Shown here: in pieces, positions 1 to 42,610 of the stretch | How the letters are laid out: each line of letters begins with the position of its first letter | Position numbering within the stretch: the stretch's first letter is position 1 | Source: a virus | Direction: 5' to 3' (one strand) | IMG/VR virus record: IMGVR_UViG_3300036835_000317 | Span: 1-42,610 of that record | DNA length: 42,610 nt | Made by a program: the position numbers and the translations under genes | The notes under the pieces: model-generated | The model's database searches: none | The model's input: only the letters and a program-made list of their open reading frames with translations | Told to the model about the DNA's origin: nothing

Positions 1-127
1 AACCGCGGACCTGCTGATTACGAAAATTGGAAAAAGCTGAAGATCTTCGAAGGTTTCCACGGTTGCCGGCAACCACGGGTTCCGCGGCATGCCCAGGCAT
101 GTCCACGATCGCCGCGGTTGCCCGAGT
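1..127. repeat. Terminal direct repeat, left copy
   Basis: These 127 bases recur exactly at 42484-42610. A repeat of just this length at both ends is typical of a circular molecule closed by an assembler with a 127-mer overlap, so the two copies are probably one locus. The repeat holds part of the tRNA-like attP core (1-24), the palindromes GAAGATCTTC (39-48) and GGTTGCCGGCAACC (61-74), and one candidate integrase arm site (52-60). A true terminal redundancy cannot be excluded. Confidence 0.9.
52..60 (-). repeat. Candidate integrase arm-type site on the P' side
   Basis: GGTTTCCAC is the reverse complement of GTGGAAACC. It pairs in opposite orientation with the two direct GGAAACCAG copies at 42397-42416 on the other side of the tRNA-like core. 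This geometry fits the arm sites bound by the N-terminal domain of tyrosine integrases. A further copy lies at 142-150. The call rests on sequence identity and position only. Confidence 0.45.
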
Positions 128-141
128 CGATCGGGCAACCG

Positions 142-150
142 CTGGTTTCC
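142..150 (-). repeat. Second candidate P' arm-type site
   Basis: CTGGTTTCC is the exact reverse complement of the GGAAACCAG units at 42397-42416 and shares GGTTTCC with 52-60. It lies just beyond the stop codon of the small membrane gene at 154-315, still inside the non-coding attP region. Confidence 0.4.
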
Positions 151-153
151 TGA

Positions 154-315
154 TCAGGGCAGGACGCCAAGAACCCGGCTGACGACGCCGAGGACGACCA
201 GTCCGACGACGACGACGGGATACCCGACCCGGAACACGACCGCCCGGCGGGTCGGCGGGACGTCCGCCACGTCCAGCCGGATCGGTCGACGCATCAGGCG
301 TTCGAAGTCCGTCAT
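154..315 (-). CDS. Small single-pass membrane protein, 53 aa
   Basis: Not recognised. The ATG overlaps the integrase stop codon in an ATGA junction, the same arrangement seen along the whole operon, which is the main reason to accept so short a frame. The N-terminal half is charged (MTDFERLMRRPIRL). Residues 31-53 are a Val/Leu/Gly-rich hydrophobic segment with a GYPVVVVGLVVLGVV core, so one membrane span near the C-terminus is likely. It is the last gene before the attP region. Its role is unknown. Confidence 0.55.
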   Translation of the reverse strand: MTDFERLMRRPIRLDVADVPPTRRAVVFRVGYPVVVVGLVVLGVVSRVLGVLP

Positions 316-1559
316 TTCGAGTGTCCCCCTTCCGCGGCCTGGTCGCCGGTCCGGCGGATCCCATTGGCGAACCCCTTCGTGAACGACGACGGCAGGAAGC
401 CGAAGTAGTGCTCCATCGTCGTCCGTTCAGTTTCGTGTCCAAGCTGCCGGCTGACCCACGGCAACCGGTTGTAGTCGAGCAGCAGATGGGTCGTGGCGAA
501 CGTGTCCCGCAGGTCGTGCGGCGTGTGGGCGGCCAACTTGTCGAGGATCGCTCGATCGTCCTTCGTGAGACGGCGCCCGTTCGCCTGCAGCTGTTTGGTG
601 ACCGGGTCGACCAGCGCGCGCTGCAGGACCCGGGCGAACACGCGCCGCATGTTGCCGTCCTGTCGGCGTGGGGCCCCGTGCGTGTTGGTGAAGACGTACG
701 AGACGTCCGTCCGCCCCCGTTTCATCAGGTCGATCCGTTGGTGTTTCCGCAGATCCTTCAGCTGCGCCACGACCAGATCCGACAGGTCGATCCAGCGGCG
801 CTGATGCGTCTTCGGGTCTTTGTCCTTGCCGTCCGACGGCGAATAGCTGCGCTCGATCCGGGCCCGCTTGCCCTCCAGGTCCACTTTCGCCCACCGCAGC
901 GCGGCGACTTCGCCGACCCGGCACCCGGTATCGTGGAGAAACTGGAAGTACTCGAACCACCCGCGTTCATGGGTTTCAACGTCCTTGAGAAAGGCGGCCG
1001 CCTGGTCGGCGGTGAACGGGTTCGGCTCCGGGTCGAGCGCGTCCTCGTTTTTGTGCCGCAGGAAGCGGCCCAACTTCAGACACGGGTTCGAGTCGATCAC
1101 TTCATCGAAGATCGCCTGTGTCATCGCCGAACTGAACACGCGGTGGACCCCTCGGCGCGTGCCCAACTTGACGCCCTTGTCGTACAGGTCCTGGTAAAAC
1201 TCGCGGACCTTGATCGGGCCCAGGTCCTTCAACGACGTGCCGCCCATCGTCGGCACAATGTGAATGCGGACCAGCTGTTCATACGATCGATACGTCGCCG
1301 CTTCCCGGTGCGGTTTGATCGTCGTCTCCAACCAACCGGTCAGATACCCGCCGACCGTGTTGCGCTTGGCAGGTGTGGTCGCCGGCGGGTCGGGCGTGGT
1401 GATCAGTCTGGTCGTGAATTCCGTTTTGAAGCGCTCGGCCTCCGCCTCGGTTCCGAAGGACTGCGCTTTTTTCTCCCCGTCCTGCGTCCGCCAGTAGGCG
1501 TACCAGGTCCCGCGGTCGGGGCGGAATTTGATGCGGACGTGCAGCTCGTAGTGTTTCAT
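312..1559 (-). CDS. int: Tyrosine-recombinase integrase, 415 aa
   Basis: Catalyses site-specific integration of the phage circle at the host attB. The N-terminus (about 1-60) looks like an arm-binding domain, about 65-165 like a SAM-like core-binding domain, and about 180-400 is the catalytic domain. Visible catalytic residues are Arg214 (TGCRVGEVAALRW), the HDLR box (His348, Arg351), LGH (His375) and the nucleophile Tyr385 in TMEHYFG. The ATG at 1559 has a GGAG ribosome site seven bases upstream and overlaps the stop of the HigA-like gene by 4 bp. A longer in-frame reading to 1868 only shadows that upstream gene. The attP core lies nearby on the circle, as expected. Confidence 0.96.
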   Translation of the reverse strand: MKHYELHVRIKFRPDRGTWYAYWRTQDGEKKAQSFGTEAEAERFKTEFTTRLITTPDPPATTPAKRNTVGGYLTGWLETTIKPHREAATYRSYEQLVRIHIVPTMGGTSLKDLGPIKVREFYQDLYDKGVKLGTRRGVHRVFSSAMTQAIFDEVIDSNPCLKLGRFLRHKNEDALDPEPNPFTADQAAAFLKDVETHERGWFEYFQFLHDTGCRVGEVAALRWAKVDLEGKRARIERSYSPSDGKDKDPKTHQRRWIDLSDLVVAQLKDLRKHQRIDLMKRGRTDVSYVFTNTHGAPRRQDGNMRRVFARVLQRALVDPVTKQLQANGRRLTKDDRAILDKLAAHTPHDLRDTFATTHLLLDYNRLPWVSRQLGHETERTTMEHYFGFLPSSFTKGFANGIRRTGDQAAEGGHSK

Positions 1560-1861
1560 TCGACGTCTCCAGAAAAGTGGGCAGGGGTCAGACGGCGAAC
1601 CTTGCGAAGCGCCGTAGTGTCGATCGTCGCCATGTCGTACGCCAACTGTTTTTTCGCCCAGGCATCGGCCGGCACACCGAGCGCCCGTCCCAGGCGGGCC
1701 GACATGGTGGGCGAGATGCCCTGGCGGCCGTTGATAATCGCGGACAACGTTTTGCGGGTCACGCCCAGACGTCTCGCCGCTTCCCGGACCGTGAGCTCCA
1801 GTGGGTCGAGCCAGTCGGCCCACAACAGTTCTCCCGGGTGCGGCACGTGATCTGTTGTCAC
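1556..1861 (-). CDS. HigA-family XRE antitoxin-like regulator, 101 aa
   Basis: DNA-binding protein of the HigA/VapI antitoxin family. It opens with HPGELLWADWLDPL, followed by an XRE helix-turn-helix (VREAARRLGVTRKTLSAIING) and the family stretch GISPTMSARLGRALG. HigA normally follows a HigB toxin, but the preceding gene (1858-2103) has no HigB-like features, so this copy is solitary. It starts at GTG 1861 with a GTGA overlap on the upstream stop and ends with an ATGA overlap on the integrase. That coupling suggests control of integration or of its own operon, probably through the inverted repeats at 2533-2588. Confidence 0.88.
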   Translation of the reverse strand: MTTDHVPHPGELLWADWLDPLELTVREAARRLGVTRKTLSAIINGRQGISPTMSARLGRALGVPADAWAKKQLAYDMATIDTTALRKVRRLTPAHFSGDVE

Positions 1862-2103
1862 TGGACACGCTCCCGGGTCAGATAGGCCGCAGCTTCCGCG
1901 CGGTCAATGATGGCCTCGGCTGACCGATCGGGTCCGTTCATCCAGATCACGCGCGCCTGGATGCAGTCGGGTCGGACCAGGGCCAGCTTCACGACAACCG
2001 ACACCAGCTCGAACTGCATCGGATTGACCACGGCGAACCCGGATCGCATCAGGACAGATCGGAACGTTCGTGCCTGACGTCGGGTGAAGGTGATGCAGAT
2101 CAT
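1858..2103 (-). CDS. Conserved hypothetical protein, 81 aa
   Basis: Not recognised. A basic start (MICITFTRRQARTFRSVL) leads into a mixed alpha/beta-looking sequence with alternating hydrophobics (FELVSVVVKLALV) and an Ala/Glu-rich helical end. The ATG at 2103 overlaps the upstream zinc-finger gene's stop by 4 bp, and its own stop overlaps the HigA-like GTG. It sits where a HigB toxin would be, but neither length nor motifs fit HigB. Confidence 0.7.
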   Translation of the reverse strand: MICITFTRRQARTFRSVLMRSGFAVVNPMQFELVSVVVKLALVRPDCIQARVIWMNGPDRSAEAIIDRAEAAAYLTRERVQ

Positions 2104-2510
2104 TGTCCGTTCCTTTCCCGGCAGGCGTCGGTCGTCCCCTGGCACCGAATGTCGCCGTTGTCGCCAACGACGAATTCCGTGCCGCACTCCTCACAGTGAC
2201 GGCAGATCCAGCAGACCGGCCCGTCGAACGTTCGCCCCCCGCAGACATACGGGGCGGTCGTGACTCGATCGGTCCCGCCGCACAGGTCGCAGACCGTCGG
2301 GTGATCGTTGGTCAGCTGGTCAATCAACCGCTCGCCGACCCGGGTCGCGCGGCGCAGCTGCATGACGATCGTCGCCACGTCCTCGACGTCGAACGTGCCA
2401 CCGTTCAAACGGGCGACGACGACGTCCACCGCGGATCGCAGTTCGGAAATCGTGGCCGGGGGTTTGACTTTCGTCGTCGTCCTGGCCGTCTTCGCTGTCG
2501 TCTTTCTCAC
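2100..2510 (-). CDS. Zinc-binding hypothetical protein, 136 aa
   Basis: First gene of the integration operon. The N-terminal 25 residues are Lys/Thr-rich. Residues 30-75 look helical, and the C-terminal half holds clustered cysteines (CDLCGG, CWICRHCEECG and two more) that can form two zinc knuckles. The GTG at 2510 is the first usable start after the intergenic inverted repeats. A nucleic-acid-binding role is plausible but unproven. Confidence 0.75.
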   Translation of the reverse strand: MRKTTAKTARTTTKVKPPATISELRSAVDVVVARLNGGTFDVEDVATIVMQLRRATRVGERLIDQLTNDHPTVCDLCGGTDRVTTAPYVCGGRTFDGPVCWICRHCEECGTEFVVGDNGDIRCQGTTDACRERNGQ

Positions 2511-2532
2511 TTCGTAACCGTCCTTGAATGTC

Positions 2533-2588
2533 GTGTTGTTGATCCAACACCGACCTAATCAAGTGTAACCAGGCCAGTTACGTGTTAC
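2533..2588. promoter_or_regulatory. Candidate operator region ahead of the integration operon
   Basis: The 218-bp gap 2511-2728 is visibly less G+C-rich than its surroundings. It contains a perfect 6-bp inverted repeat, GTGTTG-6 nt-CAACAC (2533-2550), and a GTAAC-7 nt-GTTAC inverted repeat (2565-2581) followed by another GTTAC (2584-2588). These sit just upstream of the GTG at 2510 on the minus strand and could bind the HigA-like or XRE regulators. I found no convincing -35/-10 pair here, and the rest of the gap shows no gene. Confidence 0.4.
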
Positions 2589-2728
2589 TAGACCTGCATC
2601 TCGGGAGGCATCACTACTTGCAGTGACGATCGAGGGGAATTTCGGCATCCTGAATCCGCAGACGGGCGCGGACCCTTTCGTGCGTGACTCAATTCGATTT
2701 TGGAACGTGATCTAAGTTGGATCCCGGG

Positions 2729-3001
2729 TCAGCGGCGGCCGCGGACTGTCGCCACGGCGGCGCGGACCCGATCATCAAACGTGCGCGCGGCCGTCCGCTG
2801 GTCGGCGGCTTCGGGCGACGTGCCAACGCGGCGCAACCAACTGTCGAATTCTGATCGTTTGACCAGGACCCGCGCGCCGACCCGATAGTGGGGCAGAGGC
2901 TGATCGGGATCGACCAGGTACCGGTTCAGGGTCCGCAGACCCAGACCGGAATACGCGACCAGCTCCGCCAACGACAAGTATCGATCGTCGTCGCCGGTCA
3001 T
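2729..3001 (-). CDS. Excisionase-like helix-turn-helix protein, 90 aa
   Basis: A MerR/HTH_17-type DNA-binding domain covers residues 7-58: LSLAELVAYSGLGLRTLNRY, then PHYRVGARVLVKRSEFDSWL, the beta-wing pattern of phage excisionases and helix-turn-helix 17 proteins. It is the last gene of the leftward early operon, next to the integration operon, which fits a recombination directionality factor. The ATG at 3001 overlaps the preceding stop by 4 bp. Excisionase function is inferred from fold and place only. Confidence 0.8.
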   Translation of the reverse strand: MTGDDDRYLSLAELVAYSGLGLRTLNRYLVDPDQPLPHYRVGARVLVKRSEFDSWLRRVGTSPEAADQRTAARTFDDRVRAAVATVRGRR

Positions 3002-3159
3002 TGGGCACCGTCCTGCCTGCGGGCGGCCAGCTCGCGCCGGCGCCACCGAATCCCGGACAGCGCGCGGCGAATGCGGTCCCGTGATCGGGTCCGCCGCAAC
3101 AACCAGGCGAAGTACTCGATCTCCTTTTTCAGCTGGTCGGTCGTTTTCGTGGCGCGCAT
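2998..3159 (-). CDS. Small basic hypothetical protein, 53 aa
   Basis: Not recognised. It starts at ATG 3159 and reads MRATKTTDQLKKEIEYFAWL, followed by an Arg-rich helical tail (RRTRSRDRIRRALSGIRWRR). It is predicted to be one or two basic helices. The purine-rich AGGGGACCCTGCC upstream can serve as ribosome site, and the stop overlaps the ATG of the excisionase-like gene (ATGA), which supports translation. Confidence 0.6.
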   Translation of the reverse strand: MRATKTTDQLKKEIEYFAWLLRRTRSRDRIRRALSGIRWRRRELAARRQDGAQ

Positions 3160-3171
3160 GGCAGGGTCCCC

Positions 3172-3486
3172 TTACAAGCCGCGGCCGGTTTTGACGGCGT
3201 GGCATTGGTGGCAATACGCATCGAGGTTCGTCGGATCCCAGAACAACGCGGGATCGCCGCGGTGCGGCACGCGATGATCGACGTCCGTCGTCGGCCGGCC
3301 GCAGCCGACGAACGGTCCGAACCCGGGACAGGTCGGGTGATAGCGCAGGAACCGCGCGCGCAGCTGGCGCCATCGTGGCGTGTGGTACCAGACGCGGACG
3401 TCGTCGTTCGATCGTGGCGGCTGATGGACGCGACAATAGCCGCGCGGCACGCGCACCGGACACCCTGGACGGAGACAGAACCGCAT
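3172..3486 (-). CDS. HNH endonuclease-like protein, 104 aa
   Basis: Putative metal-dependent nuclease. An N-terminal zinc knuckle (CLRPGC, then CRVH) precedes the HNH core: DVDHRVPHRGD gives the first His pair, DPTNLDAYC the Asn, and CHQCHAVKTG the final Cys/His cluster. The size is normal for a stand-alone phage HNH protein. The gene lies in the early operon rather than beside terminase, so a role in recombination or host DNA attack is as likely as packaging. Confidence 0.88.
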   Translation of the reverse strand: MRFCLRPGCPVRVPRGYCRVHQPPRSNDDVRVWYHTPRWRQLRARFLRYHPTCPGFGPFVGCGRPTTDVDHRVPHRGDPALFWDPTNLDAYCHQCHAVKTGRGL

Positions 3487-3487
3487 A

Positions 3488-3727
3488 TCATCGGCGCGTT
3501 CGAGGCGGCCGCGGCCGATCGGGCACGTCGATCCCGATCTTCAACGTCATCCCGTTCGCGAGAATCAATGACGCGTTCCGCGGCCAGAGGCTGGCCAGCT
3601 TCCGCTTGATGGCGCGTTCCTGCAGATCGGTCAACGGCCCTGGACACTCGACCACAACGACGTCGCCACGTTCGACCAGCACGCGTTCGATGCGCGGCAA
3701 CAGACCCGTCGCCAGGCGCGGGGTCAC
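3488..3727 (-). CDS. Hypothetical protein, 79 aa
   Basis: Not recognised. The GTG at 3727 overlaps the stop of the HerA-like ATPase gene (GTGA), so translation is probably coupled. The sequence alternates short strands (VLVERGDVVVVECPG) and a helix (DLQERAIKRKLASLWP), ending in a basic Pro/Arg tail, suggesting a small alpha/beta fold. Coupling suggests it could be a partner of the ATPase. Confidence 0.65.
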   Translation of the reverse strand: MTPRLATGLLPRIERVLVERGDVVVVECPGPLTDLQERAIKRKLASLWPRNASLILANGMTLKIGIDVPDRPRPPRTRR

Positions 3728-5316
3728 CGTTCCACCACACGCACGATCGCGTCCGGGACCGCCTGATACCGATCGACGGCTTCTTTCGTCAGGAAGCCAC
3801 CGGCGACCAGGTCCTTCATGACGATGGCCAACGATTTGTTGTTCAGCCGCGGTCCGGTCCGTTCCAGCTCCCGCAACACTTCGTTGAACCGCTTCGGTTC
3901 GCGCACGAAGCCAGACTTGATCAACCGCGCGACGCGCCCTTTCGGGGACGCGCCGTCGGCGGTGATCACCGACCGTTCGATCGTCACCTCGAGCTCGGGC
4001 CGTAGGACCAGGACCCGCAGCAGCTCGGGCGCCTCGGCGATCAGCCGTTCCTTGATCGCGGCGTAGAACGCATCGGTCACGGCGCCGCCGTTGGTGTCGG
4101 TCGCGGCGGCCGCGGCCCGGACGCGTGCTTTCATCGTCGGGGCTGGTGTCGGATCGTGGCCGCCATAGGTCGCTTCCAGGTGGCCCAGCTGCCGCCGCAG
4201 CTGCACGAGCTCGTCCTGCAAGCGGGTGTTTTCCGCGCGGAGCGTCGCGTTGTCGGACGACAGCCGGCGCGCTTCTGCCGATGTCACGTGATCCTCCATG
4301 TGATGTGTCAATGCCCGTCGCACCGTGCGGACGCGGTCGATCGTCTTCGCGGTCGCGACGTCGACGGCGCCGCCGGCGATCTGGCGCGCCAGGTCGTCGG
4401 TCATCCAGGCGGGCTGCACGTACGTTTTGATAGTCCGGTGCGAATAGCAGGCGTAGAACTGCCCCAGCTGCAGGGCGGCGACGTCGTCCGACGTCGGCTT
4501 GGCGCCGTGAATGTTCTCCAGGGTTCGGCGGATTTCGTTCGCCTCGCGCTGGACGCCGATCAGAACGACGGCACAGGACCGGAGGATCGTCTTCGAGACG
4601 CCGGCCAGGTCCTGGCTGTCGATCCACAGGTAGTTCCGAAGGGACGCGCCTTTGCGAATCAGCCCCTCGGCGGCCAGCTTCACCGGCGACCCGCGGCGCT
4701 CTGGCAGGAATTCCCAGGCCTCTGGGATCACCGTGATCGTGTCGTTCAGCTCGTCGTGCACGTGGTCGAGCACCGATCGAATGACCAGCGCCTGCAGCTC
4801 GGTCGAGTAGGGCGCCAGGTTCATCACGTTCAGACCCGGGACCAGCTGCAGCTCGCGTGCCGGCGGCAGTTCCGCCAGCTGCGGGACGACCAGCTCGAGA
4901 TATCCCTCGATCTCGGTGTAAATGCTTTCCGAGAACCCGCGGGCCTCGGCCTTCGCGGCGCGGACGTTCCGTTGCACCTCGGCCAACGTCTTCGTGTTCC
5001 GACAGACCTTCATCAGCCAGGCGCGCAGGAGTTTGTTCTTTTCACCGAGGGTCGCGTCGATCAACGACGACACGAAGACCCAATCGGCGCGCTCGCGGAA
5101 GTAGGGCGCGATCGTGTGCCCGTCCCTGAACGCGGCCTCGCCGCGCTTCGTGATGAACGCGATCGCCCGGCGGCCGGCGCGGCTGATCAGCGCTTCCAAC
5201 GCCGTCGTCTTGCCCGCCTCCTGCGTCATCCCGGTGATGGCCAGGTGTTTCAGCGGAATCGACACGGCGGCCGCACTGCCGACCGCGAAGCCGAGCGGAA
5301 TCGGATCAGTCGCCAT
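3724..5316 (-). CDS. HerA/FtsK-like P-loop ATPase, 530 aa
   Basis: Likely DNA-translocating ATPase. A P-loop at residues 29-37 (GMTQEAGKT) has one residue more between the glycines than the usual G-x4-GKT. A Walker-B-like strand TVIPEAWEF lies at 195-203 and a sensor-like LWIDSQD at 230-236. Residues about 345-385 form a coiled coil (LRAENTRLQDELVQLRRQL), and the rest resembles a winged-helix domain. HerA-type enzymes work in DNA end processing, conjugation or defence. Here the genes around it are HNH nucleases, a ParB-like gene and small proteins. No NurA or SIR2 partner is present. It is the only large motor in the early region, so a replication or recombination role is also possible. Confidence 0.75.
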   Translation of the reverse strand: MATDPIPLGFAVGSAAAVSIPLKHLAITGMTQEAGKTTALEALISRAGRRAIAFITKRGEAAFRDGHTIAPYFRERADWVFVSSLIDATLGEKNKLLRAWLMKVCRNTKTLAEVQRNVRAAKAEARGFSESIYTEIEGYLELVVPQLAELPPARELQLVPGLNVMNLAPYSTELQALVIRSVLDHVHDELNDTITVIPEAWEFLPERRGSPVKLAAEGLIRKGASLRNYLWIDSQDLAGVSKTILRSCAVVLIGVQREANEIRRTLENIHGAKPTSDDVAALQLGQFYACYSHRTIKTYVQPAWMTDDLARQIAGGAVDVATAKTIDRVRTVRRALTHHMEDHVTSAEARRLSSDNATLRAENTRLQDELVQLRRQLGHLEATYGGHDPTPAPTMKARVRAAAAATDTNGGAVTDAFYAAIKERLIAEAPELLRVLVLRPELEVTIERSVITADGASPKGRVARLIKSGFVREPKRFNEVLRELERTGPRLNNKSLAIVMKDLVAGGFLTKEAVDRYQAVPDAIVRVVER

Positions 5317-5319
5317 CGG

Positions 5320-5631
5320 TTAGTTATGGTCCTCTCGCGACGGCGGCGTCGGCACGAACGGCAGGAACCGTTGCGGCAGGCGATCGTGTACTTCGTCGTG
5401 GCACGACTCACAGAGCGCCCAAAGGTCTGGAAGGTTCTCGTGGCCCAGACGCGCGTAGGTCAGATGATGAACTTCCAACGGAACACCGCGGCGCCGACAC
5501 CGTTCGCACCGCCAGCCGGCGTGCTCCAATCTGGCACGACGAATCCTCGCCCATGTGTCGCTGTGAAGGTACTCTCTGTACCGAGCGACGAACCGATCCC
5601 GCCACGACTGACCGGTCAATTCAGGTCCCAC
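5320..5631 (-). CDS. HNH endonuclease, 103 aa
   Basis: The helical lead (YREYLHSDTWARIRRARLEH) is typical of the HNH family found in many phages. It is followed by a CERC zinc pair, the VHHLTYARLGHENLPDL core with its two catalytic-type histidines and Asn, and CESCHDEVH. It starts at GTG 5631 and overlaps the previous gene by 16 bp. It ends 3 bp before the HerA-like ATPase start, so the two are probably translated together. Specificity cannot be read from the sequence. Confidence 0.9.
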   Translation of the reverse strand: MGPELTGQSWRDRFVARYREYLHSDTWARIRRARLEHAGWRCERCRRRGVPLEVHHLTYARLGHENLPDLWALCESCHDEVHDRLPQRFLPFVPTPPSREDHN

Positions 5632-6002
5632 GTTGTCGGCGCCTCAAATCGCCGAGGCTGATACGCGTCGTGATTGACAGCATTTCTGACGAGCATTCCG
5701 AGCACGGTTCGCACGCGAGCCAGGATTTCGTCGACGATACGTGCTTCGTCCACCGTCAAGGGCGTCATGTTCCGAGTCGCCATGGCGCAGCTCAATGCGA
5801 TGGTGAGCTGGTGTGCGAAACCGCAGCACCAGTCGGTCGTCAGTAAAGCCGTACGAGCCATGTGTTCGGACAGGTCAAGGGCGTGCTTTAGTTCCCGGAA
5901 ACAACAGCGGCGGCGGCGTCTGGCCATCGCGGTCCCGAGTTCTTCCGAATATCTCAAGTCAATCCACGATTGCAGTGCGGTCTTCAGTTCAACGTTCTCC
6001 AT
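5616..6002 (-). CDS. Hypothetical helical protein, 128 aa
   Basis: Not recognised. The ATG at 6002 opens MENVELKTALQSWIDLRYSE, after the purine-rich site GAAGGAGACC. Mostly helical, with an Arg run and a Cys pair near 26-35 and a WCCGFAHQL stretch in mid-protein. A longer frame extends upstream to 6227 but crosses the preceding zinc-knuckle gene and is not used. Confidence 0.7.
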   Translation of the reverse strand: MENVELKTALQSWIDLRYSEELGTAMARRRRRCCFRELKHALDLSEHMARTALLTTDWCCGFAHQLTIALSCAMATRNMTPLTVDEARIVDEILARVRTVLGMLVRNAVNHDAYQPRRFEAPTTWDLN

Positions 6003-6052
6003 CGTCTGGTCTCCTTCCTGTGTGCGGCAGCAGCTGCGTTGTCGTGATGCAA

Positions 6053-6265
6053 TCACGTCCCGATCAGAAACGAACCCTGAACGAATTCCGCCAGCTCGCG
6101 CCGCCCCTCCCGCGTCTTCAGCGCGCGGTCGAGCGGCACACAGGCCGTACACAACGTCTGCGTGCGGTCGGTCCAGGCGCAGCCGACGTGGCAGGGGCGG
6201 TCGTAGGTGCAGCCGCACCAGCGACACCGACCGAACCGCAGCTCCACCTTGATCACCAGCGCCAC
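6053..6265 (-). CDS. Small zinc-knuckle protein, 70 aa
   Basis: The cysteine pattern CRWCGCTYDRPC, then GCAW and LCTAC, is a recurrent small phage protein type with one or two bound zinc ions. Function unknown. The GTG at 6265 is preferred because AAGGAG lies seven bases upstream. A TTG at 6271 overlapping the ParB-like stop is the alternative. Confidence 0.75.
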   Translation of the reverse strand: MALVIKVELRFGRCRWCGCTYDRPCHVGCAWTDRTQTLCTACVPLDRALKTREGRRELAEFVQGSFLIGT

Positions 6266-6267
6266 GG

Positions 6268-7668
6268 TCAATCTCCTTTGGGTTTCCCGCCGGCCGCCTG
6301 GCGGACGATCGCCGCGGTGTTGATCCCGAACAGCTTCGCGCGCCGTGGGAAGTCGCGATACGCCTGATGCCGGGTCGATTCGGCCAACAACAGATCCAGC
6401 GCCACGACCCGCACGCAGGCGTCGGCGGTCTTCGGCCGCGGCAGGTCGGCGACGACGGTGTCCAGGATGATCGGGATCAGCTTGGTGATGGGCGCCTTGG
6501 CGATCGCCGCGGTCAGTGCCTTGACCAGCTGAGCGCGCGCCCCGGTCCACGCTGCCCGCGCCGCCGCTTCCTTCTCTTCGCTGGCGTCCTTGTGAGCGGC
6601 CGCGCGCCCTTCGGCCCGTCCCTTGTCGACCGTCTGTTTGTGCCGCGTCTTCGCCAGGCGCTCTTTCGCGGCCCGTTCCTTTTTCCAGTGGACATCGCAG
6701 GCCGTGTCCAGGCAGACGTCGAAGGCCTGCCCGTAGTCCGGCCCGACCGCGACGACACCCAGGACGGCGTGTTCGCAGCGTTTCGATCCTTCGGTGCCGT
6801 CGGCGCGCTTCCAGTGATCGAACGTGTAGGTCTTGCCCTCGCGCGCGTCGGGTTGCACGAAGTTCAGATACGTGATCGCGGCGACGTCGCGCGCCGCCGT
6901 CTTCGCCTGGTCGACCTGGCGCGCGACCGTCCCGAAGTCCAGCGGTGCCGCCTGGGCGGCCTGCTTCGGGTCGAAGCGGACGTGTTGCGCGATCCAGGCG
7001 TCCAGCTCGCGGACCGAGATCGCTTTTCCCGTGGTCCCTTCTGTCAGCGGCAGACCGGTTTCGGGCACGAACAACGCGACGTCGAGCGCTCGCTGTTGAT
7101 CGCCGCGGCGCAGCTTCGACAACGCGATCGCGTGCCCAATCGTGATGCGACCGTGATCCAGGTGCTGTTGCAATGTCTTGATCAGGTCGAGCAGCTTCAG
7201 CCGTTCCCAGACGAACCGTTCCGTCATGCCGATGCGCGCCGCGATCGATCCCGCCGTGTGCCGGGTCGGGTCCTTCGCCATCAGCGTCTGGAACCCGCGC
7301 GCCTGGTCGAGCGGCGATAGGTCGGTCCGTTGCAGGTTTTCGATCAACGTGAATTCGAGGACCTGTTCATCGGTCAGCGGCCGCGATAGGACCGGCACGA
7401 CGGCAAGCTGCGCCAGCTGCGCCGCCTTGAACCGTCGTTCGCCCGCGACGATTTCCAGGATGCCGGCCTCGAGGGGACGCACCAACAGCGGGTTCAGGAT
7501 CCCGTGCGCCTTGACGCTGTCGGCCAGTTCCTTCAGCTTGTCGGGGTCGACCCGGGACCGCGGATTCAACCGGGACGGCCGCAAGTCCGCGAGCGGGACC
7601 AGTAAGGTCAGCGGCGCCGGCGCCGGATCGGCGGTCTCGGTGGCGAGGGATTCCGTACGGCGGGCCAT
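6268..7668 (-). CDS. ParB-like nuclease/CTPase-domain protein, 466 aa
   Basis: An N-terminal ParB/Spo0J domain spans about 22-115: LNPRSRVDPDKLKELADSVK, GERRF (box II, 76-80) and the IENLQRTDLSP box III (109-118). A KorB-like helix-turn-helix (about 135-200, IAARIGMTERFVWERLKLLD) follows, then a long lysine/alanine-rich region and a C-terminal domain. Plasmid ParB binds centromere-like sites and forms CTP-dependent clamps. No ParA partner is present, so partition is unlikely to be classical. Start ATG 7668 has AAGGA seven bases upstream. Confidence 0.88.
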   Translation of the reverse strand: MARRTESLATETADPAPAPLTLLVPLADLRPSRLNPRSRVDPDKLKELADSVKAHGILNPLLVRPLEAGILEIVAGERRFKAAQLAQLAVVPVLSRPLTDEQVLEFTLIENLQRTDLSPLDQARGFQTLMAKDPTRHTAGSIAARIGMTERFVWERLKLLDLIKTLQQHLDHGRITIGHAIALSKLRRGDQQRALDVALFVPETGLPLTEGTTGKAISVRELDAWIAQHVRFDPKQAAQAAPLDFGTVARQVDQAKTAARDVAAITYLNFVQPDAREGKTYTFDHWKRADGTEGSKRCEHAVLGVVAVGPDYGQAFDVCLDTACDVHWKKERAAKERLAKTRHKQTVDKGRAEGRAAAHKDASEEKEAAARAAWTGARAQLVKALTAAIAKAPITKLIPIILDTVVADLPRPKTADACVRVVALDLLLAESTRHQAYRDFPRRAKLFGINTAAIVRQAAGGKPKGD

Positions 7669-7688
7669 CAACACATCCTTTCGGTCGA

Positions 7689-8246
7689 TCAGTGGGTGAT
7701 ACGACGGGGACCCCGCGGCCGCGGCGCCGGCGGCGGATCGACGTCGTCCGCCTGGTCGTCGTTGGTCGGGGCGTCGGCGGTCCCCAGGGCCAGCTCGCCT
7801 TGGGCCGCGTCGAACGTGACGAACCGTTGCGTGCCGAACCAGTCCTGGCAGAACGCCAGCTCCTGGGCGCTACAGGGACCAAAAGCCGCTTTCAGATCGA
7901 GCGACCAGACCGTGTCCCAGGTCGCCCGCAGCTTGCCGACCAGGACTTGATCGAACGCGATCGACGGCCGCCCGCTGTCGTAGGTCGCGTAAATCCGCAG
8001 CAGCTGGCGGGTCAGATCGATCGTGAAGCGCACGTCGGACAGATGGGGCGCCGGGTCCGCGCCCTCGCCCTTGAACAACGTTTTTCGCATCCGCGGATCG
8101 ATCGCCTGGGCGAGCTCGGGCGTGACGGACGGGATCCGCAGCGACAACGTCAGGATCTTCACCTCGACGTCGTCCCGCTTTTCGGTGCCGGGTTTGAACG
8201 TGTCACAGTAGAGCGCGATCTTCGGAACATCACAGAACGCCGGCAT
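7689..8246 (-). CDS. Conserved phage protein of unknown function, 185 aa
   Basis: Not recognised. The protein is soluble and alpha/beta with a conserved-looking core (FTIDLTRQLLRIYATYDSG, LVGKLRATWDTVWSLDL) and a Pro/Arg/Asp-rich tail. The ATG at 8246 touches the upstream stop (TGATG) and has GGAGG four bases ahead. Its place between ParB-like and replication genes suggests a DNA-metabolism role. Confidence 0.7.
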   Translation of the reverse strand: MPAFCDVPKIALYCDTFKPGTEKRDDVEVKILTLSLRIPSVTPELAQAIDPRMRKTLFKGEGADPAPHLSDVRFTIDLTRQLLRIYATYDSGRPSIAFDQVLVGKLRATWDTVWSLDLKAAFGPCSAQELAFCQDWFGTQRFVTFDAAQGELALGTADAPTNDDQADDVDPPPAPRPRGPRRITH

Positions 8247-8449
8247 CACGCCTCCAGTTTCCAACCGCCCGTGTCCCGATTCGGCACGACTACGCGCCCG
8301 CTGGCGCGGCAGGGTCGACGTTCGCCAGTGCGCTGTTCGAGGTGCGGGACCACCGTGAGTCCGTCGTCGGCGCCGATCGCCGCGGCGACGCGGCGCGCGC
8401 ACACGGGACATTCCACCTTCCGAAACTCCTGTCGACCGGGCGCGGTCAT
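8246..8449 (-). CDS. Small zinc-ribbon-like protein, 67 aa
   Basis: Contains CPVCARRV and later an RPCRASGRVV segment with an intervening VPHLEQ histidine, which together can form a C-x2-C/H/C metal site. Similar tiny Cys/His proteins are common in phage early regions. It starts at ATG 8449 (ATGA overlap with the beta-propeller gene stop) and ends at the next start. Function unknown. Confidence 0.65.
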   Translation of the reverse strand: MTAPGRQEFRKVECPVCARRVAAAIGADDGLTVVPHLEQRTGERRPCRASGRVVVPNRDTGGWKLEA

Positions 8450-9795
8450 CGCGTGTGGAACAGAAACACGTCCTGGCGCGCGGCGGCCAGGGTCTTACCC
8501 CAATTCGAGGTGAACATCCCCCAGCGGATCGGCGCCGGCGCCATGTTGCCGATGCACTGGTCCCAGAATTCCTGATCGCCGCCGATGCTCTGATGATGCG
8601 CGAACCGATAGACGCAGGACCCGTCCGGCCGCACGCCGATGATTTCGTCGTCCCACGCGCGCCAGGGCGTGGTGCTGGTGTCGTGGCGCCAGGTGAACGA
8701 AAAGAACGGTTGCGTGTTGTCGAGCTCGACGTTCCGCCAATTCGAGTGATCCTCGACGTAGGTTTCCGGCGGCTGCAGCGTCGCGGGTAACACGTTGACC
8801 GACACGGTCGGGTCCATCAGCGCGCGCCGCTGCCACTGCAGGCCGTCGTACTGGCCCTGCGCGTCCTGGTTGATCGAGAGGCCGTAGCCGACGCAGTCGT
8901 GCCCGCTGACGAAATGCTGCGGCTGATAGACGCCGGTCATCGTGTCGGCGACCGTGTCCCAGACGAACAGCTTGGGCCGACCCGCCTGAATGTCCGCGCT
9001 GGTCGTGTAGATCAGGACGTAGCGGCCGCTTTGATCAAGCGCGACCGAATGCACGTGACAGCCCCATTCGTACAGGTCCTGGCCGCCCCACCAGCCGTCG
9101 ACGCGCTGGACGTGGACGAAATGGTGCAGGTCCTGCGCCGCGCCGCCGAACGCGACCGCCCAGGTTTGCGCGGCCGTAACGAGCGCGTTCATGTAGCCGC
9201 CGACGTCGGCCATGAACGCGTACCGCTCGTCCAGGTTGCAGCGGACCGTCTTCGTGCCGGTCCGCAGGTCGACCGCGTAGATCGTGCGATGGTTGTCGCC
9301 GCCGCCACAGATCACGACGTCGGGATCCTCGTAGCTGAACGACGGCTCGACGTAGCTGCCGACGTCGATCGGATCGGCGCCCTTCGGCCCCTTCAGTCCG
9401 ACCAGGCGATCGACATCGAACAGATCCAGCCGCACGCGCCGGCGCGTCGGATCGAAGTGAAAAAACTGCGACCCGCCGGTGGCCTTCATGACGTAGAACC
9501 GCGTACCGTCGGTATTCCAGGCCGCGACGTGCGCGTTGGACGGGACCCGCAACGACGTGCCACCGGCGGTGTGCTCGTCGGTGACGCGGATCAGGTCGGT
9601 CCCGAAGACGGGATCGGGAAACGCGAACGGCGCCGGCCCCAGGTGCAACGGCGGCGGCTTCGGTTCCGCGATCGTATCGATCCGCGCGTGATACTCGGGC
9701 GTCTCGCTGGCCAGCAGGGCATCGGCGTCAGTCAGCTGCTGTTGCGCGGTGGCGATACAGGCGCGGGCGCCTTCGACGTCAGCGTCAGTAGTCAT
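8446..9795 (-). CDS. Beta-propeller-like protein, 449 aa
   Basis: Repeated strand-turn units with WD/kelch-like spacing run from about 75 onward, for example NAHVAAWNTDGTRFYVMKAT, DPDVVICGGGDNHRTIYAVD, HVHSVALDQSGRYVLIYTTS and RPKLFVWDTVADTM. The pattern suggests a six- or seven-bladed propeller after a helical N-terminus of about 50 residues. No signal peptide or lyase active site is certain. It is unusual in an early operon among nucleases and zinc proteins. Coupled at both ends by ATGA overlaps. Function unknown; a binding or polysaccharide-active role is possible. Confidence 0.7.
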   Translation of the reverse strand: MTTDADVEGARACIATAQQQLTDADALLASETPEYHARIDTIAEPKPPPLHLGPAPFAFPDPVFGTDLIRVTDEHTAGGTSLRVPSNAHVAAWNTDGTRFYVMKATGGSQFFHFDPTRRRVRLDLFDVDRLVGLKGPKGADPIDVGSYVEPSFSYEDPDVVICGGGDNHRTIYAVDLRTGTKTVRCNLDERYAFMADVGGYMNALVTAAQTWAVAFGGAAQDLHHFVHVQRVDGWWGGQDLYEWGCHVHSVALDQSGRYVLIYTTSADIQAGRPKLFVWDTVADTMTGVYQPQHFVSGHDCVGYGLSINQDAQGQYDGLQWQRRALMDPTVSVNVLPATLQPPETYVEDHSNWRNVELDNTQPFFSFTWRHDTSTTPWRAWDDEIIGVRPDGSCVYRFAHHQSIGGDQEFWDQCIGNMAPAPIRWGMFTSNWGKTLAAARQDVFLFHTR

Positions 9796-10211
9796 TGCCG
9801 AATCTCCTCGACCGCGATCCCGTTCTGCAGCCACAACCATTTCCGTTTCAGCTCGTAGACCTTGGTACGCGTTGCGCGGCGCTTCACGTCGACCACGTGG
9901 CGGGTCCCGTCCTGATCGTCGTAGACGAAATCCGCGACGTAGTGCGCGACCAACAACCGGATCGCCGGGTCGGTCACCGGCGCCGCGAACAACGGATATG
10001 CGACCTGGCGGCGCAAGCCCTGAATCTCGCCGGTACTGGCGCGCGCGCGCAGCCCGATCCAACACGTCGCTTCCGCCCGTGAATCGAACCGTTCACCGTC
10101 GACCTCGACCACCACGTTCCGATACTTGCGACCGGCGGCCGGCGCCGCGATTCGGCGGTTCCTGCGCGCGACGTCGGCTTCGTTCAGGTCCTGCCAGCCC
10201 CGGGTGCCCAT
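9792..10211 (-). CDS. DUF1064-type phage nuclease, 139 aa
   Basis: Matches the DUF1064 phage family, which has a PD-(D/E)xK-like layout: FDSRAEATCWIGL carries the first acidic residue, HYVADFVYDD the Asp, and HVVDVKRR the Asp-x-Lys. Related proteins act in phage DNA processing or recombination. The ATG at 10211 touches the previous stop (TGATG). Length is typical. Confidence 0.85.
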   Translation of the reverse strand: MGTRGWQDLNEADVARRNRRIAAPAAGRKYRNVVVEVDGERFDSRAEATCWIGLRARASTGEIQGLRRQVAYPLFAAPVTDPAIRLLVAHYVADFVYDDQDGTRHVVDVKRRATRTKVYELKRKWLWLQNGIAVEEIRQ

Positions 10212-10447
10212 CACAACCGCTCCCGCGGATCGCTCCACATGGCCACGACGTCGTGGCGGAGCGCCTCGGTGACCAGCTCCCGGACGTCGGGTTCCAGGTC
10301 GTACACCAGGACCTTGCGACAGATCGCGCCCTCGCGCAGCGGCAATGTCACCGCGACGCGCCGGACGTCGAAGCGCCGCCGCCAACGTGGACCGAACAGC
10401 CAGACGCGCGGCATGGGCAACCGTTCGAGGGAACAGAGGCGGACCAT
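10211..10447 (-). CDS. Hypothetical protein, 78 aa
   Basis: Not recognised. A basic N-terminal half (PRVWLFGPRWRRRFDVRR) and a mixed C-terminal half ending VVAMWSDPRERL. The ATG at 10447 is the first start; an internal ATG giving PRVWLFG is possible. It lies inside a run of short coupled early genes. Confidence 0.5.
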   Translation of the reverse strand: MVRLCSLERLPMPRVWLFGPRWRRRFDVRRVAVTLPLREGAICRKVLVYDLEPDVRELVTEALRHDVVAMWSDPRERL

Positions 10448-10456
10448 CGGATCCCG

Positions 10457-10699
10457 TCACTCGGGACGCGGGGCGCGCGCCGCTAACAACCGTTCGACAC
10501 AGCGCGCGCAGAGCAGTCGCAACAGATCCAAGTGATGGCCCGTGGCCACACAGGGCGCGCACAACACTTCGCCGATTTCGGTGTCGGTCGCGTCGATCAC
10601 GTACGCGATCGGTGCGCCGTGCGCGATCACGTGGATGCACACGATCGATCCGGTCGTGGCGCGACCGTGGGTCGAACACGCCACTTCGGGATACCTCAT
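10457..10699 (-). CDS. Small Cys/His-rich protein, 80 aa
   Basis: Several potential zinc ligands: CSTHG near the start, CIHV, then CAPC and CARC. The layout (strand-rich middle YVIDATDTEIGEVLC between two metal knuckles) resembles small phage zinc-ribbon proteins. Function unknown. Confidence 0.6.
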   Translation of the reverse strand: MRYPEVACSTHGRATTGSIVCIHVIAHGAPIAYVIDATDTEIGEVLCAPCVATGHHLDLLRLLCARCVERLLAARAPRPE

Positions 10700-10923
10700 G
10701 ACGTCCCTCGATTCAGCGCCGCCCGGGCCGCGGCAATCCCGCGATCACGGGCGTCGTACCAGGCGCGCAGCGCGGTCCCGTGGAGCCAGTGCCACTGGCG
10801 ACACCAGTCGTCCGGCGGGACCTTGACGATCCGCAGCTGCGTGACGCCGGCGGCCTGGCATTCCAGACACGAACACGGCGCGCCATAGACGTCGGTCACG
10901 ATGCGGGTGCGCCGCCAGGTCAT
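10696..10923 (-). CDS. Hypothetical protein, 75 aa
   Basis: Not recognised. The ATG at 10923 overlaps the replication-protein stop (ATGA). It has a CSCLEC cysteine cluster (17-22), a Trp-rich middle (DDWCRQWHWLHG) and a helical Ala/Arg tail. Could bind metal or DNA. Confidence 0.6.
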   Translation of the reverse strand: MTWRRTRIVTDVYGAPCSCLECQAAGVTQLRIVKVPPDDWCRQWHWLHGTALRAWYDARDRGIAAARAALNRGTS

Positions 10924-11861
10924 CGCCGCAGGCCTTCGACCCGCGCCGCGCGCAGCTGCAAGTGCAGGCAGTCCAACGTCGAGGGACACGGGGTCACGTG
11001 CGGGCAGCTGCTGCCGCGGGATCGGGTGTCGTGCGCCAGAATCGGCGGGCGCCGGCGGGCGAACAACGCCAGGTTCAGCTGCTGCGGGATCGCCGCCGGA
11101 TCCACTTCGAGGTGGCCGTCCTGACAGCGGGCCGCGACGGCGGCGGCCAGCTCGTCGACGGGGGCATCCACGCCCACGGTGTCGATCGTGGCGTTGACCA
11201 CGATCCGGAGCGCCAGCTGCCGCCGTCGTTCGTCGTCAGGCCCTGACACGACGGCGCCGTCTGCGGCGCTCTGTCTAGTTCTAGTACTAGGTCTAGATCT
11301 AGTTCTATCTCCCAAGGTCCTTGCAAGGGGCATCGAAGCCCCTTCCGCGCACAGCTTGTCAACAGGGACCAACAGCTTTTCCGCGACGGTGGCGGCGGCG
11401 ATCGGGGCGATCGCGGCCTCGCGGCGGGTCGACAACCGCAGCGCGACGGCGTACCGGTCGAAGAACAGCCCGAGTAACGTGTTGATCGGGACCTGCGCAT
11501 ACAACCGATCGGCGGCCTTGGCCCGTTTGTCGCCGTCCGCCAATTGCTGACCCGGATGCAACCACATGCGGACCCGCGCCATTTCCCGGACCCAGACGCA
11601 GGCGTGATACGCGTCGTAGAACGCGAACCCTTCGTCCGCCATCAGGGCGAACGCTTTCAGCGCCCCATCGCGCGACAGCTGCAGCTCCTGCTCGACGTCG
11701 ATCAAGGTCAGCGGATAGAACCCGATCATGTTCATGTGATCGTTCGCGCACAGGTAGACCGACAACCGTTGCGCCGCCTGGCCGCCGCGTCGAAACAACG
11801 TGCGGCCGGTCGTCCCCGTGAACAGCCGCGGCCAGACGACGCCGGGATAGTCGCTGCTCAT
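10920..11861 (-). CDS. Replication-organiser/initiator-like protein, 313 aa
   Basis: The N-terminal 110 residues read like the winged-helix domain of phage replisome organisers (LSVYLCANDHMNMIGFYPLT, LSRDGALKAFALMADEGFAFYD, VWVREMARVRMW). A low-complexity linker (185-197, RTRSRPSTRTR) and a helical C-terminal domain follow. It is the best initiator candidate. The linker is encoded by six hexanucleotide repeats (11274-11309), as lambda O contains its own origin. The start at ATG 11861 overlaps the upstream stop by 4 bp. Assignment rests on pattern and context. Confidence 0.6.
   Translation of the reverse strand: MSSDYPGVVWPRLFTGTTGRTLFRRGGQAAQRLSVYLCANDHMNMIGFYPLTLIDVEQELQLSRDGALKAFALMADEGFAFYDAYHACVWVREMARVRMWLHPGQQLADGDKRAKAADRLYAQVPINTLLGLFFDRYAVALRLSTRREAAIAPIAAATVAEKLLVPVDKLCAEGASMPLARTLGDRTRSRPSTRTRQSAADGAVVSGPDDERRRQLALRIVVNATIDTVGVDAPVDELAAAVAARCQDGHLEVDPAAIPQQLNLALFARRRPPILAHDTRSRGSSCPHVTPCPSTLDCLHLQLRAARVEGLRR
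11274..11309. repeat. Hexanucleotide array, candidate replication origin
   Basis: Six head-to-tail copies of a TCTAGT-like hexamer (TCTAGT, TCTAGT, ACTAGG, TCTAGA, TCTAGT, TCTATC) fill 36 bp inside the replication-organiser gene. The tract is strikingly A+T-rich for this genome and forces rare AGA and ACT codons. The palindromes CAAGGTCCTTG (11313-11323) and CCTTGCAAGG (11319-11328) follow directly. Iterons, an easily melted tract and an initiator gene together resemble a lambda-type origin. Origin function is inferred. Confidence 0.55.
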
Positions 11862-12064
11862 CGGGTCACGCCGGCGGACGACGGAACCGATCCGGGCGGG
11901 TGCGGCACACCGGCGAGCCGGCGGCGATGGACGCACGCCGCGCACGGACACGCGAGCCAGAGATGCTCCTCCGAGGACGGCGCCAGCGGCGGCGGCGCCG
12001 GGCGGTCGTCATCCGCTTCTACAATCGTGGCGATCAGACCGAAGGGCAGGGGCAGCAGGGTCAT
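11858..12064 (-). CDS. Small Cys-rich hypothetical protein, 68 aa
   Basis: Not assigned. Contains an acidic patch (VEADDDRP), a Pro/Ala stretch, and CPCAACVHRRRLAG, a CxCxxC-type motif recurrent in small phage proteins. Both ends overlap neighbours by 4 bp, which supports translation. Confidence 0.6.
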   Translation of the reverse strand: MTLLPLPFGLIATIVEADDDRPAPPPLAPSSEEHLWLACPCAACVHRRRLAGVPHPPGSVPSSAGVTR

Positions 12065-12201
12065 GAATCCCGCCGTTCGCGCACGTGCGCGTCCAACCAG
12101 GTTTCCGAGACGGCATCAACGGTCGGCGAGCGGCCGCACCACCAGCGCCCGACGAGCAGGACAAGCAGGGTCACCACCACGCCGCCGGTGAGCCACCACA
12201 T
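12061..12201 (-). CDS. Small membrane protein, 46 aa
   Basis: The ATG at 12201 touches the upstream stop (TGATG). Residues 1-20 (MWWLTGGVVVTLLVLLVGRW) are one transmembrane segment, and the rest is a charged tail ending VRERRDS. A longer frame to 12318 lies inside the upstream gene and is rejected. The early-operon position argues against a classical holin. Role unknown. Confidence 0.6.
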   Translation of the reverse strand: MWWLTGGVVVTLLVLLVGRWWCGRSPTVDAVSETWLDAHVRERRDS

Positions 12202-12440
12202 CACTGGAAGCGCGGCCCAACTTTCACGAAGACGACGTCGGTCAGATCGGCCGACGACAGCCGGCCGCGAAATAACACGACACAGGCACAGGCCTGTTGC
12301 AGCTTCGCCACGTAACAATCGGCCTTCTCGTCGTTGTCGACCAGGAAGCCGACCTTGTTGCCGGCTTGCACGCGTTCGGCGATCAGGCGCACCCGTTGAT
12401 CGTCGCCGTGGTCGCCCAGGTCCTGATACACGGTCGCCAT
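12201..12440 (-). CDS. Hypothetical protein, 79 aa
   Basis: Not recognised. Compact alpha/beta-looking protein (RVRLIAERVQAGNKVGFLVD, ADCYVAKLQQACACVVLFRG, TDVVFVKVG). It starts 5 bp after the OB-like gene and overlaps the membrane-peptide start. Confidence 0.6.
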   Translation of the reverse strand: MATVYQDLGDHGDDQRVRLIAERVQAGNKVGFLVDNDEKADCYVAKLQQACACVVLFRGRLSSADLTDVVFVKVGPRFQ

Positions 12441-12444
12441 ACCC

Positions 12445-12885
12445 TCACCAGCGAATCGCGCGCGCGGTCAACGGTTCGTCGTCTTCACCCGGCGCGCGGT
12501 CACGTCCTACCACGCGCGGACCTGGTGTCGGCGGGGCGGGCGCCGGCGTCGGTGGCGGCGGCGCCGCAGTCCGCCGCGGATCGACCGGCGGGGGCCGGAG
12601 CCGAAGACCCAACGTCTGGCGACCGGCGTAGGACGTCCAGGCGGTGAACAGCTCGATCCGCTGACCGATCCACCCGGTACTTTCTTCGCCGAAGAGCGCG
12701 ATCAGCGCGTCGATATTCGTCGCGTTCATCGGCAGCGCCTTCTCGCGATCCTGAAAGTAGAGCGTGTAACGCTTGTCTTCGCCGACCTTCTCGCGCCGCA
12801 CATCACGAATGATCACAATCTCCGCGTAGTCCGGCGGAAACATTTCCGCCTTCAACCAGCGCCCTTCGTTCCGCTGCACGCGCAC
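12445..12885 (-). CDS. Conserved phage protein, possible OB-fold, 146 aa
   Basis: The N-terminal about 100 residues resemble a conserved early phage protein of unknown function: LKAEMFPPDYAEIVIIRDV, YTLYFQDREKALPMNATNID and WIGQRIELFTAWTSYAGRQT, a strand-rich pattern compatible with an OB fold. The C-terminus is a Pro/Ala-rich disordered tail, as in single-strand-binding proteins. GTG 12885 is chosen because AAGGA lies eight bases upstream. A GTG at 12927 would overlap the Cro-like gene. Function is inferred only. Confidence 0.65.
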   Translation of the reverse strand: MRVQRNEGRWLKAEMFPPDYAEIVIIRDVRREKVGEDKRYTLYFQDREKALPMNATNIDALIALFGEESTGWIGQRIELFTAWTSYAGRQTLGLRLRPPPVDPRRTAAPPPPTPAPAPPTPGPRVVGRDRAPGEDDEPLTARAIRW

Positions 12886-12896
12886 GCTGCGGGTCC

Positions 12897-13103
12897 TTAG
12901 TGTGGCGTCCGGGTTTTCGGCGGCCACAATTCCTCGGGCCGTTTTCCACAGACGCCGGCCAGGGCCAGCGCCGTCGACAGGTTGGGGCGGCGCTTGCCGC
13001 GCTCGAGCAGTGAAATCGCTGACTCCGATAACCCCACGCGGTCGCCCAACTGCCGTTGTGTCAGTCCGAGTCGTTCTCGTGCCGATTTCAGTCTATGACT
13101 CAC
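12897..13103 (-). CDS. Cro-like XRE regulator, 68 aa
   Basis: A near-minimal XRE helix-turn-helix: RLGLTQRQLGDRVGLSESAI, then SLLERGKRRPNLSTALALAG. It is the first gene of the leftward early operon and diverges from the larger repressor at 13189, which makes it the Cro counterpart. The GTG at 13103 is chosen over a TTG at 13145 because the promoter -10 hexamer lies at 13124-13129, so the TTG would lie upstream of the predicted transcript start. TTAGGT six to seven bases ahead can act as a weak ribosome site. Confidence 0.85.
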   Translation of the reverse strand: MSHRLKSARERLGLTQRQLGDRVGLSESAISLLERGKRRPNLSTALALAGVCGKRPEELWPPKTRTPH

Positions 13104-13123
13104 ATCTGACCTAACCGCGCGCC

Positions 13124-13152
13124 AATCTATGCGCCGATCTTGCAACTGTCAA
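13124..13152 (-). promoter_or_regulatory. Early leftward sigma70-type promoter
   Basis: On the minus strand a perfect TTGACA -35 (13147-13152) is followed after 17 bp by a TAGATT -10 (13124-13129, four of six consensus positions). The transcript should start near 13117 and feed the Cro-like gene and the early operon. It overlaps the divergent repressor promoter. The short inverted repeat AACT-4 nt-AGTT (13144-13155) covers the -35 and could be an operator. Confidence 0.7.
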
Positions 13153-13168
13153 GTTCTGGTGTTAAGGT
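13140..13168 (+). promoter_or_regulatory. Candidate repressor promoter
   Basis: TTGCAA (13140-13145) and TAAGGT (13163-13168) are 17 bp apart on the plus strand, 20 bp before the repressor ATG. Both match the consensus only partly, as expected of an activated or weak maintenance promoter. Overlap with the strong leftward promoter gives a mutually exclusive switch. Confidence 0.45.
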
Positions 13169-13188
13169 GCCGTGAAACTCGGAGGCCG

Positions 13189-13818
13189 ATGGACCCCCTG
13201 CCTGAGGCCGTCACGGCGCGGCGCCGTCGCATTGCCGCGAACCTGAAAGCGGTCCGCCGCGAACGCCGCCTGACCCAACGCGCGCTGGTCAAAAAAGCCG
13301 GCGTCTCGCTCGGTACGCTTCAGGCCGCGGAGCTCGCCCAACGGACGATCCGCGAAGAGCCGCTGGCGGCCCTGGCCGGTGCCCTCGACGTGACCGTGGC
13401 GGACTTGGATCCGCCGGCCACGACCGATCTCCACGTCGCGGCCACCGTCGACTTGAACGACGAAGATCTGCTCGTCGCCAGGGCCTACAACCGCGCGCCG
13501 ACCGGCGTGCGCCAGCGTGTCCAACAGGTCCTGGTCAACGCAGAGGGCGGGTCGTTGATCGATCGACAGGGCCGCGCCCAAAACACGATGGGCGACTCGC
13601 GGCCGATCCTTGGGCAGACCTATCTGCAGAAGGAGAACCAGATCGATGCCGAAGCGTTCACGCTGGCGCAGGACCTCAGCGAGCGATTGAAACCGTTAGA
13701 CCTGGTGGCGCGCGCGAGTCTGGTGAACGCCGTCAAGTACGCGCTCGATCATTGGCCCACCGCGGCGGCGACGGCCGCCGACCAACCACGACGCCGGCGC
13801 GCACGCAAGACGTCGTAA
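13189..13818 (+). CDS. XRE-family phage repressor (CI-like), 209 aa
   Basis: N-terminal helix-turn-helix (14-72: RRIAANLKAVRRERRLTQRA, then KAGVSLGTLQAAELAQ), followed by a C-terminal domain that may mediate oligomerisation. No S24/LexA Ser-Lys peptidase motif is visible, so induction by RecA-stimulated self-cleavage is unlikely. GGAGG precedes the ATG at 13189. Its opposition to the Cro-like gene makes it the lysogeny repressor. The downstream plus-strand genes may share its transcript. Confidence 0.85.
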   Translation: MDPLPEAVTARRRRIAANLKAVRRERRLTQRALVKKAGVSLGTLQAAELAQRTIREEPLAALAGALDVTVADLDPPATTDLHVAATVDLNDEDLLVARAYNRAPTGVRQRVQQVLVNAEGGSLIDRQGRAQNTMGDSRPILGQTYLQKENQIDAEAFTLAQDLSERLKPLDLVARASLVNAVKYALDHWPTAAATAADQPRRRRARKTS

Positions 13819-13857
13819 CCCGACACCAATCCCAATCAACAGTCCAGGAATACGCTT

Positions 13858-14178
13858 ATGGCCGACGTTGTCGACTTCCTCCGATCACGGCGTCGGCGGC
13901 GGCGCGCGCACTCGATTCCGGCGCTTCGGCAGCGCGTCGCTCAGAAAGTCCTGGCACTCACGACAGCGTGTCAGCTGCACATCGTCGACCATTGGATCGA
14001 TGCCGTCCAGATCGCCCCACGGCTCCGCAGACGGCGCACCCGCCGATCGTTCGCGGTGGTGGTGCTGATGCAGTTGTTGTGTGCCTTCGACAACGACGAC
14101 GCCGAGGGGTTTCTCGAGGCGATCCGCGACGCGCGCACGGTGATCCACGGCATGGACAGCTCACAGCGGCGCCGGTGA
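13858..14178 (+). CDS. Hypothetical basic protein, 106 aa
   Basis: Not recognised. An arginine-rich start (FLRSRRRRRRAHSI) precedes helical segments and a hydrophobic stretch (SFAVVVLMQLLCAFD) that is too short and polar-flanked to be a sure membrane span. It lies 39 bp after the repressor and could be expressed in lysogens. Confidence 0.55.
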   Translation: MADVVDFLRSRRRRRRAHSIPALRQRVAQKVLALTTACQLHIVDHWIDAVQIAPRLRRRRTRRSFAVVVLMQLLCAFDNDDAEGFLEAIRDARTVIHGMDSSQRRR

Positions 14179-14246
14179 AGGCGCGACAACGCTGGTGGCG
14201 TCGTGTACGCCGCTCGACCGGCCTGCTACCCTGAAGGGGCATCCGC

Positions 14247-14263
14247 GACCGCCCCTGGCGGTC
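14247..14263 (+). other. Hairpin ahead of the GH-A-like gene
   Basis: GACCGCC-CCT-GGCGGTC forms a perfect 7-bp stem with a 3-nt loop, ending 18 bp before the ATG at 14282 and just before AAAGGAA. There is no U-tract, so it is not a standard terminator. It could modulate translation or protect the mRNA 5' end. Confidence 0.4.
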
Positions 14264-14281
14264 ACGAGAAAGGAACGCCCC

Positions 14282-15619
14282 ATGATCACGATCACGACCG
14301 ACCGTTTGATCGAGTTTCTCGCGGGCCCAGGGCTCGGGACGATTCGCACGATTTCGATGACCGAGATCGGCCGCGACGTCTACCTCGCGCCGTCGCCGAC
14401 CGCGGACGACAGCGCCGGCGTCATCATGTTGCAGATGGCGCTGGACGGGGCGACAGGGCCCCAGATTCAGGCCTGGTTGCACGACCAGCCCGAAGCGATC
14501 GCGTACCGGACCAAACCGCCGGCACCGGACGGGACCGAGTCGGGGCCGCTGGCCGTCGCGCGGCCGACGATCCGCACTGCGGAGGGGCAGTGTTGGCAAT
14601 GGCGGGGCTTCACCGATTTCCTGTTGTTCTATCGGTTCCTCTGCGGCGTCGACATCACGCCGTTTCTGGACGAACGGATCGGCCTGGGCGCGAACGTGTT
14701 GCGCGTGTTCTCGATGGTCGGGTGGGACGAATGTACGCCACCGTTCTACCCGCAGCACTTCCCGGACTACTACGGTCAGCTGGCGGTCTTCGCCGATCGC
14801 CTGGCGGCACGTGGGATCCGGTTCGAGCTGACCGTCTTTGCCGATGGCCAGATCGTGATGCCGGATGCGACCGACCGCCAACAGCATTTGCGCGCCTGCA
14901 TCGACGCGGTCCGTTCCAAGTGGAACAAGGTGATCGAGGTGGCGAACGAACCGTTCAAGAACCTGCCTGGCGGCGACGACGAAGCGATCGAGCTGGCGGC
15001 GATGGCCCAGGCGTACGACCCGAGCTGCCTGATCGCCAGCGGCGAGTACTCGTCCTGGCCGCCGGCGCCGACCGCGGTGTACGGTACGACCCATTGTGAT
15101 CGGAGCGAGGACTGGCCGCGTAAGTGCAAGGACCTGAAAGATCGCACGGACGAATCAGACGCCACGCCCTGGATCGGCGACGAACCGATGGGCGCGGCGG
15201 AACAGACCGAGCCGGGCCGCCGCGATGCGGACCCGGACGATCACGCGTGGTACGCCGCCGGCTGTCAGATGTTCGGCCCGGGCGCGACGTTCCATTGCGA
15301 AGACGGGATTCACAGCCGCACGCCGATCGGGCCGAACCAGACCGAGTGCGCGAAAGCGTTTTTCGCGGCGCTCGCCTGGATGCCGCCCGACGCGCTCTTG
15401 TGGCCGTACCAACGCGGCGACATGGGGTCCGAAGCTGGGATCGGGAACATGCCGATCCTCCACGACGACGCGCTGGAGTCGCGGTCGTACTGTAAAGGGA
15501 ACGGCTCGCAGGAATGGTGCATTCAGATTCAGACGACCCGGGCGCACGCGACCCCGCGCGACGGCTGGCGCGTCGTCAGCGAACCGCGGAAGGGGTTCGT
15601 CTACCTGGAGAAACCGTGA
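14282..15619 (+). CDS. Clan GH-A glycoside-hydrolase-like protein, 445 aa
   Basis: Residues about 115-330 read as a (beta/alpha)8 barrel like GH5/cellulase-type enzymes: GANVLRVFSMVGW (strand 2), GIRFELTVFADGQ (strand 3) and KVIEVANEPF with NEP at 222-224, the usual acid/base glutamate. The TTHCDR (269) and IGDEP (298-302) segments could supply the later strands and a nucleophile glutamate, but this is less certain. There is no signal peptide. The first about 95 residues are a separate domain. It could act in lysis, as a depolymerase, or as a lysogeny-expressed enzyme. Confidence 0.65.
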   Translation: MITITTDRLIEFLAGPGLGTIRTISMTEIGRDVYLAPSPTADDSAGVIMLQMALDGATGPQIQAWLHDQPEAIAYRTKPPAPDGTESGPLAVARPTIRTAEGQCWQWRGFTDFLLFYRFLCGVDITPFLDERIGLGANVLRVFSMVGWDECTPPFYPQHFPDYYGQLAVFADRLAARGIRFELTVFADGQIVMPDATDRQQHLRACIDAVRSKWNKVIEVANEPFKNLPGGDDEAIELAAMAQAYDPSCLIASGEYSSWPPAPTAVYGTTHCDRSEDWPRKCKDLKDRTDESDATPWIGDEPMGAAEQTEPGRRDADPDDHAWYAAGCQMFGPGATFHCEDGIHSRTPIGPNQTECAKAFFAALAWMPPDALLWPYQRGDMGSEAGIGNMPILHDDALESRSYCKGNGSQEWCIQIQTTRAHATPRDGWRVVSEPRKGFVYLEKP

Positions 15620-15759
15620 CCGCCGGCACGACGGCATACGTTCTGCTGTTGTGTTACGCGCCACGGTGGCTCGTCGCCCTGGTCCCGCGGCGCTGGCGTC
15701 GACAACAACTGCAACGGCTGGTCACGGCAGGACGGAAGGGTCCGCAATGGAAGATCTGA
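15616..15759 (+). CDS. Small membrane protein, 47 aa
   Basis: The GTG at 15616 overlaps the GH-A gene stop (GTGA). Residues 6-27 (TAYVLLLCYAPRWLVALVP) can span the membrane, and a strongly basic tail (RRWRRQQLQR) would stay in the cytoplasm. Size, topology and coupling to a putative glycosidase recall a minimal holin, but no family match is recognised. Confidence 0.55.
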   Translation: MTAGTTAYVLLLCYAPRWLVALVPRRWRRQQLQRLVTAGRKGPQWKI

Positions 15760-15947
15760 TCGTGCCGGGTTCCGTCGTCCCGGGCATTTGGCTCGATGGC
15801 CGGGGCGACGTCCATATCAACGTTGGCGAGCTGCTCGCGTGGATCGAAGTCCTCGACACGCCCGAGATGCGCGATCGGCTGACCGCGGTCCTGGACCACG
15901 AGCTCGGCCAGCTGCAGCTCCCGAATACGCGCATCGTCCGTCATTGA
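15747..15947 (+). CDS. Hypothetical protein, 66 aa
   Basis: Not recognised. The ATG at 15747 follows a GGAAGGG ribosome site and overlaps the previous gene by 13 bp. The sequence (MEDLIVPGSVVPGIWLDGRG, then helical EMRDRLTAVLDHELGQL) suggests a short strand part and one long helix. Confidence 0.6.
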   Translation: MEDLIVPGSVVPGIWLDGRGDVHINVGELLAWIEVLDTPEMRDRLTAVLDHELGQLQLPNTRIVRH

Positions 15948-15960
15948 TCGGAGGCTCTGT

Positions 15961-16236
15961 ATGGACGACGCCGCCCGCGCCCACGCGATGACCGAGGAAA
16001 TCCGCCGCCATGGCGTCGAGATGAACCTGGTGTTGCGGCCGGAATCGGTCGTGTTGCTGGTGGGGCTGCTCCAGCTGGCCGATCGGCATCCCGAGGTCGG
16101 CGACCAGGGGCGCGCGTTCATCCGCACGTTTGTCGAGGGCGCGCGCGCCTACTTTGCGACGTGTCCGACGATCCTGGCCGTGATCGCTGAAGGGGACCAC
16201 CCGATGGGCGCGCGCCCGACCGGGCCCGTGAACTGA
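15961..16236 (+). CDS. Hypothetical helical protein, 91 aa
   Basis: Not recognised. The ATG at 15961 has GGAGG in the expected place. Largely helical, with a hydrophobic middle (ESVVLLVGLLQLA) and a segment of four to five helices. It is the last gene of the rightward repressor-side operon, before the convergent junction. Confidence 0.6.
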   Translation: MDDAARAHAMTEEIRRHGVEMNLVLRPESVVLLVGLLQLADRHPEVGDQGRAFIRTFVEGARAYFATCPTILAVIAEGDHPMGARPTGPVN

Positions 16237-16291
16237 ACGACAGACCGCGCCGCGGCGGGCATGCGCCGATCGCAGTCCTTCCCCCTGCAAG

Positions 16292-16338
16292 AAAAAACCG
16301 ATCGATCGAGGCGACCACGGCCCCGCCGGGGCGCGGTG
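16292..16338 (-). terminator. Late-operon terminator (minus strand)
   Basis: Read on the minus strand, a G+C-rich stem (GCCCC-GGC-GGGGC at 16320-16332, extendable by CCAC/GTGG) is followed about 20 bases later by a six-U run (16292-16297) preceded by the CGATCGATCG palindrome. The region separates the converging late and repressor-side operons. The spacing from stem to U-run is longer than ideal, so the palindrome may be the effective stem. Confidence 0.45.
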
Positions 16339-16347
16339 GACTAGTGT

Positions 16348-16362
16348 CGCACGAGTCGTGCG
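16348..16362. repeat. Palindrome in the convergent gap
   Basis: CGCACGA-G-TCGTGCG is a 7-bp perfect inverted repeat with a single-base centre, 14 bp from the last late gene's stop. It could be a second terminator stem or a binding site. Nothing else is seen in this 139-bp gap. Confidence 0.4.
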
Positions 16363-16375
16363 GAACTGGGCCAGC

Positions 16376-16741
16376 TCAGGGCGCCGGCGCGAACCCCGCC
16401 GCGGCGGCCAGCGCATCCCAGTCGGTCGCCAGCTGCGACATCAGATCGGCATCGGTCGCGGCCGTGGTCACCTGGCCGACCTGATCGACAAAGTCAAACA
16501 GGTAGCTCGTCTCGAAGTTGATCACGTTCGGCCGAAACACGAACGACGGCAGGACCACGCTCACTTCGTTGTCGAGCTGTCGGATGACCTGGTTCGCGTA
16601 GGCGAGCCGGTTCGCGTGATTGACGGTCATCGTGTTTTCGTTCTGCACTTGCCACGCGACCGAGGACATGGCGGAGCGGACGCGGTTGCGGAAGTGGGCG
16701 TCGGCCGCCAGGGCTTGTTGCGTGAAGGCATCATTGGGCAT
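16376..16741 (-). CDS. Hypothetical late protein, 121 aa
   Basis: Not recognised. The ATG at 16741 follows AAAGGA. Mostly helical, with a conserved-looking HFRNRVRSAMSSVAWQVQNE stretch and ANQVIRQLDN. Being last in the late operon after the tail-fibre-like gene, it could be a small virion or assembly protein. Confidence 0.6.
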   Translation of the reverse strand: MPNDAFTQQALAADAHFRNRVRSAMSSVAWQVQNENTMTVNHANRLAYANQVIRQLDNEVSVVLPSFVFRPNVINFETSYLFDFVDQVGQVTTAATDADLMSQLATDWDALAAAAGFAPAP

Positions 16742-16760
16742 CGGGCGATCCTTTCGTGTC

Positions 16761-17369
16761 TTAGTAACCTTTGCGATACGCGATGACATCCCACGCGGCG
16801 GCGGCACTGTTGTAGATCAGGGTGAGGTAATCGGTTTTGCCGCTCACCGTCTGCGTCAACGCCGGAATATCGCTGCCGAAGCGCGCCCCGCTCAACGTCA
16901 GCGTGCGCGCGGCGCTGCTCGCCGTGAAGGCGACGATCAGGCTCTGGCCATCGACGCCGGCGCTCAGCGCGATCGTCCGGTCGCCGCCGGCTGCCAACCG
17001 AAACACGTTGCCATCCGCGGGATTGATGGGAACGGACGCGGCATCGGTCAACACGACGACGCGCGGCGCCGCGCTATTGGTCTGCCAGATGGGAGACGCG
17101 CCCCCGACGGACGTCAGGACCAGCCCGCTCGAGCCGGGCGGCGGCAACGGCGTCACCGCCGCGATCCCGTTCCCCAGTAGCAGATTACTCGCGGCGAGGC
17201 TAGTCTGACCGGTACCGCCGTTCGGCACGGATATCGGTAACGACACGCCGCCGGTCGCGATCGCCGCGTCGATTTGATCGTAGAGCTCTTGCTTCCAGCT
17301 GTTATTGATCACGGTGCCGGTCGTCCCGGTCCCGTCGTCGTCAATCATCGGCGTGCGCGAAATTCCCAT
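16761..17369 (-). CDS. Tail-fibre-like protein, 202 aa
   Basis: Residues 45-75 hold the phage fibre signature ISVPNGGTGQTSLAASNLLL. It is followed by beta-rich, Gly/Ala/Ser-rich sequence (LVLTSVGGASPIWQTNSAA) and a C-terminal module that may trimerise. Fibres of this type contact the host surface. It is short for a main receptor-binding protein and may be a side or tip fibre. Directly follows the tail-hub gene. Confidence 0.75.
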   Translation of the reverse strand: MGISRTPMIDDDGTGTTGTVINNSWKQELYDQIDAAIATGGVSLPISVPNGGTGQTSLAASNLLLGNGIAAVTPLPPPGSSGLVLTSVGGASPIWQTNSAAPRVVVLTDAASVPINPADGNVFRLAAGGDRTIALSAGVDGQSLIVAFTASSAARTLTLSGARFGSDIPALTQTVSGKTDYLTLIYNSAAAAWDVIAYRKGY

Positions 17370-17372
17370 GCG

Positions 17373-20318
17373 CTACTCCTGCGCGGCCTTCAGCATCCGC
17401 AGATAGTCATCGAAGGTGAACCGCACCGACGACGCGTCGAAATCGAACGTCGGCATCAGCGCCAGCTGAAAGCTGCTTTCGGTGACGTGTTGAATTAGAA
17501 AGTCGCGCCCGAAAATGCCGAAGCTATCCAGCGAGACTTCGATCGTCGCGCCGGATCGCGTGTTCAGGTCCCGTGTCGTCGCATGAATCGTGACGGCGAC
17601 GTCCTTCCGCAGATCCAACCACGCCCGCGCGCGCGTGCGCGCTTCACTGGCGCTCAGCCGATTGTCGGCGAGGTAATCCTCTTGCACGCCGTCGAACGAC
17701 GGATCCTGCACGACGGCTTTCAGGGCGGCCTGCGCGGTGACGTCATCCTCGATGACCAGCAGGTTGACCGGATCACCGCGCGCAATCGTCTGGACGATCG
17801 AGCCCGCACCCGAGCTCGGGATGCCGGTCAGCTGCGCGGCACCTGTGATCGAGGAGTTGTAGGCGATCGCGGCGGTGATCGCGCCGGGGCCCGTCGCCGG
17901 GATGCCGGTCAGCGCGTTACCGGTGATGCCGGTATACCGGACGACCTGCTGGCCATTGCCGATGACCGCCCAGCCGCCGAGTGTCCGCGCCCAGGTGGCA
18001 CTTGCCACCGGGATCACGTTCGCCCCCGCGGCGACGGTCCCTTGGCCCTGCTGCAGCCCGCTGGTGTCGGCCGTCGGCACATTGGCCCCGAGCGCGGCAT
18101 CGGCCGCCACATCGGTCCAGCTCGAGGTGACGTTGTCCGCCAGTGTCGTGAGCAGTTTCAGCTGTGCTTGATTGGCGGCGGATCGGTAGATCTTCCGCGC
18201 GGTCACTGAACCGGCGCCCACGCCGACACCAGAGACGAGCACGGTATTCGCCGTCGCGGTCGGCGTGCTCGGCGGCGACACGCCCAGTGAGTAATCGGGC
18301 GAGGTGTCGATCCACGTCGTCCAGGTGTTATTGGAAATTTCCGTTACTAGCCGCAGGCCGAAGACGCCATTGTGTTGCCGATAGAGCCGCCGCGCGGTCA
18401 CGCCGGCGGGTCCGATCGCGATGTTCGTCAGGTTATGCGTCGCGACGACGGCGATGTTTGGGGGCTGATGTCCCGAGTCTGCCGGGAGCGAACTCGTCGG
18501 GGACCATTCATAGTGCGTCGTCGTGTTGTCGGGGATCGTGTAGCGCGTCTCATAGTGACCGTCTCGACCGTAGTCCCAGTAGATTTTTCGTACCGTGACG
18601 CCATTAAGCCCGGTCGGGCCGGTCGGCAGGTCGTACACAACGTAGTGGTTCCCGTCCAGCGTCACGTCCACCGTGGGTGACAGGTTGCTTTCGGTGCCGT
18701 CGTTATAGACGAACGTGCAACCCATGCGATACGTGCCGGGCGAGAAGGACGAGCCCGACAACGATCCGCCTTGCGACACGCTAAAAGATGTTGGGGCGAC
18801 CACGTTGGTAATCGTGTAGGGGTTACTTAGCGGGCCGACCAGTGATTCACCCGCGGCCGTGATGAACGAAACGGCGTACTGATGCGTGCCGTTGGGAATA
18901 TTGCCGCCGACCGTCGTGCTCGTGTTGATCGGCGCCTGCGTCGGCGCGGACAGGTACTGGACGCCGATTGAGGCGATCGGGCTGGGCAAGCTCTCGCCGG
19001 CGGCGGTCACGAAGGTAAACGCGTACGCATGGGTTCCCGCCGGCACGTTGCCACCGGGGGCGGTCGCGAGCTGTACCGCGTTCAGGGGCGCCGCGCCAAT
19101 GCCCACTAGTGACCCGGTCCGCCCCGGGTCCACGCCCGTGTACTTGATCCGTTGCGTGTTGACCGCGATCAGGCCGGCGGCTTCGTACCAGATGGCGGTA
19201 TCGAGCGGCAGGATCGTTTCGCCGGCGACGACGCCGGTCAGCGCGGACCCGCCGCCGCCTTCCGATAAGGCGCGCGTCACGACCTGACTCAGGTCGTACT
19301 GGGCTTCGAAGCGCAACAACATCGTGTCGGTCGGCGTCAACGGCCGCGGCGGCGTGCGCCAGGTATCGGTCTCAAACACGCGCACGACCTTGTGATCGTC
19401 ACAGAGCCAGTGCAGGCCCTTCCGCTTCACGGTTTGCGTCAGACAATCGGCGAGCGGTTGCGCGGTGTACGAGATGTCATCGATCGTCAGACTTCCGATC
19501 GACGGGTCAATCCAAACCGTATAGCCGGCGGCGTAGGTGGCGACCAGCTGCTGGACGATCGTGCCGATCGTCGCGCCGATGAATCGGTCGGAGACTTCGC
19601 GGCGACTCAGCCCCCAGGTGTAGTCGATCGCGTTCACGTCGTAGACGCAGAACCGCGGCGTGCCGATGTACCGCTGACGGACGTTCAGGATCCAGCCGGC
19701 AAATTCGCGGCGGCCGTTGTTGATCGATCCGATCGTCAGGATGATCTCGTTCCCGTACTGGACCGCCGCACCATAAACCGTGAACGTCGCGGTGTTGGCG
19801 GCTTCGTTCAGGTCGTCCCCGATTGACAGCGTATCGGCGAGGATCCAGCCGGCGCCGGTCCGCGCGCACGCGAGCTGCACGCCGCCGATGCTGGCAAACA
19901 GGTGGGAGGAGGTGAAGTTGGACCGGGTCGCGCCTGAGCGGGCGATCTGCGCCAGCGCATAGGTTTGGATGGGAACGTCCGGCGGCTTGCCGCCGCCCAA
20001 CGTCGCCAATGCGCCCAGACGAACGGTGGGCGTCGCCGCGAGCAGCGTGGGCGCCCGGCCGATGTTCGCGACGGTCGAGAACGCGATCGTCGCCTGGGCG
20101 AAAAAACTAACGGGGGCCGTCAGGGCGGCGGCCGCGGCGAAGACGATGCCGGCCGTCGCCGCGATCGGCGTGCCGCTCGAGAGCGTCGCCGACGTCGAGA
20201 CGCGAACCCCCGCGATCGCGTCGAAGGTCGGGCCGGCCTGTTTGGTCGGGTCGGTCAGCTTGACGTCGTCGCGGTCCGCGAAGGCGGGGACCGCGTACAG
20301 ATAGATGCTGACAGCCAT
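17373..20318 (-). CDS. Large tail tip/hub protein with Ig-like repeats, 981 aa
   Basis: The N-terminal about 120 residues are Ala/Thr-rich and include the start AVSIYLYAVPAFADRDDVK. About 140-350 resembles a gp27/hub-type domain (AGWILADTLSIGDDLNEA, ATFTVYG, FAGWILNVRQRYI). Fibronectin/Ig-like repeats follow: GGNVPAGTHAYAFTFVTAAG, GGNIPNGTHQYAVSFITAAG and a third copy, GSSFSPGTYRMGCTFVYNDG, plus two VTAR(R/K)(L/I)YR modules. The C-terminus returns to a hub-like domain (IEVSLDSFGIFGRDFLIQHV). Likely the baseplate hub with surface-binding decoration. Confidence 0.8.
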   Translation of the reverse strand: MAVSIYLYAVPAFADRDDVKLTDPTKQAGPTFDAIAGVRVSTSATLSSGTPIAATAGIVFAAAAALTAPVSFFAQATIAFSTVANIGRAPTLLAATPTVRLGALATLGGGKPPDVPIQTYALAQIARSGATRSNFTSSHLFASIGGVQLACARTGAGWILADTLSIGDDLNEAANTATFTVYGAAVQYGNEIILTIGSINNGRREFAGWILNVRQRYIGTPRFCVYDVNAIDYTWGLSRREVSDRFIGATIGTIVQQLVATYAAGYTVWIDPSIGSLTIDDISYTAQPLADCLTQTVKRKGLHWLCDDHKVVRVFETDTWRTPPRPLTPTDTMLLRFEAQYDLSQVVTRALSEGGGGSALTGVVAGETILPLDTAIWYEAAGLIAVNTQRIKYTGVDPGRTGSLVGIGAAPLNAVQLATAPGGNVPAGTHAYAFTFVTAAGESLPSPIASIGVQYLSAPTQAPINTSTTVGGNIPNGTHQYAVSFITAAGESLVGPLSNPYTITNVVAPTSFSVSQGGSLSGSSFSPGTYRMGCTFVYNDGTESNLSPTVDVTLDGNHYVVYDLPTGPTGLNGVTVRKIYWDYGRDGHYETRYTIPDNTTTHYEWSPTSSLPADSGHQPPNIAVVATHNLTNIAIGPAGVTARRLYRQHNGVFGLRLVTEISNNTWTTWIDTSPDYSLGVSPPSTPTATANTVLVSGVGVGAGSVTARKIYRSAANQAQLKLLTTLADNVTSSWTDVAADAALGANVPTADTSGLQQGQGTVAAGANVIPVASATWARTLGGWAVIGNGQQVVRYTGITGNALTGIPATGPGAITAAIAYNSSITGAAQLTGIPSSGAGSIVQTIARGDPVNLLVIEDDVTAQAALKAVVQDPSFDGVQEDYLADNRLSASEARTRARAWLDLRKDVAVTIHATTRDLNTRSGATIEVSLDSFGIFGRDFLIQHVTESSFQLALMPTFDFDASSVRFTFDDYLRMLKAAQE

Positions 20319-20327
20319 CGTTCAGGG

Positions 20328-21368
20328 TCAGCTGCCGACCAGATTCGTCAGCGTCGTGCCGGCGACGTCCGGACTGCCCGCCTTGTAGGCGACGGCGTAG
20401 AACAGGGTCGACGTGTCGGGTACAGGGAAGGAGTAGTTGCCGGATCCATCGCTGACGACGCTTCCGAACAGCGTATCGTCGGCCTGCTTGAACAGTTTCA
20501 CGGTGCAACCCGCCAGCGGCGCGCCGGCGAGATCACGCGTGACGCCGGCGATCGTCGCCGCCGCGACGAAGAACGTGCCGCTCTGCGTGAAGGTGTGAAT
20601 CGTGTAGCCGCCGACATGGGTGATCGTGCCGCCGACCGCCGTGAGCGCGCCATCGGTGTACCGCAGGATGACAATGCCCGAGCCGCCGGCCCCACCGAGG
20701 GCCGCGGGGCTGAGATTGCCGCTGGCGCCCCCCCCGCCGTTGCCGGTATTCGGCGCCCCGTCCACGCCATTGATGGCGCTACCTTGCGTGCCGCCGTCGC
20801 CACCCTTGGCGTAAGTGACTGAGGCCCCACTGATCGAACTCGCGAGTCCCGCGCCGCCGGGGACTAGTGTCCCGGTACCGCTCGCACCTTGTACGCCGGC
20901 CGCGCCGGCGCCGCCGCCGCTGCCGCCTGGGCCGCCGCTGCCGCTCGAAGAGCGATTGACACCGCCACCGTTGCCGCTCCCGGCGACATTCGACCCAGCG
21001 ATGGCGGTCGACGGGTAGCCGAGGCCGTAGCCGCCGGCATCCCCATGCCCCCCACCTGATCCGCCACTCGTGCCCGGGTACGGCAGATTGCCTCCGGAGT
21101 CCGCGTCCCCGCCGCTTCCTCCACCGCCGCCGGGCGCATTGTGGCCGTTGAACGATGACGGGCTGCCCTGCTGGGCGGACACCGCACTGTTCGCCCCGCC
21201 GAGGCCGCCGCGCCCGACGACGACCGGAAAACTCCCGGTCGTGATCGCGTCGCTGCCTGTGACGTACCGGCCGGCGCCACCGCCACCGGCACCGCGCCCG
21301 ACGCTGGAGCCGCGTCCGCCGCCGCCCCCGCCACCGACGATCAGGTAATCAACGGTCGCCACGATCAA
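20328..21368 (-). CDS. Glycine-rich tail protein, 346 aa
   Basis: Starts VDYLIVGGGGGGGRGSSVGR; residues 10-230 are an extreme Gly/Ser/Ala-rich domain of the kind found in phage tail tips and adhesins. The C-terminal about 95 residues form a carboxypeptidase-regulatory-like beta domain (TRDLAGAPLAGCTVKLFKQA, GSVVSDGSGNYSFPV). The start is TTG 21368 (overlapping the previous stop) or GTG 21362. A surface-binding role is likely. Confidence 0.75.
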   Translation of the reverse strand: MIVATVDYLIVGGGGGGGRGSSVGRGAGGGGAGRYVTGSDAITTGSFPVVVGRGGLGGANSAVSAQQGSPSSFNGHNAPGGGGGSGGDADSGGNLPYPGTSGGSGGGHGDAGGYGLGYPSTAIAGSNVAGSGNGGGVNRSSSGSGGPGGSGGGAGAAGVQGASGTGTLVPGGAGLASSISGASVTYAKGGDGGTQGSAINGVDGAPNTGNGGGGASGNLSPAALGGAGGSGIVILRYTDGALTAVGGTITHVGGYTIHTFTQSGTFFVAAATIAGVTRDLAGAPLAGCTVKLFKQADDTLFGSVVSDGSGNYSFPVPDTSTLFYAVAYKAGSPDVAGTTLTNLVGS

Positions 21369-21805
21369 CCCACGGTGATCTGCAGCGAGCCCGGCGGGAA
21401 CGACGGCGCCGGATCACCCGCCGAAATCGTTTTGCTGGCGGTCAACGCGTCCCAGATGATCAAGTTGCCGGCCGCCGCCGCATCGAAGATGCCGAAGTGG
21501 GTGATCGTGCCCCAGTTCGCGGTCGGCGCCGGGAACGTGATCGCGACGGCGTTCTGGGTCAGGCCTCCGGTACCGCTGGAGTTGCCTGAGACTCCACCTT
21601 GGGTCGCGGTCCAGTTCGCATCGCCCGGCGCCAGGTTGACACGGGCATAGCCGCCGCCGCTCAATTCGGTGCCGCCGCCGGCGTCACTCAGCGACGCCGT
21701 GAAGAGCCCGACGTAGAGCGCCACCGGCTTGGTGAACGCGCGCGTGCGAAAGATCGCGTCAACGAGCATGTTCTCCAGATAATCCGAGGCCTGTGCAGTC
21801 CCCAT
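21365..21805 (-). CDS. Conserved phage tail protein, 146 aa
   Basis: Belongs to a common small tail-protein type: SDYLENMLVDAIFRTRAFTK, VALYVGLFTASLSDAGGG and GTELSGGGYARVNLAPGD are its recurrent blocks. Usually encoded near fibre or tip genes. It sits between the tape measure and the glycine-rich protein. Exact role unproven. Confidence 0.75.
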   Translation of the reverse strand: MGTAQASDYLENMLVDAIFRTRAFTKPVALYVGLFTASLSDAGGGTELSGGGYARVNLAPGDANWTATQGGVSGNSSGTGGLTQNAVAITFPAPTANWGTITHFGIFDAAAAGNLIIWDALTASKTISAGDPAPSFPPGSLQITVG

Positions 21806-21807
21806 AG

Positions 21808-23793
21808 CTAGACTCCTGCGGGTCGGAAGCGTTCGCCGCGATTCTGCAGCGACGCCATCGTCGCCTGACCGACCGCGTCCGCGATCGCGCGCGGCGACCC
21901 GAGCGGTTGGGTGATCGTGATGTACTGGACGACGGTGACGCCGGCCGCGCCTTGCGGAACCACGGAGCCGGCCTGATTCGGAATAAAAAATTCCGGTCCC
22001 TGTTCGCCGACCGGATAGGCCACGCCGGCCGCGACCGGTCCGCCAGCGGCATGTCCGGGACCGATGTACGGCCAGGGCGCCGCGGCTTCCGCGCTGATCC
22101 CGGGCGTGCGATGCCCGCCGAGCGGCATCGGCGCCGGCGTCCCGACCAGACTCGGCCCGAACGAATCGTAGAAGTCCTTGATCGCTTTGTTGTATTCCTG
22201 CAGCGACGTGATCCCGAGATTGATCTGGCCGGTCAGGTTCTGCACGCTCTGTTTCGCGGGTTCGGCAACTTTCGGGACGACCGCCATCGCCACGTTCGCC
22301 TGGTCCTGGGCGACGGCTTCGTCGTACAGCGCCTTGGTGTACGCCTCAGTAATCTGTTGTTCCTGGTTCGCTTGCGAGACGCCCTCGACCTTTGTGCGGT
22401 GCAGGTCGTCCATCGCCTTGGTGTAGGTCGCCAGGGCCTGGGTCGCTTTGTCGGTACTGGCCGTCGTCGCGGCGATCGCTTCGCCGGCTTTCAGTTCCGC
22501 GAGGATCGCGTCGTTGACTTCCTTCGTGCGCGCCTGCTGTTGGGCGGTCAGCTGTTTCTGGACCTCGGCCTGTTCCTTCAGGGCGAGCTTGTGCACCTCG
22601 TCGGCCGCCTTGGCGACGTCCAGTTCTTCTTTCCGCGCCGCGGCGACCGCCTTGATCTGGGACGCGGTCAACCCGTAGGCGGTCGCCAGCGTGTTCTGTG
22701 CGACGCCCGCGTCGAGGTAGAACTTGATCGCCTCGACGGTTTCCCCGTCGATGCTCGCCAGGGTCGCGTGGAAGTCCTTGCCGACGCTGTCCAGGTCGTC
22801 GGTCGCCGCCGCCCACGCTTTCAGGGCGGCCATTTGTTGTTCGTGGTCCTTGGTCAGCGCGCGTTCGGCGGTCTGTTGGTCGAGTAGCGCCTGCGTCGTG
22901 GTTTTGATCGGCGGCCCCATGCTCTCGAACGCTTTGGTCACACCCGCCGCCGCGGGACCCGTGACCTTCGGCAGCTGATCGATCGACCCGAAGATCGCAT
23001 CGAGCCATTCCTTGTATTCCTTCAGGTAGTGCAGCTTGTCCGACAGGCCGGTCGCCGCATCGATGATCGCCATCATGTTGGGGACGGCGTTCGCTTTCGC
23101 GCCGGCCCACGCGGACGACATCGCGCTGAGCAGCTTGATCTGTTCTTCATTCAGCGTGTTCAGCTTCCCGACCTGATCGCCGAGGTTCTGGAACGTCGGA
23201 ATCAGCTCGCCGCCGGCGCGGCCCATCAGCTTCATGGCGTCGGACGCCTGTTCGCCTTTGTCGTTCAGGCCCGCGATCGCGCGCCCGACCGTCTCGAATT
23301 GCTCGTCCATGCTCATGTCGCGGACCTGTTCGTACGACAGGCCGAGATCTTGAAGGGCGCCCTTGGTGCTGTCTTTCCCTTCGGCGATCACCTTCGCCAG
23401 ATGCAGGGCGGCGCTCGACGCCTGGGTCAGGCTGCTGTTGTTCTGCGCGGTGACCACGTTCAGCTTCTGGAGCTCGTCGGTCGTCAGCCCGGTTTTGTCG
23501 TGCAGGTTCTGGATCTGGTCGCCGTAGGCGATGACGTCCGACAGAATGTCGATCGCTTTCCAGGCGGTGAACCCCGCGGCGAGCCGTTCGGTCGCGATCG
23601 CCAGAAGGTCGGTGTCGCCGGCGGCCTGGCGACTGGCGGTACCGGTTTTGTCCAGGGCCGCCGCGCCGGATTCACCGGCCTCCGCGATGTGCTGACCGGC
23701 GGTCTGGACGATCTGCTCGGTTTCCTTCATGCCCTGTTTCAGGCCATCGAGGTTCGTCTTGACGGCGAGGACCAGGGAGGGATCGTCAGCCAT
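21808..23793 (-). CDS. Tail tape-measure protein, 661 aa
   Basis: Sets tail length. Long helical protein with TP901-type features: residues 1-60 are coiled, about 65-110 hydrophobic, and a central region (DELQKLNVVTAQNNSSLTQA, DLGLSYEQVRDMSMDEQFET, GQAL-like repeats) is followed by Lys/Ala/Gln-rich coiled coil near 370-470. A Gly/Pro-rich hinge (GHAAGGPVAAG) precedes the C-terminus. At about 0.15 nm per residue it predicts a tail near 100 nm. It follows the chaperone and gp10-like genes. Confidence 0.9.
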   Translation of the reverse strand: MADDPSLVLAVKTNLDGLKQGMKETEQIVQTAGQHIAEAGESGAAALDKTGTASRQAAGDTDLLAIATERLAAGFTAWKAIDILSDVIAYGDQIQNLHDKTGLTTDELQKLNVVTAQNNSSLTQASSAALHLAKVIAEGKDSTKGALQDLGLSYEQVRDMSMDEQFETVGRAIAGLNDKGEQASDAMKLMGRAGGELIPTFQNLGDQVGKLNTLNEEQIKLLSAMSSAWAGAKANAVPNMMAIIDAATGLSDKLHYLKEYKEWLDAIFGSIDQLPKVTGPAAAGVTKAFESMGPPIKTTTQALLDQQTAERALTKDHEQQMAALKAWAAATDDLDSVGKDFHATLASIDGETVEAIKFYLDAGVAQNTLATAYGLTASQIKAVAAARKEELDVAKAADEVHKLALKEQAEVQKQLTAQQQARTKEVNDAILAELKAGEAIAATTASTDKATQALATYTKAMDDLHRTKVEGVSQANQEQQITEAYTKALYDEAVAQDQANVAMAVVPKVAEPAKQSVQNLTGQINLGITSLQEYNKAIKDFYDSFGPSLVGTPAPMPLGGHRTPGISAEAAAPWPYIGPGHAAGGPVAAGVAYPVGEQGPEFFIPNQAGSVVPQGAAGVTVVQYITITQPLGSPRAIADAVGQATMASLQNRGERFRPAGV

Positions 23794-24187
23794 TGGGGCC
23801 CAGTCCTTCCGCGTCGACGCCGGCCTGGACGGCGGCGCCGACCTTGTCCCGATAGGTGGGCGCTTCGAGCGACGCGGACACCAACAGGAACGGCCGGGCG
23901 TACATGTAGCGGGTCCCGAATTCCAGATAGCGCGCGCGCATCGGATTCGCCGGCGGTCCCGCGATCACGACGTAGCCGTAGCCGTCTTTCGTCGGGCGTA
24001 CGCGGATCGACGCCGCCGTTGCGCCGGTGCGCCGGGCGACCCGTGCGCGGGCCTCGGTGGCGACCGACGTCGCGGTCTGCGCCGTGACGGCATCGGTGCC
24101 GCGGTGGACAGAGTCCGGGACCTGATCGACCGCGGCGAGCGCCGCGGCTGTGTCGAGCACGAATTCGATCGCCTTACTGGCGGCCAC
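23786..24187 (-). CDS. HK97 gp10-like tail/neck protein, 133 aa
   Basis: Carries the family core RTGATAASIRVRPTKDGYGY, VVIAGPPANPMRARYLEFGT and RYMYARPFL, seen in HK97 gp10-type proteins. Usually such genes lie before the tail tube, but here it comes after the tail chaperone, just before the tape measure. The GTG at 24187 overlaps the frameshifted extension of the chaperone by 14 bp. Confidence 0.85.
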   Translation of the reverse strand: MAASKAIEFVLDTAAALAAVDQVPDSVHRGTDAVTAQTATSVATEARARVARRTGATAASIRVRPTKDGYGYVVIAGPPANPMRARYLEFGTRYMYARPFLLVSASLEAPTYRDKVGAAVQAGVDAEGLGPNG

Positions 24188-24479
24188 GTCTCATGTGCTC
24201 CTGGACCAGTTCCACGGTGATCACCTTTGCCAGGTCCATCAGCGGCGAAGCCGGCAACCGCTTCACGGCGTCTGGCGTGTCGGCCGCGTCGAAGGCGTAT
24301 TTCGCCCGGGCGTAGTGGCGCGCTTCGATGATCTCCTCCAGCAGGCCGGCGGGCAGCTCGTCCAGCTCACGGATGGCGATCGACGGCACGCAGCTAAATT
24401 CCTCACAGATGCGACTCAGCGTCCACGCCCACGGTTGTGGCGCCGCACCATCCAGCGCCAGGTGCAGCGCCGTCAGTCG
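24174..24479 (-). CDS. Tail-chaperone T extension, reached by -1 frameshift
   Basis: This frame has no good start of its own but stays open from the slippery run at 24479-24485 to the stop at 24174, adding 101 residues (RLTALHLALDGAAPQPWAWT, then AIRELDELPAGLLEEIIEAR). Together with the first 146 residues of 24473-24916 it gives a 247-aa fusion, as lambda GT. The fused form recruits the tail tube and tape measure. A separate GTG start at 24389 is possible but unneeded. Confidence 0.8.
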   Translation of the reverse strand, partial: RLTALHLALDGAAPQPWAWTLSRICEEFSCVPSIAIRELDELPAGLLEEIIEARHYARAKYAFDAADTPDAVKRLPASPLMDLAKVITVELVQEHMRRGRQ

Positions 24480-24916
24480 TTTTTTTTGGCGGCCGCGCGT
24501 TCCTCGGGCGTCTGAAACAGACTCGGTTTCGACAGCTGAAGGATCGCCCGCGCGATCAGGTCCGCCGCGTCGTCGTCGAGATCATCGATCTGTTCGCGCT
24601 TCGGCTTGGCGGCGCCGTCGTACGTCCAGCTGAGAAGCGCCGCGTGAATCATCGCGTAGCGGTCGTAGCCGACCAGCGGGTCCTTGTGCAGATCGCTGAT
24701 CGTCGGGTAATCGTTCGCGGCGGTCGTGCCCTGGGCCAGGATCTGGCGCAAGGTTCCGGACCAGATCCGCGGGTTCCGGCCACCGACGAACGCGCGCAGA
24801 TGTTCCGCCTGGGCGTCCTCGAGCTCGCGCCCGGTCAGCTTGCGGTACGTGAACGTGTGCGGCGGATCGCTCGGAATCGGCGCCGTCTTCTGGACCTGAC
24901 TGGCGAAGATCGACAT
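24473..24916 (-). CDS. Tail-assembly chaperone G, 147 aa
   Basis: The short product of the G/GT pair. Starts at ATG 24916 (MSIFASQVQKTAPIPSDPPH), continues with a helical core (LTGRELEDAQAEHLRAFVGG, RQILAQ, RYAMIHAALLSWTYDG) and ends EERAAAKKND. The A-rich end supplies the slippery site. Position between tail tube and tape measure is diagnostic. The ATG touches the stop of the tail-tube gene (TGATG). Confidence 0.85.
   Translation of the reverse strand: MSIFASQVQKTAPIPSDPPHTFTYRKLTGRELEDAQAEHLRAFVGGRNPRIWSGTLRQILAQGTTAANDYPTISDLHKDPLVGYDRYAMIHAALLSWTYDGAAKPKREQIDDLDDDAADLIARAILQLSKPSLFQTPEERAAAKKND
24479..24485 (-). promoter_or_regulatory. Programmed -1 frameshift site A AAA AAC
   Basis: An eight-T run on the plus strand (24480-24487) gives, on the coding strand, GCC AAA AAA AAC GAC TGA. 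The last seven bases of the A run plus C are a canonical X XXY YYZ slippery heptamer in the chaperone frame, two codons before the stop. The -1 frame is open for 101 codons. A perfect 6-bp stem (TGGCGC/GCGCCA, 24438-24460) lies 18 nt downstream and may stimulate. Confidence 0.85.
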
Positions 24917-25338
24917 CAGGACCACGCGCCCGAATTCTGTTGCAACACGGCTTCGAATTCGGTCAGGTTGCCGACCTTGCCGATCACGCTGTAGCTGACC
25001 TGATAGCCCTCCGACGTCCACTGTTTCGCGTCCCCGAACATGACCCCCAGGGTGCGCGTCGGCGCCTGCGGGTTGGTATCGGGCGCTTTGAAAATATCGT
25101 GCGACCCGGTGACCGGCGTCGTATCCCAGAACCCGGTCAAGGTGACCTGATCGATCTTTTCCAGCCCGGTCGGCAGCTGTTTCTCGATCGTGTCGCAGTA
25201 CGCGGTCCCCGCTTGCATTTGGCTGGTGATCTTGATCGCGCCCATCGTCAAGACCGCGCAGGTGATCGTCTGCGGCGCGCCCGAGGGGTCGTCGTAGGTG
25301 ATCACGATTTCGCTGGACCCATGTTTGCCTGCCGCCAT
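24916..25338 (-). CDS. Tail-tube-like protein A, 140 aa
   Basis: Beta-rich protein in the major-tail-protein position, with GGAGGCAGCG ahead of its ATG. Its block QVTLTGFWDTTPVTGSHDIF, then KAPDTNPQAPTRTL and YSVIGKVGNLTEF, aligns with the next gene (KLTLTQAGAFWDTSAFGIHE, TFKTPNTAPRVVTL, YEVLATVGQLTKA). The two are paralogues. It is either the major tube protein or a second tube/terminator component. Confidence 0.75.
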   Translation of the reverse strand: MAAGKHGSSEIVITYDDPSGAPQTITCAVLTMGAIKITSQMQAGTAYCDTIEKQLPTGLEKIDQVTLTGFWDTTPVTGSHDIFKAPDTNPQAPTRTLGVMFGDAKQWTSEGYQVSYSVIGKVGNLTEFEAVLQQNSGAWS

Positions 25339-25351
25339 CGCTGCCTCCTCC

Positions 25352-26086
25352 TTAGTGCCGTACGACGTTGACGGCGCATGTGATCGCGCCGGTGCCGGTC
25401 AGGACGCCGGCGACGGACAGATACCGCGCGATCGCGCCGGCCACGGTGCGGGTGATCACGGTGGGAGCGGTCGCCACCACGGGGAACGTGTCCAGCGTCG
25501 TCCACGTCGTTCCATCGGTGGACTGGCGCACGGTCACGGTCGCGGACGCGCCACCCGTCAGCGCCGCCACTTGGAGCGTCAACGTCGCGCCAGCCGCGCT
25601 CGCCGCGCCGTTGTCGATCGGGGTCGCGGTCGTGTCCCAATCCGCGGTGTGCGTCCCGTACGATCCGACAACCAGGCCTTCGGCCGCCGGCCCGTTGACC
25701 TGATAGGTGACGTTCGCTTTCGTCAGCTGGCCGACCGTGGCGAGGACCTCGTAGGTGACCGACACGACGCCGTTGATCTGCCAGGTCGGCGCGCCCGGCG
25801 TCTCGCCGGCCAAACACAACGTCACGACCCGCGGCGCCGTGTTCGGCGTCTTGAACGTCTCGTGGATGCCGAATGCGCTGGTGTCCCAGAACGCGCCGGC
25901 CTGGGTCAGCGTCAACTTCGACACGCCCGTCGGCGTCATCGCCGCGAACTTGTCCCCAAGGCCATGGCTGACTTCCTCCAGCGCTTCGATCTTCCAGACC
26001 ACGGCTTTCGGTTTCGCGCCGAGAATGTCGCAGGCGTCGACCAGAAACGCGGTGACCTCGGACCCGCCGTGCAGCTGCTGTGTCAT
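25352..26086 (-). CDS. Tail-tube-like protein B with Ig-like domain, 244 aa
   Basis: Residues 1-140 form the tail-tube-like core shared with the next gene downstream. Residues about 145-244 are an added beta-sandwich (GATLTLQVAALTGGASATVT, TVITRTVAGAIARYLSV) typical of surface-exposed tail-tube decorations. The ATG at 26086 overlaps the upstream stop by 4 bp; GTG 26092 is an alternative. Likely the major or decorated tail-tube subunit. Confidence 0.75.
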   Translation of the reverse strand: MTQQLHGGSEVTAFLVDACDILGAKPKAVVWKIEALEEVSHGLGDKFAAMTPTGVSKLTLTQAGAFWDTSAFGIHETFKTPNTAPRVVTLCLAGETPGAPTWQINGVVSVTYEVLATVGQLTKANVTYQVNGPAAEGLVVGSYGTHTADWDTTATPIDNGAASAAGATLTLQVAALTGGASATVTVRQSTDGTTWTTLDTFPVVATAPTVITRTVAGAIARYLSVAGVLTGTGAITCAVNVVRH

Positions 26087-26286
26087 GGCCACGGTTCTCC
26101 CGTGAAATCAAAGCCGCAGACTCCGCAGACCGGATGCGGAGTGCCGAACCCTTGGGACGCGACCCGTTTGCCAGGCGGCGCGCCGCACCGCGGACAGATC
26201 CGCTCGGCGTCCCGGACCTGGTGGACTGGTTCGCCGGTCGGTGTCACCAACGCGCGCGCCGGATCCGGCTGGTCGTCGTCCATCAC
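26083..26286 (-). CDS. Small zinc-ribbon protein, 67 aa
   Basis: Two CxxC knuckles, CPRCGAP and CGVCGF, define a zinc ribbon. The GTG at 26286 has AGGAGG seven bases upstream and overlaps the preceding stop; ATG 26283 is the alternative. A zinc ribbon inside a tail-completion gene block is unusual. Function unknown. Confidence 0.65.
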   Translation of the reverse strand: MMDDDQPDPARALVTPTGEPVHQVRDAERICPRCGAPPGKRVASQGFGTPHPVCGVCGFDFTGEPWP

Positions 26287-26708
26287 GCGGCCACCTCCTC
26301 GACCCAGATCGTGAAGATCGAGACGAGCTCGTGGACCTTCACGCCGTTCAGTTCTTCATCGGCGACCGGGATCGTGCCGTTCCAGACCGTTTCGCCGCAG
26401 CAGGTGTACAGCGCCGGATCGACCGGGACGGGTTGATCGCGGAGCAGGCCAATGATCAACCGATCGATCTCCCGCGCCTGCATCAGCCCGCCGTAGTCAG
26501 AGAACACGTGCGTCCGCAGCTCGAGACGGGGCAGACCGCCACGACCCAGGCCGCGGTTCTCGATCGCCTGCAGCTCGAACCAGACGCAGGGAAACTGGGG
26601 ATTCTGCGGCAGGTCGTCCCAGATGCCACCGATCGCCGCCGCCTGCAGGGTCGGATCCTGTAGGACGACGACAACGGCTTCGGCGACGGGACCCAAGGCG
26701 GAATACAT
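26283..26708 (-). CDS. Tail-completion/terminator-like protein, 141 aa
   Basis: Fits the DUF3168/tail-terminator type by place and pattern: a helix near the start (LGPVAEAVVVVLQDPTLQAA), PQFPCVWFELQAIENRG, then THVFSDYGGLMQAREIDRLI and a strand-rich end. Such proteins cap the tail tube at the neck. The ATG at 26708 touches the upstream stop. Assignment mostly by synteny. Confidence 0.65.
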   Translation of the reverse strand: MYSALGPVAEAVVVVLQDPTLQAAAIGGIWDDLPQNPQFPCVWFELQAIENRGLGRGGLPRLELRTHVFSDYGGLMQAREIDRLIIGLLRDQPVPVDPALYTCCGETVWNGTIPVADEELNGVKVHELVSIFTIWVEEVAA

Positions 26709-27295
26709 CAGCGGCGCTCCGCGGCTTCGATGACCGTCCACTGATGCCCGTCGCCCTCGGGCAGAACCCCGCGAATCTCCAACGTGTGTTCGATCTGCGC
26801 GGTGATCGGCCACTGCGGCGTCCACAGCGCGCGCATCGCGGCGGTCACGCCGGCGGCGTCGATCGTGTTCACGCGGAAGCGATAGTCGATCGTGGACTGG
26901 ACGGCCTGCGCCTGCAGGCGTTCCGCAAACGAGACGGGAATCAGCTGCGCCCAGATCGCGCGGTACGTCGTCCAGCCCTGTTCCATGCCACCCTGCGCGT
27001 CCGACACGTACGTCGCCGTGATCGGGCCCGTCGCCGGCGTCGTGAACGTGGAATTGGTCGGATAGGTGAACGACGTCGGCCCGGTCACCGTGATCTTGTA
27101 CTTACCGTTGTAGCCGGTGGGCGTCGCGCCCGCGATCGTGACGTAGTCGCCCGTCAGGTACTCGTGCGGCGCCGCGGTGACGACGGTCGCCACGGCGTTC
27201 GTGCGCGTCAGACTGGTTACGGCCAGGACGGGCGGTTCGTTCTTCTGGACGGTCAACCGTTCCCGCCGATGGCTCGGGCCGCCGGTCGGGCTCAT
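26708..27295 (-). CDS. Head-tail joining protein with inserted domain, 195 aa
   Basis: Residues 1-24 and 105-195 form the head-closure core (RRERLTVQ at the start, then GWTTYRAIWAQLIPVSFAER and STIDYRFRVNTIDAA). Between them, about 25-98 carry an extra beta domain (HEYLTGDYVTIAGATPTGYN, YKITVTGPTSFTYPTN), a module also seen as an insert in other phage proteins. The ATG at 27295 overlaps the connector stop by 4 bp. Core call is good; insert function unknown. Confidence 0.78.
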   Translation of the reverse strand: MSPTGGPSHRRERLTVQKNEPPVLAVTSLTRTNAVATVVTAAPHEYLTGDYVTIAGATPTGYNGKYKITVTGPTSFTYPTNSTFTTPATGPITATYVSDAQGGMEQGWTTYRAIWAQLIPVSFAERLQAQAVQSTIDYRFRVNTIDAAGVTAAMRALWTPQWPITAQIEHTLEIRGVLPEGDGHQWTVIEAAERR

Positions 27296-28269
27296 ATCGT
27301 CACCAGTCGGAACGGCGCGATTGTTTCCTCGTACTGGTCCCACAGGACGTCCGCCAGGAACCGATCGCCGCTCGCGTTGGCGTAGAACCCGGTCAGCAGG
27401 CCGCACGCATGGACCAGGGGACCGGGAATCTCGGCGGCGTCGGTGTAGCCGGCGACGATCTGCATGGTCAACGGTTGGAACGCGCGCGTCGCGCCGTACG
27501 GGATCCCGCCCAGGAGCGCCAGGCGGGGCGGTTCACTGGCGGCGTCGACCTGGTAGCTGGACGGGTCCAACACGTGGCCGACGTTCGCGCCGTCGATGTA
27601 CGCCACCTCGTTGACCGTCTGCAACGGGCCGCAGCAGGGCGGCAACGTGATCACGCCCTCCGGGACCACGTCGAACCAGATCCGCCGGGTCTGTGTCAGC
27701 AGCGCCTGGCCGACGTCGAGCTCGAGCTTCTCGCGCGCGGCTTTGATGAACGTGACGAACAGGGGATCGAGATCCGCGCCAGTCAGCCGCGCGTACAGTT
27801 TCGCCGTCGTCAGGTCGATCGGTTCAGTCGCGGGCGGATCCTCCACGATCGAGATCGCGTGCAGGCCGGCCATCGGGACCGCGAGCCAGGCCCCGCCGCC
27901 GCCGGACGTCGGCGGGACGGGCGTCACCGTGGGCGCGACCGCGGCGAACACGACCGCCTGGTTGTTGAGCAGGGCGCCGCCGTTGCCGAGCCACTGGACC
28001 GGCAGCTCGACGTAGTCCACCTTGTCGACCGGCGCGCCCGTCGTGTCGAGCATCGCAAACAAGGTGTGATCGTTTTTGTCCTGCAGGTAGATCGTGGAGC
28101 CCACGGCGATCGCCAGCAGGACCAGATGCACGTCGGTGCCGTCGGTCGTGATGTTCCGCACCCAGACCTTCGTCGCGCCCGTGTAAGGGAATGCGGCATC
28201 GAGCCGCACCTGGTTGCTGGTCGGCGGTTCGGTCAGCGCCGCCGAGTAGTCGAACGGGACCGCCTGCAT
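27292..28269 (-). CDS. Head-tail connector with extra N-terminal domain, 325 aa
   Basis: Residues about 140-325 match the gp6-like/phiE125 gp8-type connector (PIDLTTAKLYARLTGADLDP, FIKAAREKLELDVGQALLTQ, QIVAGYTDAAEIP). The first about 120 residues are a separate strand-rich domain (QVRLDAAFPYTGATKVWVRN), joined by the linker PPTSGGGGAWLA. Connectors seal the portal. The added domain would lie at the neck and may be decorative. Confidence 0.8.
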   Translation of the reverse strand: MQAVPFDYSAALTEPPTSNQVRLDAAFPYTGATKVWVRNITTDGTDVHLVLLAIAVGSTIYLQDKNDHTLFAMLDTTGAPVDKVDYVELPVQWLGNGGALLNNQAVVFAAVAPTVTPVPPTSGGGGAWLAVPMAGLHAISIVEDPPATEPIDLTTAKLYARLTGADLDPLFVTFIKAAREKLELDVGQALLTQTRRIWFDVVPEGVITLPPCCGPLQTVNEVAYIDGANVGHVLDPSSYQVDAASEPPRLALLGGIPYGATRAFQPLTMQIVAGYTDAAEIPGPLVHACGLLTGFYANASGDRFLADVLWDQYEETIAPFRLVTI

Positions 28270-28270
28270 G

Positions 28271-28486
28271 TCACCTCGCGCGTTTGCTCCGATACGTCTT
28301 CGTGGTGAACGTGTCGAGGACCTGGTCGGACCCGAGCGGCGCTGGTACCGGGATCGGCTCGGCGGCGACCATCTGATCGCGGCCAGGCAGCTGCGGAATC
28401 ACGATGCCCTGGTAGTCCGGGCTGCAACAGGCCGTGTACGGGACGTCGTCGACCGGACAGGGCCCGGGATCAGCTTTGAACCACAT
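28271..28486 (-). CDS. Hypothetical late protein, 71 aa
   Basis: Not recognised. Starts at ATG 28486, overlapping the previous gene by 17 bp. A Cys-containing block (CPVDDVPYTACCSPDYQGIV) and a Lys/Arg-rich end (TFTTKTYRSKRAR) are its main features. Could be a small head or neck protein. Confidence 0.6.
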   Translation of the reverse strand: MWFKADPGPCPVDDVPYTACCSPDYQGIVIPQLPGRDQMVAAEPIPVPAPLGSDQVLDTFTTKTYRSKRAR

Positions 28487-28664
28487 CGCCGCCCTCGGTC
28501 GGTGTCTCGCCCGCGGCCGGTGGCGCTGCCGGCGCCACGTTCGACCAGCCGGGTTCATCCATGTTCGGCGGCGGCGGCGCGTCGCCGGGTTGCAGCGGTT
28601 GCGCCGCGGTATCGTTCTCGCTGACATTCGAGAACCCCGGCGCGTTGGTGTCTTTGTCGGTCAT
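28470..28664 (-). CDS. Proline-rich protein with two PG[FW]SN motifs, 64 aa
   Basis: Not recognised. Disordered-looking sequence rich in Pro, Ala, Asn and Asp. PGFSN (9-13) and PGWSN (38-42) repeat the same peptide found twice in the protein encoded at 28719-29051. The motif suggests a short capsid- or partner-binding peptide. Starts at ATG 28664 after a hairpin (28682-28712) and a GGAGG site. Confidence 0.6.
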   Translation of the reverse strand: MTDKDTNAPGFSNVSENDTAAQPLQPGDAPPPPNMDEPGWSNVAPAAPPAAGETPTEGGDVVQS

Positions 28665-28681
28665 GCGGTGCCTCCACGATC

Positions 28682-28712
28682 GAGGAGGGGATCCCGGGCG
28701 GAATCCCTCCTC
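28682..28712 (-). other. Hairpin between two capsid-associated genes
   Basis: GAGGAGGGGAT and AATCCCTCCTC pair almost perfectly (one bulge) around a GGGC-rich loop. On the minus strand it follows the gene ending at 28719 and precedes the start at 28664. There is no U-tract, so it is more likely an mRNA processing or attenuation element than a full terminator. Confidence 0.5.
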
Positions 28713-28718
28713 GGGTTG

Positions 28719-29051
28719 TCACGCCTTGCCGGCGACCCACGCCGTGCTTGACCAATGGGCGTAAGTCCCGTCACGCAGCTGTACGTACTGGCCGGTCGTC
28801 CACGCGGTCGCGGGCGTGGCCGTGATCCCGGTCGTGTCCGCGAGCGTCAGCGGCGCCAGCGAGCTCGCCGGCGTCCACGATCCCGGCGTGCCGGCGGTCG
28901 CACCGGTCGCCGCGGCGCCGGTGTTACTAAAACCCGGCGGCGGAAACAGACGTGTCTGTTCGGTCGGGGGCGGTGACGCCGGCCCGGGCGGACTGTTGCT
29001 CCACCCGGGCACGGACATATCAACCGCGAGGGCCTCGACGTCGGCGGTCAT
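28719..29051 (-). CDS. Capsid-decoration-like protein with PG[FW]SN motifs, 110 aa
   Basis: N-terminal 45 residues hold PGWSN (15-19) and PGFSN (39-43) in a Pro/Ser linker. The rest is a compact beta domain (GITATPATAWTTGQYVQLRD, GTYAHWSSTAWVAGKA) seen near capsid genes in other phages. It follows the major capsid gene directly (TGATG), as head decoration or fibre genes do. Head decoration is inference from place and domain. Confidence 0.65.
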   Translation of the reverse strand: MTADVEALAVDMSVPGWSNSPPGPASPPPTEQTRLFPPPGFSNTGAAATGATAGTPGSWTPASSLAPLTLADTTGITATPATAWTTGQYVQLRDGTYAHWSSTAWVAGKA

Positions 29052-30334
29052 CAGTTCAACCCGGTGCACTTGCCGAATGCACCCGGCCGATACACGGCCA
29101 ATGCCAGCCGTTCTTCGGCGCGGATCGCCGTCAGGTTTTTGATGAAGAAGTCCTGATGGCTGTTCGACGCGGCGACGTTGATGCCGCTGCGCCGGAACAC
29201 CTGCGCCGCCGATCCGTAGGCGCCGACCAACGCCGTGCCCGCGACGATCGCGGGCGTCGGGGCCACCGGCAGGCCCCACAGTGTCGCCGCGGACGGTGGG
29301 ACGAACGGGCCGCCGCCCAGGTACCGACCGGTCGAGTCCTTCGACAGAATCGTCGTCGACCAGTTCGTCGGGTTCATCACGATCCCGTCCGGATAGATGA
29401 ACGCCGTGTTGGCGATGGCGGCGATCTGTTGGTAGATCACGTCCGCATTCGTCGCCGGATCCACGCGTGCGATCGCGGTCGCGAGCCCGGTCCGATTGAG
29501 CAGCCCCCGCAGGTTCGGCGGCGTGCCGTTGCCGTTGAGCAGCTGGTCCTCCTCGGTCAGCTGCACACCCAACCGCAACCGGGCATCGATGTACGAGGCG
29601 ATCGTCGGCTCGTCTTCGAGCATTTCATCGGTGACCGGCAACCAGTGGGCCAGCTTCGCCACGGCTTCCATCACCTGGTCGAAGGTCAGCGCCGACTCGG
29701 GTTTCGCGGCGCCCTCGGCGACCGGCGTCGCCGCGTTGGTGAACGCCGTCTCGCGCATGTACACGATCGCGTTCGACGTCGTGGTGCCCGACGCGAGCAG
29801 ATCCGCCACGACCAGACGGCGGAACATGGTCGGTAGGATGCCGGGCAGGTACTGCGGCACGATCAGCTTCCCGCCCGACGCCGGATCTTCCGTCAACGTC
29901 GTGGCCAGGAACTTGCCGTAGCCGGCCAGATGATCGGTCAGCTCGAAGGTCGGCGACGTCCACGTGCCGCCGACGCGATGCTGCCCCGATTTGAAGAACG
30001 CGTAATGCTCGTGGGCGATGAACTGATTGCCCAGGGTCATCGTCTGCGCCAGGGTCGGTTTGACGATCTTCGACGTCGTCGCGCCGGCCGTCTGCTTGTT
30101 GAACAGACTCTCGATCTCCGCGGAGATCGCCTGGTCGCCCTTCGCGCGTTCGATCTTGGCCTTGATCGTCTTGCCCTCGTTGAGCAGCTTGACGACCGCC
30201 GCGCGTTCCTCGTCCGTGGTTTCGCGGTTCTCCTTCTCCGCGGTCGCGCAGGTTTTTTCCAGCAACGCCGCGGCTTCGGCCTGTTTGTTGGCCAGCTCTT
30301 TTTCCAGGGAGACGACCATCAGTGCAGTTGCCAT
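29051..30334 (-). CDS. Major capsid protein, HK97 fold, 427 aa
   Basis: Forms the icosahedral head. The first about 75 residues are a charged coiled coil like the HK97 delta domain, removed by the protease in maturation (LEKELANKQAEAAALLEKTC, EERAAVVKLLNEGKTIKAKI). The fold core has LIVPQYLPGILPTMFRRLVV, the spine helix region (MEAVAKLAHWLPVTDEMLED), and the A-domain end (RRSGINVAASN). Length and position after the protease and portal are typical. Coupled to the PG[FW]SN gene downstream. Confidence 0.93.
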   Translation of the reverse strand: MATALMVVSLEKELANKQAEAAALLEKTCATAEKENRETTDEERAAVVKLLNEGKTIKAKIERAKGDQAISAEIESLFNKQTAGATTSKIVKPTLAQTMTLGNQFIAHEHYAFFKSGQHRVGGTWTSPTFELTDHLAGYGKFLATTLTEDPASGGKLIVPQYLPGILPTMFRRLVVADLLASGTTTSNAIVYMRETAFTNAATPVAEGAAKPESALTFDQVMEAVAKLAHWLPVTDEMLEDEPTIASYIDARLRLGVQLTEEDQLLNGNGTPPNLRGLLNRTGLATAIARVDPATNADVIYQQIAAIANTAFIYPDGIVMNPTNWSTTILSKDSTGRYLGGGPFVPPSAATLWGLPVAPTPAIVAGTALVGAYGSAAQVFRRSGINVAASNSHQDFFIKNLTAIRAEERLALAVYRPGAFGKCTGLN

Positions 30335-30365
30335 ACGTCCGTTCCTTCCGTCAGAAAACCCCGAT

Positions 30366-31466
30366 CTACCCGTGGATCGCGAACCGTACCAGGTCGCGCC
30401 ACGTCGCCTCGGGCAGTCGTCGTGGATCCTGACCGGTGGCCGGTGACGGCTCCTGCGGTGTGTCCACGGAGGCGCGCGGGGCGAGCGGGAGACTCGTCCG
30501 CGGGGTCGGGAGCTGTTGCAGCTTGGCCAGGGTGGCGTCGAAGGTCTGGATCCCGGTGACCATGCCGAGATCCCGCGCCGTCGTCGCGCTCACAAGGCGC
30601 CCCTGGCCGAATCCTTCGCGCACGACCGCGTCCGAGACGCCGCGCCCACGCGCCACGTCGCGGACGAACGTCGTATACAGCGCGTCGACGCGGTCTTTCA
30701 GGTGGGCGTACGCTTCCTCGCCCAGCGGCTGATACGGATTCCCTTCGGTCTTGAAGCGACCCGCGGACACGAGCGTTGTCTTCACGCCCGCCTTTTCCGC
30801 GGCCGCGCTCAGATCGGTGTGAGCGGTCACGACGCCGATCGATCCGACGTCGCCACTGGGCGTCACATACAGCTCGTCGGCTTGCGTCCCCAGCCAGTAC
30901 GCGCCGCTCGCGGCCAGGGCGTCCGCGACCGCGACGATCGGCTTGACACCGCGCGCCGCGCGAATTTCCTCGGCGAGCTCCGGAATCCCGTACACGGTCC
31001 CGCCGGGTGAGTTGATATCGAACAGGATCGCTTTGACCTGGGTGTCGCGCAGCAGCTCGCGGAACTCGGCGGCCATCAGCTCAGTCGACGTCCCGCCGCT
31101 CATGCGGCCGAACAGGTTCATCCGTTGCGACAGGACCCCGAACATGGAGATGATCCCGACGCCGTTCTCGACCGTCGTCTCGGGACGGGCTTGCGGGTCG
31201 CCGCCGATGCGCGCCTGGATGTCTTCGGCAGTCAAGGTGATGCCCGACGCGCGCAGCTGCACCAGGGACACGATCTGCCCCAATTTTTCCGGCACGATCG
31301 CCCACGGGTCGTGGAGGACGACGTCGACGATCCGCCCGTAGCGATCCCCGCCGCCGTGATGACTGCCGCCCCCGGACGCGGACCCGTGACCACCCGCGCC
31401 CCCGTTGCCACCGGCACCACCGCCGCCACCGGCCCCACCGCCGTTACCGCCCCCGTTTACGTTCAT
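30366..31466 (-). CDS. S49-family capsid maturation protease, 366 aa
   Basis: SppA/C-protein family serine protease that trims scaffold and capsid. INSPGG (151-156) forms the oxyanion loop, Ser187 lies in AASGAYWLG and Lys239 in AGRFKTEGNPYQP completes the Ser/Lys dyad. The first 40 residues are a Gly/Ser/His-rich tail that is unusual for the family. The C-terminal about 60 residues are Pro-rich and may scaffold. ATG 31466 overlaps the portal stop by 4 bp. Confidence 0.9.
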   Translation of the reverse strand: MNVNGGGNGGGAGGGGGAGGNGGAGGHGSASGGGSHHGGGDRYGRIVDVVLHDPWAIVPEKLGQIVSLVQLRASGITLTAEDIQARIGGDPQARPETTVENGVGIISMFGVLSQRMNLFGRMSGGTSTELMAAEFRELLRDTQVKAILFDINSPGGTVYGIPELAEEIRAARGVKPIVAVADALAASGAYWLGTQADELYVTPSGDVGSIGVVTAHTDLSAAAEKAGVKTTLVSAGRFKTEGNPYQPLGEEAYAHLKDRVDALYTTFVRDVARGRGVSDAVVREGFGQGRLVSATTARDLGMVTGIQTFDATLAKLQQLPTPRTSLPLAPRASVDTPQEPSPATGQDPRRLPEATWRDLVRFAIHG

Positions 31467-33016
31467 ACGCCCTCCAAAGTCAGAATGCCGTCCGGCGGCG
31501 GTTCGAAGATCGGATTGTTGGCTTCCAGCAAGGCGCGGGTGTGCCGGTTGACTTTCTGGGCGCTGGCCAAACTGCGGCGCGCGGCCTGGTCGCCGTCGAA
31601 CCCGAGCTGGTGATACAAGGGCGCCAGGTCGGCCGCCAGCTCGCGGTTCCACCGGGCGTCATCGAAGGCGGCGGCGCGCGCGGCCATCGGCATCTTTTGC
31701 AGGCGCGCCAGCTGGCGGTCCCACGTGCGACGGGCGATCAACACCGCCGCCGCGGCCGGCGCCGGCGTGTCACCGGTGGGCGTCAGCGCCGGCGTCGAGC
31801 CACTGGGGCTCATGTTCAGCGGTAGCGCCACCTTGTCGGCCGACGGATCGTCTTTGATGGACGGCAGGTTCACCCGCGCGCGCCCTTCGTTCAGGGTCAT
31901 CAGCGGCCGACCGACCATCAGTTGCAACGACGCCGCTTGTTCCTCGAAATCGCCCTTCAGCTTTTCCGCCAGGTTGAATTCGAGATAGACGTCGCTGGTG
32001 TCTGCGAACTCGTGCACCAGGTGCAGCTCGAGCTCGGACTGGTACATCTCGCACCAGGGCGGCAGGACGTCTGCGTACAGCTGTTTCCGTTGTTCACGCA
32101 CGTTGCTGTAGGTCGCGTGTTCCAGATCGCCGATCATCGTCGGCGGCACGTGGTACATGTTGGTCACGACTTCGCGCCGCAGCTTCCCGCCGGCGATGAA
32201 CTCGGAATCCCGCGACGAAAAGCTGACCGTCTTCAGATCCATCCCCGCGGGCAGGATCGGCGTGCCGCCACCGGTTTGGCCGGTGTAACGCGTGCGCCAC
32301 TGTTCGCGGAAGCTGGCCACTTGCGTGTCGCTCAGGCGCGCCGCCGGCGAATCCTTCGCGCGGGTCAGGACGCCATCGATCCGCGCGCCGGTCCGCCACA
32401 GGTTCGCCCGATAGTCCGCCGCCGCCTGGTCCTCGGCCAGGACCTGGCGCAAGGTTTCCATCGGCGAGATGCCCATGAACGGCTTGAAGCTGGTCCCGTA
32501 CCCGCTGAAATGGATCACGTCCTCGGGTCCGTACTCCAAGGTCTCGCCGTAGGGTTGGGTCCAGTAGTAGGCACGCGGCAAGAGGCCGCCCTCGACTTCG
32601 ACCTGTTCGGGCGGCAACCGGAACAGCCCGAGCTGCGGCGCGTTGACCGGGCGGACCTTCAACCAGTAGGCATTGAAGTAAATGCCCATGTCGGTCATCA
32701 GGTCCGAGATCAGCCGGTAGCGCGTCGTGAACCGGTTCGGATGCGCGATCGTGTAGACGAGCGGATGGTCGGCCGGCAGGCGTTCCCGGTCAGTATCCGA
32801 GACGCGGCGGTACGCCGGCAACCCAAGCTGCGCCAGGTTCATCGCCAGGAAATCGATCACGATACGGACGTTCGGTTGCGTCCGGTAGATCTCGCCGTAG
32901 GCCTGCGTGAATCCCGACCGGTTCAACGGCGAGCCGGTGTACGGGAGTCCGGTGCCCACGCCCGCGCGCGGCGCCGCGGTCATCGCCTGGAACGTGCCGC
33001 CGCTTTCGACAATCAT
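31463..33016 (-). CDS. Portal protein, HK97 type, 517 aa
   Basis: Dodecameric DNA gate. Family blocks are clear: IVIDFLAMNLAQLGLPAYRR, DVIHFSGYGTSFKPFMGISP, LRRE, NMYHVPPTMIGDLEHATYSN and REQRKQLYADVLPPWCEMYQ. The C-terminal about 120 residues are Ala-rich helical (crown region). ATG 33016 overlaps the preceding gene's stop by 4 bp; a longer frame upstream only shadows neighbours. Length is slightly above the family mean. Confidence 0.93.
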   Translation of the reverse strand: MIVESGGTFQAMTAAPRAGVGTGLPYTGSPLNRSGFTQAYGEIYRTQPNVRIVIDFLAMNLAQLGLPAYRRVSDTDRERLPADHPLVYTIAHPNRFTTRYRLISDLMTDMGIYFNAYWLKVRPVNAPQLGLFRLPPEQVEVEGGLLPRAYYWTQPYGETLEYGPEDVIHFSGYGTSFKPFMGISPMETLRQVLAEDQAAADYRANLWRTGARIDGVLTRAKDSPAARLSDTQVASFREQWRTRYTGQTGGGTPILPAGMDLKTVSFSSRDSEFIAGGKLRREVVTNMYHVPPTMIGDLEHATYSNVREQRKQLYADVLPPWCEMYQSELELHLVHEFADTSDVYLEFNLAEKLKGDFEEQAASLQLMVGRPLMTLNEGRARVNLPSIKDDPSADKVALPLNMSPSGSTPALTPTGDTPAPAAAAVLIARRTWDRQLARLQKMPMAARAAAFDDARWNRELAADLAPLYHQLGFDGDQAARRSLASAQKVNRHTRALLEANNPIFEPPPDGILTLEGV

Positions 33017-33243
33017 CGGACTTGAAAGAACGCGACGTTGTCGCGCGCGATCACGACGTCGCCGGTGACCGGTTTTTCTTGCGTGGCGCCGTCGCCCACT
33101 TCCTTGATGGCGACGACGTGTTTCAGCACGAACCACCCGCCGCGCGCCGACCACAAGACGCCCGAGAGCGCTTCGTCGTCCCGCGATTTGAGATTCACAA
33201 TGACGGTCCGAAGCAGACAGGGCGGGCGCGTCCACCAGGTCAT
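33013..33243 (-). CDS. Small head-associated protein, 76 aa
   Basis: A recurrent small protein between terminase and portal genes: CLLRTVIVNLKSRDDEALSG, VLWSARGGWFVLKHV and VVIARDNVAFFQV suggest an Sm-like or SH3-like barrel. Function unknown. ATG at 33243, stop overlapping the portal ATG. The 141 bp upstream (33244-33384) show no gene. Confidence 0.65.
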   Translation of the reverse strand: MTWWTRPPCLLRTVIVNLKSRDDEALSGVLWSARGGWFVLKHVVAIKEVGDGATQEKPVTGDVVIARDNVAFFQVR

Positions 33244-33384
33244 GCGGTCGCGAGGATCGCGCGCCGGCCGGCGGTTTGTCGAGTTTTCCGATGGAAAAGG
33301 CGATAGGGAACAAGGGGCGCCACCCGCGGCCCGGGGAGCAGCGCGCGGTCCCAGCGTGACGGACCCCTCGGGGATCCCTACCGC

Positions 33385-33573
33385 CTAGTCGTCGCCGTCG
33401 TCGTCGTCGCCGCGACGGTTGGCCACCGCGCGCCGCAAGATCGTGCCGATCGACACCTGTTCGCGGCGGGCGTCGGACGCGACCCGATCGAATTGGCGCG
33501 CGGGGAGGGTGAAGGACACCTCGATCGATTCATCGTCGGGATCGACGCGTGGGCGCCCGATCCGTTTCGGCAT
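33385..33573 (-). CDS. Ribbon-helix-helix DNA-binding protein, 62 aa
   Basis: MPKRIGRPRVDPDDESIEVS gives a basic lead, SIEVSFTLPARQFDRVA the ribbon and first helix, and SIGTILRRAVANRR the second helix, followed by an acidic Asp-rich tail. Arc/MetJ-type RHH proteins bind DNA as dimers. In the late operon it could repress late genes or assist packaging. Confidence 0.75.
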   Translation of the reverse strand: MPKRIGRPRVDPDDESIEVSFTLPARQFDRVASDARREQVSIGTILRRAVANRRGDDDDGDD

Positions 33574-33625
33574 GCGGGCATTATCGCGCAGCTGGGGGCG
33601 CGGTGCCGCGATCTCGGTGCAACGT

Positions 33626-35236
33626 TTACACGATGATCAGGTCAGGATCCTCGACCGGACCCTCGGCGACCAGGCGGAGGTGCAGGTTCCACGCGATCGC
33701 CAACGCGACCACGGGATCGATCCGGCCGCGCGAGAAGCGTTTCACCGGATAGATGTTTTCCTTGTCGTCCTTTTTGACGACCGCGTTGCCGACCGACCAT
33801 TGCATCACCGGACAGCCGCCGCCATCGACGTTCGCCGCCAGTACTTCGGCTTCGAGCGCCTTGCACCCGGACGACATGCCCGGATACGTCTGCGGGATCT
33901 CCAAGATCTGTTCCGGCGTGAAGCCGTCGTCCTCGACCAACTTGATCTGAATCTGATCCGCGTGCCACGGGTCAAAGCCGATCGCGCCGATGATCGCCCA
34001 GGTCCGTAGCTCGACCAGCGCCGCGCGGACGACGTCGTGGTTGACCTTGGTCCCAGGCGTCGCGATCAGGTGGCCCTCGTCCCGCCATTGGGCGTACGGC
34101 GCGCGGTCGCGCTTCGACCGGTCGTCCAAGGTCGCCGCCGGTGTCCAGATCCAGCGGACGACGGCCCACCAGGTCCGCGTGTCGACCGGTGGAAACAGCG
34201 CCGTCATCGCGCACAGATCGTTTTTCGACGCCAAGTCGATCCCGACAACACACGGCGCACCGGCGAGCTCGACCCGGACGTCCCGATCGGGCCGCTGGCC
34301 CGCGCGCCAGCCGTCGAGCGACAGCCACGGCTGCAGGGCATTGACCCAGAGATTCAGGTGGGCTTGTTTGTAGCCGGCGGCGGCACTGGGCATGCCGAGG
34401 GCCTTGGTCCGCTTCGCCGTTAGGTCATCAGGGTTGACCGAGATGCCGTAATTCGGATTCGCTTTCCGCGCGGTCGCGTCGGTCGTCCAATCGTCCTCGG
34501 GATCCGCATGCGCGATGAAGGCAAAGTACGTTTCGTCGGTCAATGTGCCTTCGAGCACCTGGCAGGCGTACGCGTGTTCGTCGCCGCCTGGCGACACCAA
34601 GTCATCACCCGCGGTCGTGATCTTGAACACCAAGGGTTGCCGGCGCGCACCGGTCGCCGTTTCCAGGACGTCGATCACGCCGCGGCTGCGGTACGCGTGC
34701 AGTTCGTCCAGGCTGACGAAGTGGGCATTCAAGCCGTCCATCGAATCTTCGTCGGCGCCCAGCGGTTCCAACTTCTGGGCGTACCGTTCGCGCGACAGGT
34801 TGTGGGTCAGCACCTGAATCCGGCCGCGCAGCTGACTTGATCGGACCAGCCGCCGCGCGGCATCGAACACGATCTTGGACTGATCCCGTTTCGTCGCCGC
34901 GCAGTAACCTTCGGCGCCGGGCTCGCCGTCGAAGAACGTCACATACAACGACATGATGGCGCCCTCGAGCGACTTGCCTTGTTTCCGCGGCAGCTCGTCG
35001 TAGGCGTTACGAAACCGCCGCAGCAACGTTTCGACATGGACCCAGCCGAGGATCGAACCCAGCCGGAAAATCTGGTGCGGTTGCAGGACGATCGGTTGGC
35101 CGGCCCATTCGCCTTTGTAGTGGCGGAGCCTGGACGCGAACCGCACGAACCGATCGACTAGGGCGAGACTGAGGGTGTAGGGAAACGCGGCGGTCGCTTC
35201 ACGGTCGCGATCGAGCAGGTGACGCAGACACGCCAA
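33626..35236 (-). CDS. Terminase large subunit, 536 aa
   Basis: Packaging motor and nuclease. Walker A PRKQGKS (83-89) and Walker B SLDELHAY (175-182) lie in the ATPase half. The nuclease half has VGIDLASKNDL, IGFDPWHADQI and a late RIDPVVALAI acidic block. The first start codon in frame is TTG 35236, yet the frame stays open upstream and encodes ITLHPLDQYARDVATEKI, a typical family N-terminus. Translation may begin at CTG 35332 or another rare codon. Some N-terminal residues are then missing from the coordinates given. Confidence 0.92.
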   Translation of the reverse strand: MACLRHLLDRDREATAAFPYTLSLALVDRFVRFASRLRHYKGEWAGQPIVLQPHQIFRLGSILGWVHVETLLRRFRNAYDELPRKQGKSLEGAIMSLYVTFFDGEPGAEGYCAATKRDQSKIVFDAARRLVRSSQLRGRIQVLTHNLSRERYAQKLEPLGADEDSMDGLNAHFVSLDELHAYRSRGVIDVLETATGARRQPLVFKITTAGDDLVSPGGDEHAYACQVLEGTLTDETYFAFIAHADPEDDWTTDATARKANPNYGISVNPDDLTAKRTKALGMPSAAAGYKQAHLNLWVNALQPWLSLDGWRAGQRPDRDVRVELAGAPCVVGIDLASKNDLCAMTALFPPVDTRTWWAVVRWIWTPAATLDDRSKRDRAPYAQWRDEGHLIATPGTKVNHDVVRAALVELRTWAIIGAIGFDPWHADQIQIKLVEDDGFTPEQILEIPQTYPGMSSGCKALEAEVLAANVDGGGCPVMQWSVGNAVVKKDDKENIYPVKRFSRGRIDPVVALAIAWNLHLRLVAEGPVEDPDLIIV

Positions 35237-35315
35237 CCGATGGTACTTCCCCGCGGGAATCTTCTCGGTCGCGACGTCGCGGGCGTACTGATCGAGCGGA
35301 TGAAGCGTGATCCGC

Positions 35316-35813
35316 TTACGTCTTCTTGCCAGGTGTCCACCGTTCCAGGCGCGGCGGTTGATCGAATTCGGCGAACGGATCGTCGTGCGCGTCGCCGGCG
35401 TCGTGTTTCGCCACGCGACTGCGCGCGCTCGGCGTCATCCCGAATTCGATCAGGAATCCTTTCATCTGGCGCATCGCGCGATCGGCGACCGCGGCGAACG
35501 GCGAGATCACGGGATACCCGTTGCGCCCTTTGATGACCAGGCCGAATTCCTTGATCTTCTCTTCGGCCTCCCGCCACCGCGCGTAGGTTTGACAGTAGGT
35601 CGCCAGCGCCTGCACGTCGATCTCCGTCAGCAGGCCCAACCGATGAAGCAGGGGCGCCAGACGAGTCCATTCCGTCCGCGCCAGCCCGTCGAGCCAGTCC
35701 GGCGGCGCCAGGTCCGCGGCCGCCGGTTTCGGTTCCGCCGCGTTCAGGGGCCGGTGACTTGGATTGCCGCGGAGAATCCGCAGGTTGGTCGGCGTCGGTT
35801 TGCGGCCACGCAC
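35316..35813 (-). CDS. Terminase small subunit, P27 family, 165 aa
   Basis: Binds the packaging site and recruits TerL. It starts with the family hallmark RGRKPTPTNLRILRGNPSHR, followed by WLDGLARTEWTRLAPLLHRL, LTEIDVQALATYCQTYARWR and a C-terminal ISPFAAVADRAMRQMKGFLI block. GTG start at 35813. First gene of the late operon. The 337-bp non-coding region upstream (35814-36150) holds the divergent promoters. Confidence 0.93.
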   Translation of the reverse strand: MRGRKPTPTNLRILRGNPSHRPLNAAEPKPAAADLAPPDWLDGLARTEWTRLAPLLHRLGLLTEIDVQALATYCQTYARWREAEEKIKEFGLVIKGRNGYPVISPFAAVADRAMRQMKGFLIEFGMTPSARSRVAKHDAGDAHDDPFAEFDQPPRLERWTPGKKT

Positions 35814-35995
35814 GAGATCCCCATCAGGCGGCGGCCGCCGCGGCGGCGATCGATCGCCCTCGGGCGGCGGCGGCGGCCGCGATCACGCGCGCCGCACCGA
35901 TTTTCGAATTTCGCGGTCGTGAGGGCGGACCCGGGGACCGGTGCCTGACGACTTTGATCGCCGTGATTGTGATCCCCCTCCCCTCGGGCGCCGCG

Positions 35996-36024
35996 AAAAT
36001 ACACGAGCCGCGCGGGTTGTACAA
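35996..36024 (-). promoter_or_regulatory. Candidate late promoter
   Basis: On the minus strand TTGTAC (36019-36024) and TATTTT (35996-36001) are separated by 17 bp, in an otherwise very G+C-rich divergent gap (35814-36150). It would start late mRNA about 175 bp before terS. The -35 half lies inside the palindrome TTGTACAA (36017-36024), a possible activator or repressor site. Matches are partial. The gap also holds a repetitive GGC/GCC tract at 35830-35880 and no supported gene. Confidence 0.5.
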
Positions 36025-36150
36025 CGTCGGCGGATTATGGCACTCTGCGACGCGCCGATTGTCGTGTCCGCGCCCGAGGACAACCGACGCGCGCAAACGG
36101 CCCCTCGGGCGGATCGACGTCGTCGGTACGGATCACGACCCGGGCGGGTT

Positions 36151-36552
36151 ATGCCGGATCTCCGAAGCTCCATCACTGTCGGCCCGTTCTCGGTGTTCTT
36201 CACCAACGTGAACCGAGCGATGAAGCTACCCGGTCACAGCCATTTCGCCCTGGTCACCTTGACCTACGCCCACCAGACCGGGGGCCGCGGGTTCCCGGCA
36301 TTTGCCGACACCTACGCCGCGATTCAACAGCGCCTGGTGCAGGAAACCTCGGCGCCGTTCCATGACATGACCAACGAGGACGTCGCCGCCCACCTGTGGC
36401 GCGTCTTCGAGCCCTGGTCGGATCCGGCCATCGTGAAGTGGGGCGGCGTGTTCTCCTTGGCGCAGCTCGAGCTGGCGGTCCGCGGGGTGCCCGATCGGAT
36501 CGGTCACGCGGACGGCTTCACCCGGTACCGAATTGGACGCGCCGATGCCTGA
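36151..36552 (+). CDS. Unknown first gene of the deazaguanine cassette, 133 aa
   Basis: Not recognised. A strand-rich start (SSITVGPFSVFFTNVNRAMK), then HSHFALVTLTYAHQTGGRGF and a helical end (SLAQLELAVRGVPDRIG). ATG 36151 is chosen for an uninterrupted fold; ATG 36220 is possible. It overlaps queD by 8 bp and so is probably part of the modification operon. Confidence 0.55.
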   Translation: MPDLRSSITVGPFSVFFTNVNRAMKLPGHSHFALVTLTYAHQTGGRGFPAFADTYAAIQQRLVQETSAPFHDMTNEDVAAHLWRVFEPWSDPAIVKWGGVFSLAQLELAVRGVPDRIGHADGFTRYRIGRADA

Positions 36553-36922
36553 CGCCTGGTTCCTGTCGAAGACGTACCGGTTCGAAGCCGCCCATCATTT
36601 GCCGCGCCACGATGGGAAGTGCGCCCGCGTCCACGGGCACTCGTGGACGGCGACGATCGAGGTGGCGGGCCCATCGCTGCACTTCGCCGGTCCGAAGGTC
36701 GACATGCTGATGGATTACAACGAAATCGATGCCGTGGTCGAGCCGATTGTCGAGACGACGCTCGATCACTACGATCTGAACGTCAGCACGGGTCTGGTCA
36801 ACCCGACGTCGGAGGCGATCGCGCGGTGGCTGTTCCTGTTGCTCGCCGACCGTCTGCCCGGGTTGTCCGCGGTCACGATCAACGAAACGTGTACGTCGGC
36901 GTGTCGGTACCAGGGCCGCTGA
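36545..36922 (+). CDS. queD: 6-carboxytetrahydropterin synthase QueD, 125 aa
   Basis: Converts dihydroneopterin triphosphate to 6-carboxy-5,6,7,8-tetrahydropterin, the second step towards 7-deazaguanine. Zinc ligands are visible in FEAAHHL (His17) and HGHSW (His30, His32). The catalytic Cys26 lies in GKCARVHGH, as in QueD I. The conserved NPTSEAIARWLF follows, and Glu114 lies in NETCTSACRY. Length is normal. ATG 36545 overlaps the previous stop by 8 bp. Confidence 0.94.
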   Translation: MPDAWFLSKTYRFEAAHHLPRHDGKCARVHGHSWTATIEVAGPSLHFAGPKVDMLMDYNEIDAVVEPIVETTLDHYDLNVSTGLVNPTSEAIARWLFLLLADRLPGLSAVTINETCTSACRYQGR

Positions 36923-36939
36923 GGAAAGGGTCATCCCAC

Positions 36940-37071
36940 ATGGCGCAGCTGCACTCGCTGTTGATCATCGTCGCGTTCCTGCTGTTCGTCCTGGCGGCCG
37001 CCGGGGTGTCGGCGCGGATCAACCTGACGGCCGCGGGGCTGGCCGTGTGGGTCCTGTCGAACCTGGTCTGA
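36940..37071 (+). CDS. Small two-span membrane protein, 43 aa
   Basis: Two hydrophobic segments (LLIIVAFLLFVLAAAGV, then AAGLAVWVLSNLV) flank a short polar loop (SARINLT). Tiny proteins of this shape occur in many environmental phages. GAGGAAAGGG precedes the ATG, and the stop touches the queE ATG (TGATG). Its link to the pathway is unknown; holin-like function cannot be excluded. Confidence 0.65.
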   Translation: MAQLHSLLIIVAFLLFVLAAAGVSARINLTAAGLAVWVLSNLV

Positions 37072-37682
37072 TGCGCGTCACCGAGATCTTTCGTACGCTT
37101 CAAGGTGAAGGCATGCGCGCCGGCGAGCCCTCGGTCTTCGTCCGGTTCTCCGGCTGTTCGGCGAAGTACGCGTGTGCGGCCAGCGGGATCGCCTGTGATA
37201 CCGAATTCGAAAGCGGCGCCGAGTACACCGAGGACGGTCTGGCAGCCGCGATCCTGGAGGTGTCGGCCGGCATCTCGTGGATCGTCTGGACGGGCGGTGA
37301 GCCCGCGGACCAGCTGACGCCGTCGTTGATCGCGACGATGCGGCATCACGGGTATCGGCAACAGATCGAAACAAGCGGCGTCCGTCCGGTGCCCCCGGGG
37401 CTCGATTGGGTCACGGTCAGTCCGAAGGTCGCCGAACATATCCTGGCGCGCCACTTTCCCGTCCGCGACGACGGTGTCCACGTGGACGAACTGAAGTACA
37501 TCCGCCACGTCGGCCAGATGATCCCGGAGCCGTCGCTGACCGCGAAGGTGTTGTGTCTGTCGCCGCATTCGGACGGTGACCGGCTGAACCCGGCGAACCT
37601 GCGTCACTGTATCGAGCTGTGCCTGTCGCACCCGGAGTGGCGCCTGTCGATTCAACAACACAAGATCTGGAACGTACGGTGA
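37071..37682 (+). CDS. queE: 7-carboxy-7-deazaguanine synthase QueE, 203 aa
   Basis: Radical-SAM enzyme that rearranges 6-carboxytetrahydropterin to CDG. FRTLQGEGMRAGEPSVFVRF is the QueE start. The iron-sulphur cysteines are Cys29, Cys35 and Cys42 (GCSAKYAC, then CDTEF), spaced x5 and x6 rather than the usual x3 and x2. TGGEP (74-78) and ETSG (100-103) are the SAM-binding motifs. The unusual spacing leaves the fold intact but needs checking. The stop overlaps the next GTG. Confidence 0.92.
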   Translation: MRVTEIFRTLQGEGMRAGEPSVFVRFSGCSAKYACAASGIACDTEFESGAEYTEDGLAAAILEVSAGISWIVWTGGEPADQLTPSLIATMRHHGYRQQIETSGVRPVPPGLDWVTVSPKVAEHILARHFPVRDDGVHVDELKYIRHVGQMIPEPSLTAKVLCLSPHSDGDRLNPANLRHCIELCLSHPEWRLSIQQHKIWNVR

Positions 37683-38431
37683 CGCGCCGGCGGCGCCGAT
37701 CGCGGCCGACCACAACGGCGCGGGTCGCCACCGCCACGTCCCTGGCCGATCTCCAACCCAACACGAAGAACCCGCGGAAACCGTGGTCGGCCACGCAGCT
37801 GGAGGCCTTCCGTAAGAGTCTGCTGCAATTCGGCGATCTGGGCGGCATCGTCCGCAACCTGACGACGAACCAGCTAATCGGCGGTCACAAACGGATCGAC
37901 GCGTTCAAGGCGGGACAGGATGTTCAGATCGTCGCGCAACCCCAGGCGACCGACGCGCAGGGCACCGTGGCGCACGGCTACGTCGTCGTCGACGGCGCGC
38001 GCTTCTCGTATCGTGAAGTACGGTGGAGCCTCGAACAGGAAACGGCCGCCAACCTGGCCGCCAATCGATGGGCCGCGGATTGGGACTGGCAGCTGGTGTC
38101 CGAAGCCCTGCAGACGATCAACAACGATGAACTGCGATCGATCACGGGGTTCGCCGATCATGAGCTGAAGAACCTGCTGGCCGCGGACTGGTCGCCGCAA
38201 GCGAAGGGCGACCTGATGGGCGCCGACAACGGGACCGGCGATCACGCCGTCCACCTAAGCGCGACACAATACGAGCTGCTGACCCAGGCCAAGGCGCGGC
38301 TTGATCCAACGGCCGCGATCAGTGACGCCGGCGCCGTCGAGCTCCTGTGTCGCCGCTGTCTGAACGACACCGCCGCGATGACCGAACCGCCGTCGGCGCG
38401 CGTGAACCGATCCCGACGAGCCCGCGCATGA
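37679..38431 (+). CDS. ParB-like protein coupled to DpdA, 250 aa
   Basis: Basic N-terminal tail, then a ParB/Srx-type domain (SLADLQPNTKNPRKPW, GGHKRIDAF at 68-76) and a helical region rich in AANLAANRWAADWDWQLV, typical of ParB-like proteins found beside DNA-modifying enzymes in phages. It lacks the KorB-like helix-turn-helix of the larger ParB-like protein (6268-7668). GTG 37679 overlaps the queE stop and its own stop overlaps the dpdA ATG, so it may be a cofactor that brings DpdA to DNA. Confidence 0.85.
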   Translation: MTRRRRRSRPTTTARVATATSLADLQPNTKNPRKPWSATQLEAFRKSLLQFGDLGGIVRNLTTNQLIGGHKRIDAFKAGQDVQIVAQPQATDAQGTVAHGYVVVDGARFSYREVRWSLEQETAANLAANRWAADWDWQLVSEALQTINNDELRSITGFADHELKNLLAADWSPQAKGDLMGADNGTGDHAVHLSATQYELLTQAKARLDPTAAISDAGAVELLCRRCLNDTAAMTEPPSARVNRSRRARA

Positions 38432-39306
38432 CGACGGTCCGCCTGGCGTTCGGCAATCGAAAACAGGAACAACACGCGGTGACCGGGCAACGGTTGCCGG
38501 CGCTCCTGATTTCGTATGCGTACCTGGCGCCGTTCCTGAAACATCGGCATCTGTACCAGTACCGCGACTGGTCGATGGACTCGGGCGCGTTCACGGCGGC
38601 GAACAGCGGGAAAGTGATCGGTCTGGCCGAGTACATCACGGTCTGCCATCAGCTGATGAAGACGGATCCGACCCTGGTCGAGATTTTTTCGCTCGACGTG
38701 ATCGGCGATCACAAGGCCAGCGCGAAGAACACGGCCGCCATGTGGAAAGAAGGGATCCCGGCGATCCCGTGTTTCCATTACGGTGAACCCGAGGGCGCGT
38801 TGCTCGAGATGGCCGCCGCGTACCCGAAGATCGCGATCGGCGGGGTCGCCTACAAACGGGGGACGGCGAAAACGCACTGGGCGGAACAAGTCTTCGCCCG
38901 CGTCTGGCCGAAACGGGTCCACGGGTTCGCGTTCGCCAGCGAGCGCGACGTGATGGCGCTTCCGTTCCACTCGGTGGACGCCAGCTCGTGGGAGATCGGC
39001 GCGTGCGGGTTCGGCAACTGGAAACAGTTCGGTCACATGGTCGTCCGGGGATCCGGTCAGGACCTGCGCGGCGAAGTGAACGTGTTCCTGGAGCTCGAAG
39101 AACGCGCGCGAATCAAGTGGCGCCGGCAGATGGCGCAGCTGGAAGCGACACGCGATGCGCCGAAAGTCCGGTTGTCCGTGGGCCGCGGCCGGACGATGCC
39201 GACGTCGGCGACGGGCGAAGCGCCGGCGGTCCGCCTGGCGGTCATCACGGGACTGCTTGGCCGGGGCGAGCTCGGGCGCGGGACCCGACGGGGGACCAAG
39301 CGATGA
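38428..39306 (+). CDS. dpdA: DpdA, 7-deazaguanine DNA transglycosylase, 292 aa
   Basis: TGT-superfamily protein that swaps guanine in DNA for a 7-deazaguanine. Asp51 in MDSGAFTA equals the general-base Asp of tRNA-guanine transglycosylases. SLDVIGD (88-94), IGGVAYKRG (137-145) and HSVDASSW (181-188, likely nucleophile Asp184) complete the active site. The zinc cysteines of tRNA enzymes are missing and the length is short, as in phage DpdA. Cotranscribed with queD, queE and a ParB-like gene. Confidence 0.9.
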   Translation: MTTVRLAFGNRKQEQHAVTGQRLPALLISYAYLAPFLKHRHLYQYRDWSMDSGAFTAANSGKVIGLAEYITVCHQLMKTDPTLVEIFSLDVIGDHKASAKNTAAMWKEGIPAIPCFHYGEPEGALLEMAAAYPKIAIGGVAYKRGTAKTHWAEQVFARVWPKRVHGFAFASERDVMALPFHSVDASSWEIGACGFGNWKQFGHMVVRGSGQDLRGEVNVFLELEERARIKWRRQMAQLEATRDAPKVRLSVGRGRTMPTSATGEAPAVRLAVITGLLGRGELGRGTRRGTKR

Positions 39307-39464
39307 AGCTGTGCGCGATCCTGGTCGCCACGTTCGTCTCGTGCGGGTGCGCGCTGCCGTTGAGGCGCACATGCGCGGACGGCTGGCCAATCAAGGTCCT
39401 GATCGATCAAGCCTGCACGGGTGGCATCTGCGGCTACACGTGTGCGCCGGATCGGTGGCGGTGA
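39303..39464 (+). CDS. Small Cys-rich lipoprotein-like peptide, 53 aa
   Basis: MKLCAILVATFVSCGCALPL has a short hydrophobic stretch ending in VSCGC, an imperfect lipobox. The mature part has further cysteines (RRTCADGW, ACTGGICGYTC) that could form disulphides. Its ATG overlaps the dpdA stop. A surface or periplasmic role, for example superinfection exclusion, is possible but unproven. Confidence 0.6.
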   Translation: MKLCAILVATFVSCGCALPLRRTCADGWPIKVLIDQACTGGICGYTCAPDRWR

Positions 39465-39491
39465 TGGTCCGTTGAAGCCGAGGCACCGACG

Positions 39492-40043
39492 ATGAATCAG
39501 AACCCCGTGTACCTGGTCGACCAGCTGCTGCGCGCATTCGGTCATGACACCGGCCGCGAAGGTCTGTTGAAAACGCCCGAACGGGTCGCGCGGTTCCTGA
39601 AGGAATTCATCGGCGACCGTCCGTTGTGTCCGCTGACGACGTTCGATGCCGAGGGCACCGACGAAATGATTGTTGTCCGCGCGGTCCCGTTCTACTCGCT
39701 GTGCGAACATCACCTGATCCCGTTCTTCGGGACCGCGTCAGTCGGCTACGTGCCGTCCGATCGGATCGTCGGCCTGTCGAAGATTCCGCGGGTGATTCAA
39801 CACCACGCGCGTGGCCTGCAAAATCAGGAACGACTGGCCCAGGCGATCGCCCGGTGCCTGGACGACGGGTTGAAACCGAAAGGCGTCGGCGTGATCCTGC
39901 ACGCGCGCCACTTGTGTATGGAAATGCGCGGGGTGGCGATCGCCGGCGCCGTGACGACGACGTCCGCGCTCCGCGGATGTTTCCTCGAGGATGCCCGCGC
40001 CCGCCGCGAATTCCTGGATTTCGACGCGCGATCCGCCGACTAG
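39492..40043 (+). CDS. folE: GTP cyclohydrolase I FolE, 183 aa
   Basis: First enzyme of the pathway: GTP to dihydroneopterin triphosphate. Zinc ligands Cys71 and His74 lie in SLCEHHLIPFFG, and Cys142 in RHLCMEMRG. GLSKIPR (94-100) and QERLAQAIA are family blocks. It is shorter at the N-terminus than the E. coli enzyme, as in many phages. It follows dpdA after a short gap. The product feeds QueD. Confidence 0.95.
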   Translation: MNQNPVYLVDQLLRAFGHDTGREGLLKTPERVARFLKEFIGDRPLCPLTTFDAEGTDEMIVVRAVPFYSLCEHHLIPFFGTASVGYVPSDRIVGLSKIPRVIQHHARGLQNQERLAQAIARCLDDGLKPKGVGVILHARHLCMEMRGVAIAGAVTTTSALRGCFLEDARARREFLDFDARSAD

Positions 40044-40058
40044 GTCGGCGTCGTACCT

Positions 40059-40247
40059 TCAGGTGCCACTGTGATCGTGGTGTGGTAGATCGAGCAACCG
40101 CGCCCTCAGCTCCAGGATCGACGCGCTGGCCACGCCCTTGATGTACGCCCATTCGGGCGCGGTCATGGGCGGCGGCGGGTCGTCCACCGCGTTCGCCAAG
40201 CGCAACACCAGCCGTTCCAGACCCTCAGCGATCTGCGGGCGCGTCAT
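40059..40247 (-). CDS. Hypothetical protein, 62 aa
   Basis: Not recognised. The ATG at 40247 overlaps the upstream stop by 4 bp. Helical, with a PPPP hinge (NAVDDPPPPMTAPEW) and a His-rich end (PHHDHSGT). Converges with folE. Confidence 0.55.
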   Translation of the reverse strand: MTRPQIAEGLERLVLRLANAVDDPPPPMTAPEWAYIKGVASASILELRARLLDLPHHDHSGT

Positions 40248-40474
40248 GGGTGTTCTCCAATGCCGAACGTCGTGATCTGGTCCTTCATCGTCGCCGTCCA
40301 TTGATCAACGAGCCGTGCAGCGGCGGCGGGCGAGTCGGCCGACCGCGCGATCAACGCGGCCAGCTCATAGGCGAGCGCGGCGGCGACGATCGGCGCGGGT
40401 TCCCATCGCGCCCGGACCCAGGAGCGGACTTCCCGGGTCAGGTTGTCGACCGCATAGGTCGCTTTGTCCGTCAT
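40244..40474 (-). CDS. Hypothetical helical protein, 76 aa
   Basis: Not recognised. Largely alpha-helical and Ala-rich (IVAAALAYELAALIARSADS), soluble. ATGA overlap at both ends. Part of a small minus-strand operon of unknown role. Confidence 0.55.
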   Translation of the reverse strand: MTDKATYAVDNLTREVRSWVRARWEPAPIVAAALAYELAALIARSADSPAAAARLVDQWTATMKDQITTFGIGEHP

Positions 40475-40728
40475 GTCGGTACCTCGGTGAAGCCGAAACG
40501 CGCGGCCAGGTCGGGCAGGTCCGCCGCGATCAACCCGTGCAGCGCAATGTAGTGACGCGGGACCTGCCAGCTGCGGTTGTTGACCGTGACCAGGACGGTC
40601 GGCCCGAGCTGGGCGACCAGCTTGTCGACCTTGAACCGTGTCGCCGGATCGCTGTAGTGCAACGGGCGGCCGCACGGGCACCGTTGATCCCGTCCCGCCG
40701 CGACGTCGGCCCAAAAGTCAGGATTCAA
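40471..40728 (-). CDS. Small zinc-binding-like protein, 85 aa
   Basis: TTG 40728 is the first start after the upstream gene, overlapping it by 11 bp. CPCGRPLHY (26-34) is a zinc-knuckle remnant. Then VLVTVNNRSWQVPRHYIALH and a helical C-terminus follow. Not recognised further. Confidence 0.5.
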   Translation of the reverse strand: MNPDFWADVAAGRDQRCPCGRPLHYSDPATRFKVDKLVAQLGPTVLVTVNNRSWQVPRHYIALHGLIAADLPDLAARFGFTEVPT

Positions 40729-41026
40729 GGGCCAGTCGCCGATCGCACAGCGCGCATCGATCGCGTTCCGTGCGCCATTCGCCACAGTCGTGCGTCCCGC
40801 CGGCGGCGACCAGCTGCCGTCCCTTCCGAACGAGGTCATGGAACAGGTGACAGCGCGAACAGTACTTGTTCTCGACGTCGCCAGGCAGCGCGCTGACCCC
40901 ATCACAGAGACGACACCGAATCGCGGCGCCGTTGCCGACGGTCACGATCTCGAACGTCTGCTCGGCCCACAGCTCTTGACCGGTCGGCGGTTCGTAGCGC
41001 TTGGGTGGTAACTTGTCAGCTGTCAT
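40718..41026 (-). CDS. Zinc-finger hypothetical protein, 102 aa
   Basis: First gene of the small operon, ATG at 41026. Cys pairs CRLCDG, YCSRCHLFH, HDCGEW and CALCDRR suggest two zinc sites. A basic start (ADKLPPKRYEPPTG) precedes them. Could bind DNA or RNA. Function unknown. Confidence 0.6.
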   Translation of the reverse strand: MTADKLPPKRYEPPTGQELWAEQTFEIVTVGNGAAIRCRLCDGVSALPGDVENKYCSRCHLFHDLVRKGRQLVAAGGTHDCGEWRTERDRCALCDRRLALES

Positions 41027-41120
41027 GTTCCGGGGATGATACCGCCGCCGGCTGACAAACGAAAAAACCCGCACCGGTTCAGGTCACAACGGCAGTAACC
41101 TCGGATCTGGGAGGTGACAC

Positions 41121-41270
41121 ATGCCCGGTCGGAAGTCGAGCCATACGGCCAAGTGGGATCGGTGCGTCCAGCAGGTCGGCACAAAGGGCGGCACGAATCC
41201 CTACGCGGTGTGTACGTCGACGCTCGGGAGCGGATCGTTCAAGGGAGGCGGGTCGAAGAAAGGGAAGTGA
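41121..41270 (+). CDS. Small conserved phage protein, 49 aa
   Basis: MPGRKSSHTAKWDRCVQQVG, then GTNPYAVCTSTLG and a Gly/Ser/Lys-rich tail. Similar WDRCV-containing tiny proteins recur in environmental phages. GGGAGGTGAC lies right before the ATG. It stands alone on the plus strand. Function unknown. Confidence 0.6.
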   Translation: MPGRKSSHTAKWDRCVQQVGTKGGTNPYAVCTSTLGSGSFKGGGSKKGK

Positions 41271-41276
41271 ACCCGC

Positions 41277-41315
41277 AGAAAAAACCCGGCATCAGGGATC
41301 GCCCGATGCCGGGTT
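41277..41315 (-). terminator. Rho-independent terminator
   Basis: On the minus strand, AACCCGGCATC and GATGCCGGGTT form an 11-bp perfect stem (arms 41305-41315 and 41283-41293) around an 11-nt loop, followed by a six-U run (41279-41284 region) and CTG. It ends the transcript of the genes at 41323-41969. The plus-strand gene at 41121 may also use the stem. Confidence 0.85.
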
Positions 41316-41322
41316 CCGTTGG

Positions 41323-41658
41323 TCAGTACTCGGTGGCCAACATGATCGTGAGCACGCGCGTAGTCTGGCTCGGGTCGCTTGGGTCCTCCGATCCGTATTC
41401 GAGGGCCTTGTCGTAATAGTCGATCTTCCAGAACACGCGCCCGGCGCCGTCGATCTCGAAGCTCCCGAAATCGTGTTCCCCGTGCGGGTCGTTGTCGGGT
41501 GTGAACCGATCGAACGTCTCGACCTGTTCTCGAATGCGGGATTGCAGCTGCGGACACAAGGCGCTGATCCCGGGGGTTTGAAAGACGCGCCCGGCGACGC
41601 CCATCGCCGTCCGCGCCAGGTCGTTCAGCGCCGCGATCTTCTGCGTGCGCGCGCTCAT
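41323..41658 (-). CDS. DUF3768-family protein, 111 aa
   Basis: Family blocks are clear: IAALNDLARTAMGVAGRVFQ, VETFDRFTPDNDPHGEHDFG, VFWKIDYYDKALEYGSEDPS and TTRVLTIMLATEY. DUF3768 proteins are common in Alphaproteobacteria and their mobile elements; function unknown. ATG 41658 overlaps the previous stop by 4 bp, and the stop is directly before the terminator. Confidence 0.88.
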   Translation of the reverse strand: MSARTQKIAALNDLARTAMGVAGRVFQTPGISALCPQLQSRIREQVETFDRFTPDNDPHGEHDFGSFEIDGAGRVFWKIDYYDKALEYGSEDPSDPSQTTRVLTIMLATEY

Positions 41659-41969
41659 CGGCCGGCCTCGAGCTGGTCGCGCCGCGCGACATGGTCCGCC
41701 CACGCGGTCAGAATCAGGTCGCGGATCCGCTCGGTCGCCGTGTTGTCGCCGATAGGCCGCAGCAGGGCGAACGATCGGCGCTCCCCGTTGACCGCATACT
41801 GACGGGCGGGAAACGTGACGTTCAGTCCGCCGCCGCCGCGTCGTTCCCAGATGGCAAACCCGATCAGCTTCGCGCCGGCCAGCGGTTCGTCGTCGGCGAA
41901 CCGCAGCTCCGCGTCCGCCAGCTTGCCTGGCGGCATTCCTTTGTCCGTCTCGGTGAACACCACATGCAT
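41655..41969 (-). CDS. Conserved hypothetical phage protein, 104 aa
   Basis: Not assigned. Compact alpha/beta protein with ADAELRFADDEPLAGAKLIG, FAIWERRGGGGLNVTFPARQ and a helical end. Recurrent in environmental phages and mobile elements. Coupled to the DUF3768 gene. A TTGACG box (42052-42057) lies upstream, but without a clear -10. Confidence 0.65.
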   Translation of the reverse strand: MHVVFTETDKGMPPGKLADAELRFADDEPLAGAKLIGFAIWERRGGGGLNVTFPARQYAVNGERRSFALLRPIGDNTATERIRDLILTAWADHVARRDQLEAGR

Positions 41970-42152
41970 AACGTCGTCGTCCTTTGGACCCGGGGCAGGG
42001 GTTTCGGTCGGTCGCCCGGGTCTGACTTGATTGTGCGTGTGGCGCCCCAGGCGTCAATTGGTTCAAACGGGGTCAGCGTTGGGTCTGGCGGGGTCTGCCG
42101 ACGACGATCGGGACCAGGGGCGAGGGTCAGGACCCCGGGCAGGGGGTCGACG

Positions 42153-42184
42153 CGCCAGGGACCCGCCAGGGACCCGCCAGGACC
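42153..42184. repeat. Three tandem 11-bp repeats in the attP region
   Basis: CGCCAGGGACC occurs twice in tandem (42153-42163, 42164-42174), followed by a shortened third copy. Inverted copies of the GGGACC core appear further on (about 42288-42296). The non-coding stretch 41970-42483 shows no gene; these repeats dominate it. Confidence 0.65.
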
Positions 42185-42193
42185 AGAGACCCC

Positions 42194-42239
42194 GGACCAG
42201 CTGCCAGGGGACCCGGGAACCCGGGACCAGCTGCCAGGG
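42194..42239. repeat. Two 16-bp direct repeats, 30-bp period
   Basis: GGACCAGCTGCCAGGG occurs at 42194-42209 and 42224-42239. An imperfect inverted relative lies near 42276-42296. Spacing near three helical turns suggests a protein-binding array, for the excisionase-like, ParB-like or integrase protein. Confidence 0.6.
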
Positions 42240-42396
42240 ACCGTCGGCCGAAGCGCACCAGGGAAGTGCAGAACCGGGTCAGCTGGCGGTCCCTGGTTGC
42301 CAGGGCCGGTAATCGGGAATTATCAGGTCATCCGGCCGGTCGGGCGATCGGCAGAATCCCCGTAAGTGAAGGTCAACCCGCGCCTGGCAACCAAAT

Positions 42397-42416
42397 GGAA
42401 ACCAGGTGGAAACCAG
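42397..42416 (+). repeat. Candidate P-arm integrase sites, two direct copies
   Basis: GGAAACCAG occurs at 42397-42405 and 42408-42416, 11 bp apart, left of the tRNA-like core. Inverted copies lie on the other side at 52-60 and 142-150. Direct copies on one arm and inverted ones on the other recall lambda-type attP sites. Confidence 0.5.
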
Positions 42417-42462
42417 ACCTATCGGGACCCCATAGGACGTCGGTGTAAGTTGTTGTCAGGAT

Positions 42463-42507
42463 TGGAGCCGGCGCGCGGGCTTGAACCGCGGACCTGCTGA
42501 TTACGAA
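42463..42507 (-). other. attP core: 3' end of tRNA-Thr(CGU)
   Basis: Read on the minus strand, the sequence gives the anticodon loop TTCGTAA (anticodon CGT at 42503-42505), the 3' half of the anticodon stem, the T arm CGCGG-TTCAAGC-CCGCG (perfect 5-bp stem), the acceptor strand CGCCGGC and TCCA ending at 42463. The 5' half of the tRNA is missing, so it is not a gene but the identity block that restores the host tRNA after integration. The integrase gene lies some 440 bp away across the circle junction. Confidence 0.88.
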
Positions 42508-42610
42508 AATTGGAAAAAGCTGAAGATCTTCGAAGGTTTCCACGGTTGCCGGCAACCACGGGTTCCGCGGCATGCCCAGGCATGTCCACGATCGCCGCGG
42601 TTGCCCGAGT
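42484..42610. repeat. Terminal direct repeat, right copy
   Basis: Identical to 1-127. See the left copy: the two ends most likely represent one locus on a circular genome, and features in 1-127 are duplicated here only by the assembly. Confidence 0.9.

Follow-up and report, generated by a model that had tools for sequence, protein, structure and literature searches.

Which base does a phage place in its DNA when it encodes the first steps of 7-deazaguanine synthesis and a DNA transglycosylase, yet no QueC, the enzyme on which most phages of this kind rely? The question is raised by a complete virus record of 42,610 nucleotides (IMG/VR IMGVR_UViG_3300036835_000317, hereafter the window), whose plus strand carries FolE, QueD, QueE and a DpdA-like transglycosylase between positions 36,151 and 40,043, all recognised by Pfam, NCBIfam or PHROG profiles. 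A first-pass annotation had already placed these four genes here as a DNA-modification cassette, and this reading holds. It offered two outcomes, 7-carboxy-7-deazaguanine (CDG) itself as the DNA base or its conversion to preQ0 by a host QueC, and listed neither the ParB-like gene nor a short gene termed up36. The evidence presented below favours a third option, in which up36 takes the role of QueC. The start that had been given for the cassette, 36,151, is the exact start codon of up36, a gene not mentioned there.

Table 1. Features of the window, with the evidence for each assignment.
Feature	Coordinates	Strand	Basis
Tyrosine integrase	312..1868	-	Pfam Phage_integrase 4e-12; PHROG 1 1.7e-51
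up36, uncharacterised 133-aa T-fold protein (predicted)	36151..36552	+	22-member alignment; AF2 model
QueD (6-carboxytetrahydropterin synthase)	36545..36922	+	Pfam PTPS 1.4e-29; TIGR03367 1.6e-23
Small putative membrane ORF, 43 aa	36940..37071	+	sequence
QueE (CDG synthase)	37071..37682	+	TIGR04508 E=2.5e-37 (NCBIfam, below its curated cut-off); PHROG QueE E=9e-24
ParB-like protein	37679..38431	+	PHROG 620 2e-21; ParB of PDB 6sdk E=2e-4
DpdA-like guanine transglycosylase, 292 aa	38428..39306	+	PHROG 887 6.7e-28
Small lipoprotein-like ORF, 53 aa	39303..39464	+	sequence
FolE (GTP cyclohydrolase I)	39492..40043	+	Pfam 2e-58
127-bp repeat of bases 1-127	42484..42610		overlap of closed (circular) assembly

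The cassette genes are closely coupled. The up36 and queD genes overlap by 8 bases, the stop codon of the 43-aa ORF overlaps the start of queE, queE and the ParB-like gene share GTGA, and ATGA is shared by the ParB-like gene and dpdA and again by dpdA and the next ORF. Third-position GC is high, and the reading frames are intact and conserved. QueD retains the C-x3-HGH and DH..LN motifs, read in the sequence, and FolE the zinc-site motifs CEHH and HLCM. QueE aligns to the solved QueE structure 4njg (E=2e-28), with an atypical cluster motif, Cx5Cx6C instead of Cx3Cx2C. Inactivation of QueE through this spacing was considered and dropped, as this spacing recurs, conserved, in the QueE proteins of many distinct phage cassettes, some of them with QueC.

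A scan of IMG/VR with the single DpdA protein gave no relatives, and an alignment-based scan found them. Residues D51, D90 and D184 are invariant across 28 relatives, so the active-site loss against which the first-pass annotation wished DpdA to be checked is not seen. The best PDB match of the DpdA model is the tRNA-guanine transglycosylase 4gh3 (prob 0.99). In most related cassettes the ParB-like gene immediately precedes dpdA, and its product is a probable DpdA partner by analogy with DpdB, similarly positioned, whose role in the bacterial Dpd system has been described (PMC12839542).

Searches for the missing enzymes covered the full length of the window, which is the whole virus record. 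The QueC/Gat-QueC family (PF06508), matched in 12 of 14 control genomes, had no match here, and neither did QueF (PF14489) nor the ArcS-type domain (PF17884), as the earlier reading had it. Because the genome closes on itself by the 127-bp terminal overlap, the absence of QueC does not stem from a missing end, and an incomplete contig hiding the gene is ruled out. The phage, which is temperate given its tyrosine integrase and has a tRNA-type attachment site at 42,463-42,507, thus carries neither the phage-encoded QueC of the preQ0 type (CAjan/Rosebush group) nor the Gat-QueC, QueF/QueF-L or ArcS of the dG+/dPreQ1 type. The 53-aa lipoprotein-like ORF sits between dpdA and folE, the place of QueC in sister cassettes. 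It was rejected as a QueC substitute and is probably outside the pathway, since its relatives lie in phage loci that were recruited by terminase and have no cassette (L015, L016). A single ORF resembling the 43-aa ORF was seen in a relative (L008), close to the terminase.

Profile searches placed up36 in no Pfam or PHROG family. Its AF2 model, built as a monomer, has the topology bb-aa-bb (pLDDT 89.8, pTM 0.84). The top PDB fold match is PTPS/QueD (prob 1.00), and nearly all top matches are PTPS/QueD, FolB, epimerase or QueF-like proteins, all distant (best E 3.5e-3, TM about 0.5-0.6). On the strength of this model we confidently predict a tunnelling fold (T-fold), as in QueD, FolE and QueF. 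T-fold enzymes bind pterins and purines. With deep profiles, up36 cannot be reliably related in sequence to QueD or to the QueD-like protein of other cassettes described below: a two-sequence hhalign comparison with QueD gave E=0.0014, a signal that disappeared with deep profiles, and the QueF Pfam profile matched two of the 22 family members, with a best E of 0.05. Direct sequence homology with QueD was not retained, as a QueC control scored better with deep alignments (E=0.0021), and the fold match alone was kept. up36 lacks an ATP-pyrophosphatase motif, which, together with its predicted T-fold, makes it unlikely to repeat the ATP-driven amidation carried out by QueC.

Homologues of up36 were found in a further 20-odd loci of phages or prophages and in 10 actinomycete genomes. 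Wherever the flanks are long enough, they always lie within a DpdA/QueD/QueE/FolE cassette devoid of QueC, inside the operon and mostly between dpdA and queD. Among 76 distinct cassettes with QueE, DpdA and FolE, QueC occurs in 37 and up36 in 21, never together (Fisher p=2.6e-8, uncorrected for kinship). QueC was likewise absent from the rest of the genome in all 26 virus records examined, 20 with up36 and six QueC-less without it. A kinship-corrected comparison yielded five independent pairs, of which three to four changed in the opposite direction and none in the same (sign test p=0.125; five pairs cannot reach significance). At least five changes of up36 map onto the QueE tree and four onto the DpdA tree; the exclusion is backed by these four to five independent switches, a number too small for a significant phylogeny-corrected test. 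In the QueE tree, a clade (100/99) unites the window and another up36 locus (L009) with two QueC-bearing phages (L028 and L073), which are the nearest QueE relatives of the window and hold QueC between dpdA and folE. Eleven other QueC-less cassettes encode a second QueD-like protein, never together with QueC or up36, and in one cassette (L096) there is neither QueC nor an evident candidate for its place.

Gene content, the absence of QueC, the co-occurrence and mutual exclusion of genes and the predicted fold of up36 make it probable, in our view, that another protein stands in for QueC in this phage operon for 7-deazaguanine DNA modification. GTP would be converted to CDG by FolE, QueD and QueE, and up36 would then act on CDG, in place of the amidation to preQ0 by QueC. 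Most likely up36 would strip off the carboxylate and so yield 7-deazaguanine; it may also alter CDG in another way or hand it on unchanged. DpdA, with the ParB-like protein, would swap guanines of the phage DNA for the product, and the modified base would presumably block restriction. Overall, we favour as the inserted base either CDG or a derivative of it, perhaps 7-deazaguanine, rather than host-made preQ0, with up36 acting where QueC otherwise would. A broader proposal is more tentative, at somewhat under even chances: that up36 founds a new family of T-fold enzymes that convert CDG to a phage DNA base, either 7-deazaguanine or one not yet described, and has on several occasions changed places with QueC in phages infecting actinomycetes and other bacteria. 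The T-fold protein could also be a QueD binding partner or a restriction inhibitor.

Direct insertion of CDG by DpdA, with up36 as an accessory (a CDG carrier, or a partner of QueD or DpdA), appears unlikely. Several observations are in its favour. The FolE/QueD/QueE route stops at CDG when no QueC is present, and CDG alone may suffice for some cassettes, such as L096. Cui et al. (2023) reportedly found dCDG in phage DNA. Assays in the field already quantify dCDG, by its 311.1 to 177.1 transition (PMC8306585), and CDG was suggested as the base of Mycobacterium phage Bipper, which lacks only QueC (Hutinet et al. 2019; PMC6884629). By itself, however, this explanation does not account for a conserved T-fold protein that all up36 cassettes contain and cassettes with QueC exclude. 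The DpdA pocket does not help it either. A loop reads GGVAYKRG in the window and L009 versus GGAVGL in the QueC-bearing sisters, and we had considered this basic patch as a signature for CDG; it was dropped, as across about 80 DpdAs the loop tracks neither QueC nor up36, and no pocket signature divides the two kinds of cassette.

Conversion of phage CDG to preQ0 by a host QueC, with insertion of preQ0 as in CAjan or Rosebush, was the other outcome offered by the first-pass annotation. Sister phages encode their own QueC, two of the 10 actinomycete genomes that carry an up36 cassette have a full QueC, and for this one phage the route may still apply. The other eight carrier genomes lack a full QueC, and nine of the 10 lack tRNA-TGT. 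Mycobacteria are devoid of any Q genes (PMC6884629), yet phages Bipper and Typha keep the cassette, and a host enzyme leaves the exclusion between up36 and QueC unexplained. Host-made preQ0 is thus disfavoured at the level of the up36 family, and we regard it as improbable overall.

We give equally little credence to a very divergent, undetected QueC, or to up36 as a QueC analogue that also makes preQ0: mutual exclusion of this kind resembles that of isofunctional genes, but the closed genome has no PF06508 match, in contrast to most of the controls, and up36 has a predicted T-fold rather than the PP-loop ATPase fold and no ATP motif. Least plausible of all, the cassette might feed host tRNA or pterin metabolism or be inactive, as the deviant QueE motif could suggest, were it not for the conservation of that motif in many distinct phage cassettes, the intact and conserved frames, the linkage of a DpdA-type transglycosylase to a ParB-like neighbour in most cassettes and the scarcity of a tRNA-TGT able to use a Q precursor among carrier genomes.

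Phage cassettes without QueC have been on record since 2019, when Bipper was noted, and the literature we consulted contains no account of a gene replacing QueC in them. The conserved candidate enzyme is present in two laboratory phages, Bipper and Typha, whose host M. smegmatis mc2 155 lacks the Q pathway, which reduces the question of the DNA base to a one-gene experiment. Action of up36 on CDG, if borne out, would add a reaction to those known for the T-fold superfamily and would make the CDG-acting enzyme an exchangeable slot, filled by QueC, a QueD-like protein, up36 or a methyltransferase, that sets the base of the phage.

Several known systems share parts of this arrangement. The bacterial Dpd system likewise pairs a transglycosylase with a ParB-like protein, but uses preQ0 and adds DpdC and restriction genes, none of which was found beside the window cassette. 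In the tubercidin pathway, TubA-C make CDG from a cluster without QueC (PMC6112128), and CDG rather than preQ0 is the branch point, its carboxylate being removed later, as proposed here; there, in contrast, a UbiD-type decarboxylase (TubF) acts and the product is an antibiotic, not DNA. We do not claim a tubercidin-like reading for a plasmid cluster of S. chartreusis, nor a TGT reading for its neighbour (L203, 2132-3001), which is TGT-like by eye yet has no Pfam or DpdA-profile match.

Among phages, Cellulophaga phage phiST and its relatives resemble the window in that no QueC was found and a small QueD-like protein, probably also a T-fold, is encoded nearby. A profile E-value of 5e-10 clearly marks that protein as a paralogue of QueD, whereas up36 has no detectable sequence kinship to it. 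The QueD-like protein is possibly the DpdL of Cui et al. (2023), and it is absent from the window. The QueC-bearing sister phages share FolE, QueD, QueE and DpdA with the window at 54-72% identity, in the common order QueD-QueE-ParB-DpdA-...-FolE, and differ in having QueC between dpdA and folE; the window lacks QueC and has up36 in its stead. Bipper and Typha differ in gene order and in the subfamilies of their DpdA and QueE (Cx3Cx2C in Bipper, Cx5Cx6C in the window). Bipper, in which up36 is gene 4, infects Mycobacterium and has a genome of 77.8 kb. Both phages nevertheless carry the same six parts as the window, namely the ParB-like protein, DpdA, up36 (43% identity), QueD, QueE and FolE, with QueC absent, and in Bipper as in the window the terminase adjoins the cassette.

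The first-pass annotation had placed FolE, QueD, QueE and a DpdA-like protein in the cassette (36,151-40,043), and all were found there; its statement that the genome has no QueC or Gat-QueC, QueF or ArcS also holds, these domains being absent from the searched record. The cassette contains two further genes that it had left unnamed, one ParB-like and one, up36, encoding a 133-amino-acid protein that matched no Pfam or PHROG family. The cassette frames are coupled by overlap (up36/queD, GTGA at queE/parB, ATGA at parB/dpdA) and have third-position GC of the coding type. The ParB-like gene occupies the same position in most related cassettes, and its pairing with dpdA resembles that of DpdB with DpdA in bacteria (PMC12839542; PMC6392294). 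A second ParB-type protein (ParB_N and HTH domains) is encoded far from the cassette. Bases 1-127 of the 42,610-base record are repeated at its end, as happens when an assembly closes into a circle, and terminase, portal, integrase and repressor-like genes identify the window, on gene content, as a temperate tailed phage. Half a tRNA gene beside the integrase, probably of Thr-CGT type, is likely the attachment site and could reveal the host.

Relatives were gathered by terminase-based and cassette-based scans of IMG/VR. Sister phages share the order QueD-QueE-ParB-DpdA-(QueC)-FolE; QueC stands between dpdA and folE in loci L028 and L073, which have no up36, and is missing from the window and from L009, which carries up36. 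Profile scans found up36 in 22 IMG/VR loci and 10 actinomycete genomes (Streptomyces, Gordonia, Actinocrispum, Kibdelosporangium, Spongiactinospora and Nonomuraea), counts that overlap because some loci are identical, and on one Streptomyces plasmid. Wherever flanks were long enough, FolE, QueD and QueE accompanied up36 without QueC (the sequence of L183 ends just before the gene), and in phage-type loci up36 adjoins DpdA or lies close by. A DpdA profile found no DpdA on the plasmid, and QueC was not detected in its cluster, which by eye also encodes a TGT-like protein. Only seven annotated phage records contain up36, five of them mycobacteriophages. These include Bipper, by which QueC-less phage cassettes were already known (2019) and which Hutinet et al. 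singled out because QueC alone was missing from it (PMC6884629). In Bipper and Typha the set is a gene of ParB-like or DNA-binding type, DpdA, up36, QueD, QueE and FolE, with terminase next.

Of the 76 distinct cassettes compared, QueC occurs in 37 and up36 in 21; 18 have neither and none has both (Fisher p = 2.6e-8, with rows that are related). Outside the cassettes, QueC was not found in any of the 26 virus records checked that carry up36 or whose cassette lacks QueC. At least five up36 changes are needed on the QueE tree and at least four on the DpdA tree; in a kinship-corrected test of five pairs, three to four ran in the expected direction and none opposite, a consistent direction, but the events are too few for significance. 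Of the 18 cassettes with neither gene, 11 hold a QueD-like second protein and two, in QueC's position, a SAM-methyltransferase-like protein, and neither protein ever occurs together with QueC or up36 in the 76. The methyltransferase-like proteins could methylate CDG (7-carboxy-7-deazaguanine) or its carboxylate.

Features of the window and of related loci (L numbers)
Feature	Location	Remark
up36	window 36,151-36,552	first cassette gene
ParB-like gene	window, directly 5' of dpdA	PHROG E=2e-21
queE	window 37071-37682	Cx5Cx6C
Second ParB-type protein	window 6268-7674	
Half tRNA gene	window 42463-42507, - strand	3' end; anticodon loop TTCGTAA
SAM-dependent methyltransferase-like ORF	L091:1186-2001; L097:6663-7532	between dpdA and queD, QueC-less
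Another SAM-dependent methyltransferase-like ORF	L127:2268-2963	QueC-less
QueD-paralogous small protein	L129, L135, L138, L139, L141, L146, L148, L151, L152, L153, L155	QueC-less
YhhQ-like membrane protein	L153, L155	by eye
Nitrilase/amidase family-like ORF	L105:6378-7784	by eye; directly 3' of dpdA, QueC-less
Vsr-like very-short-patch endonuclease ORF	L122:6759-7223	by eye; between folE and dpdA
Tandem DpdA-like frames	L097, L173, L174, L175, L192, L197	two per cassette
Streptomyces chartreusis plasmid cluster	L203 (NZ_CP108842.1, 536916-551278)	FolE, QueE, QueD, up36, NUDIX, HAD, MFS

An AlphaFold2 model of up36 (22 sequences; pLDDT 89.8, pTM 0.84) has the order b-b-a-a-b-b. Its best PDB matches are nearly all T-fold proteins (PTPS/QueD, dihydroneopterin aldolase and epimerase, QueF-like; best E 3.5e-3, probability 1.00, TM 0.5-0.6), and PTPS/QueD proteins top the viral list; deep sequence profiles gave no link to QueD. 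Invariant residues include N19, N21, H29, H31, D72, T74-N75-E76, D115 and G118-H119, and up36 has no ATP motif. In about 40 loci, the window's included, the radical-SAM motif of phage QueE reads Cx5Cx6C (CSAKHACATSGVVCDT type), and in five it reads Cx3Cx13C; this unusual cluster-binding spacing is kept in cassettes with and without QueC.

In the established pathway FolE, QueD and QueE lead to CDG, which QueC amidates using ATP. Our leading guess is that, with CDG made by the cassette's FolE, QueD and QueE, up36 would convert it without ATP, most simply by loss of CO2, as suggested by its lack of an ATP motif and its pterin- and purine-binding type of fold. Next comes direct insertion of CDG into DNA. 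Loss of the DpdA active site, named beforehand as evidence against modification, was not seen: the aspartates are retained, and the model keeps a TGT-type barrel. Host-made preQ0 cannot be the general answer for the up36 family, though it might hold for the window, since only two of the 10 actinomycete carrier genomes have full-length QueC (the other eight gave 21-26-bit partial matches in long frames), tRNA-TGT was not found in nine, and Mycobacteria lack the pathway (PMC6884629). Following the CAjan work (PMC6884629), the modification would be expected to protect phage DNA from restriction. The literature that we searched contained no account of a T-fold protein of this kind.

Cui et al. (2023) reportedly detected both dCDG and 7-deazaguanine in the DNA of phages and suggested that an enzyme, DpdL, decarboxylates CDG. 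The QueD-paralogous protein is a candidate for DpdL, as hinted by its presence in Cellulophaga phage phiST (gp040). If so, up36 would be a second solution, unrelated to it by sequence; if DpdL is instead up36, the window's cassette would be a new member of the DpdL system.
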